64,000 bases of DNA from Saprospiraceae bacterium. Lineage in GTDB: Bacteria; Bacteroidota; Bacteroidia; Chitinophagales; Saprospiraceae. The notes under the pieces were generated by a model. The model was given only the letters and a program-made list of their open reading frames with translations, had not been told where the DNA came from and ran no database searches. This document shows positions 1 through 64,000 of the stretch, piece by piece. The stretch spans positions 1 through 64,000 of the forward strand of contig JANQHF010000120.1 of the NCBI GenBank assembly GCA_028282725.1. Direction: 5' to 3'. Within the stretch, counting starts at the first letter, position 1. Each line of letters opens with the position of its first letter. The position numbers and the translations under genes are program-made.

Positions 1-95
1 CTTACGAGTATGATCTTGCCGTTCAGCTAATGCTTCCCCTTGCCGGGTGCATAGAGGACTCTCACCTCCAAGTATCTGCCCCATGCCGGGCGCAC
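1..95 (-). mobile_element. 5' end of a group II intron (cut by window edge)
   Basis: Read on the minus strand from 95 downwards, the sequence begins GTGCGCCCGGCATGGG, which fits the GUGYG start of bacterial group II introns. It continues with a GGAGG-tgagag-TCCTC stem and the AGCTGAACGGCAAG segment, both usual in domain I of these introns. It starts immediately after the T-run of an intrinsic terminator, in the same orientation; insertion behind terminators is the known habit of class C group II introns. Only the first 95 nt are inside the window, so the reverse transcriptase and domains V/VI cannot be seen. The class is inferred from the insertion site. A short open frame that reads through this stretch is meaningless. 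Confidence 0.72.
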
Positions 96-124
96 AAAAA
101 AAACCCCGGTACAACGTACCGGGG
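96..124 (-). terminator. intrinsic terminator of the PorP/SprF gene
   Basis: A perfect 9-bp stem (104-112 pairs with 116-124, CCCCGGTAC/GTACCGGGG) with a 3-nt loop is followed on the minus strand by eight T residues (96-103). It lies 26 bp behind the stop codon of the PorP/SprF gene and is the insertion site of the group II intron. Confidence 0.9.
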
Positions 125-150
125 CGAAAAAACTACTCTTGTTATATTTT

Positions 151-1206
151 TTAGAATACCGGACAGTACACTTGACTGGAGCCGTTACCACAAATAAGGT
201 ATACAAGCGACAATTCAAATGAACCATTGGCCGCCGCAGCTGCACTCAATTGTGAAACGTTGTAGTCATAGCTCAAGCCGATATTGTATTTGTCAAACTC
301 AAATCGGGTTGCAAAAATCAAGGCATCAGAATGGAGTCCGCCATCTACCTTATTCCCGCCACGATACCAGGCACCGATCTGAAAGAACTGGTTGGAAGGA
401 TCATCTCCCCGGGCTCTTGGATTTCCTCCTACTCTCAACCTTGCCGCTGCGCCTAAATTCAATTCCCTGTGAGGCCCTTGAGACATAAAAATCAGGTCTG
501 GTTTTAGACTGACCTTTTTATTGATCGGATATTCCCCACCTGCATAGATGGTTATTCGGCTGTAAAGACTTTCTTGTCTCCCAAGAAAGGACACATTCGC
601 TTGATTCAGGTGATGCATGGAAGCACCGGCATAAAGACTTTTCCTGTCTCCCAAATTACTGAATGCCATGATACCTGCACTGAAATCTGCAAATAAGAAA
701 TCTGCATTGGGAATTGCTTCGCCTGGAAGGGTCGGATCCGGCTGACCATTTCTCACCTGTGTCGGCCAACGAAGATCTGTCACATTGACTGATCTTTGTG
801 TGATCCCGGCATCTGCTCCTACAGCAAGATAATGCGCTATCTGTCGCCGTCCTCCAATTTTCTTACTGAATGCGAACGACAGTCTCGCCTGCCTTGTTCC
901 AAATTTGGTACTGCCTGCCACATCACCCCATAGGGTACCGCCCACACCGAAATAGTCGTCTCTTCCAACGGCAAGTTTTCGATCATATGAAACAGAATAA
1001 GTGTTGTATGCATTGGCTCCCAACACTCCTGCCCATTGGTTACGATAATTGGCGACAAATCTTTGATCACAATTGATAACACCCGTCATGGCAGGACTTA
1101 AGTTGAGGGGGGACATATAAAATTGTGAAAAATGTATATCCTGCCCAAGTATGTCTGAGCTGCTTACGAACACCCCCAATAGTACAAATAGTAAATACTT
1201 TCTCAT
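151..1206 (-). CDS. PorP/SprF family type IX secretion system membrane protein
   Basis: Outer-membrane protein of the PorP/SprF family, which in Bacteroidota works with type IX secretion and gliding. From ATG at 1206 the product is 351 aa with a clean signal peptide ([13 protein letters not shown], cleavage after ILGQ). The family start [18 protein letters not shown] follows directly, and the rest is beta-rich with the NYRNQW segment and a short aromatic C-terminus. An in-frame ATG six codons upstream (1224) is possible, but would put polar residues in front of the signal peptide. The gene stands alone and ends in a strong terminator. These genes usually occur in many copies next to large adhesin genes, but no adhesin is visible here; its partner could lie beyond the intron. 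Confidence 0.9.
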
Positions 1207-1420
1207 GGTCGTAGGGTTTTGCATTGGGGGGTATCTTCCTTTCTAAGCAGAATTACTTTCATAAATTGCTATTTTCATGCCAATACTTGTCATCTGTCTT
1301 TAATATGTACAGTAGTTGACATATTCTTTGCCCAATGCCGCTGATTTTAGGCTTTTGGTCTATGTAAAACGCCCCTTCATTTCCAATATTATCACATTTT
1401 AATCAAAGTGCTTAGGATTC

Positions 1421-2428
1421 ATGCAATTCAGAACAGAAATTGACATCCCACCAATAAAAACTCCTCTGACACATAAGGATTCGATATTCATGATTGGATC
1501 CTGTTTCACCACATATATTGCCGAAAAATTGGTTTCAGGAAAGTTCAAGATTTTGTGCAATCCTTTTGGCACCTTGTATCATCCATTTGCCGTTAATCAC
1601 AATTTGTCAAATGCCATTAATGGTATCCCTCCGGATGAATCGATGATATGCCGGCTTGAGAACAGGTATGTTCATTTCGCGTGCCACAGCAAAATTCACG
1701 GTACTTCGCCGGAAGATTTACGTGTGGCACTCATTCGGGTCCAGGAGGAAGTGAGCAACTTTATCAGGGAGGTCAAATATATCTTCATAACTCTCGGTAC
1801 ATCGTTCTATTTCATCCATAAACAATTAGACTGCATTGTCGGCAATTGTCATAAACAACCAGCCAATCACTTCGACAGGCGAATTGCCAATGCGGACCAA
1901 TTAATCACTTGTCTTGAAGAACTTATCAGCGCCATCAACAGGGTGAATGCTTATGCCAAAGTAGTTTTTACAGTCAGTCCTGTCAGGCATATAAGAGACG
2001 GTCTTGTCAATAACAATCGCAGTAAAGCCCACTTGATGACAGCCATACATTCTGTCATTGACCGATTTGAGCATACTTCTTACTTTCCTTCTTTTGAAAT
2101 TCTAATGGATGACCTGCGGGATTACCGTTTTTATGACACGGATCTAATCCATCCCTCAAATCAGGCAGTGGACTATGTTTGGAACAAATTTATCGACGTA
2201 TACTTTAACAATGAGACATTAGAATTGCTCAAAAAGATAAAAAACGTTCAAAATGGCCTGAACCATCGACCTTTTGATCCTTCCAGTCCTTCCTACAAAA
2301 GACATTTGGAAAGAATCAGAACAACGATCCGGGAATTGTCCCGTCACGAGTCGATAGATCTCTCGACAGAGTTGGAATTGCTCCAAACCCGAAGTCAAGA
2401 ATGTAAGAATGCATTTAAAGGATCCTGA
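1421..2428 (+). CDS. GSCFA-domain protein (SGNH-like hydrolase)
   Basis: 335-aa protein of the GSCFA family, a group of predicted SGNH-type hydrolases common in Bacteroidota. The name-giving motif appears as GSCFT near residue 27, with the putative nucleophile serine. The C-terminal catalytic His motif appears as DLIHPSNQA near residue 245. No signal peptide is visible, so it is probably cytoplasmic. The substrate is unknown for the family. The last 14 bp overlap, tail to tail, the end of the amidohydrolase gene on the other strand. Confidence 0.85.
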   Translation: MQFRTEIDIPPIKTPLTHKDSIFMIGSCFTTYIAEKLVSGKFKILCNPFGTLYHPFAVNHNLSNAINGIPPDESMICRLENRYVHFACHSKIHGTSPEDLRVALIRVQEEVSNFIREVKYIFITLGTSFYFIHKQLDCIVGNCHKQPANHFDRRIANADQLITCLEELISAINRVNAYAKVVFTVSPVRHIRDGLVNNNRSKAHLMTAIHSVIDRFEHTSYFPSFEILMDDLRDYRFYDTDLIHPSNQAVDYVWNKFIDVYFNNETLELLKKIKNVQNGLNHRPFDPSSPSYKRHLERIRTTIRELSRHESIDLSTELELLQTRSQECKNAFKGS

Positions 2429-3593
2429 TGGAAGAGCGCGCTTTGCTCAAGTCAAACCGGTCATCATGTACATCGACATCCACATGAATGATTCCGGGTT
2501 TAAATCCGGGAGAAAGCCTGCCCAAGTCGTGAAAGCCCAAAGCATCTGCACCGTTTTTTGTTGCCCATTTGATAATCTGATAATCGTCTATGGATGACTG
2601 GTATTTTTTGATCGTTTTCATTTCCTCAAAAATCGATAAGGACCAGTTGGAACTTAAACTGTCCGTCCCAATGCAAACCCTTGCGTCAGAATCGATGAAG
2701 TTGTTGTAGTCAGGAAGTCTGTTTTCGATGTACAAATTGGCATTGGGGCAAGTGACCCAATAGGTTTGCTGATTCCACGCATGAGCAAAAGCAATGTCCT
2801 CCTTTATGGTACAGGTATTGTGCACCAAAAGAGTTCGGAAGTCTGAACTCAGGTGTTCAATGACATAATGAATAGAGTTCTTATTGATGGGTTCAAATTG
2901 ATCCAGAGAAATTCCAAAGGATTCATAGAAGGCAAGGAAGCCACCGGATTTGTCCTGAAAGAGTTGATTTTCAGAGTTCAATTCCTGGTTGTGAATAGAG
3001 ACCGTGCCTCCGGGATCATTGACCTGGTTAATCAATTTGAACAAACTTCTGGAAACTGAATAAGGTGCATGTGGAACAAATGATTTCTTATGAAATCCAC
3101 CTGTACAATCAAATGAGTCATAGACCTTTATGTGATCTTCATAGAGTTGTTGTGCATCCGGGTCCTGGAGGAAATCAAATAATTCTACAAAGGTGTAAAA
3201 CCTCATGCTTGATCGATTTTTAATTTCAGCTGTATCACTTTGATTAGATATGTCTCCCACGGCCATGATGCCATTGGTTACCATTTCCTTCTCTGCCCGG
3301 GCAATCGCATCATCAATTTCTTCCTGTGGATAATTCCTAAGTCCGACTACGCCTTTAATAAACGGGATCAGACCGGTTCCGGTAGGAAGTGCTCCCTTGA
3401 GATGTGATAATTCGAGATGACAGTGTGCATTGATATATCCAGGAATCAAAAGGCCTTTATGATACTGAACATCTCTGTCAGAATGGTCAGTACTTATCTC
3501 TATTATTTCACCAGACTGTTCTATATGAATGACTCCATTTGGAATTGGCGGGCCATCGTTGGTTATGATAAGATCAGCAGTAAGGAATGGCAT
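2415..3593 (-). CDS. amidohydrolase family protein (TRZ/ATZ-like deaminase)
   Basis: 392-aa metal-dependent hydrolase of the amidohydrolase superfamily. The order of motifs is typical: an N-terminal beta-sandwich strand, the HxH metal motif in INAHCHLELSHLKG, PHAPYSVS, SIHNQEL with a further ligand His, a LVHNTC strand, and the catalytic Asp in ICIGTDSLSSN. It resembles the cytosine-deaminase/S-adenosylhomocysteine-deaminase-like branch; the exact substrate cannot be told. It starts 24 bp behind the GbsR-type regulator gene and is probably cotranscribed with it. Confidence 0.85.
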   Translation of the reverse strand: MPFLTADLIITNDGPPIPNGVIHIEQSGEIIEISTDHSDRDVQYHKGLLIPGYINAHCHLELSHLKGALPTGTGLIPFIKGVVGLRNYPQEEIDDAIARAEKEMVTNGIMAVGDISNQSDTAEIKNRSSMRFYTFVELFDFLQDPDAQQLYEDHIKVYDSFDCTGGFHKKSFVPHAPYSVSRSLFKLINQVNDPGGTVSIHNQELNSENQLFQDKSGGFLAFYESFGISLDQFEPINKNSIHYVIEHLSSDFRTLLVHNTCTIKEDIAFAHAWNQQTYWVTCPNANLYIENRLPDYNNFIDSDARVCIGTDSLSSNWSLSIFEEMKTIKKYQSSIDDYQIIKWATKNGADALGFHDLGRLSPGFKPGIIHVDVDVHDDRFDLSKARSSIRIL

Positions 3594-3617
3594 GACACAA
3601 AACTAATAGAATAGTCT

Positions 3618-4109
3618 TTACCTCAATAGGATCTTGGAGATCCAGTCTGTCTTACTCCCTGTAATCGTATTCAAGGCGTGATCAGCGCGCTTTGCAAAGC
3701 GGTGTAATTCTTTGGTCATTTTACAGAATTCACTGCTTTCAGGGCAATCGGCTTTTACACATTTAACTTCTTCGAGTAATGCAAGTAAGGGATCCAATTC
3801 TCTTTTCTTTCTTTCCGTGACAATGATTTTGAAGACCTCTCCCAAATCCTTTTCAGCCCTATAAAAGTCTTTTCTTTCTCCCTCTTTAGACACCTTGCTG
3901 ATTAGATTCCATTGTTCCAGGGCTTTCAGGTTCATATTTACATTTCCTCCTGACAAGCATAGCTTGCACATGATTTCATTCGCACACATGTCATCTTTTG
4001 ATACAAGTAATAAAGCATGTATACGACCCATGGTCTTATTTACTCCCCATTGCGTGCAAAGCTTACCCCACTCATGGATAAACTTCTCTTGTGCATTACT
4101 TACTCTCAT
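3618..4109 (-). CDS. GbsR/MarR-type winged-helix regulator
   Basis: 163-aa transcriptional regulator with a MarR/GbsR-like winged helix in its first ~95 residues (WGVNKTMGRIHALLLVS, then the recognition helix around LSGGNVNMNLKALEQW and the wing SKEGERKDFY). The GGNVNMNL recognition-helix wording is characteristic of GbsR-like proteins in Bacteroidota. The C-terminal ~65 residues are helical and probably dimerise. It contains several cysteines (around 46, 50, 117, 121 and 128), which might respond to metal or redox, but this is only a suggestion. The amidohydrolase gene follows by 24 bp. Confidence 0.8.
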   Translation of the reverse strand: MRVSNAQEKFIHEWGKLCTQWGVNKTMGRIHALLLVSKDDMCANEIMCKLCLSGGNVNMNLKALEQWNLISKVSKEGERKDFYRAEKDLGEVFKIIVTERKKRELDPLLALLEEVKCVKADCPESSEFCKMTKELHRFAKRADHALNTITGSKTDWISKILLR

Positions 4110-4209
4110 TACTCGGTCAGATCGATGTAAACTCTACTATTCTAAGCAGCAAGATGGCAGATTTGTTCAATAATTCATCAAAAATTGTGATGCCTGAATT
4201 CAGCAGGAT

Positions 4210-6216
4210 TCAAAACTTCAGTATTCTCACATCCTGGATAATATCCCCTTCCTGGATTCGGTGCACTACCTCCATACCGGAAATCACCTTCCCAAAAATC
4301 GTATATCTCCCATCGAGGTGAGGAGTGGGGGAATGAGTGATGAACCACTGCGTTCCTTCCGTATCCTTTCCTGCCGATGCCATTCCCAGGTAGCCCTCAT
4401 CATCATAATATTTTGGTCCAAGCTCTGAGCGTATCGTATAGTCCAGACTGCCAAAGCCATCCCCTCTCGGACATCCGCCCTGGATGACAAAATTAGGTAC
4501 TACGCGATGGATGGTCTTTCCGTCATAATAGTTGTCCTGGGACAGCTTAACAAAATTGGCAACACTCCCCTGGGCGTGAGATTTGAATAGCTGAATTTCG
4601 ATTTGACCTGCTGTGGTGATAATGAAAGTGCGTGAAGAGTCATTGATATCTTCAAGTACAGACCAATCGATATTCTGATTGTACACCGGCGGGTCAATCT
4701 GGTAGATGGTATCTTCCAGGTAATTTAACGTGAGCAGACATTCTTTTTTAGCCTCGTAATCACGTGGAAGATCCAGCATCCTCATGGCTGATCTCAGCGC
4801 TAGATTTATTCCTGGGATTTCTTTGAAACCGCAACTTTCGTCCCTGAGTATACCTGCAATTGCTGCTACGGAACCCGGGTCCCCCTCTGCCAGAATCCTG
4901 TTGAATTCAGAACCGATGATGGCACGAAAATTCGACATTAATGCCGGACGTGCGTAAACTTGTTGGGTCCGTGGATTTGTCAGTAAGTCCCTGACCCCAA
5001 TGATCGATTTGGTTCTGACGAGTAAATCAGATGACTTAAGACCTGATTCAATCAGATCCTGGATACTCAACGGATCCAGCGATAATGCCTGGATACAAGA
5101 CACTATATCTGTCGGGGCAGAAGCCGTTGCGAGAACCGTTCTGATTTCATTCGTTACGTTTCTCCTGGTGTTGATGAAATTTGCCGGTAAGCTGTTTAAG
5201 GCAATTCCAAGCACCTTAGCCCTTTTTCCCGGATCCGTGAATTGCCTTGATTTTTCAATAAAAAACCCGGCATCCTGTCTTCTCGCATTATCGCGAAGCA
5301 ACGAACAGGTCAAATTAAAGAGGTGTTTATTATCCGAATCCAATAATGGGATAACGGCATCGCGATATACGTCATAATTATAACTCGAGAGATTTCTCAA
5401 AATATTACAGCGTAAGCGATAATCAGGATCATTGGAAAGCAGGGATAGATAAGAAGAGATATGATTGATATTCCCTCGGTTTACAAGCCCACCGGCGAGC
5501 ACCATGCGAATTCGATCATTCGTTTCATTAACCAATTGAAGAGTCAGACGAGATATATACTCATCAATATCAAGATTTGGGTTTCTTGCCAGGTAATGTG
5601 CTGACATCAATCTTACCTGATCATTCAGTTCATTATCTAAGAGCCGTTCGACCATTGTTTCCACAGCCTGATCGCTATGGATATTTCTCAAACCAAATCG
5701 ATAGATTGCCCGGGCCTGACCCAGCAATAGCTGATCATCATCCGGACCATAAGTCCGTACGGAAGCTATAAGATTAAGGGCACCTTGATCTCCACATTTG
5801 CCTACGGCCTCAAGTATGGCAGATCGCACGGGAGAATTATAGTTGGTGGTATCCTGCTGAGCGAAAGATTCTACGAGTCGTGAGAGGTTTTCTTCCTGGC
5901 CGATTTGTCCAATGGCATAGGCAGCGGTGGCGCGTACTTTTTGTGAAGGATCACTATTGAGCAACTGAAACAATTGATCTGCCAACTGCTGATCTTGCAG
6001 ACTCGCTGACGCCTCAACTGCCAGAAATCGTTCTGTCACATCTTCAGACTGAAGGAATTGACCGATCTGGTCTGCATTCCTTTGATCTTTTGCATTCAGG
6101 ATGGCAATGTGACTGGGATCCTCATAATCCAAAACTATATCCAAGTCTCCTTTTTCTGAAGGAGGGATACAAGAACCCAGTAGGATGATGGCCAACAAGA
6201 ATAAGTACCTGTACAT
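4210..6216 (-). CDS. HEAT-repeat lipoprotein with C-terminal cyclophilin (peptidyl-prolyl isomerase) domain
   Basis: 668-aa lipoprotein: the signal peptide ends in the lipobox LLGSC (Cys16). Residues ~45-480 are HEAT-like helical repeats (for example PSQKVRATAAYAIGQIG and NSPVRSAILEAVGKCG). Residues ~520-668 are a cyclophilin-type peptidyl-prolyl cis-trans isomerase domain with the FVIQGGCPRGDG and GTQWFITHSPTPHLDGRYTIFG motifs. It probably helps fold exported proteins at the periplasmic face. The protein-protein interaction scaffold in front of the isomerase suggests docking to a partner. It is separated from the EF-G2-like gene by 130 bp and from the downstream regulator by 100 bp. Confidence 0.88.
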   Translation of the reverse strand: MYRYLFLLAIILLGSCIPPSEKGDLDIVLDYEDPSHIAILNAKDQRNADQIGQFLQSEDVTERFLAVEASASLQDQQLADQLFQLLNSDPSQKVRATAAYAIGQIGQEENLSRLVESFAQQDTTNYNSPVRSAILEAVGKCGDQGALNLIASVRTYGPDDDQLLLGQARAIYRFGLRNIHSDQAVETMVERLLDNELNDQVRLMSAHYLARNPNLDIDEYISRLTLQLVNETNDRIRMVLAGGLVNRGNINHISSYLSLLSNDPDYRLRCNILRNLSSYNYDVYRDAVIPLLDSDNKHLFNLTCSLLRDNARRQDAGFFIEKSRQFTDPGKRAKVLGIALNSLPANFINTRRNVTNEIRTVLATASAPTDIVSCIQALSLDPLSIQDLIESGLKSSDLLVRTKSIIGVRDLLTNPRTQQVYARPALMSNFRAIIGSEFNRILAEGDPGSVAAIAGILRDESCGFKEIPGINLALRSAMRMLDLPRDYEAKKECLLTLNYLEDTIYQIDPPVYNQNIDWSVLEDINDSSRTFIITTAGQIEIQLFKSHAQGSVANFVKLSQDNYYDGKTIHRVVPNFVIQGGCPRGDGFGSLDYTIRSELGPKYYDDEGYLGMASAGKDTEGTQWFITHSPTPHLDGRYTIFGKVISGMEVVHRIQEGDIIQDVRILKF

Positions 6217-6346
6217 GAGTTATTCAACTATAAACGCGAAGATCATACAACACATCGGTATATGTATGCTTAGGTCCTATACATTTTATTCATTGACCGA
6301 GACAGTCTGAAATGTCTGGTTTCAGATCGTCATTAATCTCACAGCT

Positions 6347-8473
6347 CTATGCCGCCTCGGCATGTTCTTTGAATTCTTCCAACAATGTCTTTTGGACATC
6401 ATGAGGGACAGCGCTGTATTCTGCAAATGATCTTTTAAACTTGGCGCGACCCTGGGACATTGATCGCAGGCTACTGCTGTATTGATACAGTTCGGCAAGA
6501 GGAACCCTAGCTTTTATGACCTGGTAGTGTCCTTCAGCACCCATGCCCTGGATAATCGCCCGCCTGGTCTGCAAATCTCCCATGATATCACCCATTACAT
6601 CGTCAGAACACAATACTTCCAGGTCGTAAATCGGCTCAAGAATTTGTGGTTTCGTACGTTCGAAAGCTTCCTTAAATGCCTGGGAACTGGCAATCATAAA
6701 GGCCATATCATTAGAATCCACCGAGTGCATTTTACCATCGTAAATACACACTCTTACATTCTGGACACATGATCCTGTCAAAGGACCTTCCTCCATTTGT
6801 TTCATAATACCTTTCTTAATAGCATTACTATACTTGGCATCTATGGAACCTCCAACTATGCACCAATAAAAGGCAAGTTTTCCACCCCAGGGCAGGTCGT
6901 CAATTTCTGTTTTTCTCACGGTGAGGCCGGACGGATCCGGCATACCCTCAAAGTAAGGTTCGATTCTCATGTGTACCTCACCAAATTGACCCGCACCCCC
7001 GGACTGTTTTTTGTGTCTGTATGAAGCATCCGCCATTCGCGTAATCGTTTCCCGGTAGGGGATTTTTGGCTTCTCAAATTCCATACTGATACCGTTTACT
7101 TTCTCAATCCTGTACCTGATCAAATCGAGATGCAGCTGACCCTGTCCTTGAAGGATCGTTTGCTTCAATTGGGGATTTTGCTCTACGATCAATGTGGGAT
7201 CTTCCATTTCAATTTGATGCAGAGCTTTCATCAATTTTTCCATTTCGGACTTGGATGGAGGTTTGACAGCAGCCCTGATTCGAGAGTTTGGATATTCAAT
7301 AGGAGTAATCTGGGTATCACTTCCTTTGATGCTAAGTGTGTCATTTGTCAATACATCTTTGAGCTTAACGGTCACACCGATATCTCCGGCAATCAATTGA
7401 TCCACATTTTCTCTTGATTTGCCATTTGAAATATACAGTTGTGTTAATCTTTCGGAGGACCGGTTTCGATTGTTGTACAATTCCTGACCTCCACTGATAG
7501 AACCGCTGAAGACCTTAAAATATGAAAGGAGGCCGACTTTTGGTTCCGATAATGTCTTAAATACAAAGAGGACAGGTTCTCCTTGTGCATTGCAGGGTAA
7601 GGTTTCTCCATTTACCAGCTCTGCCGGAGGGCTGGTTACCGGCGAAGGAGCAATGTCATTGATAAAACCCATGATCCTTCCACTTCCTTTATTTTCAATG
7701 GAAGAACAGCAGAATACAGGGTAGAAATCCTGGGCAGCCAATGCCAGGGTCAACCCTTGGGCCAATTCTTCTTCATTCAAGGTCCCTTCATCAAAGAACT
7801 TTTCCATCAACGCTTCGTCATTCTCGGCTGCAATTTCAACCAGGGCATTATGTAATTCCTGGGCCTTTCTTAGTTCGGATTCGGGGATGGCCTCTTTGGC
7901 CGGTTTTCCGCCATTCTTACTGAATCTGTAGACAACCATTCTGAGACAGTCAACGATGGCTTCAAATCCGGAGCCACTTTCCAGCGGATATTGAACGGGA
8001 ACAACCTTTTTGCCAAAACGTTGTACAGCCTGGTCCAGTGTGTTTTGATACTCGGCTTTTTCTTTATCCAATTGATTGATGACGATGATGGTAGGTGTTT
8101 TAAATCGTTGAATGTAGTCCCATGCCAATTCTGATCCGACTTCGACGCCGTTCACTGCATTGAGCATTAATAATGAAGTATCTGCAATCTTCAATGAGGA
8201 TATTACCTCTCCAATAAAATCATCGTATCCCGGTGTATCGATAATATTAATTTTGGAATCCTTCCATTGCACATTCATCAGTGTGCTGAATATTGAATTC
8301 CCTCTCTCTTTTTCAATGTTTGTGTAGTCTGAAGTTGTGGTCTGATCAGAAATATTCCCTAATCTATTGGTCTGACCAGCCTCAAAAAGCATGCATTCTG
8401 TTAAGCTGGTCTTACCCGATCCAGAATGACCTAAAACAACTATATTTCTTATATTTTCAGATGTGTAACTCAT
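6347..8473 (-). CDS. EF-G2-like translational GTPase
   Basis: 708-aa member of the elongation-factor-G superfamily, with the P-loop GHSGSGKT (residues 15-22), the switch-I-like ERGNSIFS, G3 DTPGYDDF, G4 NQLDKE, and EF-G domains II to V behind. At the position where EF-G has its catalytic His (DTPGHxDF) there is Tyr83. This is also seen in the FusA2/EF-G2 subgroup and separates it from the main translocase. It is therefore probably a paralogue rather than fusA; fusA normally sits in the str operon. Its role in EF-G2-bearing bacteria is not settled. It is an isolated gene; the start ATG is supported by the P-loop distance. Confidence 0.88.
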   Translation of the reverse strand: MSYTSENIRNIVVLGHSGSGKTSLTECMLFEAGQTNRLGNISDQTTTSDYTNIEKERGNSIFSTLMNVQWKDSKINIIDTPGYDDFIGEVISSLKIADTSLLMLNAVNGVEVGSELAWDYIQRFKTPTIIVINQLDKEKAEYQNTLDQAVQRFGKKVVPVQYPLESGSGFEAIVDCLRMVVYRFSKNGGKPAKEAIPESELRKAQELHNALVEIAAENDEALMEKFFDEGTLNEEELAQGLTLALAAQDFYPVFCCSSIENKGSGRIMGFINDIAPSPVTSPPAELVNGETLPCNAQGEPVLFVFKTLSEPKVGLLSYFKVFSGSISGGQELYNNRNRSSERLTQLYISNGKSRENVDQLIAGDIGVTVKLKDVLTNDTLSIKGSDTQITPIEYPNSRIRAAVKPPSKSEMEKLMKALHQIEMEDPTLIVEQNPQLKQTILQGQGQLHLDLIRYRIEKVNGISMEFEKPKIPYRETITRMADASYRHKKQSGGAGQFGEVHMRIEPYFEGMPDPSGLTVRKTEIDDLPWGGKLAFYWCIVGGSIDAKYSNAIKKGIMKQMEEGPLTGSCVQNVRVCIYDGKMHSVDSNDMAFMIASSQAFKEAFERTKPQILEPIYDLEVLCSDDVMGDIMGDLQTRRAIIQGMGAEGHYQVIKARVPLAELYQYSSSLRSMSQGRAKFKRSFAEYSAVPHDVQKTLLEEFKEHAEAA

Positions 8474-8656
8474 AACGCAAACGTTGGTTGGAATAATTGA
8501 TTTCTAAAACGTGTAAAATAGGGATATCTTCGTCTTTATCTGTGATAGCTCCTGCCAAAATTCAAGCCCCAGTCCGCGTATAAAAGGATGTATATATGTA
8601 TAACTATCTCAATTCAAATTGAAAATATATTTTAAAAATCCATATGTATAAATTAC

Positions 8657-9748
8657 CTAACCTTTAGGATCAGGTAAGGGCCAGTACATAGCGCCACTGG
8701 TGCTTGGGCGTTTAGCTCCTGTTACACTAGGAATGATATTTGGGATCTTGTGTACCCGTAGGTATCCCATCAAAGCGATGAGGACGGCTTCCTTGAAGTC
8801 AATGGTCTGCTTTTCAGGTATGACCAATTTGATATTGCCCTTCAATTTCGATCTCAGAACGTCGACCAGGAAGTGATTGTGTGCTCCACCACCTGTCAGG
8901 AGAATTTGCGAAGGGGCATGAGCCTTGTGAATATTACGGGTCAGATCGTCCGACAACTGGTCGGCAATAAAATGAGACATTGAGGCCAGTAGATCCTCGG
9001 GACTTAAATCGCTATCAATGTATTTTGTAATAAACTCTTCATGTACCCAGGAATTGTCGAGAGACTTGGGTGCGGGCAATCCAAAATAGGAATGTGTTTT
9101 CATTTTCCTGATCAAATCGGAATTAGGTTGACCGGATTGTGCAAGAAGTCCTCCTTTGTCATAGGGCATGCCTTTCCTCTGAGCCACAAAGTTCAGCACC
9201 TGGTTGCATGGACAAGAATCAAAGGAAATGATTTCAGAGTCTGAATGCACGGAAATGTTTGCAATCCCGCCCAGGTTGATATAATAATCATAGCCCCGAT
9301 ATAACCATTGTTCCACAATGGGTGCGACCGGTGCTCCCTGTCCACCTAATGCGATGTCATTGGATCGCAAGTCTGATATGCAAGGGATACCTGTCCCTTC
9401 TGCCAATAGGGCGCCACTACCTATCTGAAGGGTGAACCCGTCTTCCGGATAGTGAAATACGGTATGACCATGCGAAGCAATATAGTCGACATCTACCTCA
9501 ACTTTTTCAAGAAATTGTTCTATTGCAGAAATGCAAAACTCTGTAAACTCTACCTCCAGCTTTTTTAATGGGATGACAGAACAGGAAGACACCTGTTTCA
9601 ACTTTAGCAAGAGACCTTCAGAGAATTCGAATGTCTCAGTACGAACCAGAGACCATTTCACGGCGGAGGGAGACTTGCCTGAAAAATGACAAAGGGCCAC
9701 GTCCAATCCATCAAGGGAACTTCCTGAAATAAGACCTATAATTCGCAC
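8657..9748 (-). CDS. anmK: anhydro-N-acetylmuramic acid kinase
   Basis: 363-aa sugar kinase of peptidoglycan recycling that cleaves the 1,6-anhydro ring and phosphorylates 1,6-anhydro-MurNAc to MurNAc-6-phosphate. The N-terminal phosphate-binding motif GLISGSSLDGLDVAL, the catalytic-region segment DLRSNDIALGGQGAPVAP, the YYINLGGIANIS strand and the adenosine motif LLTGGGAHNHFL are all present. Length is normal for the family. No MurQ etherase gene is adjacent. The 183 bp downstream, before the EF-G2-like gene, hold nothing I recognise. Confidence 0.95.
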   Translation of the reverse strand: MRIIGLISGSSLDGLDVALCHFSGKSPSAVKWSLVRTETFEFSEGLLLKLKQVSSCSVIPLKKLEVEFTEFCISAIEQFLEKVEVDVDYIASHGHTVFHYPEDGFTLQIGSGALLAEGTGIPCISDLRSNDIALGGQGAPVAPIVEQWLYRGYDYYINLGGIANISVHSDSEIISFDSCPCNQVLNFVAQRKGMPYDKGGLLAQSGQPNSDLIRKMKTHSYFGLPAPKSLDNSWVHEEFITKYIDSDLSPEDLLASMSHFIADQLSDDLTRNIHKAHAPSQILLTGGGAHNHFLVDVLRSKLKGNIKLVIPEKQTIDFKEAVLIALMGYLRVHKIPNIIPSVTGAKRPSTSGAMYWPLPDPKG

Positions 9749-10015
9749 AACTCCGGTTTATTTTGATTTATCCAATTTCAATCTGATTTGCGAAGACTAC
9801 TATTATAGAAATACGAGGACAAATATCAATGGAAAAAGGCTCTTTCTGATGAAAGGGTTTTATATTTTTTTAAAGTCATGAAATTATCGGGTATCTGACC
9901 TATTCTTATCGAAAGCATATCCATTTCTGTCGAAAATTCTTCCAAACATTATTTTTTTGCGGAAACTTTAAAACCTTTAATAGTTTTCTTCGTTTAATGG
10001 GCAAGTATCAAAATA

Positions 10016-10624
10016 ATGATCACTGCGGATACCATACTGGATAATATTGTTGACCACTTCATGCAGGTGGGGATCAAGTCGGTCAGCATGGATGATATAG
10101 CGCATCAATTTGGCATATCCAAGAAGACCCTGTATCAACACTTTGACAACAAAAAGGATCTCGTCAATCAGGCAATTTCAAAACATATTCAGCTCGAACA
10201 GTCGCTTATTAATGAAATCAGCCGGAATTCTACTGATGCGGTGGAAGAAATGGTACAAATAGCGGAGTACACGGTCATCCATTTCGGGCAAATTAAACCT
10301 GCGCTCATTCACGACCTTCAAAAGTACTACAGCGAAATATGGGAAAAAGTGATGTCCTATCAATCTGAATACTATATCGATAAGATCAAGACCAATTTAC
10401 AAAGAGGTCAGCATGAGGAATATTACAGATCGAATCTGAATCCGGAAATCATAGCCAAATTATATGTAGCCAAATCATTAAGCCTGGTCAACGAACAACT
10501 TTTTTCATTGACCGATTATGACAGGGAAACCTTGATCACCCAGCATATTCTATATCACCTGCATGGGATACTATCACATACCGGACTTCAATACCTGGAT
10601 CAATTTAAATTATTTAAAGTTTAA
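10016..10624 (+). CDS. TetR-family regulator of the efflux operon
   Basis: 202-aa TetR/AcrR-type repressor. The N-terminal helix-turn-helix is complete (ILDNIVDHFMQVGIKSVSMDDIA, then GISKKTLYQHFDNKKDLV, residues ~6-53), followed by an all-helical ligand domain. It is the first gene of the operon and is followed after 3 bp by the TolC-like gene. It probably represses its own operon from a site in the 267-bp gap upstream; I could not single out a palindrome there. Confidence 0.9.
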   Translation: MITADTILDNIVDHFMQVGIKSVSMDDIAHQFGISKKTLYQHFDNKKDLVNQAISKHIQLEQSLINEISRNSTDAVEEMVQIAEYTVIHFGQIKPALIHDLQKYYSEIWEKVMSYQSEYYIDKIKTNLQRGQHEEYYRSNLNPEIIAKLYVAKSLSLVNEQLFSLTDYDRETLITQHILYHLHGILSHTGLQYLDQFKLFKV

Positions 10625-10627
10625 ATA

Positions 10628-12016
10628 ATGTCGAAACTTTCTTTTTTCATCATACTATGCCTATTCACTGTTGTTGATCTCAATGCACAGCAAATGATGA
10701 GCCTGCCAGAAGCCATTGACTATGCCCTCGAGCATCACAATCTTCTTAAGACATCAGCACTCGAAGGTCAAAATGCCCAATGGCAATACAAAGAGGCCAA
10801 ATCCATCGGTATGCCACAAATCACAGGCAACATCAATTACAGTTATTTCTACCAGCGTCCTGTTCAACCCACGGAAGATTTTCTATCTCCCGCCGTTTAT
10901 GGCATTTTGTTTCAGGAGGAGGTAATACAACCACGGGACCTGGGCGATCCGGATATATTCGAGTTGGCCTTTATAAGAAAAAATGATCTCACATTATCAT
11001 TGAGTGGTGAAGTGCTCGTCTTCGATGGAAATTTCCTGAAAGGACTCAAAGCGGCACGTATGTTCATTGACCTGGCCAACAAGCAAATTGAGTTGACCCA
11101 ACAGGACATTGTACATAATGTAGTTCGGGCATACCAGGCCGTGCTCGTTGCTGAGAGAAATATTGAGATCATTCAAAATAATATCAACAATGTCACTACG
11201 GCATTAAATGAAGCACAAATCACCTATGAAAGTGGATTCATTGAAGAATTAGATGTTGACAGACTCCGGCTTTCCCTGGAAAACCTCGAGACTGAATATG
11301 AGAAACTCAGACACCTGATTCAGATCAATTATAATGTCCTGAAGTTTCAAATGGCCTACCCTATTGATCAACCCATACGGTTATCGGATGATCTGGAAAC
11401 CACGGTCGAACAATTAATCATTCGGCCCGAAGAATACATCAATGATATCGATCCGAAAAAAAGACCCGAGCACAATATCCTGATTGACGCAATTGCCCTG
11501 GATCACGCAGACTACGAGCGGATCAAACAAGGATATGTGCCCAGTATCTCAGCAACTGTCGGATACGGCCAGTCTTTACAAAGAGACAACTTGTTCGATG
11601 GAAATGAGGCGGGATTTTTTTCCAATGGATCAATTGGTATCAAGGCACGTATACCCATCTATGACGGGGGATTTACAAAAAGCAAATTAGAACAAAAGAA
11701 AATTGAAATTGAAAAGAAAAATTTGGAATTAGCCGAATTTGATCGTGGTATGAAACTTCAGGTTTATAACGCCCATATCAATTTTGAAAATTCTAAACTG
11801 TCCCTGGAGTCCTCGAAAAGGGCGTTAGCACTGAATGATAAAATTTATAAAAAAACCAACATCAAGTATAAAGAAGGAGTGGGAAGCAGTGTTGAGGTCA
11901 CCCAGGCAGAAGCTTCATTGTACCAATCACAAGCCCAATATATCAATGCGTTGTATGACTTACTGACAGCTCGCACAGAATTGGATATTGCAACAGGAGA
12001 AATATTAAACTACTAG
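10628..12016 (+). CDS. TolC-family outer membrane efflux protein
   Basis: 462-aa outer-membrane channel component of a tripartite efflux pump. A signal peptide (to LNAQ, ~residue 20) is followed by the MSLPEAIDYALEHHN start usual for TolC homologues. Two long coiled-coil repeat halves with the characteristic QAEASLYQSQAQYINALYDL segment lie near the C-terminus. It sits between the TetR regulator and the membrane-fusion lipoprotein, so it is the outer-membrane duct of this RND pump. Confidence 0.92.
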   Translation: MSKLSFFIILCLFTVVDLNAQQMMSLPEAIDYALEHHNLLKTSALEGQNAQWQYKEAKSIGMPQITGNINYSYFYQRPVQPTEDFLSPAVYGILFQEEVIQPRDLGDPDIFELAFIRKNDLTLSLSGEVLVFDGNFLKGLKAARMFIDLANKQIELTQQDIVHNVVRAYQAVLVAERNIEIIQNNINNVTTALNEAQITYESGFIEELDVDRLRLSLENLETEYEKLRHLIQINYNVLKFQMAYPIDQPIRLSDDLETTVEQLIIRPEEYINDIDPKKRPEHNILIDAIALDHADYERIKQGYVPSISATVGYGQSLQRDNLFDGNEAGFFSNGSIGIKARIPIYDGGFTKSKLEQKKIEIEKKNLELAEFDRGMKLQVYNAHINFENSKLSLESSKRALALNDKIYKKTNIKYKEGVGSSVEVTQAEASLYQSQAQYINALYDLLTARTELDIATGEILNY

Positions 12017-12034
12017 CATCATCACCATTTAAAT

Positions 12035-13195
12035 ATGAAATCATCTCAAATGAAAAAATACATATTATTCACATTGATCGTCATTGGAATGGGTTGTAGG
12101 CAACAACCTCAAGAAGCACCAACTTTAGCTAACTACAATCAACAATTAGCAGAAAAAAAGAAGCAATTGATTGAGCTGGAAACTGAAATTTCAGAGCTCA
12201 CGGACAAGATTGCGCAACTCGATCCTTCTCTCCAAGAGAAAGCAAAGCTCGTGGACACATCCAAAATGGTTGCTCAGGATTTCACCAGGTATATTAACCT
12301 ACAAGGAGCTATTGAGGCGGAAGATCCTGTCAATGCGGTAAGCGAAATTGCCGGGCGAATTCTCACCCTTAATTTTAAAGAAGGCGATCCGGTCAGGAAG
12401 GATCAGGTGGTTGCAACGCTCGATGTAGAAAGTATTCAAAAACAAGTAGACGAAATCAACACCTCGCTTGACCTCGCGCGAGACGTTTTTGAACGACAAA
12501 AGAGACTTTGGGATCAAAATATTGGAAGTGAGGTGCAGTACTTGCAAGCTAAAAATAATGTCGAAAGATTGGAAAAATCTCTGGAATCCCTGGATTTTCA
12601 AATGTCAAAATCAGTTGTACATGCTCCTATTTCGGGAACAGTGGATATGGTATTGACCAAACAGGGAGAAGTTGTCTCACCAGGACTTCCGATCATTCAG
12701 ATTTTGAATACGTCACAACTCAAAGTCACAACCGATCTTCCTGAAAATTATTTGAAAATAGTGAGGAGAGGGCAAATCGTCAATTTGGAATTCCCAAGCC
12801 TTGATCTGTCGACTCAGGGTCGAATCAGCCTGTTGGGTTCAAAGATTGATCCTGCCAACAGAACTTTGGAATTGGAAATTGCACTTCTTACACGTCATCG
12901 ATTATTCAAGCCGAATTTGCTGGCCGAAATCAAGATAGAAGAACTCAGTGCCGATGATGTTATAACAATGCCCCTGGAATACATTCTTCAGGAAGTAGAC
13001 GGTACAGAATTCGTATATGTTGTTGATAAGGATGATGCTGAAAAATACAGGGCCCGTAAAAGGTATGTAAATCTTGGAGAAGCCGCTGATGGAAATGTAA
13101 TTATAGATGACGGTCTCTTGGTTGGTGAGACTGTAGTCTTTAAGGGTGCGAGAAATGTAAGTGATGGAGAATTAGTTGAATTTTCAAATCTGTAA
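12035..13195 (+). CDS. RND efflux periplasmic adaptor (membrane fusion) lipoprotein
   Basis: 386-aa HlyD/AcrA-type adaptor. The signal peptide ends in a lipobox (VIGMGC, Cys21), so the protein is membrane-anchored by lipid. Residues ~35-70 form a coiled coil (many Lys, Glu and Leu heptads). A biotinyl-lipoyl-like half-motif AGRILTLNFKEGDPV is followed by an alpha-hairpin and the second half VHAPISGTVDMVLTKQGE, then beta-barrel and membrane-proximal domains. The initiator could equally be the second Met (MKKYILF). It links the TolC channel to the RND pump directly downstream. Confidence 0.92.
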   Translation: MKSSQMKKYILFTLIVIGMGCRQQPQEAPTLANYNQQLAEKKKQLIELETEISELTDKIAQLDPSLQEKAKLVDTSKMVAQDFTRYINLQGAIEAEDPVNAVSEIAGRILTLNFKEGDPVRKDQVVATLDVESIQKQVDEINTSLDLARDVFERQKRLWDQNIGSEVQYLQAKNNVERLEKSLESLDFQMSKSVVHAPISGTVDMVLTKQGEVVSPGLPIIQILNTSQLKVTTDLPENYLKIVRRGQIVNLEFPSLDLSTQGRISLLGSKIDPANRTLELEIALLTRHRLFKPNLLAEIKIEELSADDVITMPLEYILQEVDGTEFVYVVDKDDAEKYRARKRYVNLGEAADGNVIIDDGLLVGETVVFKGARNVSDGELVEFSNL

Positions 13196-13200
13196 ATCCA

Positions 13201-16200
13201 ATGGTCCAAAACACAATTAAAAATAAACTGAGGTCCTTTGCCCTGACCAATTTTGCTGTTGATAATGGCACCAGCATCATCATACTGGCAATGATGATTC
13301 TCATATTCGGTCTACAGTCCTATCGGACGATGCCCAAGGAGTCGTACCCGGAAGCCAGTCTTCCCACCGTTTATGTCAATACTCCCTATTTTGGTAATTC
13401 TGCAGCCGATATAGAAAACCTGATTGCCCGGCCGATTGAGAAAGAAATCTCAACAATCACGGGATTGAAAAGAATGACTTCTACTTCTATCCAGGATTAT
13501 TCGGTCATCATCGTTGAATTTGATCCTGATCAGGACCAGGAAGCGGTGGTCAGAAAGGTTAAGGATGCCGTTGATATGGCTAAATCGGAATTACCTACTG
13601 ACCTGGATCAGGATCCGACGATCCTCGAAGTGAATTTTTCTGAATTCCCGATCATGACCGTCAATGTATCTGGCAACTATGGCATGGATGAATTGAGAGA
13701 GATTGCAGAGTATATGCAGGACAAGATCGAAGGGATGCGTGAGATCAATAAGGTTACCCTAAAGGGAGCCCTTGACCGGGAGGTCAAAATTGACATTGAC
13801 GTATTGAAAATGCAGTCACTGCAAGTTTCATTCAATGACATCGAGTCCGCCATTGCACAGGAAAACATGTCTATGTCCGCAGGTGAAATCATCAGTAATG
13901 ATTTCAGAAGATCCATACGAGTACTTGGAGAATTCACCAATGTCGGAGAGATAGAAAATGTCATCGTAAAGAGCGAAAATAACCGTCCGATCTATCTACG
14001 AGACTTCGCATCTGTGACCTATGGATTCGAAGAAAGAAAAAGTTATGCCCGTTCCAACAGCCTTCCGGTGATTGCGCTTGATGTGGTAAAAAGAAGAGGA
14101 GGAAATGTAATCGACATAGCGGAAAAGATCAAAAAGCTGATTGCTGATGAAAAGGAAAATCTTCCTCCGGATGTCAACCTCGCTATCTTCAATGACACCT
14201 CAAAATATACAGAGGAATCCGTGTCCACCCTGGAAAACAGTGTGATATCAGGTGTAATCCTGGTCATTGTTGTACTCCTGTTCTTTCTGGGTTTGCGCAA
14301 CTCCCTCTTCGTAGGTATTGCCATACCCTTGTCTATGCTCACCGGAATTTTATTCCTTGATTTGTCGGGTACAACGATCAATATGATTGTACTCTTTGGA
14401 TTGATCCTGGCACTCGGCTTGCTGGTTGATAATGCTATCGTGGTCGTTGAGAATATCTATCGATACAGGCAAAATGGCTTTACTGGCTTTGAGGCGGCTA
14501 AATATGGGGCAGCTGAGGTTGCCTGGCCGATTATTGCCTCGACAGCCACTACGCTTGCCGCTTTCATTCCGTTGGCGTTCTGGCCCGGCATCATGGGTGA
14601 ATTCATGCGATATTTTCCCATAACGCTTATTGCCGTCCTGACTGCCTCGCTTTTCGTGGCATTGGTCATCAATCCGGTCCTTACCTCTTACTTCATGAAA
14701 GTCGAGAAACGGAGTGTCTCCAGTGAGGAACGAATCAGAAAAAGAAAAAATGTAGTCATTGGGGCGGTAGTGATGGTGAGTATAGCCGTGTTAGCACATG
14801 TGGCGGGTCGTGAAGCTATACGCAATTTTTTAGGAATTGCCACCATCATATCGCTCGTCAACTTCTTTATATTCAGACCAGGAACGTTCTTTTTTCAAAA
14901 TAAAGGGCTTCCCTTCCTTGAAAGGAACTACAACCGTTTTATCAGAAGGGTGTTGACCGGAATTGGTCCATACTTAACCTTTGGAGGAACGATCCTCTTG
15001 TTGATCCTGTCCATGATGATCTTCGGAATCTTCCAGCCCAAGATCGAGTATTTTCCATCCAATGAACCTCAATATGTCAATGTCTTCGTTGATCTACCCT
15101 TGGGATCCGATATTGAATCAACCAATAAAATTGTAAAGGAAATTGAAAAGGATGTAACTAAGGCCGTAGCACCTTATGCCTCCATCATAGAAGAAATTCT
15201 CACACAGATCGGTGAAGAAACATCAGATCCGAATACACCTCCAGAACCTGGATTCACACCGCACAAAGCAAGAATTACAGTTTCTTTCGTTGGATATAAA
15301 GATCGAAAAAACATATCCACGGGTGAAGCAATGCAAGCGATCCGGGAAGCGATCGAGCCGCTGCCCGGGGTAACACTTGTAATAGATAAGGACAATGACG
15401 GACCCCCGACAGGTCTGCCTATAAATTTAGAGATCATCGGGGATGACATTGATCAATTGTCAGACCTGGCTACCAACGTCAGGCAGTATCTGAACGATTT
15501 GAAAGTGCCGGGTGTCGAAGGATTAAAGACCGATGTTATCCTCGCCAAACCAGAATTGGAAATTCTGATCGATCGTGAATCAGCAAGGAGATATGGGCTT
15601 TCAACTGCACAAATTGCATCAGCACTTCGGACCTCGGTTTATGGACGTGAGGTGTCCAAGTTCAAAGTGGGTGAAGATGAATATCCGATAATGATCAGAC
15701 TGGACGATGAATCGCGATATAACACAACTGCGTTGATGAACCAGGAAATTACGTTTCGAGATCAGGCTTCAGGCCGGATCATTCAGATTCCCATTAGTGC
15801 AGTGACCAATTACAAGTATTCCACCAGCTATAATGCGATAAAAAGGAAAGATGAAAAGCGCATGATCACATTGTATTCCAATGTGTTGGATGGATACAAT
15901 GCCAACGAAATTGTGAATACGTATAAGAACGCCATGAATCGGTATGAAATGCCAAGGGGTTACGCCTACGCCTTTACCGGAGAGCAAGAACAGCAAGCCG
16001 AAGACACGGCATTTTTGAACGGGGCATTTATGATCGCCTTGTTTTCGATTTTTATCATCCTTGTCTTACAATTCAATAGTGTCTACAGCCCATTCATCAT
16101 CATACTATCTGTTCTATTCAGTACGATTGGTGTCCTGCTGGGATATTCGATTACAGGTCGAACCATCAGTGTTGTTTTTACAGGTGTAGGAATTATATCC

Positions 16201-16653
16201 CTGGCGGGAATTGTCGTAAACAATGCCATAGTCCTGGTCGATTACATCAATTTGCTCATCGTCCGCAAAAGGGATGAATTGGGTATAGACTCAATTTTCG
16301 AAATGGATAAATCAGACGTTCGTCAGGCAATCATCCGGGGCGGAGCCACGCGTTTGAGACCGGTATTGTTGACTGCCATCACGACGGTTCTCGGATTGAT
16401 TCCCCTGGCTACGGGCTTCAATATTAATTTCTCCACGATTATAACAGATCTCGATCCGCAATTTTTCATTGGAGGAAATACGACGGGACTGTGGGGTTCA
16501 CTCGCCTGGACGGTTATATACGGTTTGATTTTCGCAACATTTTTAACCCTGGTCGTGGTTCCCGCTATGTATTGGTTGGCATACAGGTTGCGCACGGTTA
16601 CTGAAGGCAGAAACAAAATGAAGAAACGAAAACAAGTGACCGTTGAATCATGA
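13201..16653 (+). CDS. RND-family efflux transporter permease (AcrB/MexB-like)
   Basis: 1150-aa inner-membrane proton-driven pump. It has the RND layout: a first membrane helix near residue 25, a large periplasmic loop, helices 2-6 with the GLILALGLLVDNAIVVVENI motif that carries the proton-relay acidic residue, a second loop, and helices 8-12 with VGIISLAGIVVNNAIVLVDY. It is about 100 residues longer than typical AcrB; part of the extra length is the central cytoplasmic stretch around 500-560, which contains additional hydrophobic segments. Substrates cannot be predicted; heavy-metal motifs were not noticed. Confidence 0.95.
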   Translation: MVQNTIKNKLRSFALTNFAVDNGTSIIILAMMILIFGLQSYRTMPKESYPEASLPTVYVNTPYFGNSAADIENLIARPIEKEISTITGLKRMTSTSIQDYSVIIVEFDPDQDQEAVVRKVKDAVDMAKSELPTDLDQDPTILEVNFSEFPIMTVNVSGNYGMDELREIAEYMQDKIEGMREINKVTLKGALDREVKIDIDVLKMQSLQVSFNDIESAIAQENMSMSAGEIISNDFRRSIRVLGEFTNVGEIENVIVKSENNRPIYLRDFASVTYGFEERKSYARSNSLPVIALDVVKRRGGNVIDIAEKIKKLIADEKENLPPDVNLAIFNDTSKYTEESVSTLENSVISGVILVIVVLLFFLGLRNSLFVGIAIPLSMLTGILFLDLSGTTINMIVLFGLILALGLLVDNAIVVVENIYRYRQNGFTGFEAAKYGAAEVAWPIIASTATTLAAFIPLAFWPGIMGEFMRYFPITLIAVLTASLFVALVINPVLTSYFMKVEKRSVSSEERIRKRKNVVIGAVVMVSIAVLAHVAGREAIRNFLGIATIISLVNFFIFRPGTFFFQNKGLPFLERNYNRFIRRVLTGIGPYLTFGGTILLLILSMMIFGIFQPKIEYFPSNEPQYVNVFVDLPLGSDIESTNKIVKEIEKDVTKAVAPYASIIEEILTQIGEETSDPNTPPEPGFTPHKARITVSFVGYKDRKNISTGEAMQAIREAIEPLPGVTLVIDKDNDGPPTGLPINLEIIGDDIDQLSDLATNVRQYLNDLKVPGVEGLKTDVILAKPELEILIDRESARRYGLSTAQIASALRTSVYGREVSKFKVGEDEYPIMIRLDDESRYNTTALMNQEITFRDQASGRIIQIPISAVTNYKYSTSYNAIKRKDEKRMITLYSNVLDGYNANEIVNTYKNAMNRYEMPRGYAYAFTGEQEQQAEDTAFLNGAFMIALFSIFIILVLQFNSVYSPFIIILSVLFSTIGVLLGYSITGRTISVVFTGVGIISLAGIVVNNAIVLVDYINLLIVRKRDELGIDSIFEMDKSDVRQAIIRGGATRLRPVLLTAITTVLGLIPLATGFNINFSTIITDLDPQFFIGGNTTGLWGSLAWTVIYGLIFATFLTLVVVPAMYWLAYRLRTVTEGRNKMKKRKQVTVES

Positions 16654-16677
16654 ATTTTTAAGACTTAATTTTACTCT

Positions 16678-17325
16678 ATGGATAACGAACTTCTTCAAAA
16701 GATCAGGTCTTCCTACCTCACGGGCAAATTGGAATTAGACGATCTGCTTGAACATCCCGAAGATATGGTCAGAGAATGGTTAGATATTGCCAAAAAGTCC
16801 AATGTGGCAGAACCAACGGCCATGACTTTGGCTACCGTAAATGAACAAGGCCAACCCTCAGCCAGAATTGTTTTATTGAAAGAAATTGACGACGAAGGCT
16901 TCATTTTCTACACAAATTACAAAAGTAGAAAAGCAGAGGATATTCATGCAAATAACAAGGGGGCACTCTTATTATACTGGCAACCTTTAGAGAGACAAAT
17001 CAGGATAGAAGGGTCGATTGAAAAAATTACCCCGGAGCGATCAAGAACCTATTTTCAGTCCCGGCCAAAGGGTAGTCAGATTGGTGCATGGGCTTCCCGG
17101 CAAAGTGCGGTGATCAATGATCGAAGTGTATTGAATGACCGGGTCCTGGAACTTTCAGATGTTTATAAGGATCAACCTTCTCTTCCTCTGCCATCTTTTT
17201 GGGGAGGCTATCGATTACTACCCAACTATTTTGAGTTCTGGCAGGGTCGTGAAAATCGATTGCATGACCGATTTGAATTCAGGAAAGCGACCAACGGGTG
17301 GACGATCAATCGATTGGCACCTTAG
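16678..17325 (+). CDS. pdxH: pyridoxamine 5'-phosphate oxidase
   Basis: 215-aa FMN-dependent oxidase that makes pyridoxal 5'-phosphate from pyridoxine/pyridoxamine 5'-phosphate. Recognised by PTAMTLATVNEQGQPSARIVLLKEID, the FYTNYKSRKAEDI FMN/PLP site, the GSQIGAWASRQS segment and the C-terminal W(Q)GRENRLHDRFEF motif. It lies 24 bp behind the RND pump gene and may be read through from it, although the functions are unrelated. The last 4 bp overlap the DUF3127 gene on the opposite strand. Confidence 0.96.
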   Translation: MDNELLQKIRSSYLTGKLELDDLLEHPEDMVREWLDIAKKSNVAEPTAMTLATVNEQGQPSARIVLLKEIDDEGFIFYTNYKSRKAEDIHANNKGALLLYWQPLERQIRIEGSIEKITPERSRTYFQSRPKGSQIGAWASRQSAVINDRSVLNDRVLELSDVYKDQPSLPLPSFWGGYRLLPNYFEFWQGRENRLHDRFEFRKATNGWTINRLAP

Positions 17326-17690
17326 AAAGGCAGATCATCAAATTCTTCTGTAGACGATGAACTTTCATCTCCAGGAGTAGGCCAATTGGCAGGATCTGAC
17401 GGAGCGGAAGGCGCTGCTGCTTCCGGCGATTCCCGTACGACTTTCCAAACCCGGATATTGGTATACCATCTACCGTTGTATTCCCTGCTTTCTATATCGA
17501 TACTAGCCGTTACTTCTTCACCCTCTTTGAGACTCAAAGTGTCAATCGAATCTCCCCATGCATACATACAGATCTTTTTGGCAAACTGACCAGGTAATTC
17601 CAGAATGTATTCCTGTTTTTGCCAGGGTCCTCTGGCGCTTTCACCAGATTGGACAGGGAGTATTTGAATGACCTTTCCTTTGATTTCCAT
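17322..17690 (-). CDS. DUF3127 protein with SSB-like acidic C-terminal tip
   Basis: 122-aa protein of the DUF3127 family, found mainly in Bacteroidota. Residues ~1-85 are beta-rich with a conserved WQKQEYILELPGQFAKK core and look like an OB-fold (an inference). The tail from ~88 on is Pro/Ser/Ala-rich and ends in acidic EEFDDLPF. That ending resembles the DDDIPF tip by which single-stranded-DNA-binding protein recruits partner proteins. A role in DNA transactions is therefore possible but unproven. The gene is monocistronic and convergent with pdxH. Confidence 0.85.
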   Translation of the reverse strand: MEIKGKVIQILPVQSGESARGPWQKQEYILELPGQFAKKICMYAWGDSIDTLSLKEGEEVTASIDIESREYNGRWYTNIRVWKVVRESPEAAAPSAPSDPANWPTPGDESSSSTEEFDDLPF

Positions 17691-17748
17691 ATTCGATAAT
17701 TGAGCTGCAAACTTAAGTGAATAAACACATTCACCACTGGAAAACCCC

Positions 17749-19113
17749 TCAGAGATTCGAAAAATATTTCTTTGCTTCCCGGATGACTTTTGGTGCCAGG
17801 ATTATTGTGGCAATCATAGTCGGAAATGCCATCAACGCATAAAAACCATCAATCAGGTTGATCATCATGTCAAGAGAGGTTATGGCTCCAATAAGGATAC
17901 TTCCGAGGTAGAAATAATTGTACCAATGAGCGCGATCCATATCCAAAAGATATCCGGTGCATTTCGTACCATAATAGGAAAAGGTAAACAGAGAGGAAAT
18001 GCTAAAGACCGCGATACAAAGCAATAAGAGATAATTACCATACAGAGGGATTGATGTGTTGAACGCATTGGCAGTGAGTGTCACTCCATTAGAACTGGTC
18101 GTTTCCCATACGCCGGTTACCAGGATACACAATGCAGTCAGTGTACAAACAACAATCGTATCGATGAAGGGGCCAATCATGGCGACAAGACCTTCCCGTA
18201 TGGATTCATTTGTTTGTGATGCCCCATGTGCCATTGGTGCGGTACCGATACCCGCTTCATTGGAAAAGGCACCACGTCGGATACCGAGCAGGATCAAGCC
18301 TCCAAGCGTTCCACCAAGAAAGGCATCGCCCTTGAAGTAGTTGGCACCAAAGGCATCGCTTATGATCAATTGTAAGTATCCGGGCACAGCCTCATAATTA
18401 ATCACGAGAATGGCCACTACAGAAAAAAAGTACAGCACGACCATCGATGGGACCAGGCGTGATGCCGTATTGGCAATTCGGGTTAACCCCCCTAGAATAA
18501 CTATGGACGTGATCACAAGTAAGACGATGCCTATGATCCATTCCGAGGCGCCTTCCTGGTAAAGATTATTCGGAACCAGTAAGATGTCCCTTACAGCCTG
18601 GGTCAATTGGTTGACGTTAAAGACAGGTAGAGAACCGATTAAGCCGGCCAGGCTGAAAAATACAGCCAGGGGCTTCCAATGCTTCCCAAGGCCTTCCTCA
18701 ATGAAGTACATTGGGCCTCCTTGCAGAACACCATTGCTATCTCTACCACGATACAGGATGGAAAGTGCACAGGTAAAAAATTTGGTTGACATTCCGATAA
18801 AGCCACTCACCCACATCCAGAATATCGCACCAGGTCCGCCAATGCTGATGGCAACTGCTACTCCTGCAATGTTGCCCATTCCAATCGTTGAAGCCAGAGC
18901 CGTGGAAAGGGCCTGGAAGTGACTGATCTGACCGGAAGCCGAAGGGTCATGATATTTGCCTCTTAACAAACCAAAAGTATGTCCGATGTGCCGAAAGGGA
19001 ATAAAACGGATCCGAAGCAACAGATAGCAACCACCACCTACCAGCAGGATCAGTAAGGGAAGACCCCAGGCCCATGAAGCGAAGGCGGCAATCCAGTTAT
19101 TTATGGTCTCCAT
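17749..19113 (-). CDS. alanine/glycine:cation symporter (AGCS family)
   Basis: 454-aa membrane transporter that imports alanine or glycine with Na+ (family knowledge). Family signatures are present: the early GMGNIAGVAVAISIGGPGAIFWMW segment in residues ~75-100, and GGLILLGIRRGAFSNEAGIGTAPMAHG near the middle. About eleven hydrophobic helices can be counted. Length is normal. It is transcribed away from the S74 protein gene, with only ~100 bp between the two starts. Confidence 0.95.
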   Translation of the reverse strand: METINNWIAAFASWAWGLPLLILLVGGGCYLLLRIRFIPFRHIGHTFGLLRGKYHDPSASGQISHFQALSTALASTIGMGNIAGVAVAISIGGPGAIFWMWVSGFIGMSTKFFTCALSILYRGRDSNGVLQGGPMYFIEEGLGKHWKPLAVFFSLAGLIGSLPVFNVNQLTQAVRDILLVPNNLYQEGASEWIIGIVLLVITSIVILGGLTRIANTASRLVPSMVVLYFFSVVAILVINYEAVPGYLQLIISDAFGANYFKGDAFLGGTLGGLILLGIRRGAFSNEAGIGTAPMAHGASQTNESIREGLVAMIGPFIDTIVVCTLTALCILVTGVWETTSSNGVTLTANAFNTSIPLYGNYLLLLCIAVFSISSLFTFSYYGTKCTGYLLDMDRAHWYNYFYLGSILIGAITSLDMMINLIDGFYALMAFPTMIATIILAPKVIREAKKYFSNL

Positions 19114-19217
19114 GAATGTTGTGAAGATAAGTTTAGATCAGGAATTATGCCTCTACTGCCGAATTGACGTACCTTATTCAGGCATTTTTCAACTTCTTAT
19201 CAACTAAACCATCCAAA

Positions 19218-20042
19218 ATGAAACAGATATTTATTCTAGTCATTTTATTTACATTCACTTTTTCTTTTTCTCTTGCTCAGAGAGTCGAATTTGATCGGGA
19301 TACTCGCATTAGTGACCTCACTCCTGCACTGGAATTATTTGATTCAGCATTTGGTGAAAATAGAATAGAAGGAACGCTTGGAGAAAATGGTGACGATATC
19401 CGGCTGATCTCGAATATCAGAGATATCAGCCTTTTTTCAGCAAATGATGTTGAGGTCAGAGCGGATTCAGTTACGTTCGGCAAGAACACAATGCGAAGAA
19501 CGGATTTCACATTCCATCATGATTATGATCTGGATGCTTATCGTGGATTGACTATCGAGAACAATGGAAATCCAAATGGTGTTAATAATGGCAATCATTG
19601 GACCTTATACGCGGCAAATGATAGTCAAAGACTACTTTTCTCTTCAAATGGTACTCTTGCTGCAACCATTCAATCCGATGGAACTTGTGTTCCTTCAGAT
19701 AATAGATTAAAAAAGAATATTCAACCCTTGTCAAATATCTTAAGCAGAATAATGGCTTTGCAACCAAGCACCTATAACCTTGTTAAATTATCCAACAGAA
19801 ATAAATCAATAGGGTTTGTGGCTCAAAATGTAAAAAAACAATTTCCTGAGTTAGTCTTAGATTTTGCTGGAGAAGGGGCACAATCAACGATGATGGTCAA
19901 TTATGCCGGTATGAGTGTCATTGCTATAAAAGCCATCCAGGAGCAGCAGGTCATTATCGAGGAACAAAAGGACAAATTAGCTGATATGGAAACAAAATTA
20001 AATGGGCTCATAGCACTTGTACAAAAGCTAGAAGGTAAATAA
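19218..20042 (+). CDS. secreted protein with S74 intramolecular-chaperone (tail-fibre) domain
   Basis: 274 aa from ATG 19218; an upstream TTG at 19164 would add residues in front of an otherwise perfect signal peptide (MKQIFILVILFTFTFSFSLAQ), so I prefer the ATG. The middle part is beta-rich and of unknown fold. The C-terminal ~115 residues are an S74 peptidase/intramolecular chaperone domain with the Ser-Lys dyad spacing SDNRLKKNI (Ser160, Lys165), then IGFVAQNVKKQFPELV and a final coiled coil. Such domains trimerise and cut themselves off. This protein lacks the DNA-binding part seen in the S74 protein at 34407. Confidence 0.85.
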   Translation: MKQIFILVILFTFTFSFSLAQRVEFDRDTRISDLTPALELFDSAFGENRIEGTLGENGDDIRLISNIRDISLFSANDVEVRADSVTFGKNTMRRTDFTFHHDYDLDAYRGLTIENNGNPNGVNNGNHWTLYAANDSQRLLFSSNGTLAATIQSDGTCVPSDNRLKKNIQPLSNILSRIMALQPSTYNLVKLSNRNKSIGFVAQNVKKQFPELVLDFAGEGAQSTMMVNYAGMSVIAIKAIQEQQVIIEEQKDKLADMETKLNGLIALVQKLEGK

Positions 20043-20193
20043 CTATAGGAGTGTCATCACATGTTGATCGAACGAATCCTCATAAACATTTCATAAAACT
20101 CATCTATTCCGTGACTTTGTAGTTTACATTACATCTTATTGAATGAGTCGTCGAAAAAGACCACCTTTGCACACTTCTTGTATTGTGATCCAT

Positions 20194-20730
20194 ATGAAGT
20201 ATTTCATTTTCATATTTACTTTTTTCACCATTTCTTGTGGAGGGGGATCCAATGAATACAAATACATAGACGACTTGCCCTTCAATGATGCTCAGGATGC
20301 AAAGGAATATGCGGATATCGTACTCAAATCCATCCGAACCAACAGGGATTTTCCGATCTGGCAGGAATTTGCCGATCGATCTTTGTTTACTGCCGATACA
20401 TTGAAAATGTGGGTAAGCATGTACAGCACCGGGATCGGTGGGCGTGACGACTGGCAATTTATTGACGTCTATGCAGACAGCGAATCCAAGGACATGTCCA
20501 ACGGATTTAACTATGCCTGGTTAGATCCTTCTGACAGACTTGCCATGCAAATAAAAATTATTCCCAAGGGCACTGCTGATGGTTTTGACCTCGAAAAAAT
20601 CGAGTTCCGCAGCCGGTTGGACGTCGTACACAGCAGGGCATTCCCGGGAGGTGTGATCAATGACTATGAGAAACTCGATTATGACTGGGAGGCCAAAATG
20701 AAACGAATATCAGAGGAAGTACGAAAATAA
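20194..20730 (+). CDS. hypothetical lipoprotein
   Basis: 178-aa protein, start taken at ATG 20194 because it gives a lipoprotein signal peptide (MKYFIFIFTFFTISC followed by GGG). A longer frame from 20143 would bury it. The mature part is polar, with DDLPFNDAQDAKEYADIVLKSI near the start. I recognise no family. The preceding 150 bp hold no clear promoter motif. Confidence 0.65.
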   Translation: MKYFIFIFTFFTISCGGGSNEYKYIDDLPFNDAQDAKEYADIVLKSIRTNRDFPIWQEFADRSLFTADTLKMWVSMYSTGIGGRDDWQFIDVYADSESKDMSNGFNYAWLDPSDRLAMQIKIIPKGTADGFDLEKIEFRSRLDVVHSRAFPGGVINDYEKLDYDWEAKMKRISEEVRK

Positions 20731-20782
20731 TTTGATCCCCTCCAAGCTGCCGGAATGCTTATCTTCATAACTTATCAAACCT

Positions 20783-21289
20783 ATGATCATGGCAAGAAAA
20801 GATGAACAAACCGCATCATTCATGGTGCGCTTTTCACAGAAAATCTTCGAAGACGGAGCTGGTGATGCTCAGATTCAATGGAGAGGAAGGATCTCTCATG
20901 TTCAAGGAGGAGAACAGGTGAATTTTACCGAATTCACAGATGCCATCGATTTTATCCAGGATAAATTATCTGAGTTGACCAAGGAAGCCACAAAGGACAA
21001 GAGTCCGGAAGAACAGGAAGGCATACTTACCAAGAGCTTCGAGATCTGGAAAAAAATATCCACAACCAGTGCCAAGATGGCAATCGAAACGATCAAAGAT
21101 CCCCGTAAAGGAGTTGCCCAAATCCAGGAGCAAATGGCGCAGGTAGGTGAAGATATCTCACAAAAATTGGAATTCGACGAGTGGAGAAGAGCTTCTAAAT
21201 CAGATTTTCGTTCAATGATGAGTGCCCTGGATAAGGTTACGAAAGACCTGGCCTCGTTACATGAAAAAGTGGATGCCTTAAGTAAGTAG
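20783..21289 (+). CDS. hypothetical protein of the lipid-island operon
   Basis: 168-aa soluble protein without a recognised family. Residues ~10-55 form a beta-hairpin-like segment (SFMVRFSQKIFEDG, IQWRGRISHVQGGE). The rest is strongly helical and charged, with a C-terminal coiled coil (MSALDKVTKDLASLHEKVDAL). Long amphipathic helices of this kind are common in granule-coating proteins, but that is a weak argument. The SARP-type regulator gene starts 11 bp downstream, so the two are probably an operon. ATG 20789 is an equally good start. Confidence 0.7.
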   Translation: MIMARKDEQTASFMVRFSQKIFEDGAGDAQIQWRGRISHVQGGEQVNFTEFTDAIDFIQDKLSELTKEATKDKSPEEQEGILTKSFEIWKKISTTSAKMAIETIKDPRKGVAQIQEQMAQVGEDISQKLEFDEWRRASKSDFRSMMSALDKVTKDLASLHEKVDALSK

Positions 21290-21300
21290 AACAAAAATTC

Positions 21301-22110
21301 ATGTCCGATCTGTCTGATCGTCTTAACCGTCTGGAAGAAGCACAATCGAATGCCAGACTTCGAATAATTACTATGGGATCATTTGAAGTTTCTGTCGATG
21401 ACAGGACAGTGACACCCACCGACTGGGGACGGGATAAATCGATCCAATTGTTTCAATTCCTCGTGACCAACAGGTCGAGAAAGGGACTTCATAAAGAACA
21501 AATCATCAGTCGTCTGTGGGAAAATCTCAATTCAGATGAAGGAGACAGAAATTTCAAGGTGGCACTCCATGGAGTAAACAAGGCCCTGGAACCTCAGCGC
21601 CTACCGCGGACCGATCCTGCTTACGTCCTGCGCCAGGGAAGCAGTTATCAATTAAACTTGAACATGACATGGATCGATGCCCTGGCCATGGAAGAATTGA
21701 TTTCCCTGGCATATGAAGCTCTGAATGACCAAGTCGATCTGGCCATCAGGGCGCTGAGAGCGGCGATACATCTCCATCATGGAATTTATCTTCCTAATCG
21801 TATTTATGAAGATTGGACAACAGAGGAGAGAGAACGACTTCAGGTATTGGTATTGGGAGCATACCTCACCCTCGCTGAAAACCTTCTTATCCATGCTCCC
21901 CTGGAGACTGTGCGCCTGACCGAGGAGGCCTTGCAGATTGATAATACGTGGGAAGATGCCTACTATTTGCAAATGAAGGCATACAATCAAAGGGGAAACC
22001 GCCCGGCTGCTATCAAGACTTTCAGACGTTGCGTACAAGTTCTGGATCGCGAATTTGGACTGGATCCACTCCCCGAAACACAAAAACTCTTTGACTCAAT
22101 AAGTCAATAA
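21301..22110 (+). CDS. SARP/BTAD-type transcriptional activator
   Basis: 269-aa regulator. After a short coiled coil, residues ~22-110 form an OmpR-like winged helix as in SARP proteins (MGSFEVSVDDRTVTP, IQLFQFLVTNRSRKGLHKEQIISRLWEN, NFKVALHGVNKALEP). Residues ~120-265 are a bacterial transcriptional activator domain of TPR-like helices ending AIKTFRRCVQVLDREFGLDPLPETQKLF. This architecture is best known from actinobacterial antibiotic regulators and is unusual in Bacteroidota. It lies just upstream of the patatin lipase gene and could control the lipid genes around it. Confidence 0.85.
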   Translation: MSDLSDRLNRLEEAQSNARLRIITMGSFEVSVDDRTVTPTDWGRDKSIQLFQFLVTNRSRKGLHKEQIISRLWENLNSDEGDRNFKVALHGVNKALEPQRLPRTDPAYVLRQGSSYQLNLNMTWIDALAMEELISLAYEALNDQVDLAIRALRAAIHLHHGIYLPNRIYEDWTTEERERLQVLVLGAYLTLAENLLIHAPLETVRLTEEALQIDNTWEDAYYLQMKAYNQRGNRPAAIKTFRRCVQVLDREFGLDPLPETQKLFDSISQ

Positions 22111-22199
22111 AAATGAACTAGCCTATTATTTTATTTGTTTTTTTTGCGGTGATGCAACTATCTGAGGAGATTAGATAGCCAATATTATTTGAATTACCT

Positions 22200-23675
22200 G
22201 TGCTGAATATCTTGAATAATAATAGTTATCCCAGAGTTATCAAAAGGATCAGTGACCAGTCAGAATCCTACGAAGAATGGAAGTCTAATGCACTCACATA
22301 TGATGAAGAAAATGGGCTTGATGAATGGAAGAACGAAGAAGACAGTGTCTTGTATGATAATGATGAAATTCGTATCCGTCTGAAAAAACTCAAGTCCCTT
22401 AGAAAAAAGGGAGATGATCATGGATTGCTTTTCACACTAAATGAAGGAATACATGGTAATATGGGGGGAATGGGTAACCCAAAGTTATACACAAAGGCTT
22501 TATCCGGGACCAAAGAACTGATCGTTGATTATGTGGATGAGGTGGCAGATGCCATAGCTCATATCGCAAATCTGGATCACCATGAAATCAGTTTTGAGGA
22601 AAAAATTGACTTTTTCAACCGGGCCAGTCATTGTTTTGGTCGAACGGCCCTCATGTTGAGTGGAGGCGGTCAACTAGGGCACTTTCATATGGGCGTCCTG
22701 AAAGCATTGATAGAAAATGATCTTCTGCCAAATGTAATATCAGGTTCTAGTGCGGGTTCAATATTTACGGCCCTTGTGGGCACTAAGACCATCGAAGAAT
22801 TAAAAAGATATTTTGAGCCTGACCGGTTGATGGTTGAAGTAAAAAAGGAAGATGGGCTACTCGCACGTACATTGAAAAAGAGAGGAAGAGTGCGGATTGC
22901 TCATCTGCAGGAAAGCGTTGAGCGCAATATTCCCAACCTCACCTTCCAGGAAGCCTATGAGATAACAGATCGGTATATCAATATATCGGTCGCTCCTTAT
23001 GAATCTTACCAGAATTCAAGATTGCTCAATGCTACTGCCTCACCGAATGTAATGATACGTTCGGCCGTCATGGCATCATGCGCTATCCCTGGTATATTTC
23101 CACCTGTTCTCCTGATCGCCAAGGATAATGAGGGTAAAGAAGTGCCTTATCTTCCGACCAGAAGATGGGTCGATGGATCGATGACCAATGATTTACCAGC
23201 CAAAAGGCTTTCGCGTTTATTTGGAGTCAATCATTTTATTGTAAGTCTGACCAATCCTTTGATTCTACCCTTCGTAAGGGATACAGCACATTCTAACGAT
23301 TGGTTCCGGGCCGTCAGAAAACTGGGAACCTCGATCATCAAGGATACGACACAATTCAACTATTCCATGGCCAAGCCATTGTTTAAATACTTCCCAAAGT
23401 TTGCAGCAGCAGCCAATGGAATCAATTCTGTTGTACAGCAATATTATCATGGTGATATTAATATAAATGCTGATTTCAGTGTAATCAACCCTGCTCACTT
23501 ATTGTCTTCTCTCACCCATGAGGAAATCTCAGGTCTCATAAGAAATGGAGAAAAGGCCACCTGGCCGAAATTGGAACAAATCAGGATTGCAACAAAGATC
23601 GCGCGTGTTCTGGATGATATTCTTGCAAGGTATACCCAGGAAGAACTGGAATTGGCTAATCAAAGTCTGAATTGA
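22200..23675 (+). CDS. patatin-like lipase with DUF3336-like N-terminus (triacylglycerol lipase candidate)
   Basis: 491-aa lipase starting at GTG 22200 (no ATG before the conserved N-terminus). The first ~145 residues are helical and place an SYEEWKSNALTYDE segment ahead of the catalytic domain, as DUF3336 does in yeast Tgl3-5 lipid-droplet lipases. The patatin core has the oxyanion motif SGGGQLGHFHMG, the nucleophile elbow GSSAG (Ser184) and the catalytic Asp in WVDGSMTND (~327). It probably hydrolyses stored triacylglycerol or phospholipid. It has no signal peptide. Neighbouring phasin-like and WS/DGAT genes fit a lipid-droplet role. Confidence 0.88.
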   Translation: MLNILNNNSYPRVIKRISDQSESYEEWKSNALTYDEENGLDEWKNEEDSVLYDNDEIRIRLKKLKSLRKKGDDHGLLFTLNEGIHGNMGGMGNPKLYTKALSGTKELIVDYVDEVADAIAHIANLDHHEISFEEKIDFFNRASHCFGRTALMLSGGGQLGHFHMGVLKALIENDLLPNVISGSSAGSIFTALVGTKTIEELKRYFEPDRLMVEVKKEDGLLARTLKKRGRVRIAHLQESVERNIPNLTFQEAYEITDRYINISVAPYESYQNSRLLNATASPNVMIRSAVMASCAIPGIFPPVLLIAKDNEGKEVPYLPTRRWVDGSMTNDLPAKRLSRLFGVNHFIVSLTNPLILPFVRDTAHSNDWFRAVRKLGTSIIKDTTQFNYSMAKPLFKYFPKFAAAANGINSVVQQYYHGDININADFSVINPAHLLSSLTHEEISGLIRNGEKATWPKLEQIRIATKIARVLDDILARYTQEELELANQSLN

Positions 23676-23968
23676 CCCTGCCATCAGCCTTTTCTCATAT
23701 GTGAAGACAAACTTCAGTTTGTCATCTCAAACATACTTAATCACCTACTCTGATATTCTTAATTCAGGTCAGACTCAAGGATGCCCTTTTATTCAATCTC
23801 AAGCTTGAAATCGCAGTGCAGTAGATGATTATTCTTCAGTTTTCTGGTGGTTGTAAAGTTAAATTTTGATCCTTGATAGCCCAGAGAACTGGGTTGTAAC
23901 TCAACTGTAACTGCTCCTTTTCATCTTTGCGACAGTTTTTATTGAACAACATTTAACAATCATAATCC

Positions 23969-24676
23969 ATGGCAGCTACAAAGAGCGCAAAACCGAATCG
24001 AGTAAAGGTTCAGAAAACAATATCCGACTTGAATTACACACTAATTCGGACATCAGAAGACCTGATCGAGGGTACGATCCATACCGGTGAAAAATATCAG
24101 AAATTGTTTGCAAAGACTTTGAGGAAAGGAGAACCGGTGCTGAGCAGGCAGGTAGACCTGGTATTTGATACTTTGGAAGGGATCAAAGATCAATTTGAGT
24201 ATGGCGGAACCAGGTTTCGTAAATTAATCGGATGGAACGATACGACGCTAAAAAACTGGAAAAAGAACGCTGAAAAAAGAGTCAAAAAATTCAAAGAAGA
24301 GGCAGAGGAGCGAATTGGCGATATCCAGGAGGATTTGAATATTTTCCAACTTCCAGGTAAGAAAACCAGAGAAAAAGCCATCACAAAAAATGATACCAAG
24401 AGGTCATCCGCTGCAAAAACTGTTGCTAAAAAGGTCAGGAAATCCGCCTCCGCCTCAAGTAAGAAAAATGAGGTAAATACCGATTTGAAAGTGATTAAAG
24501 GAGTCGGCCCTGCAATGGAAAAAATATTGAAGTCGTCTGGAATTGATTCAGTTGAAACACTGGCCACTTCAACGAAGTCCAAACTAGCGAAAATCGTTGA
24601 GAAAGCCGGCCCAAGGTTTCGTATGATTGACCCAACAGACTGGATCAAGCAGGCAAAAGCAATCAATAAGAAATAA
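23969..24676 (+). CDS. phasin-like protein with C-terminal helix-hairpin-helix domain
   Basis: 235-aa protein. Residues ~15-130 are amphipathic helix as in phasins, with the segment FDTLEGIKDQFEYGGTRFRKL shared with the 98-aa neighbour. Residues ~131-168 are a Lys/Ala/Ser-rich linker of the histone-like PhaF type. Residues ~171-231 are a helix-hairpin-helix domain (IKGVGPAMEKILKSSGI ... GPRFRMIDPTDWIKQAK) that closely matches the tail of L27 in this window. It may coat a storage granule while its basic linker binds DNA, as PhaF does; this is inference. No membrane segment. Confidence 0.75.
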   Translation: MAATKSAKPNRVKVQKTISDLNYTLIRTSEDLIEGTIHTGEKYQKLFAKTLRKGEPVLSRQVDLVFDTLEGIKDQFEYGGTRFRKLIGWNDTTLKNWKKNAEKRVKKFKEEAEERIGDIQEDLNIFQLPGKKTREKAITKNDTKRSSAAKTVAKKVRKSASASSKKNEVNTDLKVIKGVGPAMEKILKSSGIDSVETLATSTKSKLAKIVEKAGPRFRMIDPTDWIKQAKAINKK

Positions 24677-24707
24677 TCATTTTAAAAAGAACTACAAATA
24701 AATAATC

Positions 24708-25004
24708 ATGGCAAAAAAATCAAACACCAATAGAAATTTTGGAAAGACCCTGAACCAGGGAATCGAGCAAGTAAAAGAAGCCGCAATAAATGCGAATGAC
24801 TTCGTTTACGAAACAACAGAAGGAGTGGTAGATACCGTTGTGAAGCGAGGAGAAGAGTGGCAAAAGGTTACTGAGAAGGCGATTAACGGAGGATTGAAAC
24901 TTGCATCTAATCAGCAGGACATCATTTTTGATGCATTGGAAGTTGTAAAGGGACAGTTCGTAGCCGGAAGAAAGCGATTCAAGACTTTATTTAGCAAAAA
25001 TTAG
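24708..25004 (+). CDS. small phasin-like protein
   Basis: 98-aa, almost entirely helical, charged protein that is a shortened paralogue of the 235-aa phasin-like protein 31 bp upstream. Both carry the pattern E-x2-QK ... Q-x-D-x2-FD-x-LE-x2-K-x-QF-x2-G-x2-RFK-x-LF. It lacks the basic linker and the helix-hairpin-helix domain. It is followed by a strong terminator, so the pair forms a two-gene operon. A granule-surface role is inferred from fold and neighbours only. Confidence 0.78.
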   Translation: MAKKSNTNRNFGKTLNQGIEQVKEAAINANDFVYETTEGVVDTVVKRGEEWQKVTEKAINGGLKLASNQQDIIFDALEVVKGQFVAGRKRFKTLFSKN

Positions 25005-25025
25005 AATTGTATTTCAGTTATTCAT

Positions 25026-25056
25026 AAAGCGGTCAATCAAGTTGACCGCTTTTTTT
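25026..25056 (+). terminator. intrinsic terminator behind the phasin-like pair
   Basis: Perfect 11-bp stem (25026-25036 with 25042-25052, AAAGCGGTCAA/TTGACCGCTTT), 5-nt loop, and a T-run to 25056. Confidence 0.93.
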
Positions 25057-25187
25057 ATGTTCAATCCACAGGGATCTCACCAATGATTTCGGTACGAATC
25101 TTGGATCAAGTCAGAGAGAAGTGCTTAAGTAACATGCAGGTTTGCCTGTAAACCAATATTTTTGAATACAATAGCCAATCCAGCAGC

Positions 25188-26999
25188 GTGATAAAAAAAC
25201 TCTTTTCTACTCTTGACAATCAGGATCTAAGACCGGTTTCTGGTCTTGATGCTACCTTCTTATATGGAGAAACACCGACCAGTCCGATGCACGTAGGAAG
25301 TGTGACGATTATCGAAGGAACGCTTGAGTATGAAACATTCAGAGAGCTTCTTCTTTCACGAATACATCAAATTCCCGAGCTGCGTCAAAGGTTGATGTTC
25401 GTCCCAATGAGCATAGATTATCCTTATTGGGTGGATGATCCGGATTTCGATATTGATCTACACCTGAATCATATTGCTCTACCCGAACCAGGCGATTGGA
25501 AACAATTGAGAAGAACGGCATCGAAAATTTTCAGCGATCCCCTGGACCGTTCGAGACCCTTATGGTCACTTACCTTTGTCGAAGGTCTGAACAATTTATC
25601 TCAGGTTCCTCCAGGCTCTGTAGCGATTATTGCAAAAATTCATCACGTTGCTATCGATGGAATGGCAGGCGCAGGAATGCTCAGTCTTATCTATGACCTT
25701 GATGCCAGGGTGAAAGATATCCCGGAACCTAGGCCTTTTCACCCTAAAGACCTTCCCAATGAAATGAAGCTACTTATGAAGAGTGCGGTTCATTTTGCAC
25801 AAAATCCCCTGAAGCTTCCTTCTATCGTTGGAAACATCGTAACGTCATCTTTAAAGGCAGGAATGTTGACCAGAGGACAAAAAATGGATCTTCCGACAGC
25901 TCCTTTTACAGCACCTCCGACACCTATCAATGGAATCATTTCGGCTCAACGAAAGTGGAACACAACCATCCTGGACCTGAAGCGTATCAAAGCCTTGAAA
26001 AATATCATGGGCATGACATTGAATGATGTCATTCTTGCTTTTTGTGCCGGCGCCTTGAGAAGATATCTTGAAGAGAAAGATAGATTACCTGCCAAGCCAC
26101 TGGTGGCCATGTGTCCCATATCTACACGCGCAAAGGATGATACGTCCAACCATGGCAATCGTATTTCAATGATGCTTGTGCAATTGGCTACCGATATAGA
26201 GGATCCGATTGAACGGCTGAAACAAATACATGATAATACGATGACTGGAAAGGCCTACCAGGATGCATTAGGTGCCAGAGCACTGTCCAACCTGGCTGAA
26301 ACCGTTCCTTTTGGTGTAGCTAACCTGGCGTCAAGAATTTATAGCCGATTTCATGTTGCGAAAATGCACAGTCCTGTATTTAATGTGGTGATCACGAATG
26401 TTCCAGGTCCGCAAATTCCAATTTATCTTCAAGGGCATAAAGTACACTCCATCGGTGGTACGGCACCCATTATTGACGGAATGGGACTGATCATTACGGT
26501 TATGAGTTATAATGGAAAGATCACAATAAGTCCTACCTCCGATGCCAAATCAATGCCGGATCTTACCGACTTCACGAGGTATATTCGCGAAGCAGCCAAT
26601 GAGTTAGAAGAACTCGTGTTAAAGTACAATGTGACAAAAGTCAAACCAAAGGCAAAACCTAAGTCTGATGCACTATTCAATCACTTGAAGAAATATCTAA
26701 AGGAGAATCCTGATTTTCTCAAACCCAATGGAGGGAGTTATCAGATCAATGTGAATGGCTCCGCAAATACAAAATGGCAGTTGCATTTTAATAAACCACC
26801 GGGAACGATACGAAGAGGTGAAATGAAAGATCCCGATGTCATCCTCACGGTGAATGATGAGCACCTGTATAAGATTGGAACTGGCGATCTTCAGTTTCAG
26901 ACAGCCTTTATTCAGGGGAGATTGAAAATCAAAGGCGATATGAAGAGTGCCATGAAATTGGCTAAAATTTTATCTCTTGTACCTAAACTGGCAAAGTAG
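25188..26999 (+). CDS. WS/DGAT acyltransferase fused to SCP2-type sterol-carrier domain
   Basis: 603-aa enzyme starting at GTG 25188. Residues ~15-475 are a wax-ester synthase/acyl-CoA:diacylglycerol acyltransferase with the catalytic HHVAIDG (HHxxxDG, His152-His153, Asp157) and the late VTNVPGPQIPIYLQG motif. It would esterify diacylglycerol or fatty alcohol with acyl-CoA, the last step of triacylglycerol or wax-ester making. Residues ~500-603 resemble an SCP2 lipid-transfer domain (DPDVILTVNDEHLYKIGTGDLQFQTAFIQGRLKIKG is compressed here to key strands DVILTV and GRLKIKGD). This C-terminal fusion is not part of the usual WS/DGAT and may feed or hold the lipid. Confidence 0.92.
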   Translation: MIKKLFSTLDNQDLRPVSGLDATFLYGETPTSPMHVGSVTIIEGTLEYETFRELLLSRIHQIPELRQRLMFVPMSIDYPYWVDDPDFDIDLHLNHIALPEPGDWKQLRRTASKIFSDPLDRSRPLWSLTFVEGLNNLSQVPPGSVAIIAKIHHVAIDGMAGAGMLSLIYDLDARVKDIPEPRPFHPKDLPNEMKLLMKSAVHFAQNPLKLPSIVGNIVTSSLKAGMLTRGQKMDLPTAPFTAPPTPINGIISAQRKWNTTILDLKRIKALKNIMGMTLNDVILAFCAGALRRYLEEKDRLPAKPLVAMCPISTRAKDDTSNHGNRISMMLVQLATDIEDPIERLKQIHDNTMTGKAYQDALGARALSNLAETVPFGVANLASRIYSRFHVAKMHSPVFNVVITNVPGPQIPIYLQGHKVHSIGGTAPIIDGMGLIITVMSYNGKITISPTSDAKSMPDLTDFTRYIREAANELEELVLKYNVTKVKPKAKPKSDALFNHLKKYLKENPDFLKPNGGSYQINVNGSANTKWQLHFNKPPGTIRRGEMKDPDVILTVNDEHLYKIGTGDLQFQTAFIQGRLKIKGDMKSAMKLAKILSLVPKLAK

Positions 27000-27043
27000 C
27001 GAGTCCCGTTTTCCTGCGAAATGCTCAATATACATAGACCATC

Positions 27044-28000
27044 TCAGTCTTGATTCCAATGACGCATCAATGACTGTCTGAGTTGTCTGATGTGATCCGG
27101 TCTCGTCCTGCAGCAACCACCGATTACCCGGACTCCCTTGCTCATCCAATACTGAGCAAATTGATGTAAAGAAGGTAGATCCCTGGATTTTTCCCAACTC
27201 CTGAGTCCGGTGTTATACACTTCTCCTGAATTGGGATAAACGATCGTTTGACTCATTTCATTAACCGCTTTGATTTCTTCAATAAGCGAACTAACGAAAA
27301 CCGGATTTGTACAATTGATCCCAATACCGATAGACGGATCATCTTTTGGAAAAAGCTCGGTGCAGTTTCTTACAGGAGTGCCATCACTTATATGAAGTCC
27401 ATCCTTGCAGGAAAAACTGATAAAAGCCGGTTTGTCACTTGTCTTTTGAATGATGTCCATCAATACTTTCGCTTCACGATACGAGGGCACGGTCTCACAC
27501 GCTAAGAGATCAACATCTTCGTGCTCGAATACCTCCAACCGGGGAGCGTGAAAATCATAGATTTCCGAGTCTGTACACCCATAATTACCAGTGTATTCTG
27601 AGCCATCTGCGAGATAGGCGCCATAGGGCCCGATACTTGCTGCTATGAGTGGTTTGAGTCGATCAGAATGAGGGTCTATTGTCCGCATAAAATCAATGCG
27701 TGCACTCGTCGCTACTTCAACGGTCAACCTCAACAATTCAGATGTCTCTTCTTTTGTCATATTCAATTGGCGGCATCCCGGGTAACTGACCTGGTAACTG
27801 GCTGTTGTTATACAGTCTGCACCCGCATTGAGATATTGTAAATGAACATGTTCAATGACTTCTGCATCTGATAACATCACTTTCGCAGACCATAAGGGGT
27901 GCCTCAGATCGTGACCCAAATATTCCAGCTCTGAGGCAAGTCCACCATCCAGGACACAAAAACTCTGGTGCTCTATAAATTTGTCAAACGGAGAGCGCAT
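27044..28000 (-). CDS. mmuM: homocysteine S-methyltransferase
   Basis: 318-aa zinc enzyme that methylates homocysteine to methionine, usually with S-methylmethionine as donor. The zinc ligands appear in GIGINCTNP and in GGCCRTRPDHI near the C-terminus. The N-terminal LDGGLASELEYLG barrel strand and HLQYLNAGADCITTASYQ are typical. It follows the acyltransferase fusion gene after 56 bp and may be cotranscribed. Its link to lipid metabolism is unclear and may be accidental. Confidence 0.9.
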   Translation of the reverse strand: MRSPFDKFIEHQSFCVLDGGLASELEYLGHDLRHPLWSAKVMLSDAEVIEHVHLQYLNAGADCITTASYQVSYPGCRQLNMTKEETSELLRLTVEVATSARIDFMRTIDPHSDRLKPLIAASIGPYGAYLADGSEYTGNYGCTDSEIYDFHAPRLEVFEHEDVDLLACETVPSYREAKVLMDIIQKTSDKPAFISFSCKDGLHISDGTPVRNCTELFPKDDPSIGIGINCTNPVFVSSLIEEIKAVNEMSQTIVYPNSGEVYNTGLRSWEKSRDLPSLHQFAQYWMSKGVRVIGGCCRTRPDHIRQLRQSLMRHWNQD

Positions 28001-28056
28001 GTATTTTTCTTACTATTTATTAGATCGGAGGACAGATATGACCTGCCAGGAGATTT

Positions 28057-31000
28057 TTACTTTTTAGTCCTTGATTGTCCCAATTTCTTCATCCGTCCGT
28101 TTGAAGAGGAAACTTGCGTCTCTATCTGACCGAGTTCATTCAGATAGGAATTTCTAATTTTTTCTATTTGAAGATCCAAATTTTTCTTCGTCCACTTCTT
28201 TGAAGAAACCGGGGGAAGAACGGTCACTTCTACAATAGAGGGTTGCATGAAAGCGGATCCACGTGGCATTACATCATGTGCATTTTTTATTACAATCGGG
28301 ACTACTGGCACCCCTGCTTGCATCGCCAGATGAAAAGCACCTTTTTTGAACGGTCCCAGTTGATAATTGTAACTTCTCGTTCCTTCCGGAGCAATGGCTA
28401 TGGAAGTACCATTTTTCAGAGTGTCTATTGCAGGCTTCATGGCCTCAATGGCTTTCTCACGATTTTTTCGATCTATGAATATTACTCCTGCCATTTTGAA
28501 AATAGGGCCGACGGGAGACTTTTCCAATTCCTTTTTGGCAATGGCAACTACGTCTTTCTTCAAGAGTTTTGCGACGATCAGGAAGTCGGCATTACTCTGG
28601 TGATTAAACAGGAATATAGCCGGTCTTTGAGACCACAAGTATTCCTCACCCCTGACGACTACCGTGAGTCCCGCTATTTTTGTTCCTATATCCCCGACAA
28701 TTCCAATCATCGAATTAACCCCGTCCTTCCAGGATCCTGAACTCAGGCCAGATAACACCCCCATTCCGGCAGCGGGAAATATGGTCCCAAAACTGAATAA
28801 GGTTCGCATAAGACTGGCGATTGCTGTAGGTCTTTTTTCATCATCGAATCGATAAACGGGCCATTCTCTCTGGTAAGCAAGATTTGAAAGTACTCTGTCC
28901 GGATTGACAGGTCTGGGATTTCCGACAAGATCAAGAAGTGGTAAGTCCTCCGCACTGTCCGTGTAAAAATAGCTTTTGGACAAATCCAGATTAAATCGAT
29001 TTGCCAGGTCCTTTGCAGCAATTGATTTTCCTTCACCCCAGCATACGGGCTCAATAATGTTGCCCGTGAAAATACCCTGTGTCACTTCCATCCTGGTGCA
29101 CATGACATGTTCAACACCCAAATCACGGGCTATGGGATTAACCTGGTAAGGGGTAGCTGCAGAAATAATCGCAACTGTGTGACCCATGGACAGATGTGCA
29201 TCAACCAGGGCCCTCGATTCCGGATATATCTCAGAGGCAAGTTCTTTGTAGAAAACCTCCTCTCCTACTTCAATAAATACTTTTTCCTCGACTCCTTTTA
29301 CGCCTTTTGCCCCGATTGCAGCAAGTCCTGCAAAATTCCTATTGCCCATGGCGTATACCATAACACCTCCAAATTGAGAAACGATTTCACTCGTTGTCAT
29401 TCTTCCGCTGAGCAATCTCGATTGAAAGAATTGTTTGGCAGAAAAGCCCCTGATCAATGTCCTGTCCAAATCAAAGAAAGCGCCAATATGGGCTCCCGAT
29501 TCACCACCGATAACCGTTGAGGTCATCACTTCCGTTTTTGACCCCGGCACGACTCTCTGATCAATCGGAACTATCTTTGCTTCCGTCTTTTTGGAAATTA
29601 CGATTTCCTGAAGTTCATGAATGCGACCGTACAGCTCTTTTAGATCATCAATGAATGCCTGGATCTTCTTTGCTTTCCGATTCTCTCGATCGGGAATCAG
29701 ATCCAGGTTACGCGCTAATCGAATGCCATTTATGATTAATGGTTTGGACACAGACTCGATCCTGTGAATTCGACCTTGCCAATGTAATTCATCTCCCAAA
29801 AACATGCAGGTTTCCAGGAGCAATTGATCAGACAGCTTATCTTCGGGATCTACTTCCTGTAATGCACGTCCGACCACCTGGTAAGCCTCAACATACATGG
29901 ATAAGACAGCCTGGGAAACAAGGATGCCCTGGCTGGTCAGTAATTTTCTGATTTGGTCTTTAGATCCATTCAGGATATTTTCCCAATCCGGATCTAAAAA
30001 GCTCAAGTCTTGTTCTATTTCATCAGTGAACAGGGATTTTTTTGAATAAAAGAATTCAAATTTGAATAAGTCCCTGACTCTCATAATCTCATCCCAGAAG
30101 GCATGCTGTCTCTTTGCCTTGGGGACATCAATAATCTTCAACAAGGCCAATTCGATGAAAGCTCCCCGGTATAAGTGATGAGCCGCCATATTGGCATAAT
30201 ACGTGGCCTGCAGAAATTTCCGGGTTACGATCGCATATTTGGCTTTCACTCCTTCGCCAAGTTGTTGGATGATACCTGCATTTTTCAATAAACCAATTGC
30301 ATGTTGAACACTGGAGCCTATCGCTTTTCCCCTGTCTACCAATACATCCGCCCTATGGTTTTCTATTAGCTGCATATAGGCGACAATGTCTGACTCCAGT
30401 TGTCTTTTGGTTAAGGCAAATTTTGAAAGGAGCGTTGTACAGACCAATGAGGCCGTGGTAACCGGTGTAATATTATTGATCGCGTGAATCAATTCAAAGG
30501 CAAAAAGCGGCAAGGTGTATTTTCTTTCTTGTCCGTCGTCTTCATCATCTGGGATTTCGGCATGGACTTCGGCATTCATTTGAACGGGTTCGCCAAACCG
30601 GATAGAAATCTTACCAAAGTTGTTTCCCATCTTACGCATGTAATCCAGAAACCAGAGCAGGCTTTCAGGTTTTTTGTCTTTACCACGTCCCTCCTTTGTC
30701 ATTTCATCCACATCTGGTATCAGGTCATACACCACTGAGACAGGCACATATTTCACTTCCCTGGCAGATTGCTTCTCAGCTTCAACAATATATTTCAGGA
30801 TACCCATTTTAGGCCAAACCAACTTCCCCGTCCTGGAACGTGTCCCTTCTATGGCCCACATGAAGTCTGCTCTGTCATTCACCCTGGAGGCGATGAATTG
30901 TCTTAATGTTGCTTTATAAACAAGATTGTCTTTAAAAGATCGACGTATGAAAATCACACCGGCTTTTCTTCCTAACTCACCTAGTCCCAAAAAAGCCATG

Positions 31001-31359
31001 TTGATGCCGGCAAAAATATGAGGTATGGGCAAGCCGTGGCGGGCAAGTGCAATGGCAAGCACAATCATATCGATGTATGTCTTGTGAGTCATTACGAAAG
31101 CTACCGGATGACGGCGCATGAGACCAGCCAGGGTCTTCATTTCGGCAGGATTCACATCGATGGATTTTTCATAGCCCCTGGACAGGACATACTGGAAAAT
31201 CTCCGTGCTGACCGCATCGATGAAGGTGGACTGCGTACTGTACAATTCCTTCATATATACCTCTGCCTCATCACATGCCTGGGCATATGACAAATTGCTC
31301 TCGGCCGCAATGGCTTTCAGCTTCTTTTTGAAGTCCTTATCCTCTAGCAGGTGGTGCAT
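28057..31359 (-). CDS. PlsB-HAD phosphatase-PlsC trifunctional fusion protein
   Basis: 1100-aa fusion. Residues ~60-300 are a PlsB/GPAT-type acyltransferase with HKTYID (HX4D, His92/Asp97) and EGTRSRTGK (171-179). Residues ~300-610 match the long helical C-terminal part of PlsB-like proteins. Residues ~625-830 are a HAD-IB (SerB-like) phosphatase with FDLDRT (Asp630, Asp632). Residues ~890-1070 are a PlsC-type acyltransferase with NHQSNAD (His920/Asp925) and PEGTRS. Together these could turn glycerol-3-phosphate into phosphatidate and perhaps diacylglycerol. Mycobacteria have the same modules as separate neighbours (PlsB2; HAD-PlsC; WS/DGAT). Here they sit next to WS/DGAT as well. Catalysis by each module is inferred from motifs. 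Confidence 0.9.
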   Translation of the reverse strand: MHHLLEDKDFKKKLKAIAAESNLSYAQACDEAEVYMKELYSTQSTFIDAVSTEIFQYVLSRGYEKSIDVNPAEMKTLAGLMRRHPVAFVMTHKTYIDMIVLAIALARHGLPIPHIFAGINMAFLGLGELGRKAGVIFIRRSFKDNLVYKATLRQFIASRVNDRADFMWAIEGTRSRTGKLVWPKMGILKYIVEAEKQSAREVKYVPVSVVYDLIPDVDEMTKEGRGKDKKPESLLWFLDYMRKMGNNFGKISIRFGEPVQMNAEVHAEIPDDEDDGQERKYTLPLFAFELIHAINNITPVTTASLVCTTLLSKFALTKRQLESDIVAYMQLIENHRADVLVDRGKAIGSSVQHAIGLLKNAGIIQQLGEGVKAKYAIVTRKFLQATYYANMAAHHLYRGAFIELALLKIIDVPKAKRQHAFWDEIMRVRDLFKFEFFYSKKSLFTDEIEQDLSFLDPDWENILNGSKDQIRKLLTSQGILVSQAVLSMYVEAYQVVGRALQEVDPEDKLSDQLLLETCMFLGDELHWQGRIHRIESVSKPLIINGIRLARNLDLIPDRENRKAKKIQAFIDDLKELYGRIHELQEIVISKKTEAKIVPIDQRVVPGSKTEVMTSTVIGGESGAHIGAFFDLDRTLIRGFSAKQFFQSRLLSGRMTTSEIVSQFGGVMVYAMGNRNFAGLAAIGAKGVKGVEEKVFIEVGEEVFYKELASEIYPESRALVDAHLSMGHTVAIISAATPYQVNPIARDLGVEHVMCTRMEVTQGIFTGNIIEPVCWGEGKSIAAKDLANRFNLDLSKSYFYTDSAEDLPLLDLVGNPRPVNPDRVLSNLAYQREWPVYRFDDEKRPTAIASLMRTLFSFGTIFPAAGMGVLSGLSSGSWKDGVNSMIGIVGDIGTKIAGLTVVVRGEEYLWSQRPAIFLFNHQSNADFLIVAKLLKKDVVAIAKKELEKSPVGPIFKMAGVIFIDRKNREKAIEAMKPAIDTLKNGTSIAIAPEGTRSYNYQLGPFKKGAFHLAMQAGVPVVPIVIKNAHDVMPRGSAFMQPSIVEVTVLPPVSSKKWTKKNLDLQIEKIRNSYLNELGQIETQVSSSNGRMKKLGQSRTKK

Positions 31360-31482
31360 CTATCTTACTGATTATGAAATGAATATAAGATATTGACTCA
31401 AAAGTATCTCTCTTGAAGGTAATACTGCAAATCTTGAACCAAGAATGCGGTACAGATCTTTTTGACGAAGACCTCATTTAAC

Positions 31483-31527
31483 CACACATTTGTGTGTTTT
31501 TGAAGAAGGCAAATCGAACTTTATTCG
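31483..31527 (+). promoter_or_regulatory. ACACA-N2-TGTGT palindrome, copy 1, with weak -7-like element
   Basis: CACACATTTGTGTG at 31483-31496 is a perfect palindrome. At the spacing found in copies 2 and 3 there is TTTATTCG (31520-31527), a degraded form of the TCnnTTTG element. It precedes the small ORF and the histidine kinase gene. Likely operator of the response regulator encoded at 33712. Confidence 0.6.
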
Positions 31528-31555
31528 CTTTATGAATGATATATTTTTACAATTG

Positions 31556-31687
31556 ATGGCGGATATTTCATTGTCTTGGAGTAAAAGTGAAGCAATTCAC
31601 TCGAGGACTTTGTCAGAACTTCAGGAAATTTCAAAAGAACTAAAAATATTGGAGGCTGATATCAAAAGAAATTTATCTGTTAACTAA
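31556..31687 (+). CDS. small ORF ahead of the histidine kinase
   Basis: A 43-aa reading frame from ATG 31556 (or 51 aa from ATG 31532, 65 aa from TTG 31490) encoding a hydrophilic, helix-prone peptide with a C-terminal heptad-like run (LSELQEISKELKILEADIKR). No family recognised. If the upstream palindrome and -7 element are used as in the two sister promoters, transcription starts near 31534 and only the ATG at 31556 leaves a normal leader. It lies 90 bp before the kinase start and would be the first gene of the operon. Coding status is uncertain. Confidence 0.4.
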   Translation: MADISLSWSKSEAIHSRTLSELQEISKELKILEADIKRNLSVN

Positions 31688-31777
31688 CACTTCAAAAGAG
31701 GCCATTCTCATATTTCGGATAGATAAATTCAGCAATAATTGTATGTGAAAAAAGTATGTTTCCTAAATTTCGGGATT

Positions 31778-33715
31778 ATGATCTACGATCTGCTTATTAA
31801 AATTTTCAGTGCCATATTCTTGATGTTTCATGCAGTTGCATTTTTTGCAAATGATCAAACTGTAAAAATTGATTCCCTCAAGATAGAATTACAAAGAGCC
31901 ACAGCTCAAGAAGACAAAGCAACTCTATCTGTTCATTTGGCAAGAGAATTTAGGGAACTCTCCATCGATTCATCTTTATTCTATTTCCAGCACGCCACTT
32001 CATTCTTCGACACTTCAGAAGTCACTCCGATTCGAACAGAATATTACTATAACCTTGCAGAAGTCTACCTGATCAGCGGGCAACATCATAAATCATGGGA
32101 AGCTTTGGAGCAAATTTCGGGAAATGAGTTTCGATCAACTGACGAAATATCGAAACCAGATATTCTGGACAAACAGGCGGATGTTAAAATAAGATTGGGA
32201 GAATATGCTGTAGCATCCGAGATTCTCATGGAAGCTCTTCCTCTCTTTGAATCCGGAAATGACAAGGCCGGCCTGGGTGCAGCTTATAATAGTCTAGGTA
32301 CAATTATGCAACGTACGAAAAGACTGAATGAAGCCATCGAGTATTATACACTTGCTCACGAGTCTGCAATTGAGGGGAACGATCTCAGACCGGCACATGG
32401 TTACTTGTCCAATGTGGCTATCGTACATTCTATGCAAAACAATAATCGATTAGCAATCCCCTTGTTCAAGAAAGTCATAGCATTTGCCAAGGATCGAAAA
32501 GAAATAAGAACAGAAGCTCTGGCAAGCGGTAACCTGGGCGTAGTCTACAACGAATTGAATGAGCTCGATTCTGCCGAATTTTATATTTCCAGATCTCTCG
32601 ATTTATTCCAAAAATCAGGACATGGAAGAGGTACTGCCGCAGCCTCAAGCCAATTGTCGGTTATTTACCAGGCCAGAGGGAAATACCAGGAAGTTATCGA
32701 TCTCCTGCTGCCACAATTTGATTTTGTTGAAACACAAAATTTTTCAAATTTTCAAAAGAAGATCGCAGAAAACCTCAGTGTTGCTTATAGGTCTTTGGGC
32801 GACTATCCGAATGCACTAAAATACACCGAAATACTCGGCGAAATTAAAGATTCGACATTCAATAAAGAAATGGTTCAGGCGGTAAATGATGCTCAAATAA
32901 AATATGAAACAGAAAAGAAAGAAGCTGAGATTGAACACCTGAATTTACAAGATCAACTCAATGCAGAAAGGATAGCCCGACAACGATTAGCACTTGGAGG
33001 ATCTGCCATCGGAATCGGTTTATTGTCTTTTTTACTATACAGGCTCAATCACCAAAAAAAGAAATTAGAATCGCAATCTAGGGTTATTGAGAAATCCTTA
33101 GAAGAAAAGGACACCCTTCTCAGAGAAATTCATCACAGAGTCAAGAATAACCTGCAAGTAATTTCTTCTCTCCTTGGTCTGCAATCCCGTAGCCTTGAAG
33201 ACCGGGCAGCAATTGATGCACTTACTCAAAGTAAGGCAAGGGTACAGTCCATGTCACTAATTCATCAGAATCTCTATCAAAAGGACAACCTGACCGGAAT
33301 CAAGATCAAGGATTATTTTGACAAACTTTCCAACAATCTGATCACCACTTATGGCATTTCCCAGGATATAAAGATCAATACAGAAATCGAAGATATGATG
33401 CTGGATGTCGACACTGTCGTGCCCTTAGGTCTCATTCTGAACGAACTGCTGACAAATTCATTGAAATACGCTTTCCAGAATAATCGGGGTTCCATTCAAG
33501 TGGCATTAGCGAGAAATAATGGACAACTTCAATTACAGATCAAAGACGATGGTGTCGGAATTCAAGATGTTGACAAGGTTTTGCAGGGTGAAGGATATGG
33601 ATACGAATTAGTAACTTCCCTTGTGGACAAATTGGAAGGATCCATTGATATCAATTCAGAAGAAGGCACTCAAGTGACCATTGGATTTTCTAACTTCAAA
33701 ATCTTGGACAATTGA
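31778..33715 (+). CDS. TPR-containing sensor histidine kinase (HisKA_2 type)
   Basis: 645 aa from ATG 31778 (a TTG at 31739 would add 13 residues before the signal-like segment [15 protein letters not shown]). Residues ~90-360 are tetratricopeptide repeats ([22 protein letters not shown] and following), followed by a coiled coil, one membrane helix (~404-423), a second coiled coil and a HisKA_2 dimerisation domain with [17 protein letters not shown] (His452/453). A HATPase_c domain follows with [15 protein letters not shown] and DDGVGIQD. The TPR part is probably periplasmic and senses an unknown signal. Its stop overlaps the start of the response regulator gene. Confidence 0.9.
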
Positions 33716-34314
33716 AATTGGATGAACTGAATGTGCTGATCGTCGAAGATGAGGCAATCATTGCAACGGATATAAAATCACTGCTGAGAAAACACGGATG
33801 TGGTATTGCGGGGGCTGCTTATTCTGGTAGTAGAGCCTTCGATATACTTGCAAGCTCGAATCCCAATTTTGTAATTCTGGACATATATCTTGGGAACGGT
33901 CCTTCCGGTATTGATGTAGCTGAGGTCATTCATGACAAGTATAAAATCCCATATATCTTTCTAACTTCCTTTTCTGATGAAGAAACCTTGACTGCGGCTC
34001 AAGAGCATGGTCCTTATGGCTACATTGTGAAACCATTCCAGGAACAGACTCTTTTAACAACTATTTCAGTAGCGTGGAATAATTATAAAAAAAGCAAGGA
34101 ATCACATACCTGGGAATTTGAAAATTCGAATTTCCAATTGTCCAACCAGGAGGTAAAAATTTGCAGACTGCTATGTGACGGTCTTTCTTATAAGCAAATT
34201 TGTGCCGAACTTCACATCGCCATGAACACTTTGAAATTTCATGTGAAAAACATCTACACAAAATGCGACGTATCAGGTCGTGCAGAACTCATCCCGCTTT
34301 TCCTGAATAAATAA
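33712..34314 (+). CDS. LuxR/NarL-type response regulator
   Basis: 200-aa regulator. Receiver domain ~5-125 with the acidic pocket VEDEA (Glu12/Asp13), phosphoacceptor Asp57 in VILDIYL, Thr85 and Lys107. NarL/FixJ-type helix-turn-helix ~137-195 ([21 protein letters not shown], then [15 protein letters not shown]). The start is TTG at 33712, which overlaps the kinase stop in a TTGA tetranucleotide; no ATG is available before the receiver. This implies translational coupling with the kinase. It is the best candidate to bind the three ACACA-N2-TGTGT sites around it. Confidence 0.92.
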
Positions 34315-34344
34315 CCCCGCTTTCCTTCTTGAGGTGTAAATACT

Positions 34345-34388
34345 ACACATATGTGTGGCGGATTGCCGGTGATTAATTGATCTTTTTG
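34345..34388 (+). promoter_or_regulatory. ACACA-N2-TGTGT palindrome, copy 2, with -7-like element
   Basis: ACACATATGTGT (34345-34356), preceded by AATACT, followed at a fixed distance by TCTTTTTG (34381-34388), close to the Bacteroidota -7 consensus TAnnTTTG. Transcription would start near 34395, about 12 nt before the ATG at 34407; the palindrome would then be centred near -44, a class-II activator position. Confidence 0.65.
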
Positions 34389-34406
34389 ATAGATAAAACG
34401 AAAATT

Positions 34407-35927
34407 ATGTCAATATCCATTTCACCCAGGGAGTACGAAGTACTGCAACTCATTGCCGACGAATACAACTCCAAAGAAATTGCAGGTCAGCTTTTTATTA
34501 GTGAACATACCGTATTGTCTCATCGTAAAAATTTAATCACCAAGTTGGACGTGCGTAATACAGCGGGTTTAGTCCGGCGGGGTATTGAAACCGGTCTACT
34601 TAAGGTTCAATTCATTCTTCTTTTTATCCCCCTTCTATTCTTTTCTAGTTTGTCAGGCCAAGATCCACATCTTGATGTAGACGGTAGCGTAAAGATCAGG
34701 GGTAGAATAGACATTAGCCGGGCTGACGACAGCACAACTGTCATCCTCGGTACCCATGCAGGAATCGGTCTATTACCTAATACTACAATGAACAATACCT
34801 TCGTCGGATTCAATGCTGGCAGTCTAAATATCGGAGATGGTCAAGGAGGAAATATGGCGGGTGATAATAATTCATTTTTTGGTTCTGAAGCAGGTAAGTT
34901 TAACACTACAGGAGTAGACAATTCATTTTTTGGTTCCGATGCAGGGAGACTGAATTCTACTGGAGGGGACAACTCATTTTTTGGTTCCGATGCCGGAAGA
35001 AATAATTCAACCGGAGAGGACAATTCTTTTTTTGGAAGAGATGCTGGAAGAGATAATACTTCAGGGAGGGATAATTCCTTTTTTGGTTCCGATGCCGGAA
35101 GGAATGGCTATAACGGTTCCCGCAATACTTTTCTTGGCGCGAGTTCAGGTCAAGACTTTTCCATATTCCCGGATTCATTAGACAGAGCCATTGCCATCGG
35201 TCACAATGCCAAAGTAGGATGTCATAAGTGTGCCGTCATCGGGGGTACAGGGCAAGATGCTGTCAGGCTTGGTGTTGGTACCACGTCTCCCGAAACACTT
35301 CTGCACATAGAAAGTAGTGATAACAATGAAGTATTGCTTAGCGATATGGGGAATGTGGTAAGTATCAAAATGCAAACTCGCCCCACCCTATCTGGTCTGA
35401 ATTGGAACATGAAGGCAAAGTCGGAACCAACCGGGGGGAATTCGTCAGATGCAGCAATAATTTTTCAGTATGGCCAGGACTCTCTTTTCAGGATAAAAGG
35501 TGATGGTAATGCCACGCTTGCCGGCACCCTAACTGAAAACAGCGACCGCAGACTAAAGACAAACATTGAGGTATTAACAGGTGTACTTCCACAATTGCTA
35601 CAGCTTCATGGCTATAGCTATGACTGGATGAACAGAAGTAAGTCATACAACCGCCAAATCGGCCTTTTGGCACAAGAGGTCAGTGATGTATTTCCCGAGC
35701 TTATCCAGGAGGATAATAATGGAGTGCTATCCGTGAGTTATACGAGGTTTGTACCCTTACTGATTGAAGGGCTCAGGGAACAGAATGAACGAGCCAAATG
35801 GCAAAAGGAAAACATAAATGCTCTTCTTGAAGAAAACGGCGTACTCAATCTGAGACTGAATCAGCTTGAAAGAACCGTTCATATGCTCTTGGAACAACAG
35901 CCCGCCAAAAAATCTTTTCATAAATAA
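34407..35927 (+). CDS. membrane-tethered LuxR-type HTH protein with extracytoplasmic repeats and S74 self-cleaving domain
   Basis: 506 aa from ATG 34407. Residues ~5-63 are a complete LuxR/NarL helix-turn-helix (ISPREYEVLQLIADEYNSKEIA, ISEHTVLSHRKNLITKL). Residues ~67-83 are one hydrophobic helix (VQFILLFIPLLFFSSL). Residues ~125-240 are 17-residue repeats of the form NSFFGSDAGRxNSTGxD. Residues ~375-500 are an S74 intramolecular-chaperone peptidase with the Ser-Lys dyad SDRRLKTNI (Ser379, Lys384), IGLLAQEVSDVFPELI and a terminal coiled coil. The DNA-binding part would be cytoplasmic and the rest outside. The nearest analogy is eukaryotic MYRF, where an S74-type domain releases a DNA-binding part. 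No receiver domain. A TTG at 34377 could add ten residues. Confidence 0.85.
   Translation: MSISISPREYEVLQLIADEYNSKEIAGQLFISEHTVLSHRKNLITKLDVRNTAGLVRRGIETGLLKVQFILLFIPLLFFSSLSGQDPHLDVDGSVKIRGRIDISRADDSTTVILGTHAGIGLLPNTTMNNTFVGFNAGSLNIGDGQGGNMAGDNNSFFGSEAGKFNTTGVDNSFFGSDAGRLNSTGGDNSFFGSDAGRNNSTGEDNSFFGRDAGRDNTSGRDNSFFGSDAGRNGYNGSRNTFLGASSGQDFSIFPDSLDRAIAIGHNAKVGCHKCAVIGGTGQDAVRLGVGTTSPETLLHIESSDNNEVLLSDMGNVVSIKMQTRPTLSGLNWNMKAKSEPTGGNSSDAAIIFQYGQDSLFRIKGDGNATLAGTLTENSDRRLKTNIEVLTGVLPQLLQLHGYSYDWMNRSKSYNRQIGLLAQEVSDVFPELIQEDNNGVLSVSYTRFVPLLIEGLREQNERAKWQKENINALLEENGVLNLRLNQLERTVHMLLEQQPAKKSFHK
34860..35120 (+). repeat. in-frame 51-bp tandem repeats
   Basis: About five copies of a 51-bp unit (starting near 34862, 34916, 34967, 35018, 35069), each encoding the 17-residue NSFFGSDAGR-type unit. 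The units are highly similar at the DNA level, so copy number may vary by slippage or recombination. Confidence 0.88.
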
Positions 35928-35958
35928 CTGAGCAGGATTATTAGACTTGGTCAATACT

Positions 35959-36002
35959 ACACAGATGTGTGGTGAAAGAGAACAGTCAATACATTCTCTT
36001 TG
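35959..36002 (+). promoter_or_regulatory. ACACA-N2-TGTGT palindrome, copy 3, with -7-like element
   Basis: ACACAGATGTGT (35959-35970), preceded by AATACT and followed by GG exactly as in copy 2, with TCTCTTTG (35995-36002) at the same distance. The DNA behind the element is also alike in both copies (GATnnATAAA). Precedes the secreted 670-aa protein. Confidence 0.65.
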
Positions 36003-36024
36003 ATCTATAAATAAAGTGACTGAT

Positions 36025-38037
36025 ATGACTTTTTTAGTTAGAAAAAAGAGACGAACCGATATTACATTCAACGGGTGTCTTGTCATCATTACTTTACTGT
36101 TAATCTTCACTATCGACTCTTCGGCACAGGTAAATGATTATACGCCTCCTGGGGAATGGAAAGAGTTTACCATTCGGTCAATTGATGGAGGTCAATATTT
36201 ACTAATTGATGGAGTCGATGTAAGTGATGATACCCTTACTTATCTCTTAGTCGACGAAGAAATGCTTCTTTTAGAACATGATTCGTCTTTGACTCAAATC
36301 AATTATATAGAAAAAACCGGTGACACTCTTTACTTTTTCTTTACACATGCCACTGGGTTAAAAGACATTGTTTACGTGCATGATGGTCAAATTACCGTTG
36401 TGCCTGGAAATCAGGAATGGGCTGAAGGAATTCTTACACCTGTAGAAATGTCGGATGGAACATTGTTTGCCGACCTGACATATGTGGCTTCGGGGTTCAA
36501 ACATCCGGTAGTCATTTCAACTTCCGGGGTACAAATATTAGATGGAAATCCTTATAGATTCATTGCACATGAACGTCACAATAATGAAGATCGGGTGTAT
36601 TCCTATTACGAAGATCTAGCCGGTAATTATTTCCTAGGCTACTACGACATCCATAAAGGATTTTATTTGACAGACATAGAATCACGTGGATTTAATCTCA
36701 TTTCTGACAACCCAAGTGATACGACCCATGCAATTATCACTAATCACTCTGATAGTCTTTTTGAAAGCAAATTATTTAAAGTGGTCGATACAAGTTTTGT
36801 TGAAATTTCCATTCCTGGCGGACCCTATGATCAGATAGATCTTTTATATCGAAATGATGACACCAATACTTCATTGTTCCAACTAACGGACTACGATGAG
36901 AATAAAAAACTGGCTAAGAGAGTTAATGGAATCTGGACGGAATTGACAGAAAGTCTTCCGCCATTTATTGGAATATCAAAAAAAAACCAGTCAGGGAATG
37001 AGGCATTCTTTGACGTCACGATTACAACTAAGGACCGTCAATTTTGGTATTATCAAAGCACAGCACTTGGAGATACCCTGGCTAATATTACCCCACCCGG
37101 AGGTCCATTTGATCACATACACTATTTGAGATACTCTTTTGATTTTCCGCTTTCCTTTGAATTCGAAGATAGTATTGACAATGAGTATATGTATGCTTTT
37201 TGGAATGCTCAAGGAAATCTCATTCCTCCTACTCCGGTACTAATGAATCCCAATGGAGATCCTGCCAAAAGAGTAGATCTCAAAGAAAACGGCGTACACA
37301 TTTTTGAATATGATACTCATGATCATGTCTATCATCAAGCTGTGCAAGGTGGTCCCCTGACTTTATTAAATAACCACATGAATGCCGATGGTCAAACTGT
37401 TTGTTCATCGGACAATTTTGTCCTGGTTGATCTTTCTCTTCATGACGGAACAGAAGAATTCCTTTATTACAATCTGGACACGGTGGTTCAATTTGACCTC
37501 CCAGCACGTGACAGTGTTGGCCTCCATCGATTAAAGTCATTCGGAGAATTGGGATGTGCAATCGAAACCATAAAATCGAATACCCAAAGTGATTCCAATA
37601 TTTATACCTACACGTTAATTGATGATCAATTAATCAATATCACCCATCCAAGATGGAGAAATTTCGACATCCAAAACAGTAATGCATACGATGATAAAGA
37701 ATTCATCGGAGATATAAATCATGTTGATGGAACCGGGAAAGTGCGACTTTGGGCAATCACCAGTGAACCTCGCAGGAATAATAGTTGTCGACCTGATTAT
37801 AAATTCATCCAGGAAGAAAGTTATGAACCTGTATCTGTCAGACCAGGAGAGAATCATAGTTATCTGGCAAAAAAATTATATCTGGGAACACGACTTCCCA
37901 AACTCCCTGTTGGACCAGGCGGAAGGGTGCCCAGTTATGAATTTCGCTTTAATCAATCTATAGAAATGATGCCAGGTACAACTGTTGATTCGGAATTTGA
38001 TTTTACGGTTTCTTCTATGAACTGCGACGTAAATTAA
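36025..38037 (+). CDS. large secreted protein of unknown function
   Basis: 670 aa from ATG 36025 (GTG 36016 would add three residues). After a basic N-terminus (RKKRRTD) comes a signal sequence (CLVIITLLLIFTIDSSAQ). The mature part is acidic and beta-rich, with recurring short motifs such as GGPYDQI, GGPFDHI and Y-x-Y-x-D, which may be propeller-like blades. I do not recognise a family, and no type IX sorting domain is visible. It shares its promoter layout with the HTH-S74 gene, so it is probably an output of the same two-component system. The gene ends tail to tail with the DUF4198-like gene. Confidence 0.8.
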   Translation: MTFLVRKKRRTDITFNGCLVIITLLLIFTIDSSAQVNDYTPPGEWKEFTIRSIDGGQYLLIDGVDVSDDTLTYLLVDEEMLLLEHDSSLTQINYIEKTGDTLYFFFTHATGLKDIVYVHDGQITVVPGNQEWAEGILTPVEMSDGTLFADLTYVASGFKHPVVISTSGVQILDGNPYRFIAHERHNNEDRVYSYYEDLAGNYFLGYYDIHKGFYLTDIESRGFNLISDNPSDTTHAIITNHSDSLFESKLFKVVDTSFVEISIPGGPYDQIDLLYRNDDTNTSLFQLTDYDENKKLAKRVNGIWTELTESLPPFIGISKKNQSGNEAFFDVTITTKDRQFWYYQSTALGDTLANITPPGGPFDHIHYLRYSFDFPLSFEFEDSIDNEYMYAFWNAQGNLIPPTPVLMNPNGDPAKRVDLKENGVHIFEYDTHDHVYHQAVQGGPLTLLNNHMNADGQTVCSSDNFVLVDLSLHDGTEEFLYYNLDTVVQFDLPARDSVGLHRLKSFGELGCAIETIKSNTQSDSNIYTYTLIDDQLINITHPRWRNFDIQNSNAYDDKEFIGDINHVDGTGKVRLWAITSEPRRNNSCRPDYKFIQEESYEPVSVRPGENHSYLAKKLYLGTRLPKLPVGPGGRVPSYEFRFNQSIEMMPGTTVDSEFDFTVSSMNCDVN

Positions 38038-38109
38038 TGATCCTTCTTGGGAGACTCAGATTTCATGATTCTCCACGTCAATTGATCAACCCACTTACTG
38101 CCTGTTGTG

Positions 38110-39042
38110 TTATGCTCTTCCCGGTCGTGTTACCAAGTAAAGAATAATGGCCAAAAGCAAAAACCCAATTACCCAAACATATAAAGACAATGCATGGCTG
38201 TGATCCGATGTAACTTGAGCATCATCACCTATCTGGAATGTCAACGTCGCCCAATTGGATTCATGCGTCAGGTCTTCTTCCTCAGAAGTGACCAAATGAA
38301 TTGTTCTGAAATACCACTTTCCCGGGCTTGAAATCTTAACTTTGACAATTCCTTCAGCATTCGTTCTTAGGCTGGTTTCATTGTGGGTGTGTTCTTTCCC
38401 CTCTTCGTCATGTGAATGACTATGGGATTCTGTACCGAGGTAAACCAATTGATCAGCAAGGAATTCTCCGTCCCGGAGAAGCCTAACAGCCATCTCATCC
38501 CCTACTTCAAGTTCATATGGATTTTGAAGTGGAATGAATTCAATAGGGTATCCTAGTTCAACCTGCCAATCATCCGTTATGACATCTCCTATCTGGAAAA
38601 TGGCCTTAACATGCTTGCTGTATTTCTCATGTGCATCATCGTCAATTGTACCCTTTCGTTTTCTTTGATCAAGCACATCCAGAACACCGTCGTGCTCCAG
38701 GTAGTCATTAAAATCTTCGGCTGCCATCTCAAGCGATCTTGGTGCAGTTGATACACCGGCAACCCATGTTCCCATTTCACCTGTGATGAAGTTGAGGACT
38801 GTGGTTGCTCCAACATTCATCCACATGCTGTCCGGTTGCCTTTCTCTTAGTCCACTGCCAACGAGACTAACGTCCAGCATGCGGTCCCGCGTAATAAAAT
38901 TATCACTTCGATCAAACGTACCATTATATAAGTGAAGACTTGCCGCTTTCTCCGGCATTAGAAAGAAAGAATCAAATTTCAGGAACATGTCATGGCTGGA
39001 CAGGACAACCAAAGCCAATAGAAGCACGAATAGTCTTTTCAT
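38110..39042 (-). CDS. DUF4198-like exported protein with C-terminal membrane anchor
   Basis: 310 aa from ATG 39042, which gives a signal peptide (MKRLFVLLLALVVLSSHDMFL). The frame stays open another 100 codons upstream, but that part reads through a repeat element and is not credible. The start SHDMFLKFDSFFL and the beta-sandwich with LVYLGTESHSHSHDEEGKEHTHNE, then GKWYFRTIHLV, are as in DUF4198 proteins linked to metal uptake. The His-rich loop may bind metal. A C-terminal helix (LYVWVIGFLLLAIILYLV) anchors it. No transporter is adjacent. Confidence 0.8.
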   Translation of the reverse strand: MKRLFVLLLALVVLSSHDMFLKFDSFFLMPEKAASLHLYNGTFDRSDNFITRDRMLDVSLVGSGLRERQPDSMWMNVGATTVLNFITGEMGTWVAGVSTAPRSLEMAAEDFNDYLEHDGVLDVLDQRKRKGTIDDDAHEKYSKHVKAIFQIGDVITDDWQVELGYPIEFIPLQNPYELEVGDEMAVRLLRDGEFLADQLVYLGTESHSHSHDEEGKEHTHNETSLRTNAEGIVKVKISSPGKWYFRTIHLVTSEEEDLTHESNWATLTFQIGDDAQVTSDHSHALSLYVWVIGFLLLAIILYLVTRPGRA

Positions 39043-39159
39043 AACCTGGAATTGAGGGAATAAATATAGATGATAATACGGTTTACGGGGGACGGAATGA
39101 CGGAGGTCAATGGCAAATCGTCCAAAGTCGAACGTAAACTCTAAAAATAGTGAGCACAA

Positions 39160-39335
39160 GCCCCGTAGGCGCGAAATTATCTGTAGCCCGGGATGAGTGC
39201 GGAGCACGTAACCCCGGAGCGGAATAACCAAGGACACAGCAGTTTTGGCGCATATTCTTGAAATAAAGAATTGTGACAAAACATTTTTTTGACGGTAGAT
39301 GATATACGGTGGACGGAAATAAGGAATAGATAAAC
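39160..39335. repeat. direct repeat, copy 1 (~176 bp)
   Basis: By eye about 90% identical to the stretch at 39559-39733. Both contain GCCCCGTAGG, TGTAGCCCGGG, GAGTGCGGAGCACGTAACC and ATTCTTG segments. GC-rich head with palindromes, AT-rich tail. No coding sense; the frames that read through both copies give similar peptides only because the DNA is repeated. Confidence 0.9.
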
Positions 39336-39370
39336 AAATCAACATATAAACAACATACCCATGCTCAAGT

Positions 39371-39397
39371 CATCACCTGACTTTAAGTCAAGTGATG
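39371..39397. repeat. inverted repeat between the two direct repeats
   Basis: CATCACCTGAC (39371-39381) pairs with GTCAAGTGATG (39387-39397) with one mismatch and a 5-nt loop. No T-run follows, so it is not an ordinary terminator. Confidence 0.6.
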
Positions 39398-39448
39398 CGC
39401 CCACCCGGGTGTAGACATCCTTGCCTAAACATTTTTCAGGGAAAGCGG

Positions 39449-39500
39449 TCCATGGATGATGGTCAATAGTCCATAGTTAATGGTTCATGGTTCATGGTGG
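39449..39500. repeat. short degenerate repeats of the GGTCCATGG/GGTTCATGG kind
   Basis: A run of imperfect 8-10-bp units (GTCCATGG, GGTCAATAG, TCCATAG, GGTTCATGG twice) between the two copies of the direct repeat; part of a gene-free gap 39043-39850. Confidence 0.7.
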
Positions 39501-39558
39501 ATAAACAATTAAGAACAAACAAAATGGTGGAATATCCAAAATCAAAGACTTATCAAAA

Positions 39559-39733
39559 GCCCCGTAGGGGCGGAATATCTGTAGCCCGGGGTGAGTGCGG
39601 AGCACGTAACCACGGAGCGGAATAACCAAGGACACAGCAGTTTTGGCGCATATTCTTGTAATCAAGAATTGTGACAAAACAATATTTTGACGGTAGACGA
39701 TTAACGATGGACGGAAATAAGCAATAAATAAAC
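39559..39733. repeat. direct repeat, copy 2 (~175 bp)
   Basis: Second copy, 399 bp from the first. Here the palindromes are perfect: GCCCC-GTA-GGGGC (39559-39571) and ATTCTTG-TAAT-CAAGAAT (39652-39669), whereas copy 1 has mismatches in both. It is probably the younger or conserved copy. Confidence 0.9.
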
Positions 39734-39824
39734 AGTTCAACACATAGATAACATCTGATCTTACCTTCACAAATCATTAACCCATTCGGTCAGGATCTAC
39801 ATCAGGGATCGATCCGACCATTGC

Positions 39825-39832
39825 TATATTTG
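39825..39832 (+). promoter_or_regulatory. -7 element (TAnnTTTG) of the ABC transporter operon
   Basis: TATATTTG, 18 bp before the ATG at 39851. No clear -33 TTG is seen at the usual distance. Confidence 0.5.
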
Positions 39833-39850
39833 TGGCAGAATTCAATAACC

Positions 39851-40687
39851 ATGATTCGAATATCGGATTTGACCTTTGGTTATACCCCTAGTCGTAAATT
39901 ATTTCATCATCTGAACATCGATATTCCATCAGGACAAATTCATGGCCTATTGGGATTAAATGGAGCAGGTAAGTCTTCCCTCCTTCACTTGATACAAGGA
40001 TTAAAATATCCTCATTCCGGGACGATCAAAGTAAATGAGTTTACTCCATCACAAAGGAGGGTCTCATTTTTACAAGATGCATATTTACTACCCGAGGAAA
40101 TTTATACTCCCGCAATCCGGATACCCCAATTTGTAAAAATGTATTCCTCCTTTTACCCTCACTTTTCATTGGAGGCATTTCTTAAATTTCTCAATGAATT
40201 TGAAATAGACAGGGCGAGTAATCTCGGACAAATGTCAATGGGACAGAAGAAAAAGGCAATAATTGCATTTGCCCTGGCAACAAATACCCAACTCCTCATG
40301 ATGGATGAACCTACAAATGGGTTAGATATTCCGTCCAAAAAACAATTCAGGAAAATCCTGTCCTATCTTGTTACAGAAAATCGCCTTTTCATAGTTTCTA
40401 CACATCAAATTCGCGATCTGCACAGCCTGATCGACAATGTGATCATAATCAAAGAAGGCAGGATCGTATTTAATCATACCATCGTCGAAATTTGTGATCA
40501 CCTGCATTTCTCCTTAACTCCGCAGGAAATTGATAATAAACAGGTGATCTATAACGAACGTGTACCCGGAGGATATCTAAATATAAGCCGAGCTAACGGT
40601 CAGCCCTCATTTGAACCCGATATTGAAGTTCTTTTCAATGCCATTATAACTGAGAGTAAGGTGATTAACGAGGTCTTTCAAAACTGA
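39851..40687 (+). CDS. ABC transporter ATP-binding protein
   Basis: 278 aa from ATG 39851 (a TTG ten codons upstream lies within the promoter). Walker A GLNGAGKSS, Q-loop FLQDAYLL, signature MSMGQKKK and Walker B LLMMDEPTNGLD, then the His switch VSTHQI. The signature is a variant (MSMGQ for LSGGQ), common in export-type ABC-2 systems. Residues 215-278 are a small C-terminal domain. It is the first gene of a three-gene operon with a permease and a membrane-anchored protein. No GntR-type regulator precedes it, although such operons often have one. Confidence 0.92.
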   Translation: MIRISDLTFGYTPSRKLFHHLNIDIPSGQIHGLLGLNGAGKSSLLHLIQGLKYPHSGTIKVNEFTPSQRRVSFLQDAYLLPEEIYTPAIRIPQFVKMYSSFYPHFSLEAFLKFLNEFEIDRASNLGQMSMGQKKKAIIAFALATNTQLLMMDEPTNGLDIPSKKQFRKILSYLVTENRLFIVSTHQIRDLHSLIDNVIIIKEGRIVFNHTIVEICDHLHFSLTPQEIDNKQVIYNERVPGGYLNISRANGQPSFEPDIEVLFNAIITESKVINEVFQN

Positions 40688-40694
40688 AGAATAA

Positions 40695-41555
40695 TTGGAA
40701 TTTTCAATCAAGAGAATATCACTTTTAGTAAGAAACGAATTTAAATTGAAAGGTAAGCTTTACATGCTGATAGCAGCTGTTAGCATGATTGTTCTAATAT
40801 TTTATTTTTTCAACAGCTCCTTTTCCATTTCAAATTTAATCAGTCAAAACGGTCCGGCCCCTATCGGATTTAATCAATTTTCAACATCAAATTTAGAATT
40901 TGAGTCCCAAAAATTTCACCTTGTGTGGTTTCCGCAGATGTTTCTTATTGTATGTTCCATTTTCACCAGCCTTGCATTCATGGAGTATGCAGAATCGAAA
41001 AATATAAATTTTCATCTTCCGATTCCAGCCACCAAATTTGAAAAATGGTTATCAAAAGCGTTTATAATCTTACTGCTATTGCCCTTAGGCTATCTTGTTG
41101 CATACCAGTTATTCGCCATTCTTACCTATTCATGGGATAACAATTTGTCATCAGAGCAAGTACATCTTACACTTGGTGATCCTTATCTCTGGGGCTATGC
41201 GTCTAAAGTGCTTTTACTACAGTGTATCATTTTTCTTGGAGCTACAATATTCAAGAAATATGCATTTTTTAAAATAACACTGACGATCTTCCTCATTTAT
41301 GTAGCTTATAATCTATTACAGTTTCTCACTTTTCAAATAGTCAATGAGGATCTGAACTTGTTAAGTGCAAATAGTACCCCGGGAATAACCCCAATCAATG
41401 CTTCATTAAGAGATGCTGGATATTATATATCCTCTCCACACTTACAGACAATTTCGGATTTATATACGAACGATAGATTTCACGGAATTTTTTGCGTACT
41501 TGCCCTAGGCGCTTTATTCCTTAGTTATCAACGTTTTAAAGAAATGGAATCCTAG
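40695..41555 (+). CDS. ABC transporter permease
   Basis: 286-aa membrane protein with about six hydrophobic helices (for example MLIAAVSMIVLIFYFF, FIILLLLPLGYLVAYQLF), so the membrane partner of the ATPase encoded 7 bp upstream. The start is TTG 40695; no ATG precedes the first helix. The substrate is unknown; self-protection against a peptide is usual for this class but is not shown here. Confidence 0.85.
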   Translation: MEFSIKRISLLVRNEFKLKGKLYMLIAAVSMIVLIFYFFNSSFSISNLISQNGPAPIGFNQFSTSNLEFESQKFHLVWFPQMFLIVCSIFTSLAFMEYAESKNINFHLPIPATKFEKWLSKAFIILLLLPLGYLVAYQLFAILTYSWDNNLSSEQVHLTLGDPYLWGYASKVLLLQCIIFLGATIFKKYAFFKITLTIFLIYVAYNLLQFLTFQIVNEDLNLLSANSTPGITPINASLRDAGYYISSPHLQTISDLYTNDRFHGIFCVLALGALFLSYQRFKEMES

Positions 41556-41561
41556 CATTTT

Positions 41562-42464
41562 ATGAGAAGTAGAAAATTCAGTCATATTGTCATTTTTATC
41601 CTGGTATTCACAGGAATCATTGTTACCATCTCTTACTCGTTTCAGACCAATAAGATGATACAAAAAATACCCGCACAGGAAAATAAAGTATGGTTATTGG
41701 GTAAGGGTCCCTACTTCCTGGACACGTTGGAATTTCAATACAGTCACTTGGTTACAGATTTCCCTCTGCTCGAACTTCACCCCAGATCCAGCACCTTGGT
41801 GGAAATTGAGGGATACGAAAATTCCAAACGCTTTTTGAGCATTCGTCATAGGCAGGACACGTTATTTGTCATGCAGTCCTTCCCTGAGTCTGATACAATT
41901 CTGGTAGCCGTGGAAGGTGATTATCCGATTGTTGTGCGTGCAGGAGCCCAAAATCTAAGAAGTATCACTGTTAATAATGGTGGGAGAATTGATATCCCTG
42001 TCAACCCTTACGGCTCAAACCCCGGAAATGAAATCGTGTACAAACCACAGGATTGGGAGAAATATGTCATGAGATCAGACAGCCTTGAGCTCAATCTCAA
42101 TCACAATGCTCGTGCAGAACTCTTTCTGGAGATTGAAAAACTCAGCATCAATATATTCAACAATCGTACATCTTTATCACCGAGGTTTAACTGTACATCT
42201 TTGATCGGTCAAGTAGGACTCCTTGAACTGGTCCATCCAAATGGTAATGTCTGCATTTCCGGCAACTATCTTGAGGCGGATCAGGTCATCGTAAAATCCA
42301 ATCCTGAAAAAGGAAGTTTTGACGGTGGATTTATCGAAGTCCACTGTTCAGAAGAATTGGACGTAGAATTACTTCATCGTATGAATGTCGCTTACACCGG
42401 GAGACCACAAATCCAAAAGAAGGAAAAAAGTTTTGGAAGGGTGATCAACAGAAACATGTTCTGA
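41562..42464 (+). CDS. membrane-anchored hypothetical protein of the ABC operon
   Basis: 300-aa protein with one N-terminal helix (HIVIFILVFTGIIVTISYSF) and a beta-rich extracytoplasmic part that resembles the GIN/DUF2807-like beta-helix proteins of Bacteroidota (repeated strands around SITVNNGGRIDIPV and NGNVCISGNYLEADQVIVK). The assignment is tentative. It follows the permease by 6 bp, so it probably belongs to the transport system. Confidence 0.7.
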   Translation: MRSRKFSHIVIFILVFTGIIVTISYSFQTNKMIQKIPAQENKVWLLGKGPYFLDTLEFQYSHLVTDFPLLELHPRSSTLVEIEGYENSKRFLSIRHRQDTLFVMQSFPESDTILVAVEGDYPIVVRAGAQNLRSITVNNGGRIDIPVNPYGSNPGNEIVYKPQDWEKYVMRSDSLELNLNHNARAELFLEIEKLSINIFNNRTSLSPRFNCTSLIGQVGLLELVHPNGNVCISGNYLEADQVIVKSNPEKGSFDGGFIEVHCSEELDVELLHRMNVAYTGRPQIQKKEKSFGRVINRNMF

Positions 42465-42562
42465 AATTTTCATTGTCTCCTGTAAAAAGCAAGGTTGAGT
42501 GAATGATGGTGAGATATAATGGTTCTACTTATTATCTCAATGATCTTTTGAAGAATGGAAGG

Positions 42563-44029
42563 CTATTTTATCGGCAATCCCCTTTCGCCCTTGGCCCACG
42601 GCTCCCAGACATTAAACATTCGCATGGTGAATTCAAGATTGAAATCCTCAAAAATCTCTTCAACTTCACTTCGCGTATGTCTTTTCAGTGCAGATACTGA
42701 GTCTTCGTCGAGATTTGCATATCCCAAAGCGAGGGCGGCTACAATTGCACTATTTACCTTTAATTGCTGCAGGTCCACCTTATCGAATGTATCTGAAGAA
42801 GCATGATAGTTAATACCATACACCTGAGGCTTATGGTTACCTACGAGATTAGGTACACCTTGCAACATGAAATCAAAATTATCCGTCCCCACGATAGGAG
42901 CGTTGATTTGAGTGAAGTTACCCAGGCCTGACACCGGTTTTAGCACCTCGTCCGTAATCGAAATCATCTCTGGTCTGCCATTCGTAAAAAAGCCCGTGAG
43001 TGCCCCACTCCCAATATCTATGGATAAAGCCATGATGTGATTATTCAATTCACCAACATGATCCTTAGTATAATCCCAGGAGCCATAGTAACCTTGTTCT
43101 TCACCATTCCAAAGCGCAAAGCGGATGGTTCTTTTCGGTCTGATCCCTAATTTCTGCATCTGGCGAGCGATATCGATCATCAGACTCACATTACATCCAT
43201 TATCATTAGCACCTGTTCCGAGCGCCCAGGAATCCAAATGACTTCCGATGACGACAATCTCTTCAGGTCTTTCCACACCGGTTATTTCAGCAATAACATT
43301 GTGAGTGGTAAATGCTTCTCCAGTGAAAGCATCGGCTTCAATGCTGATCTTAATGGGATACCCATCCATAAGCAGACGAGCGCATCGTTGTGCATCTTCC
43401 CGTGCCATCACAAATTGCGGCATCTTATTCTCGGCAGTCTTCATTGTCAAAAAGTGATACAGAAGTTTTTGTGGTCGGGAAGACATAAAAATGATACCAC
43501 GTACATTGTGTCGATAAGCTTCCATTTCGACTTGGGTCGCATGAGCATACTCAGCAAACAGACCGTCAATATCCAGGCAAAGATCCGTTTCGACCATAAT
43601 AAAAGACTCAGTGAGTTCCTCCTTGGAGTATTTACCGAAATCTTGAGAAGTCCCTTTCCCCACCCACAAAACAGGATGATTATACGATCCCGGAGGAGTC
43701 CGGTATTTGGCCACCATGATCGGTTGAAAGTCCAATCCTGTGATTCTGGCCGTGGTGCTTTTCTCATTCCAATACACTGGCATCCGGAATGGATCCATTT
43801 CGACTTTGAGTCCTGCGTCAAAAAATTTATTATAAGCCCAAAGAACGGCCTGCTCATTGGACCCAGAGCCAGTTACTCTTCCTCCGATGTTGTCACATAG
43901 CTCTTGTAAATTTTCTTCTAACGGAGATTCACCAAGCATGGCAGCGACGAGATTAACAACATCGGATTGGGCATTCAGAGAAATTTGCATCCCTGTAAGG
44001 ATCAAAATGAAGACGAAAAATCTAATCAC
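42563..44029 (-). CDS. M28-family zinc aminopeptidase, exported
   Basis: 488-aa metallopeptidase with a signal peptide (MIRFFVFILILTGMQISLNAQ). Zinc ligands and catalytic residues are recognisable: SHLDSW and GANDNG (His, Asp), WNGEEQGYYGS (Glu pair), a SIDIGSG Asp and the late YHASSDTFDKVD His. The protease-associated insert lies between. It probably trims peptides in the periplasm or outside. The gene stands alone between convergent and divergent neighbours. Confidence 0.9.
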   Translation of the reverse strand: MIRFFVFILILTGMQISLNAQSDVVNLVAAMLGESPLEENLQELCDNIGGRVTGSGSNEQAVLWAYNKFFDAGLKVEMDPFRMPVYWNEKSTTARITGLDFQPIMVAKYRTPPGSYNHPVLWVGKGTSQDFGKYSKEELTESFIMVETDLCLDIDGLFAEYAHATQVEMEAYRHNVRGIIFMSSRPQKLLYHFLTMKTAENKMPQFVMAREDAQRCARLLMDGYPIKISIEADAFTGEAFTTHNVIAEITGVERPEEIVVIGSHLDSWALGTGANDNGCNVSLMIDIARQMQKLGIRPKRTIRFALWNGEEQGYYGSWDYTKDHVGELNNHIMALSIDIGSGALTGFFTNGRPEMISITDEVLKPVSGLGNFTQINAPIVGTDNFDFMLQGVPNLVGNHKPQVYGINYHASSDTFDKVDLQQLKVNSAIVAALALGYANLDEDSVSALKRHTRSEVEEIFEDFNLEFTMRMFNVWEPWAKGERGLPIK

Positions 44030-44120
44030 AGGTAAAATTGAATTCCTAAGTTAAAGCCCAAATACCGATTTCCAAATGAGTTCCTGAGGAATTTATTGAT
44101 CTTGCCGGACTTGGTGTAAA

Positions 44121-45107
44121 CTATTGACTGACAAGCTGCGCATAGTCTTTGGCAAAGTAGGTAATGATCACATCTGCCCCCGCTCTTTTTATGGAAAGTA
44201 AGGCCTCAGGCATTGCCTGCTGAAAATCCAACCAACCATTTTGGCATGCTGCAGACAGCATGGCACATTCCCCACTGACGTGATAAGCTGCAATAGGCAT
44301 CTGATAATTTTCCTTTAGTAGATGGATCACATCGAGGTAATGAATGGCAGGCTTGACCATAAGGAAATCTGCCCCTTCCATAACATCCAAATCAGCCTCG
44401 GTAAATGCTTCGAACTTATTGGCAGGATCCATTTGATAGGTCCTCTTGTCCGTTGGAACAGACTCTTCCTCAACAGGGGCACTGTCCAGGGCATCTCGGA
44501 AAGGACCATAATATGCACTTGCATATTTGGCAGTATAAGACATGATACCGGTATGAACCCATCCTTCACGATCCAGGGCATTCCGAATCATTCCGACCCT
44601 GCCGTCCATCATATCAGATGGCCCGATGATATCGAATCCTGCCTGAGCCTGGAGAACGGCCATTTTACTCAACAGTGGCAGCGTCTTATCATTGTCAATA
44701 ATGCCATCAATAACCAAACCATCATGTCCATGACTGCTGTATGGATCAAGGGCCACATCACTGACCAAAACGCAAGACGGACATCTTTTCTTGATTTGAC
44801 GGGCTGCTTCAAGGTAGAAATTTGACTCATCATAACCATAGGAAGCTTCCGGGTCTTTAAGAGCATTATCGACTTTTGGAAATAAGATGAATGAACGAAT
44901 TCCAAGTTCCATACAGGCACTCACTTCCCCAATGACCGTATCCGTAGACCATCTGTAATTGCCTGGCAAGGAGGTAATTTCATCTTTGATTCCTTTGCCA
45001 TCCATTACAAATAAGGGATAGATAAGATGATCCAAAGAGAAAAGGGTTTCCCTGGTGAAAGAGCGGATAACTTCTGAGGCCCGGTTACGTCTTGGTCGAA
45101 TTTTCAT
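44121..45107 (-). CDS. hemB: delta-aminolevulinic acid dehydratase (porphobilinogen synthase)
   Basis: 328-aa enzyme that joins two 5-aminolevulinate molecules to porphobilinogen in heme synthesis. Start taken at ATG 45107 (MKIRPRRNRASEVIRSF, the normal family N-terminus); a longer frame from 45179 would overlap yidD by 47 bp. Schiff-base lysines are Lys194 and Lys252 (FLMVKPAIHY). The usual zinc-binding cysteines are replaced: the segment reads ALDPYSSHGHDG, the Mg-dependent type of the family. Confidence 0.96.
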   Translation of the reverse strand: MKIRPRRNRASEVIRSFTRETLFSLDHLIYPLFVMDGKGIKDEITSLPGNYRWSTDTVIGEVSACMELGIRSFILFPKVDNALKDPEASYGYDESNFYLEAARQIKKRCPSCVLVSDVALDPYSSHGHDGLVIDGIIDNDKTLPLLSKMAVLQAQAGFDIIGPSDMMDGRVGMIRNALDREGWVHTGIMSYTAKYASAYYGPFRDALDSAPVEEESVPTDKRTYQMDPANKFEAFTEADLDVMEGADFLMVKPAIHYLDVIHLLKENYQMPIAAYHVSGECAMLSAACQNGWLDFQQAMPEALLSIKRAGADVIITYFAKDYAQLVSQ

Positions 45108-45132
45108 AGAAAGTGCAAATGTAATGTGATTT

Positions 45133-45393
45133 TTAACCCCTGGTCTTTTTTCTGGGATTAGGAGGAACCGGATCTTCACCGTGGCCGCCCCAGGGATGAC
45201 ATCGTGCGATTCTCTTTATGCCCATCCAGCATCCTCTGAATATGCCCCATTCGAGAATTGCGTCAATCGTATATTGCGAACAAGATGGCTCATATCTACA
45301 ACGCATCCCGAATAGGCCACTGAGCACCGGAGACAAGACGATTTGATAGATGCGGATCGGGGCAATGAATATGGTGGCAAAAATCCTATCCAT
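45133..45393 (-). CDS. yidD: membrane protein insertion efficiency factor
   Basis: 86-aa protein of the YidD family, which assists insertion of membrane proteins. Contains the family core [32 protein letters not shown] with its cysteines and the [13 protein letters not shown] end. One base separates it from the lipoprotein gene upstream, so they are cotranscribed. It is not next to rnpA/yidC as in many other phyla, which is normal for Bacteroidota. Confidence 0.95.
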
Positions 45394-45394
45394 A

Positions 45395-45907
45395 TTATAA
45401 ATCTAACTGTCCTGAATACTCATCCCTGGCAAACAAAAAAAAGGATTTCTTCTGCTTATCATATTGAAGTTTCACCAGGTTTTGTTGATCATCAAATAAT
45501 TCCATCAAGACATCATTAGTTACAGCAATGAACTTTTGGGGATGCACATTTGAAACTTGTAAATAACACCAGACAGCAGCAAGATCCTCTGAAATCTCCT
45601 TTCCTACCCATTCGAGGAGAACCTGTGAACCATCTACATTCAACAGAAGATGAGACTGCAGATATTCTAGTATCAACAGTTCGGCATTACCCGCTTCCTT
45701 TTGGGTGCATATCGAAAGGCTGTCATGTCCTTGTTGTTTCAATGCCAGTTCGAGATCATCGATAAAAATGCTTATTGACACTTGCAGGGAAGATTCTTCT
45801 CGACTGTAATCAATATCACACTTACTCAGATGGAAGTCATGGTCAACAGTACTATTACATCCCGGGAGATATAATATCGAAATCAAAGCTATCTGAACTA
45901 TTGTCAT
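45395..45907 (-). CDS. hypothetical lipoprotein upstream of yidD
   Basis: 170-aa protein with a lipoprotein signal ([17 protein letters not shown]). The mature part is acidic, with no recognised family. Its stop codon is one base before the yidD start, which implies coupled expression, possibly with hemB behind. Confidence 0.7.
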
Positions 45908-46067
45908 CAGTGATTACAAAATTAAGGCCCTTTCTGTCGCCTTCCTCTTAAAAAGTGGTTAAAAGAATAAATAGGAAGGTAGAGTTAATTTTTTTTGTAC
46001 TCTAAATAAAATAATTGTTAAAAAATTTTTTTGAATGTGACTTTTTAAGGATGTTGCAGTCAAAAGA

Positions 46068-46176
46068 ATGAATCGCTCAAGAGAGCGTGGGAAAAGTATA
46101 AAAGGTTTACAAGTTTTATTTTTTGGTTGATGCAGTGAAAGGAAGTCGACTCTCCCGAGTCGGCTTCTCTTTTTTT
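46068..46176 (+). ncRNA. possible small RNA (or 20-codon ORF) ending in a terminator
   Basis: The 370 bp between 45908 and 46279 hold no normal gene. On the plus strand there is a CGCTC-AAGA-GAGCG hairpin (46074-46087) and a terminator at 46143-46176, with no plus-strand gene upstream to be terminated. A 20-codon frame (46068-46130) also fits but has no recognisable sense. No convincing promoter motif was found. Function unknown. Confidence 0.3.
46143..46176 (+). terminator. orphan plus-strand intrinsic terminator
   Basis: 10-bp stem with one wobble pair (AAGTCGACTC at 46143-46152 with GAGTCGGCTT at 46157-46166) followed by CTCTTTTTTTG. It has no gene upstream on its strand. Confidence 0.75.
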
Positions 46177-46221
46177 GAAGGCTGTACTTTTAACGTAGAG
46201 TATTGCCTTCTTTTTTGGGAC

Positions 46222-46251
46222 AAAAAAAGCCGATGCAATGAAGCACCGGCT
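46222..46251 (-). terminator. intrinsic terminator of the ECF sigma gene
   Basis: Read on the minus strand: AGCCGGTGC, 6-nt loop, GCATCGGCT (one G-U pair), then a T-run (46222-46228). It lies ~30 bp behind the sigma factor stop. Confidence 0.88.
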
Positions 46252-46279
46252 ATCATAGATTTTTTTTGAGGATTTATGT

Positions 46280-46864
46280 TTAGGCCTGGAGTTGAATATG
46301 GTGTTCTTCAACCAGTTTGCGAATGTTAATCAGTGCATAACGCATTCTTCCCAGTGCAGTATTGATGCTGACCCTCGTCAAAGCAGCAATTTCTTTAAAA
46401 CTCATATCCGCGTAATGTCTCAAGATGACGACTTCTCTTTGTTCTGGTGGCAACATATCCACCAATTCCCGTACCCTGCCGTAGGTCTGACTTTTAATCA
46501 TGGTCGTCTCCATATTATCATCCTTTACTTCAAGCACATCAAAAATGTCAAAGGTCTCAGAAGGTGATACCTTCGTTCTTCTCTTTGAACGTCTGAAATA
46601 GTCTACGCAGAGATTGTAGGAAATTCTCATTGCCCACTGCAGAAACTTACCTTCGTGGTTGTACTTTCCTCTTCGTAAGGTGTCAATAATCTTGATGAAT
46701 ACCTCCTGGAAAATATCTTCTGCTAACTCATGATCTTTTACAAACAGATAAATAGATGTATAAATCTTTTCCTTGTGACGGGTTAGCAGAACTTCAAAAG
46801 CTTTTTGATTTCCTTCGAGGTAGAGACAAATTAACTCTTTGTCATTGAGTGATTTAACATTCAT
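46280..46864 (-). CDS. ECF-type RNA polymerase sigma factor
   Basis: 194-aa sigma factor with region 2 (FVKDHELAEDIFQEVFIKIIDTLRRG, then WAMRISYNLCVDYFRR) and region 4 (LPPEQREVVILRHYADMSFKEIAALTRVSINTALGRMRYAL). No anti-sigma gene is adjacent; the genes on both sides are unrelated. Own terminator, so monocistronic. The RRSKRRT segment after region 2 is basic. Confidence 0.92.
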   Translation of the reverse strand: MNVKSLNDKELICLYLEGNQKAFEVLLTRHKEKIYTSIYLFVKDHELAEDIFQEVFIKIIDTLRRGKYNHEGKFLQWAMRISYNLCVDYFRRSKRRTKVSPSETFDIFDVLEVKDDNMETTMIKSQTYGRVRELVDMLPPEQREVVILRHYADMSFKEIAALTRVSINTALGRMRYALINIRKLVEEHHIQLQA

Positions 46865-47093
46865 AACTCTAATCGTTTGTGATTGAAATTGGTAAAACCA
46901 GTTTTTAGTTAGAGTAGATGTTAAATCCTATAGGCGTGTGTCTTGTTGTGACAAAGTTAGTTAAAAGAAAACATATTAGGAAAATAATTCATATGAATTT
47001 CCTAACACAAGTCAAAGAAAGAATTGTTTTCCTTTATAATCAACCCCCTAAGTATAAAATTTTTCTTAATTGGGTTGCAAACAGTTCCATTAT

Positions 47094-47876
47094 CTAGGGA
47101 TTAACCCGGAGATTCTCGGCGAGTTTCTGAATTTCTGTCTGAAGTTCTTTCACTTTTTTCAAGACATGATCTGCATAATAATTATCTGAAGACTCACGAA
47201 ACGAGATGGCCGCCACAAACTCCCACACCTCCAGTATATCACGTAAGTGCATATCGAAAGGCTTGTGCTTCGGATTGTCAGAACGCAATGAAAAATATCC
47301 TTTGTCAATACTCTTAAATATCCTCTTAAAGACGATTCCCTGATCTCTCGAGACAACGATATACCTCTTTCCTTCTCCTATTTCACTTAATGACAGCACC
47401 TCTCTTCCTACTACGTAGGATCCCGATCCAAAAGGTGGCATGGAATCTCCTTCTACCGGAAATGCTCTGCACTTGCCGTGAATTTCATGAAAAGGCAATG
47501 CCATCTGGTCCAATGATTCAATGAAGCCAGGATCGCTGTAATTACCCTGATATCCGGCTTGCACATGATGCGGAACCACTTCTATGACATTATCTCCCCG
47601 GGAATCCACCTGAATAGGCATGATCAACTGTTTTTCAAAACTATTCAGTTCTGCTACAGAATAACCTTTCTTTTCCATATCCACACACAGCAACATGTCA
47701 ACGGTAAGCTTGAAATATCTCGATATCCGCAGCAACAGTTCCAGGGAAGGTTCATTCACAGCGCATTCATATTTTGCCAGACTGGCCCTGCTTATATACA
47801 GTTTTTCCGCTAATACCTGCTGTGAAATCTTTTCCTGCTTTCTGAGATACCTGAGATTTTGAGCTAAAAATATCAT
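47094..47876 (-). CDS. XRE-family regulator with LexA/S24-type domain
   Basis: 260-aa repressor of the CI/LexA type. The N-terminal HTH_3 (LRYLRKQEKISQQVLAEKLYISRASLAKYE) is followed by a linker and an S24 domain with Ser145 in VEGDSMPP and Lys184 in IVFKRIFK. A possible self-cleavage site (Ala107-Gly108 in VQAGYQ) is present. The C-terminal ~35 residues form a coiled coil (LKKVKELQTEIQKLAENLRV). No prophage genes are nearby. It is divergent from the 142-aa hypothetical gene, with 115 bp between them. Confidence 0.9.
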   Translation of the reverse strand: MIFLAQNLRYLRKQEKISQQVLAEKLYISRASLAKYECAVNEPSLELLLRISRYFKLTVDMLLCVDMEKKGYSVAELNSFEKQLIMPIQVDSRGDNVIEVVPHHVQAGYQGNYSDPGFIESLDQMALPFHEIHGKCRAFPVEGDSMPPFGSGSYVVGREVLSLSEIGEGKRYIVVSRDQGIVFKRIFKSIDKGYFSLRSDNPKHKPFDMHLRDILEVWEFVAAISFRESSDNYYADHVLKKVKELQTEIQKLAENLRVNP

Positions 47877-47991
47877 TGTTCGTATTTATCACACAAATAA
47901 ATTGAACTTTTGTGACATTTCCTACCATATTTGTATTAATGATTTTAAAAATCACCGTATCAACCAAATTTTTAACCTCTAATCCAAGACC

Positions 47992-48420
47992 ATGACCGAA
48001 GAACAAAGATTGAATATCCAATACCTGATTCCTGATATTTTACCGTTAGACCATATATCTCTGAGCGCAAAACGCATCAGGTTCATCAGGGGGCAAGGCA
48101 TAATTCTGTATAATGATGACTACGCTGTCGAACTATATATGCCAAAATCGCCACAGGAAACACCTGTATTTTTTGGAGTGCAGCGTCACTTTGGAAAAAT
48201 TCAGGAATTAGGTGAATATTTCAGAAAAATCCCGGTACAGCATTACAATGATCCGGCTACCACCGATCAGATGAGGAGACAATTTGATGAAGCCATCTTT
48301 CAATATCTTCCATATCCTGATATCGATAGTCAATGGGTAATACCTGGGATTGGATCCAATTTATCCGTGAAAGAAACCGCTGAGATCTATTTGAAGAATG
48401 AACTGAGCGGAGCAGCTTAA
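47992..48420 (+). CDS. hypothetical protein divergent from the S24 regulator
   Basis: 142-aa soluble protein, no family recognised. Contains the segments KRIRFIRGQGIILYNDDYAVELYMP and FFGVQRHFGKIQELGEYFRKI. It shares a 115-bp control region with the XRE-S24 gene; in that region TCACACAAA and TTTTGTGACA form an imperfect inverted repeat (~47889-47917) that might be an operator. Ends convergently with the DUF5009-like gene. Confidence 0.7.
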   Translation: MTEEQRLNIQYLIPDILPLDHISLSAKRIRFIRGQGIILYNDDYAVELYMPKSPQETPVFFGVQRHFGKIQELGEYFRKIPVQHYNDPATTDQMRRQFDEAIFQYLPYPDIDSQWVIPGIGSNLSVKETAEIYLKNELSGAA

Positions 48421-48452
48421 ATGCAGTCCGGATCAAAGTTCAATATCAACAA

Positions 48453-49541
48453 TCAGACTTTGATGAATATTTTCTTGCGGTAAAGGATCAAGGCAAAGAA
48501 GTATATGAGCAGCATGTAAGATAAGGCCCAAAGGAATGATGCAAGTTTGGAAGAAAGACCGATGTCTACTAATCCTGACATCCAGAGAGATTGAATTCCC
48601 TTTTCTGCAGTCACAGGTATTTGAAATATGCGCCAAATGATACCATGCAACACATATGCTGTAATGGCATTCATCCCATAGACAACACCCAACTTGGTCC
48701 ATTTTTGATATCCAAGTTCGTCGATGATCCACATGGATGCCGACAGAAAGAGTGCAGCCAATCCAACATGTATCAATACATATGTGCTCGTCCATATGTG
48801 TTTATTTGCAGGAAACACGTAGTCCCACATATAGCCTAGGCTGAACGATGAAAGTCCGGCAATAAAGATCCAAATGATCTTGGAAGATCCTGGTAAGGTT
48901 TTATCAATAATGATCCTTCCCGCTAGCATACCAGCTATTGTGGTCGAGAATGCCGGAATGGTGGAAAATAGTCCTTCGGGGTCCCAGGTTTCTCTGTACA
49001 TTCTTCCCGGGGTAATGAATCGATCAATCCACGCTGAAAAATTATTACCCGGCTCAAGTGTACCGGCGGGCATTCCATCGAATGGTATAAAACACAACAG
49101 GACATAGTATATTATGAGACAAAATATTCCAACCAATAGTTGACCTCGCCATCCTGTATTCAAATACAGGATGGCACAGAAACAAAAGACCAAAGCTATG
49201 CGCTGCAAAACCCCCACTACTCTGAGATTCTCAAAATCAAATTTGGGAAACAGAGCCAGGAATAACCCAAGCATGAAAATTATGAATGTCCTCTTTAGGA
49301 TCTTTTGGTACGTACTGGCATTAATTCCATTCTTCAGTTTTTTTGAATGATAAGCCAGGGTAATGGATACTCCGACAATAAACAGGAAAAAGGGAAATAC
49401 TAAATCAGCAGGAGTCACTCCATGCCACTCTGCATGTAAAAGGGGTGCATAAACATGATTCCAGCTTCCCGGTGTATTGACTACGACCATTAACGCTATT
49501 GTCATCCCACGGAAGAAATCCAGTGATACAAGACGTTTCAT
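48453..49541 (-). CDS. DUF5009/NagX-like membrane acyltransferase
   Basis: 362-aa membrane protein of the heparan-alpha-glucosaminide N-acetyltransferase-like family (NagX/DUF5009). About ten hydrophobic helices; the family start RLVSLDFFRGMTIALMVVVNTPGSW and the HGVTPADLVFPFFLFIVGVSI segment are present. In the human relative, acetyl groups are moved across the membrane to glucosamine; the bacterial substrate is not known. Confidence 0.9.
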   Translation of the reverse strand: MKRLVSLDFFRGMTIALMVVVNTPGSWNHVYAPLLHAEWHGVTPADLVFPFFLFIVGVSITLAYHSKKLKNGINASTYQKILKRTFIIFMLGLFLALFPKFDFENLRVVGVLQRIALVFCFCAILYLNTGWRGQLLVGIFCLIIYYVLLCFIPFDGMPAGTLEPGNNFSAWIDRFITPGRMYRETWDPEGLFSTIPAFSTTIAGMLAGRIIIDKTLPGSSKIIWIFIAGLSSFSLGYMWDYVFPANKHIWTSTYVLIHVGLAALFLSASMWIIDELGYQKWTKLGVVYGMNAITAYVLHGIIWRIFQIPVTAEKGIQSLWMSGLVDIGLSSKLASFLWALSYMLLIYFFALILYRKKIFIKV

Positions 49542-49834
49542 AATTTTCTATTTGCCAGCACTAAATGTAAGCCGAATCTTGGAAAGGAAATATTCCGCAT
49601 TTAACAGATGTTAAGACCATGAATGATCACTTCCAAAACCAGGGGAAATGACCCGGAAGCAGATACTCATGAACCTCATTTTTCCGTCCTGAAAAAGAGC
49701 AAATATCGATGGGTCATCAAATCTTTCGGAGAAGAATTTTGGCAGTCTTGAAAAACATGATTTTTTAGGACAAAAACCCTAAAAATGAACGCGTTATATA
49801 TGCTCAAATCCATTAATCGGCCTTTGAAAAAGGG
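49542..49834. other. gene-free stretch upstream of gyrB
   Basis: No coding frame, RNA gene or repeat recognised in this stretch. The AT-rich end leads into the gyrB promoter. Confidence 0.6.
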
Positions 49835-49842
49835 TATATTTG
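49835..49842 (+). promoter_or_regulatory. -7 element (TAnnTTTG) of gyrB
   Basis: TATATTTG, 23 bp before the gyrB ATG; no TTG at the usual -33 distance. Confidence 0.55.
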
Positions 49843-49864
49843 CACATCATTTTGTAAAAGATAT

Positions 49865-51808
49865 ATGACGAATCACAATAGCAATTACGAAGCCAGTGAT
49901 ATTACTGCACTGGAGGGGCTGGAGGCTGTAAGAAAAAGACCCGCAATGTATATCGGAAGCACCGATTCCAAAGGGCTTCATCACTTGGTTTGGGAAGTAG
50001 TTGACAACTCTATCGACGAGCATCTCGCTGGCTACTGCAGTCAGATAGATGTGGTCATTCATGAAGACAATTCCATAAGTGTTTCTGACGATGGTCGTGG
50101 TATACCAGTAGGCATGCATGAGAAGCTCCAAAAATCAGCATTGGAAGTGGTAATGACTGTTTTACATGCCGGTGGAAAGTTTGACAAGAATACCTATAAG
50201 GTATCCGGAGGACTCCATGGTGTCGGTGTATCCTGTGTCAATGCTCTATCCACTCATCTTCGTGCCGAAGTGAAACGGGAAGGTAAGATGTATATGCAAG
50301 AGTACACGGTAGGAAAACCAGTTCAACCTGTGCAGGAAATAGGAGTAAGCACATCCACAGGTACGACTATCAAATTTTCACCGGACCCTGACATATTTGA
50401 GACGCTCGAATACAAATTCGAAATCCTGGCAAGCCGCCTGAAGGAATTATCCTTTTTGAATAAAGGCCTTCAATTGACCCTTACTGATCTAAGGGTAAAA
50501 GATGAGGACGGAGCAGCCAAAAAACAGGAATTCTTGTCCATAGGAGGATTAACCGAGTTTGTGACCTATTTGGACGAAGGCAAACAGACCTTGCTCAATC
50601 AACCCATCTACGTTGTCGGAAAAGAGGATAATGTTGAGGTTGAGGTTGCCATGGAATACAATCAATCGTACAAGGAAAATATTTATTCTTTCGTCAACAA
50701 TATCAATACACGTGAAGGTGGTACCCATGTCAATGGATTCAGAAGGGCTGTCAATCGGGTGTTTACGCAGTATGGAAAGGATAATGGCTTGTTTAACAAA
50801 CTCAAGTTTACAATATCCGGAGAGGATTTCAGGGAAGGACTAACTGCCGTGGTATCTGTTAAAGTACCTGAACCTCAATTTAAAGGACAGACAAAAGGGG
50901 AACTCGGAAATAGCGAAGTGACTGGAATTGTTTCACGTGCCGTGGGTGATGTACTAAAGTATTATCTCGAAGAGAATCCTAAACTGGCAAAAGTGATCAT
51001 CAATAAGGTCATTTTGGCGGCTACAGCCAGACATGCTGCCAGGAAGGCCAGGGAATTGGTACAACGCAAGAATGTATTGACCGGAGGAGGCCTTCCAGGT
51101 AAACTATCAGATTGCAGCTCGAGAAACCCGGAAGAATGTGAAATATTCCTGGTCGAGGGTGATTCAGCAGGAGGAACGGCCAAACAAGGGCGAAACCGTG
51201 AATTTCAGGCCATATTACCACTTCGAGGTAAAATACTGAACGTCGAAAAAGCGCTTGAACACAAAATATACGAGAATGAGGAGATTAAAAACATGTTCAC
51301 AGCACTAGGGGTGAACATCGAAGAGCGTGAAGGTGAGAGAATTCTGAATACAGAAAAACTCAGGTATAACAAAGTCATCATCATGTGTGATGCTGATGTC
51401 GATGGAAGCCACATTGTAACCTTAATCCTGACTTTCTTTTTTAGGTACATGTACCCACTTATAGAGAATGGTCACATCTATGTAGCCGCACCTCCCCTTT
51501 ATAGGGTAAGTAAAGGAAAGCAGTTTCGATATTGCTGGAATGAAGAAGAACGGCAAGATGCAGTAAATGCCTATGCCGATGGTGACGAATCGAAGGTCAA
51601 AGTACAACGATATAAGGGTCTTGGGGAGATGAATGCCGAACAACTCTGGGAAACCACTATGGATCCGGATACTCGTTTGCTGAGACAAGTGAATATCGAG
51701 GATGCCATGGAATCAGACCGCGTATTCACCATGCTCATGGGTGACGAAGTCCCTCCTCGCCGACAATTCATTGAGGAAAATGCTACCTATGCGAACGTGG
51801 ATATTTAA
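49865..51808 (+). CDS. gyrB: DNA gyrase subunit B
   Basis: 647-aa ATPase subunit of gyrase, which introduces negative supercoils. GHKL ATPase motifs VWEVVDNSIDEHLAGYCS, VSDDGRGIPVG and GGLHGVGVSCVNALS. The Toprim domain contains EGDSAGGTAKQGRNR and CDADVDGSH. The C-terminal PLYRV...QRYKGLGEMN segment is typical. Wording of the Toprim motif (KQGRNREFQAILPLRGKILN is here cited by parts) fits GyrB rather than ParE. gyrA is not adjacent. Confidence 0.96.
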   Translation: MTNHNSNYEASDITALEGLEAVRKRPAMYIGSTDSKGLHHLVWEVVDNSIDEHLAGYCSQIDVVIHEDNSISVSDDGRGIPVGMHEKLQKSALEVVMTVLHAGGKFDKNTYKVSGGLHGVGVSCVNALSTHLRAEVKREGKMYMQEYTVGKPVQPVQEIGVSTSTGTTIKFSPDPDIFETLEYKFEILASRLKELSFLNKGLQLTLTDLRVKDEDGAAKKQEFLSIGGLTEFVTYLDEGKQTLLNQPIYVVGKEDNVEVEVAMEYNQSYKENIYSFVNNINTREGGTHVNGFRRAVNRVFTQYGKDNGLFNKLKFTISGEDFREGLTAVVSVKVPEPQFKGQTKGELGNSEVTGIVSRAVGDVLKYYLEENPKLAKVIINKVILAATARHAARKARELVQRKNVLTGGGLPGKLSDCSSRNPEECEIFLVEGDSAGGTAKQGRNREFQAILPLRGKILNVEKALEHKIYENEEIKNMFTALGVNIEEREGERILNTEKLRYNKVIIMCDADVDGSHIVTLILTFFFRYMYPLIENGHIYVAAPPLYRVSKGKQFRYCWNEEERQDAVNAYADGDESKVKVQRYKGLGEMNAEQLWETTMDPDTRLLRQVNIEDAMESDRVFTMLMGDEVPPRRQFIEENATYANVDI

Positions 51809-51823
51809 TGCTCGTGGGCATCA

Positions 51824-53089
51824 CTAATCATTAGAAGAATCCTCCTTGTGTACTCGGAGCACCCGGATCAATTCGATTTTTGTATCGCCCAGTTTTTCGA
51901 TGATAAATTCATAGCCATCCATTACAATTCTATCTCCTTCATGATCGGGAATCTTTCCGGAAGTCATGACCAGGTAACCCGATAATGTATGGTAATCACC
52001 TAAGGGGAACTCCAATTCGGGATAGCTTTCATTGAGATGATCAATTTCAAGTCTCCCTGAAAATAAGTACTCATCTACAGAGATCACTTTCTCAACGAAT
52101 TCTTCTTCATCGTGCTCGTCTTCGATTTCTCCAAAGATCTCCTCGAGGATGTCTTCCAGGGTGATAATACCCGCAACACCACCATATTCGTCTACAACAC
52201 ATGCAATATTGGTATTCTCGTTGATGAAAGCCAGCATTAAGTCCCTTGCATTCATTGCTTCGGGAACAAAAGGGATATCCAGGATCAATTTTCTAAACTC
52301 CTTAGGATAGTCCAAAAGTTGTTGATGATGAATGTATCCTATGATATTCTCAATGTCACCATCGGAAATGAGGATACGCGATACCTTTGTCTCTTTGAAT
52401 AATTGAATCAAGTCCCGGGTGGACTCACTTTTATCGATATGTATAATTTCCGGACGAGGAACGAGACAATCCCGAACTTTGAGTTGGTTTAAATTGAGTG
52501 CATTCGTAAATATTTCCTTGTCAATGTCCTTGTTAAAATCCGAAACCGTTTCTTCAATATAGTGGTGCAGGTCAGTTCTGCTAAGTGCTTCTGTGAGACT
52601 CTCATCAGGCGAACTTACAAATGGTCTCATGATCTGATTGGTAAGCCCCAACATTGCCCAGGTGGGAATCTTTAAGAGCACCTTGAAAAATCTCAACGGA
52701 AATGCCAGAAAGAAAAGAGATTCATTAGCATATAGTCTGAACAGTGTTTTGGGCAAATACTCACCAAAAATCAAGACCAGAATGGTGATGATAATTGTAT
52801 TCACCAGTAATAAGATCAATTCATTTTGTATGACTCCACTGATTACCGGTTCCAAAAGGATCGTCATGAAATAGGTCAAAATCACCAGGGCAATATTATT
52901 CCCGACAAGCATGGTACCCAGGAAATCTTCAGGCTTGTCAAAAAATCTTCCAAGGATCGTTCCCCTGCGAGATCCCTCCTCTCTCTTAATTTCAATCCCT
53001 AACTTATTAGCAGATACAAATGCAATTTCAGAACCCGAAAAGAATGCGGATAAGGCGAGAAAAATGATTATGATTAAAAGAAGGCTCAA
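51824..53089 (-). CDS. gldE: GldE-like gliding motility protein (CNNM/CorC family)
   Basis: 421-aa membrane protein: a DUF21 domain with helices in residues 1-~150 (ALSAFFSGSEIAFVSANKL), two CBS domains (LVPRPEIIHIDKSESTRDLI, then VPEAMNARDLMLAFINE and VVDEYGGVAGIITLEDILEEIFGEIEDE) and a C-terminal CorC/HlyC domain. In Bacteroidota this architecture is called GldE. It is named with caution because general CNNM proteins look alike. It is cotranscribed downstream of lptC, 20 bp away. Confidence 0.85.
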   Translation of the reverse strand: MSLLLIIIIFLALSAFFSGSEIAFVSANKLGIEIKREEGSRRGTILGRFFDKPEDFLGTMLVGNNIALVILTYFMTILLEPVISGVIQNELILLLVNTIIITILVLIFGEYLPKTLFRLYANESLFFLAFPLRFFKVLLKIPTWAMLGLTNQIMRPFVSSPDESLTEALSRTDLHHYIEETVSDFNKDIDKEIFTNALNLNQLKVRDCLVPRPEIIHIDKSESTRDLIQLFKETKVSRILISDGDIENIIGYIHHQQLLDYPKEFRKLILDIPFVPEAMNARDLMLAFINENTNIACVVDEYGGVAGIITLEDILEEIFGEIEDEHDEEEFVEKVISVDEYLFSGRLEIDHLNESYPELEFPLGDYHTLSGYLVMTSGKIPDHEGDRIVMDGYEFIIEKLGDTKIELIRVLRVHKEDSSND

Positions 53090-53109
53090 AGTTCAAATCT
53101 TTTTAGAGA

Positions 53110-53685
53110 CTATTCTGTCTCTTCCAATCCCAGTTGCTTTTCAATGTCCTGATATCTTCTCTTCCCTTTAAATTGAGATATACTAAATTTAGAAAAGTCA
53201 TCCTTCGCTTCAAAACCAATTCCAAAAAATGTGTCTTTCTCACTTACCTTAATCAATTGAACAAATTTATTGGTTTGAAGACTCTGATTGCTTTCATCCC
53301 ATTGGATGCCCGTCGTGATCAATTTGTCCCCAGCCTCATTGATCAGGATGACATTATCTCTTAATGTCATTATACCGTCTTTGCTAATCCTTTTGGCATA
53401 ATTGGCATCAACCGAAGAGATCACTTCCTTATTTTCATTGTAGAAATCAATGTGTAATCCCATTGGATATTCCTCGACCAACTTATTCTCTTCCTCGTAG
53501 ATTTCCATTCTGGGCGTTTGGATCCTGAATTCGATCTTGGCGCTATCCGAATAGATGAGATCGACATTTTCTGCAATTTCTCTCCCTGGGGTAAAACTAT
53601 CTTCAAAGAAATCAGCATCTTCTTTGTCGACACAAGCCCATGTCGAAATCACTACAAATAGTAATCCAAGGAATCTGACCCTCAT
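53110..53685 (-). CDS. lptC: LPS export protein LptC
   Basis: 191-aa LptC-like protein, the bitopic or lipid-anchored periplasmic link of the lipopolysaccharide exporter. It has a lipobox-like signal (VVISTWAC) and the LptC beta-jellyroll (RIQTPRMEIYEEENKLVEEYP, ANYAKRISKDGIMTLRDNVILIN). As in other Bacteroidota, it is carried in a cluster with a T9SS-type cargo gene and gldE. It begins only 6 bp after the large secreted protein gene. Confidence 0.85.
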   Translation of the reverse strand: MRVRFLGLLFVVISTWACVDKEDADFFEDSFTPGREIAENVDLIYSDSAKIEFRIQTPRMEIYEEENKLVEEYPMGLHIDFYNENKEVISSVDANYAKRISKDGIMTLRDNVILINEAGDKLITTGIQWDESNQSLQTNKFVQLIKVSEKDTFFGIGFEAKDDFSKFSISQFKGKRRYQDIEKQLGLEETE

Positions 53686-53691
53686 GACTGT

Positions 53692-55824
53692 TCAATCAAC
53701 AACTGTAACATCTCCGGCAAAGGTACGTACATCACCATCGATAAACCGAACTTTAGCCATCCAGATGTAGACACCCGGATTTACTTTTTGATTCGTAGGT
53801 GAAGATATTCCGTCCCAACCTACATAGATATCTCCTCCGGGATGAAAATTTTGTTCTTTATAAAGTTCATTTCCCCAGCGATCGAAAATCCAAATACTCT
53901 CTACCATATCCACAGCTTCATTGGAGGAAACTTTGAAAATGCCATTATCAGGATTGGATGGATTGAGGGAGATGATATTAGGGGCTATGAATGGTTTGAA
54001 ATCAGTGGTAAAAACCGTTATTTGCTCAGATTGAATACAGCCATCCTGATCTTCTACAGTCAATGTATATGTAGTCGTGCCAGGAGGGATAACTTCAGGG
54101 TTCGGACAATCCGAACACAGCAGTCCATCCGGAGGAGTCCATGTATAGATAAGTCTTCTGTCGAGAGGAGAAAAGTCTGAAAACAACTGACCTCCCAGGC
54201 CAAGTGCAATAGTGTCTTGAGGTACCCGGAGAAAAAGCATGATTTCTACAGGTTGATTGACCACAACACTCTGACTTGATTCACAACCCTTGATATCGAC
54301 CACATCTACAGTATATCCTCCGGCAGCTATACCCTGGAAAATTTCATTAGGCTGAAAAACTCCTCCATCAAAGGCATAAAGATATTCCGGTGATCCATTC
54401 AAAACATTAGCAGTTATAATACCATCGTTTGACTCAAAACATGTTACATCAGTCACCTGTAAATCAAGTTCAAGAGGACTCATTTCATCACAGCAAGGAT
54501 CAATATTCAAGTCCTCTACCTCCGTGACCCGGCAACCTCTCGATGATTCCACGGTCAGAACAGCAATCTTGGGACCAAAGGACTCATAAATAACTTCATG
54601 GGGACCACTGCCAGTGGCAAATTCGGGTTGAGCTCCTTCCCCGAATCTCCATTGATAATTGACAATCGGATCTGTTTGTGAACTTGAATTGTCCTCAAAT
54701 AGGATGGTCTGATCACATTTAAAATCATCAGTTGCCTTAAATGTAAAATCGGTCTCCGGACCACGAAATTCACCTGTGCCTCCGAATTCTATGGTGAAAC
54801 CAAAACCACTTTCTGAAAAATTGTTGACAATCAGGGCATAACTCTCTCCTTCAACCATATCCAGAGGTGCTAAAAAATTATTATCCCCAGGTTGACAACC
54901 GGCAAATTCAACCACGTCACCGTCACCTTCCATCAGACCTGTGGGCCCCTTACAGGGAGCATCACTCACCGGGCTGCCTATGCCATTCGATCCGGAAGCC
55001 ATGCACATCAATAATTCTTTATTACTGCAATCTTCTAACCCAAGAGGAAGACGGTATATGGCAAAGTCCAGGTCTTCTTCGGGGTCTTCATTATTCGGAA
55101 AGAGTGTAAAAGTGAGCGTACCGTTATTTTTTGCCGTCCACTTATACCATACAGAACCTGTCTCTGATGGATCAACAGGCTGATTCGGCAGACTATTTGG
55201 GGTGATTCCATCCAGGCAGGATCCTTCGGCTTCATCTGCCTGAAGTCCTACTCCTTCTATGCGTTCTACTACAAATGAATTTTTGCCACATAGTATTACA
55301 GCATCCGAACAATCTTGCTTTGGATCAGGAACAGGTATAAAATCAGACAAGCAAATCTGAAAGGTTCCCGCATCAGAATTTCTCGAACTCACTCTAATAT
55401 AGTGTACGCGGCCAATAATAAGATCGGTATAGAGCTTTTCAAAGATATCATTCACACCTTCTGCTCTCCTTTCACAGCTAATCAAAGTCAATGCCGAGCA
55501 TCTCCCCTCATATATTCCCAAAGCAACATTATCGAGGGTTTCAATTGTGTTATCCCCACTACCAAAAAATCGCAGTAATAGTCCGGGTTTTCGAGGAACA
55601 AATGAAAACCATACATCACTTTCTTCGTCTTGCTCACCCCAGCAGTCCGGGCTTATGTTGCTGGAAGTGCTGGCTCCAGCATTGGAGAATATATCAGAAC
55701 AAAAGTTTTCCAGATCGTCGATGACAACTGCAGTAAAACATTCATCATTATTGACTTGTCCGAATAATTGATTATATGGCAAGAAGAAAAAAGTGAACAG
55801 GATATTTAGAAAAGTTGTCTTCAT
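53692..55824 (-). CDS. secreted protein with gliding-motility-associated C-terminal domain (T9SS cargo)
   Basis: 710-aa exported protein. Signal peptide (to FGQVNN), two jelly-roll/CUB-like domains with DAEVWFSF-type strands (residues ~25-165 and ~170-345), a PKD-like domain (~360-440, ending in SSRGCRVTEVEDLNIDPCC), a SprB-like repeat (~445-520, VTCFESNDGIITANVLNGSPEYLYAF is compressed here to its core GIITANV) and a type-B C-terminal sorting domain (~620-710, with WIFDRWGNELYKEQNF and VNPGVYIWMAKV). It is exported by type IX secretion and anchored outside; a structural or adhesive role is likely. Confidence 0.9.
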   Translation of the reverse strand: MKTTFLNILFTFFFLPYNQLFGQVNNDECFTAVVIDDLENFCSDIFSNAGASTSSNISPDCWGEQDEESDVWFSFVPRKPGLLLRFFGSGDNTIETLDNVALGIYEGRCSALTLISCERRAEGVNDIFEKLYTDLIIGRVHYIRVSSRNSDAGTFQICLSDFIPVPDPKQDCSDAVILCGKNSFVVERIEGVGLQADEAEGSCLDGITPNSLPNQPVDPSETGSVWYKWTAKNNGTLTFTLFPNNEDPEEDLDFAIYRLPLGLEDCSNKELLMCMASGSNGIGSPVSDAPCKGPTGLMEGDGDVVEFAGCQPGDNNFLAPLDMVEGESYALIVNNFSESGFGFTIEFGGTGEFRGPETDFTFKATDDFKCDQTILFEDNSSSQTDPIVNYQWRFGEGAQPEFATGSGPHEVIYESFGPKIAVLTVESSRGCRVTEVEDLNIDPCCDEMSPLELDLQVTDVTCFESNDGIITANVLNGSPEYLYAFDGGVFQPNEIFQGIAAGGYTVDVVDIKGCESSQSVVVNQPVEIMLFLRVPQDTIALGLGGQLFSDFSPLDRRLIYTWTPPDGLLCSDCPNPEVIPPGTTTYTLTVEDQDGCIQSEQITVFTTDFKPFIAPNIISLNPSNPDNGIFKVSSNEAVDMVESIWIFDRWGNELYKEQNFHPGGDIYVGWDGISSPTNQKVNPGVYIWMAKVRFIDGDVRTFAGDVTVVD

Positions 55825-55914
55825 AACATTAACGAGATCCCAAATACAAGTATAACGGTATCCCCTCTTGATATCTTCGTAACACTATGTTAAAATCCAT
55901 TCTATCTTTATTCC

Positions 55915-56583
55915 ATGCTTTATATTGTTCCTACCCCGATCGGTAACTTGGAAGACATGTCACCCAGGGCAATACGAATCCTGAAAGAAGTCGACTACAT
56001 CCTTGCGGAAGACACGCGCAACTCCGGGAATCTGCTCAAGGCATTTTCGATCGATACCAGGATGCATTCCTACCACGCACATAATGAGCATGTCAAAACT
56101 AAAAGTGTTCTTATCGATCTTCAGGCCGGGAAGGAAATAGCCCTGATCTCAGATGCAGGTACTCCGGGTATTTCTGATCCTGGTTATTTACTGGTCCGGA
56201 CTTGTCATGAGTATGAAATACGAGTCTCCTGTTTGCCGGGTCCGAACGCATTAATCCCAGCATTGGTCATGTCGGGACTTCCTTGTGATCGATTTTTTTT
56301 CGAAGGATTTCTACCTCAAAAAAAGGGGCGAAAGAAGCGCTGGGAATTTCTTGCAGGACTTGAATGTACACTGGCCTTCTTTGAATCTCCCCACAGGATT
56401 CAGAGATTTATCAAGGAAGCTGCGTCCTATTTAAATCCCAAAAGAGAAATAGCGTTGGTAAAAGAGGTCAGCAAGTATTATGAAAAGGTCTACAGAGGAT
56501 CCATCGAAAACTTAGCTGACCAATTAACTGGTCAGAAAATGAAAGGAGAGTTTGTAGTCGTTATTGGTAAATCAGAATTCTAA
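55915..56583 (+). CDS. rsmI: 16S rRNA (cytidine-2'-O)-methyltransferase RsmI
   Basis: 222-aa tetrapyrrole-methylase-like enzyme that methylates C1402 of 16S rRNA. The N-terminal LYIVPTPIGNLEDMSPRAIRIL, AEDTRNSGNLL, SDAGTPGISDPGYLLV and FEGFLPQKKGRKKRW motifs are all present. Slightly short because it lacks the small C-terminal extension of E. coli RsmI. It starts the operon with DUF1648 and the GH5-like lipoprotein (2-bp gap). Confidence 0.94.
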   Translation: MLYIVPTPIGNLEDMSPRAIRILKEVDYILAEDTRNSGNLLKAFSIDTRMHSYHAHNEHVKTKSVLIDLQAGKEIALISDAGTPGISDPGYLLVRTCHEYEIRVSCLPGPNALIPALVMSGLPCDRFFFEGFLPQKKGRKKRWEFLAGLECTLAFFESPHRIQRFIKEAASYLNPKREIALVKEVSKYYEKVYRGSIENLADQLTGQKMKGEFVVVIGKSEF

Positions 56584-56585
56584 TC

Positions 56586-57080
56586 ATGGCGAATGACCGA
56601 CCCAAATTAAAAATTGAAAAAGATCAACTGGATTATTTTTTGGAATGGGCAGCTTTGGCAACCCTTCTGCTTACATTTATCATACCTCAGCAATATTATG
56701 CTTCCCTTCCTGAAAGTATACCAACACATTTCGGTATTGACGGAGAAGCTGATGCCTTTGGCAGTAAACGGTCTTTGTGGATTCTTCCGATCATTTCATT
56801 AGCCATATTTATTCTTTTTTATTTCATCAGCAAGATTCCTCATAAATTCAATTATCCAAGAGCAATTAATGAACAAAACGCTTATGCAAATTACAAACAT
56901 GCACTGAGAGGAATGCGGCTCCTCCTGTTATTTATACTGGCTGCATTTCTGTATGTAATTTGGATGTCTATCCAGGTTGGTCTGGGCAATCGTACGGGTC
57001 TAGGATGGTCATTTGTTCTTGTATTTTTAACAACGATATTCGGTCTGATTTTCTATCTCACAAAAGGATTCAAAAAATGA
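56586..57080 (+). CDS. DUF1648-type membrane protein
   Basis: 164-aa protein with four hydrophobic helices. The first extracellular stretch, SLPESIPTHFGIDGEADAFGSK, is the DUF1648 signature. Function unknown. Its stop overlaps the ATG of the next gene as ATGA. Confidence 0.85.
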   Translation: MANDRPKLKIEKDQLDYFLEWAALATLLLTFIIPQQYYASLPESIPTHFGIDGEADAFGSKRSLWILPIISLAIFILFYFISKIPHKFNYPRAINEQNAYANYKHALRGMRLLLLFILAAFLYVIWMSIQVGLGNRTGLGWSFVLVFLTTIFGLIFYLTKGFKK

Positions 57081-58210
57081 AGTGGTATTACATCTTGATT
57101 CTTTCATGTCTTTTATTTTCCAATTGTGAATCTTCCAAGAATGAAGACATAGAAGAAAAGCCGCGGACTGTCTGGACCGCAGAAGAAGCGTGGGATTGGT
57201 ATAATGATCAGACATGGAAAGTCGGAGCAAATTTTAATCCCGCCTATTCTGTCAATCAATTAGAATTTTGGATGGATGAAACCTGGGATGCTGAGGCAAT
57301 AAAGAGAGAATTGCAATGGGCATCGGACATCGGGATGAATGTCATGAGGGTATATCTGCATAACCTGCTCTGGCAGCATGAAAAAGAAGAGTTCATTAAT
57401 CATCTGGACGAATATTTATCTATTGCAGACAGTTATGATGTTAAGACCATCTTTGTGCTTTTGGATGATGTCTGGCATCCCAATCCCTTCTATGGGAAAC
57501 AATTGGACCCCATACCACATGTTCATAACTCGCGTTGGGTTCAGGCACCTGGAGCCGCTGTATTGATTAACGTAGAGCATCACGATGTGCTCTATCCTTA
57601 TATCAACGGAGTAATCAGCAGGTATGCCAATGACGACCGTGTAGTAATGTGGGATTTATACAATGAACCGGACAACGTATCACCCCAAACAGGTGAATTG
57701 GCCGGCAAGGCATACTATTCATTGGAATTACTTAAAAAAGTCGTTCGTTGGGCGCACAGCGCCCAACCCAGTCAGCCAATTACAATTGGCATATGGAGGG
57801 GCGACATCAATCACTGGGGCAATCTCGACAGTCTACCTTCGATAGATAGCTTCATGGTCACTCACTCGGATATCGTAAGTTTTCATGCCTATGATGGATC
57901 GCTGGAAGATGTAAAAGAAAAAATCAATCAATTAAAGAACTATGGGAAGCCTATGATTTGTACGGAGTATTTGGCACGTGGCCGCGGAAATACATTTCAA
58001 TCTCTATTGCCTTTGTTTCGCGATGAGAACATTTGGGCAATCAATTGGGGACTGGTCAGTGGAAAGACACAAACCATTTATCCCTGGGAATCATGGAACA
58101 TAAAATACACCTCCGAACCGGACATTTGGCATCACGATATATTCAGAAAGGATGGTACACCATATGATCAGGAAGAAGTAGATCTTATTCGAAACATCAC
58201 AAGTAATTAA
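57077..58210 (+). CDS. GH5-like glycoside hydrolase lipoprotein
   Basis: 377-aa lipoprotein (MKWYYILILSCLLFSNC). A TIM-barrel hydrolase in the style of GH5 with the acid/base Glu197 in LYNEPDN and the likely nucleophile Glu297 in MICTEYLARG. The start at 57077 overlaps the preceding gene by ATGA; a longer frame upstream would lie inside that gene. The substrate, a beta-glycan, cannot be told. Confidence 0.85.
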   Translation: MKWYYILILSCLLFSNCESSKNEDIEEKPRTVWTAEEAWDWYNDQTWKVGANFNPAYSVNQLEFWMDETWDAEAIKRELQWASDIGMNVMRVYLHNLLWQHEKEEFINHLDEYLSIADSYDVKTIFVLLDDVWHPNPFYGKQLDPIPHVHNSRWVQAPGAAVLINVEHHDVLYPYINGVISRYANDDRVVMWDLYNEPDNVSPQTGELAGKAYYSLELLKKVVRWAHSAQPSQPITIGIWRGDINHWGNLDSLPSIDSFMVTHSDIVSFHAYDGSLEDVKEKINQLKNYGKPMICTEYLARGRGNTFQSLLPLFRDENIWAINWGLVSGKTQTIYPWESWNIKYTSEPDIWHHDIFRKDGTPYDQEEVDLIRNITSN

Positions 58211-58211
58211 A

Positions 58212-58574
58212 ATGCATGTAATTGTTAAAATACTCATCGGCCTTTTGGCTATGCTCCATTTATACTTTTTATGGTTGGAAATGTTCGCCTGGACAAGCAG
58301 AGGTCCGAAGGTGTTCAAGAATTTTCCCAAGGAACTTTTCGAACCGACAAAGTCTTTAGCAGCTAACCAGGGTCTTTATAATGGGTTTTTAGTTGCGGGA
58401 CTTATCTGGTCCCTTCTTGTAAATGACCGTCCCTGGAATTATTATATTGCAATATTCTTCACTTGTTGTATTCTGGTTGCGGGAATTTACGGAGCGATAT
58501 CTGCTGATAAGAAGATCTTTTTTGTCCAAGGTCTTCCTGCATTGATCACCCTGATTCTTTTGCACATTTTATAA
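58212..58574 (+). CDS. DUF1304 membrane protein
   Basis: 120-aa protein with four helices of the DUF1304 family: start VKILIGLLAMLHLYFLWLEMFAW, and NQGLYNGFLVAGLIW in the middle. Starts 1 bp after the GH5-like gene stop. Function unknown. Confidence 0.88.
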   Translation: MHVIVKILIGLLAMLHLYFLWLEMFAWTSRGPKVFKNFPKELFEPTKSLAANQGLYNGFLVAGLIWSLLVNDRPWNYYIAIFFTCCILVAGIYGAISADKKIFFVQGLPALITLILLHIL

Positions 58575-58583
58575 TATTGATAT

Positions 58584-58751
58584 ATGACAGCTCGTAGTCA
58601 AAGAGCCCTGATTTTTGGTATTGCGTTAGCAATCGGAATGGCAGCGATCGACTGGGCAAGTGGGCAATCAATTAACGTCCTGAAAATATTGGTTGGTGGT
58701 CTGGTCGGTGGCTGTGTATACTGGTGGATCTTAAAGTGGCAAGGGAGATGA
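58584..58751 (+). CDS. small two-helix membrane protein (55 aa)
   Basis: A 55-aa frame missed by length cut-offs: ATG 58584, TGA ending at 58751. Two hydrophobic helices (LIFGIALAIGMAAIDWA and ILVGGLVGGCVYWWIL) joined by a short loop. It lies 9 bp behind the DUF1304 gene in the same direction. No family recognised. Confidence 0.68.
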   Translation: MTARSQRALIFGIALAIGMAAIDWASGQSINVLKILVGGLVGGCVYWWILKWQGR

Positions 58752-58808
58752 CGATTGATTCTCAAAATTGAATTTCTACCGTAATGAGAAGTCTGAAATC
58801 AAAATAGT

Positions 58809-59360
58809 ATGAATCGGAGAACAGCTATTTATTCACTCGCGACGATCACAGGTGGAATGGCATTATTCCCGGCTTGTGTTGATTCTCTAAAACTTGAAAT
58901 TACGACAGGAGAAAAATTGTTCTTCAACTCAAATCAAAGTGCCTGGCTGGAAGCGATATCTGAATCCGTACTACCAAAAGGAGATCTTGATTTGACAACA
59001 TTCGAGTCATTTACTGAATTTGTTTCCAAAATGATCAACTTCCAAAAGTCTGGAGAACAGATCGATTCATTCATTAATGGTTACAATCAGTGTACTAAGG
59101 ACATTAGAAAGTTATATCATTCCAATATTCAGATGATTACCCCTGATCAGATTGTAGACTACTTCTCAAATATCATCGAAGAAGAACTTCCTCAGCAATT
59201 TGATCCTCGCGAAGAGCAGAATTCGATTGATAAGAAGTACTTCTGCGAAGAAGTTCGGGGATTGAGTATTTGGCATTTTACTACATCCAAAGAATATCAG
59301 GAAGAAGTTCTTGAATTCAAAATGATTCCTGATCCCTGGGAAGCGTGTGTTGAGCATTAG
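58809..59360 (+). CDS. gluconate 2-dehydrogenase subunit 3-like protein
   Basis: 183-aa exported protein of the gluconate-2-dehydrogenase subunit-3 family, the small partner of GMC-type dehydrogenases. N-terminus NRRTAIYSLATITGGMALFPAC combines a weak Tat-like motif with a lipobox. The core NQSAWLEAISESVLPKGD and the C-terminal FCEEVRGLSIWHFTTSKEYQEE are as expected. It is placed 13 bp before the GMC oxidoreductase gene. Confidence 0.9.
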   Translation: MNRRTAIYSLATITGGMALFPACVDSLKLEITTGEKLFFNSNQSAWLEAISESVLPKGDLDLTTFESFTEFVSKMINFQKSGEQIDSFINGYNQCTKDIRKLYHSNIQMITPDQIVDYFSNIIEEELPQQFDPREEQNSIDKKYFCEEVRGLSIWHFTTSKEYQEEVLEFKMIPDPWEACVEH

Positions 59361-59373
59361 TTACACAACCATT

Positions 59374-61071
59374 ATGTCGAATTCAAATACATTTGATGCA
59401 ATCGTTATTGGAGCCGGAATGAGTGGAGGCTGGTCCGCCAAGGAATTGTGTGACCAGGGTATAAAAACACTGCTGGTAGAAAGAGGACCGGATGTACAAC
59501 ATATCAAGGACTACCCTACAGCCACGCTAAATCCATGGGAATTTGAACACAGGGGAGAAATATCAATAGAAGACAAACAGGCCAATCCGGCAATTGCAAG
59601 ATGTTATGCCTATCGAGAAGATAATAAACATTTCTTTGTCAAAGACCAGGAGCATCCTTACATACAAGATGAACCATTTGATTGGATCAGGGGCTACCAG
59701 GTTGGTGGAAAATCCCTGATGTGGGCACGACAGACCCAAAGATGGAGCAACTATGATTTTACTGGACCCCTCAGAGACGGATTTGTGATAGACTGGCCAA
59801 TCAGGTACGAGGATTTGGCGCCTTGGTATGACAAAGTTGAAACATTTGTTGGAATCGCTGGTAATCGCGATGGAATTGACTCTTTACCAGATGGAATATT
59901 TCTACCACCTTGGAAATTGAACTGTGTTGAAGAATACTTCCGGAACGAAATGAAGAAACACTATGGTGACCGCCACGTTATCTTTGCTCGCTGCGCACAT
60001 CTCTCACAACCCGGGGACATCCATCTTCAACAGGGCAGAGGTCAATGTATGAGCAGGACGGAATGCGAACGAGGCTGCCCCCTGGGAGGCTATTTTAGTG
60101 CGAATTCTTCAACAATTCCATGGGCTCTAAAGACGGGCAATCTTACGTTGCGACCGGATTCCGTAGTGCATTCGATCATTTACGATGCTGAATCCAATAA
60201 AGCGACGGGTATCAGGGTAATCAATAAGAATACGAAAGCCACGACTGAATACTTTGCCAAATTGATCTTTATTAATGCCGGTGCTCTGAATACCAATCTC
60301 ATACTATTAAACTCGCGCTCTGAGAGGTTTCCCGATGGTCTGGGAAATCACAATGGTCTATTGGGAAAATTTGTTGCATTCCACAATTATCGGGCGAGGA
60401 TTTCGGCCATTTATGAAGGAATGCTGGACAAGCGGACGAAGGGTAAAAGACCATCCGGAGGATACATACCTAGATTCAGAAATATCTATAGACAAGAGAC
60501 CGGGTTTTTAAGGGGCTATGCTGCAGGATTCGGAGCAAGCAGATATCCACAAAGAAGTTTTGATGGAATCGGGCAACAATTAAAAGACAACTTATATGCC
60601 AGCCCCGAACTTGGCCCGTGGCGTGTCGGCTCCCATATGATGGGGGAGACAATTCCCAAAGAATCAAATACTGTCAGCCTGGATGAAGAACAAAGGGATG
60701 AATGGGGAATACCTCTACTACATATCTCTGTGAAATACGATGAAAATGATGAATTGATGATCCGGGATTTTCTTGATCAATTTTCTGAAATGTATGAAAA
60801 GGCCGGCTTCAAAGAGATAAGAACCCATGATGACCATAGAGCTCCCGGATTGGATATTCATGAAATGGGCGGGGTCAGGATGGGACGAGATCCAAAGAAT
60901 TCATTGTTAAATGGTTGGAATCAACTTCATTCATGTAAAAATGTTTATGTAACAGATGGGGCGTGTATGACATCGACATCTACGCAAAATCCATCTTTGA
61001 CCTACATGGCCATAGCAGCCAGGGCTGCTAATCATGCTGTAGATCAATTGAAAAAAGGAAATATTATCTAG
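59374..61071 (+). CDS. GMC-family oxidoreductase, large subunit of a sugar/polyol dehydrogenase
   Basis: 565 aa from ATG 59374 (a GTG at 59347 would overlap the gene before). FAD-binding GAGMSGGWSAKELCDQG near the start, the RQTQRWSNYDFTGP region, and the C-terminal GACMTSTSTQNPSLTYMAIAARAANHA as in GMC oxidoreductases. With the subunit-3 protein it probably oxidises a sugar or polyol on the outer face of the membrane; a cytochrome partner is not visible here. Confidence 0.92.
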   Translation: MSNSNTFDAIVIGAGMSGGWSAKELCDQGIKTLLVERGPDVQHIKDYPTATLNPWEFEHRGEISIEDKQANPAIARCYAYREDNKHFFVKDQEHPYIQDEPFDWIRGYQVGGKSLMWARQTQRWSNYDFTGPLRDGFVIDWPIRYEDLAPWYDKVETFVGIAGNRDGIDSLPDGIFLPPWKLNCVEEYFRNEMKKHYGDRHVIFARCAHLSQPGDIHLQQGRGQCMSRTECERGCPLGGYFSANSSTIPWALKTGNLTLRPDSVVHSIIYDAESNKATGIRVINKNTKATTEYFAKLIFINAGALNTNLILLNSRSERFPDGLGNHNGLLGKFVAFHNYRARISAIYEGMLDKRTKGKRPSGGYIPRFRNIYRQETGFLRGYAAGFGASRYPQRSFDGIGQQLKDNLYASPELGPWRVGSHMMGETIPKESNTVSLDEEQRDEWGIPLLHISVKYDENDELMIRDFLDQFSEMYEKAGFKEIRTHDDHRAPGLDIHEMGGVRMGRDPKNSLLNGWNQLHSCKNVYVTDGACMTSTSTQNPSLTYMAIAARAANHAVDQLKKGNII

Positions 61072-61145
61072 TGAGCGCCGTAAGTGACAATGAGATCCAT
61101 ACGCATGCCGGTACTGATACGTTTATCGTTTAGAAGTTTTCTCAG

Positions 61146-62444
61146 GTGAGCAAAGGAGTGATCAAAACAAGTTTGATAGGATTGGCCAGCTGGATTATGG
61201 TTTCATTCGGCGCTTCTGCATCAATAGCCCAGGTGAGAGGTCTGGATCTATTGGATGAAGGAGGTAAGGCGCAGATTCCGTTTGAGATAGAGCAAGGTTT
61301 TATCATTGTCAAGATGTGGCTGAATGGAATCATTCCCATCAGGATGATTTTTGACACCGGAGCAGAAAACACCATTCTTTTCGATAAGGAAATTGCTCAA
61401 ATCCTGGGAATCGAATTTGAGAGGCAGATTCCGATCATTGGATCGGATCTTGATTCGGTACTGATCGCCAATATTGCCCGTAACGTGCATACTCGGGTCC
61501 AGGGATGTAATAGCGTCATGAGAGACATCATTGTCCTGGAAGATAATTCCTTGTTGCTCAATGAAAAACTTGGAACAGAGATCAATGGCATATTGGGTGG
61601 TAGTTACTTTTCGAATTTAGTCATAGAAATTGATTATAAAAAAGAGAAATTAATATTCAGACATCCCCAAAGTTTCAACCCTCCTGAAAAAAATTATCAT
61701 GTATATGACTTGAGAATTATCAGTAATAAACCCTATGTCAAAGGCAACGTGTCTATCTCAGGTGAACAAATGAATCAACTGAATCTGCTGGTGGACACCG
61801 GGGCTGCACTACCCTTTCTCATTCATACGAATACCGATAGTACCCTCGTCTTACCTGAGCGTGTAATGGTCGGAAACGTTGGTTTTGGATTGTCAGGTGT
61901 TATTTATGGGTATCGCGGTAAAAGCAAAAGATTTGAATTAGGAGATCTTTACTTCAATGAAATAGTGACGAGTTTTCAGGATTTACTATTCGAGGAATTG
62001 GATAAAAATGTCCAACTGGTCCGAAATGGTATTATTGGGAATAATCTATTATCGCGATTTAGAGTTTTGATCGATTACACCAGAGGAAAATTTTACTTAA
62101 GGCCTCTTAAGAAAAAATATAATAAGGACTTCACCTTTGATAAAAGCGGTATAACTCTTTTTGCCGTAGGGCCTGATCTGAAGCAATATTATGTCGTTGC
62201 GGTGATAAAAGACTCTCCTGCTGATGAGGCCGGAATCACGCCCGGAGATTTGATTACCCGGGTCGGCAGGAAGAGGGCTAAAAGAATGACCCTTCAGGAT
62301 ATCACCGAAAAGTTTACAAAGAAAGAAGGCAAATTGATCAAATTGACGATCAACCGGTCAGGAGAAGAAATCAAAACGTCATTCAGACTAAAAGAGTGGT
62401 TTAACGTAGCAGAACGTTTCCCAAAATCCCCTGAACAGAAATAG
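61146..62444 (+). CDS. retropepsin-like aspartyl protease with PDZ domain
   Basis: 432-aa protein starting at GTG 61146. Signal-like N-terminus (LIGLASWIMVSFGASASIAQ). Two DTG motifs in one chain, IFDTGAEN (~65) and LVDTGAAL (~215), so a complete single-chain aspartic-protease fold is possible. Residues ~335-425 are a PDZ domain (SPADEAGITPGDLITRVGRKRAK). Exported protease of unknown target. It starts ~75 bp after the GMC gene. Confidence 0.88.
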   Translation: MSKGVIKTSLIGLASWIMVSFGASASIAQVRGLDLLDEGGKAQIPFEIEQGFIIVKMWLNGIIPIRMIFDTGAENTILFDKEIAQILGIEFERQIPIIGSDLDSVLIANIARNVHTRVQGCNSVMRDIIVLEDNSLLLNEKLGTEINGILGGSYFSNLVIEIDYKKEKLIFRHPQSFNPPEKNYHVYDLRIISNKPYVKGNVSISGEQMNQLNLLVDTGAALPFLIHTNTDSTLVLPERVMVGNVGFGLSGVIYGYRGKSKRFELGDLYFNEIVTSFQDLLFEELDKNVQLVRNGIIGNNLLSRFRVLIDYTRGKFYLRPLKKKYNKDFTFDKSGITLFAVGPDLKQYYVVAVIKDSPADEAGITPGDLITRVGRKRAKRMTLQDITEKFTKKEGKLIKLTINRSGEEIKTSFRLKEWFNVAERFPKSPEQK

Positions 62445-62475
62445 TTTTAGCCTTTATTAAGTCAATTAATAGTAC

Positions 62476-62483
62476 TACATTTG
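62476..62483 (+). promoter_or_regulatory. -7 element (TAnnTTTG) of rplU-rpmA
   Basis: TACATTTG, about 34 bp before the rplU ATG at 62517. No TTG at -33. Confidence 0.5.
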
Positions 62484-62516
62484 CACGCCGATTTCGGAAT
62501 AGTTAATATTAAGGAC

Positions 62517-62828
62517 ATGTTTGCCATAGTTTCAATCGCCGGACAACAGTATAAGATTACGGAAGGGCAGGAAATTTTTGTTCATAACCTGAATAAAAAT
62601 GAAGGAGAAAAATTAACTTTTGATGATGTCTTACTTGTGGGTAAGGACGATCAAACTACTATAGGAACTCCTCTCGTTGAAAGTGCTTCCGTTAATGTGA
62701 CTGTATTAGGTCAGCAAAAAGGGGATAAGGTTATCGTTTTCAAGAAAAAAAGACGTAAGGGATACAAGGTAAAACGAGGCCACAGGCAATTGTTCACTAA
62801 AATCAAGATTGATTCCATAAAATCATAA
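62517..62828 (+). CDS. rplU: 50S ribosomal protein L21
   Basis: 103-aa L21 from ATG 62517 (MFAIVSIAGQQYKITEGQEI); a longer frame from 62481 would begin in the promoter. Ends in GYKVKRGHRQLFTKIKI as usual. It is a plain L21, without the extra C-terminal helix-hairpin-helix extension that many Bacteroidota L21 proteins carry; that domain is on L27 here. It is followed by rpmA after 3 bp. Confidence 0.95.
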   Translation: MFAIVSIAGQQYKITEGQEIFVHNLNKNEGEKLTFDDVLLVGKDDQTTIGTPLVESASVNVTVLGQQKGDKVIVFKKKRRKGYKVKRGHRQLFTKIKIDSIKS

Positions 62829-62831
62829 CTC

Positions 62832-63467
62832 ATGGCTCATAAAAAAGGTGTTGGTAGTACAGATAACGGACGTGATAGTAAGAGTAAACGTCTTGGTGTG
62901 AAATTATTTGGAGGTCAGCTAGCCATACCCGGTAATATTATCATTCGGCAGCGAGGCACCAAATACCATCCCGGGGAAAATGTAGGAATGGGAAAAGACC
63001 ACACCCTTTATGCCTTAGCGGAAGGTAATGTAGCCTTCATGAAAGGAAGAAAAAACCGGACCTATGTCCATGTGTTGGGTGACGTTATTTCTGCTCCTCC
63101 TGTACAGAAATCGAAGCCCGTAACCCAAAAGAAAGCTGTCAAAAGTGCTTCTGATTCTACCACTGTGACTCCTCCAACGAAAAAGAAGGAAACGGTTAAA
63201 AGCGATAATCTTACCAAGATTGAGGGAATTGGGCCTAAAGTACGGGAATTGCTACATACCGCAGGTATTGCCAGTTATGCTGCTCTTTCAGATTCATCAT
63301 TGGAGGATTTGAAAAAGATCTTGTCTGAAGCTGGTTCCCGTTACCGGACTATGGACCCTACGACCTGGCCACAACAAGCCAAGTTGGCGGCATCGGGAAG
63401 TTGGGAAGAACTATCCAGTCTTCAAGATAAATTGAAAGGAGGTCGGATCGTTGATGAGCAAGAGTAG
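62832..63467 (+). CDS. rpmA: 50S ribosomal protein L27 with fused C-terminal helix-hairpin-helix domain
   Basis: 211-aa protein, more than twice the normal L27 length. Residues 1-86 are ordinary L27 ([40 protein letters not shown]). Residues ~87-124 are a Lys/Ser/Thr-rich linker. Residues ~125-205 are a helix-hairpin-helix domain ([40 protein letters not shown]) that matches the tail of the phasin-like protein at 23969. The mature L27 N-terminus lies in the peptidyl-transferase centre, so the extension would protrude from the surface. Confidence 0.93.
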
Positions 63468-63487
63468 TTGCTGTTCGTTTTTGGCTC

Positions 63488-64000
63488 TTAGATAATAAAA
63501 ATATTTTCCTTTTTGATCCAGCCGGCATCTTTGTCTTCTAACTGGACTTTGTACCAATCCCCTATTGTATCCAGAATATACACTTTGTTTCCAGGACCGA
63601 TAGTCACGACTTCTCCACTTCTTTCGTCCGGAGCCTGATAAATATTATGGACGTTGCTGGAGATTCCAATATTGCCTCCAAGTTCTGTGGCATGCTGAAA
63701 ATATCCGAGTAAGCCGCAAACCAATATTGCAAGGATGAGTGCAGAGATAATTGACCATCTCTTCATGGTCCAACCTATTTTTCTTTTTCTGAACAGCCAG
63801 ACATACAATACCCCAAATAGGCAAATCGACAACACTATTTGTAATATACTCCAGTAAGAAGCGGATAACAAACTCGCACTCGTTCTCCAAAATCTTAGTA
63901 AGATGAAGTCGGGGATTACTGTGATTTGAATCGGAAGTTCTGACTTTACATGCAGCATTGCTTCCCTGAGGGCCTTGTCCCGAGGAGCAATTCGAAGAGC
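63488..64000 (-). CDS. BatE-like protein with SH3 domain (C-terminal part, gene continues past the window)
   Basis: The frame is open to the window edge, so this is a partial gene. The visible ~170 residues have TPR-like helix (ALRIAPRDKALREA) at the edge, two hydrophobic helices (ILQIVLSICLFGVLYVWLF and ISALILAILVCGLLGYF) and a bacterial SH3 domain (VHNIYQAPDERSGEVVTIGPG; GDWYKVQLEDKDAGWIK). This layout fits BatE of the Bat operon, where BatA-D genes would be expected beyond the edge. The ATG at 63958 is internal. Confidence 0.75.
   Translation of the reverse strand, partial: ALRIAPRDKALREAMLHVKSELPIQITVIPDFILLRFWRTSASLLSASYWSILQIVLSICLFGVLYVWLFRKRKIGWTMKRWSIISALILAILVCGLLGYFQHATELGGNIGISSNVHNIYQAPDERSGEVVTIGPGNKVYILDTIGDWYKVQLEDKDAGWIKKENIFII

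Follow-up and report, generated by a model that had tools for sequence, protein, structure and literature searches.

Why should a protein with a fibre domain that is predicted to cut itself begin with a complete DNA-binding domain? The question is raised by an open reading frame of 506 residues within the 64,000-nucleotide stretch of DNA analysed here (the window), in which the following parts were distinguished.

34407..35927, + strand: fused gene encoding a helix-turn-helix (HTH), a signal-peptide-like stretch, repeats, an S74 domain and a long helix (Pfam, predicted structure)
34416..34577, + strand: LuxR/GerE-type HTH, residues 4-57 (Pfam, structure model, Foldseek)
34602..34658, + strand: hydrophobic stretch, residues 66-84, a predicted signal peptide with a predicted cut between Gly84 and Gln85
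34794..35156, + strand: repeat stalk, residues about 130-250, with 17-residue units mid-stalk (translation, model)
35541..35702, + strand: S74 core, residues 379-432, with Ser379 at 35541-35543 and Lys384 at 35556-35558
35739..35897, + strand: predicted C-terminal long helix, a probable coiled coil, residues 445-497 (structure model)

The initial annotation had described a complete LuxR-type HTH, tandem 17-residue repeats and an S74 domain with an intact Ser-Lys dyad on one chain, and all three were recovered. The Pfam GerE family (PF00196) matched residues 4-57 with 57.9 bits (E 7.9e-16), above the curated cut-off of 23.5, and the predicted four-helix fold resembles LiaR/GerE [Foldseek on the model: 4wt0, TMt 0.88; 1fse, 0.76]. 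Five tandem 17-residue units, each starting NSFFG, can be read in the translation. Peptidase_S74 matched residues 379-432 with 52.1 bits (E 8.2e-14; cut-off 22), and the SDxxxK dyad is encoded by intact codons (Ser379 AGC, Lys384 AAG). Among 40 aligned relatives, S379, D380, R382 and K384 are each retained in at least 90%. Profile searches matched a phage long-tail-fibre subunit (6f45, 9.1e-17) and MYRF (7dc3, 1.3e-9), and Foldseek on the monomer model gave a weak match of the S74 part to 3gw6 (E 0.044, rmsd 19.7). A second S74 match in the window lies at 19569-20018, in a 301-residue frame.

We considered a phage tail fibre gene, since S74 matches tail-fibre families, but rejected this candidate because the gene has no phage neighbourhood at 28-41.5 kb. 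The seven neighbours scanned there showed no phage structural, packaging or replication families; they are a glycerol-3-phosphate acyltransferase/HAD protein, a kinase, a regulator, a DUF4198 protein, an ABC-transporter ATPase and two proteins without a Pfam match.

A translation start after the HTH was also ruled out, as no ATG, GTG or TTG codon occurs in frame between residue 49 (itself a GTG, within the HTH) and residue 82 (in the hydrophobic core). The ATG at 34407 coincides with the start of all nine aligned fused homologues, starts that are themselves gene predictions. In a search of 5.8 billion proteins, 7994 candidates were scored and 1246 matched; among the 120 matches listed, eight further proteins carry both Pfam domains (P0002-P0006 and P0009-P0011), and P0020 (357 residues) has the HTH without S74. 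Seven proteins from this search and 17 from the genomic loci described below (L139 and L230 being one) make 24 distinct fused proteins, including one truncated by a contig end (L229), one ending at residue 119 (L077) and one with a weak hydrophobic core (L231). The order of HTH, hydrophobic stretch and S74, which the initial annotation proposed to look for in other genomes, was found again, and 24 distinct fused proteins rule out a chance fusion or frame error.

Among the segments compared, conservation was highest in the HTH, with a mean pairwise identity of 69.2% over ten aligned fused-type proteins. In the same ten, the head region reached 68%, the repeats 46% and the hydrophobic stretch, the least conserved segment, 17.6%; for S74 the value was 65.8% (28 pairs; P0009 and P0020 excluded). 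Loss of DNA-binding residues from the HTH, which the initial annotation had named as a reason to abandon its reading, was not what we found. R40, K41, N42 and K46 are retained in 22, 22, 21 and 23 of 23 fused HTHs, in 108, 91, 89 and 115 of 116 stand-alone (solo) HTHs, and in 59, 59, 59 and 61 of 61 HTHs that stand at the C-terminus of other proteins, a set that excluded proteins matching the window's receiver. The base-contact residues of NarL we take to be K188, V189 and K192. The HTH half is thus predicted, from its sequence, to bind DNA. We give scarcely any chance to the idea that it is idle, a by-product of gene fusion in what is otherwise an S74 fibre whose leader is unusual. Four S74 relatives (P0007, P0012, P0013 and P0014) do lack the HTH and have an ordinary-looking leader at the matching position, which suits that idea; an idle domain, however, should not be the most conserved segment, nor share its core residues with those retained in the 61 C-terminal HTHs, nor be fused repeatedly to different partners. 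The leaders of the same four relatives end in a similar site, followed by a common motif around L[DE]VEG.

The initial annotation had called the protein membrane-tethered through a single membrane helix. One hydrophobic stretch is indeed present, at residues 66-84, but it bears the marks of a cleavable signal peptide, and the reading as a tether found no support. Small residues at -3/-1 follow the hydrophobic core in 24 of 24 fused proteins, compared with 17 of 24 inner helices of kinases, and Gln at +1 occurs in 18 of 24 against two of 24. Gln+1 is therefore the more discriminating of the two features. Signal peptides were called by one fixed, home-made and permissive rule, and since 86 plain S74 leaders (79 with Gln) were chosen by this same rule, they illustrate the pattern rather than test it. 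Low sequence conservation combined with a retained cutting site indicates that the stretch behaves like a signal peptide, and it is better read as a cleavable one, with the cut predicted between Gly84 and Gln85. The Sec-type features seen in the fused protein (core, small -3/-1 residues, Gln+1) stand behind a 65-residue domain; a folded domain of this size ahead of a signal peptide is unusual. This genome contains a match to the signal peptidase I family, as well as a strong and a weaker one to the M50 (site-2) protease family. The former (G000:C4:53185-54252) falls in a long frame of 543 residues, in two separate pieces.

A hydrophobic stretch of such length can also remain as a membrane anchor. 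The protein could then be an uncut one-component regulator resembling ToxR, in which S74 trimerisation outside the cell membrane joins the HTHs inside and alters their binding to DNA. The structure model is compatible with this possibility, as it draws one continuous helix through residues 52-83 in which HTH helix 4 continues into the hydrophobic helix, and the basic residues that precede and the acidic residues that follow the stretch suit an N-in/C-out orientation. We nevertheless regard an uncut regulator as unlikely, given a stretch conserved at about 18% that keeps a signal-peptidase-like site in all 24 proteins and Gln+1 in 18. Furthermore, LuxR HTHs bind as dimers, whereas S74 forms trimers. 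According to the available part of a survey of transmembrane regulators, such regulators are enriched in Bacteroidota (PMC10269533), which speaks for an anchor. ToxR/CadC-type regulators are described there as having a cytoplasmic DNA-binding domain, a hydrophobic segment and an outside part, as here; the fused protein differs in its LuxR-type HTH, in having a fibre in place of a sensor and in its signal-peptidase-like site. LuxR, GerE and S74 are nowhere named in the main text of that survey, as available; nor are S74 and LuxR in the available main text of a survey on membrane-bound regulators in vertebrates from 2026.

A release of the HTH by S74 self-cleavage, as in MYRF, was considered as well. 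MYRF likewise combines a DNA-binding domain and an S74/ICA Ser-Lys dyad in one membrane-passing protein (PMC3742443, as far as the source was available). In MYRF, however, the ICA lies between the DNA-binding domain and the membrane helix, and self-cleavage frees the factor (same source). The fused protein has the order HTH, hydrophobic stretch, S74, which would place S74 outside. Because S74 is on the far side of the hydrophobic stretch, its self-cleavage cannot free the HTH in the MYRF manner, and we rejected this mechanism on topology.

We then asked in what company the HTH occurs. The HTH-leader query matched in 46 of 150 same-family genomes at E<=1e-15 and in 29 of 398 genomes at E<=1e-18, the second draw overlapping the first. 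Three genomes (G042, G050 and G149) held 16, 13 and 11 matches at E<=1e-15, with solo, fused and other forms pooled. A first set of 77 loci, part of the matches listed, was examined together with the window and contained 85 N-terminal HTH frames, namely 12 fused and 73 solo (66-127 residues). Even under a lax rule, four of the 73 solo HTHs had a signal-peptide-like stretch and 69 had none, which tells against the uncut regulator. Of 46 solo HTHs with a next same-strand gene of at least 120 aa, 40 are followed by one that encodes a signal peptide, compared with 120 of 332 background genes (p=3.5e-11), and 11 by an S74 gene, versus seven of 332. Four solo HTHs of the first set lay at the end of a stretch. 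A gene on the opposite strand or another HTH gene followed in 21 of 73 cases in the first set and six of 38 in the later one. The gene upstream of the solo HTH was also enriched in signal peptides, to a lesser degree (22/36, p=0.006).

In a pre-set test on 40 further loci, including four (L230, L235, L242 and L250) already present in the 74-locus scan described next, the effect was weaker: the next gene had a signal peptide in 17 of 25 cases versus 77 of 162 (p=0.08) and S74 in three of 25 versus 10 of 162. A wider genome scan, of which we took the best 80 of at least 590 loci, gave 74 loci that were new relative to the first set; 11 of these had an N-terminal HTH frame, nine in records labelled Saprospiraceae and two at Flavobacteriales contig starts, which may be cut regulators.

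An HTH prefix of the same kind is fused to exported proteins without an S74 match, with partners that match Laminin_G_3, Peptidase_M43, GCX_COOH, GBD_T9SS_assoc and PPC. The partner is a laminin-G protein in L071 and an M43 metalloprotease in L072; GCX_COOH ends the fused proteins of L068, L070 and L072, and the GBD_T9SS_assoc fusion of L069 runs past the contig end. These fusions are a further point against an uncut regulator driven by S74 trimers. They also imply that the prefix cannot in general serve a mechanism dependent on S74 chemistry. The earlier suggestion that S74 reports to the chromosome consequently found no support, with the prefix on non-S74 proteins and 73 of the 85 N-terminal HTHs solo. 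We read the fused gene as the joined version of a cassette of a solo HTH and a secreted gene, found in part of the inferred family Saprospiraceae. Solo and fused forms are intermixed on an HTH tree (154 of 200 sequences, with 15 of the 61 C-terminal HTHs; 63 columns) that is poorly resolved: the best tree has 14 changes between the forms, only two of them forced by supported branches, and the attempt to count fusion events from it was abandoned for this reason. Two or three solo LuxR mini-genes stand together in L078, L112, L114 and L233, as if locally copied.

In L080, a solo HTH gene and a secreted gene overlap by 4 bp, and this occurs twice. Such overlaps, and the presence of HTH and predicted export signal on a single chain in the fused protein, would suit an action in cis, in which the nascent HTH binds near its own gene during export and keeps that gene at the membrane, in the manner of transertion, without regulatory targets elsewhere. 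Solo HTHs, however, would have lost this physical link, and we consider a cis action very improbable.

How might the cassette be switched? The fused gene stands behind a two-component pair, and similar palindromes precede the kinase gene, the fused gene and the gene that follows; the initial annotation had mentioned neither the pair nor the palindromes.

31482..31497, no strand: imperfect palindrome, one mismatch to YYACMCANNTGKGTRR, ahead of the kinase gene
31739..33715, + strand: sensor histidine kinase with a predicted signal peptide, TPR repeats, HisKA_2 and HATPase_c
33712..34314, + strand: response regulator with a receiver and a C-terminal LuxR HTH, overlapping the kinase gene by four bases
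34343..34358, no strand: palindrome CTACACATATGTGTGG in the 92-bp gap ahead of the fused gene, a likely response-regulator site (predicted)
35957..35972, no strand: palindrome CTACACAGATGTGTGG ahead of the next gene
36016..38037, + strand: next gene, predicted to encode a secreted protein; no match in Pfam, NCBIfam or PHROGs

Further on, the frames at 38110-39345 and 39492-39770 (minus strand) have the translated stretch ICAKTAVSLVIPLRGYVLRTHPGLQI in common, a repeated element. Kinase, regulator and HTH (solo or fused) follow one another in this order in the window and in L062, L063, L081, L229, L243 and L264, and in the window, L063, L081, L243 and L264 a secreted-type gene comes next. L243 has two adjacent HTH frames and a regulator with a different kind of DNA-binding end; in L080 the kinase is located after the secreted gene.

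The palindrome has arms YYAC[C/A]CA and a 2-bp spacer. In 5.06 Mb of this genome, the only exact occurrences of CTACACANATGTGTGG are the CTACACATATGTGTGG and CTACACAGATGTGTGG copies, and with up to two mismatches there are 12 matches, compared with six for a reversed-pattern control. Across 733 kb, YYACMCANNTGKGTRR with up to one mismatch occurred at 23 sites against 4.25 ± 2.1 in shuffles, an enrichment that is partly circular because the pattern was derived from the first loci; 20 of the 23 sites are intergenic. The 74 later loci contained two perfect YYACMCANNTGKGTRR sites, both in the 11 N-terminal-HTH loci (92.8 kb), and two one-mismatch sites among the 63 other loci. In the 40 further loci we found seven sites, six of them perfect and all seven intergenic, against 1.65 ± 1.2 expected from shuffles, two being shared with the 74-locus set. 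Only some cassettes have the palindrome. Among 5-base-arm palindromes ahead of 129 HTH genes, TCACC-N6-GGTGA ranked first (seven loci versus at most four in 20 shuffles).

Exact copies of the general palindrome numbered 25 in 13 cassette genomes versus 24 (12 in G019) for the reversed control, and four versus six in 13 genomes without an HTH-leader match. With control counts so similar, the case rests on the location of the palindrome and not on frequency alone. Ten of the 25 exact sites lie in known HTH cassettes; of the other 15, six are next to kinase/regulator or S74 genes, whereas the remaining nine are not. In L290 and L297, whose examined stretches lack an HTH gene, the palindrome stands 55 and 94 bp upstream of S74 genes.

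The response regulator is probably the protein that binds the palindrome. TCACC sites go with KT[HY] in the recognition helix of the regulator and the other variants with K[YF]H, in agreement at 15 of 15 loci, two of which (L291 and L298) postdate the formulation of the rule. We rejected this agreement as independent support, since it amounts to one change on the regulator tree. In L264 the variant tracks the regulator, while the HTH falls outside the supported clade of L062, L081, L139 and L229, and in L291 it tracks the regulator at a locus without an N-terminal HTH. These two loci speak for the regulator, rather than the HTH, as the binder.

Alternatively, the HTH half itself could bind the palindrome and autoregulate the cassette, the kinase pair acting on something else. 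Twelve of the 23 sites lie at most 400 bp ahead of N-terminal-HTH genes (one of them within a coding frame), as such autoregulation would have it. The palindrome is also found, however, beside kinase/regulator or S74 genes in five stretches without an N-terminal HTH gene (L290, L291, L296, L297 and L299), and together with the behaviour of the variants in L264 and L291 this makes binding by the HTH a poor prospect, even though the 15 agreements amount to a single tree change. The 5-base-arm count ahead of the 129 HTH genes, set against shuffles, yielded no palindrome of the HTH's own. Two candidates were dismissed: TACCC-N4-GGGTA (four loci) is part of the same pattern and within the shuffle range; the count for CATGATCATG (three loci) also falls in that range.

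Our preferred reading, which we hold to be somewhat likelier right than wrong, is that an HTH has been placed before the signal peptide, predicted to be cleavable, of an S74 fibre, that export would divide the chain into an HTH stub and a fibre, and that the kinase/regulator pair probably switches the cassette. The pair would turn on the fused gene, probably through the palindrome. The chain of HTH and fibre would then be exported and cut by signal peptidase I after Gly84, leaving an HTH stub of about 84 residues at the inner membrane face. Outside, the fibre would trimerise and shed its own S74 part, as has been reported for Bd3182 of Bdellovibrio. The stub may stay on the inner face, or a site-2 protease may release it. 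RseP, in E. coli, is reported to contribute to the elimination of signal peptides (PMC8144685, as far as available). The HTH half would most likely serve as a local regulator, one copy being produced for every exported protein. More tentatively, and with less than even odds, one may extend this to DNA-binding domains placed ahead of the export signals of unrelated exported proteins, where each export would free a membrane-bound regulator and the cell would thereby count its exports.

If the cut occurs, the usually discarded leader peptide would itself be a gene regulator and would report protein export in a very simple way. The idea, if true, would also assign a function to LuxR mini-genes, which are numerous next to secreted proteins in some genomes. 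With its solo and fused forms, a shared palindrome and an adjacent kinase/regulator pair, the cassette lends itself to direct tests, and the protein offers a bacterial setting in which an S74 fibre can be compared with MYRF.

Known systems resemble parts of this arrangement. Self-cleavage has been reported for Bd3182, one of the mosaic adhesive trimeric (MAT) S74 fibres of Bdellovibrio bacteriovorus (PMC10769870). These too are bacterial chromosomal fibres with a signal peptide and a C-terminal self-cleaving S74 domain with SDxxxK, features predicted for the fused protein; the part of that paper available mentions no DNA-binding domain ahead of the signal peptide. GerE-type mini-regulators (1fse, 6jqs) match in HTH fold, and GerE likewise stands alone, with a comparable length (chains of about 70 residues); the difference is that the HTH here accompanies an exported protein or is joined to it. 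NarL/LuxR two-component regulators are represented by the adjoining response regulator, which is of that type and has a palindromic site; the difference is that the pair here is local, with a palindrome of its own. In the literature searched (mostly non-subscription) on LuxR-S74, ICA membrane factors, LuxR-signal peptide and LuxR solos, no such cassette is described.

A scan of viral contigs gave nine loci, and the six examined contained five HTH frames, all of at most 196 residues. Two of these contigs, L220 (2992-3309) and L225 (2998-3360), carry frames of 105-120 residues with a LuxR HTH and then a hydrophobic stretch. Residues 6-104 of the fused protein, a range extending past the HTH, match the phage family phrog_3282.
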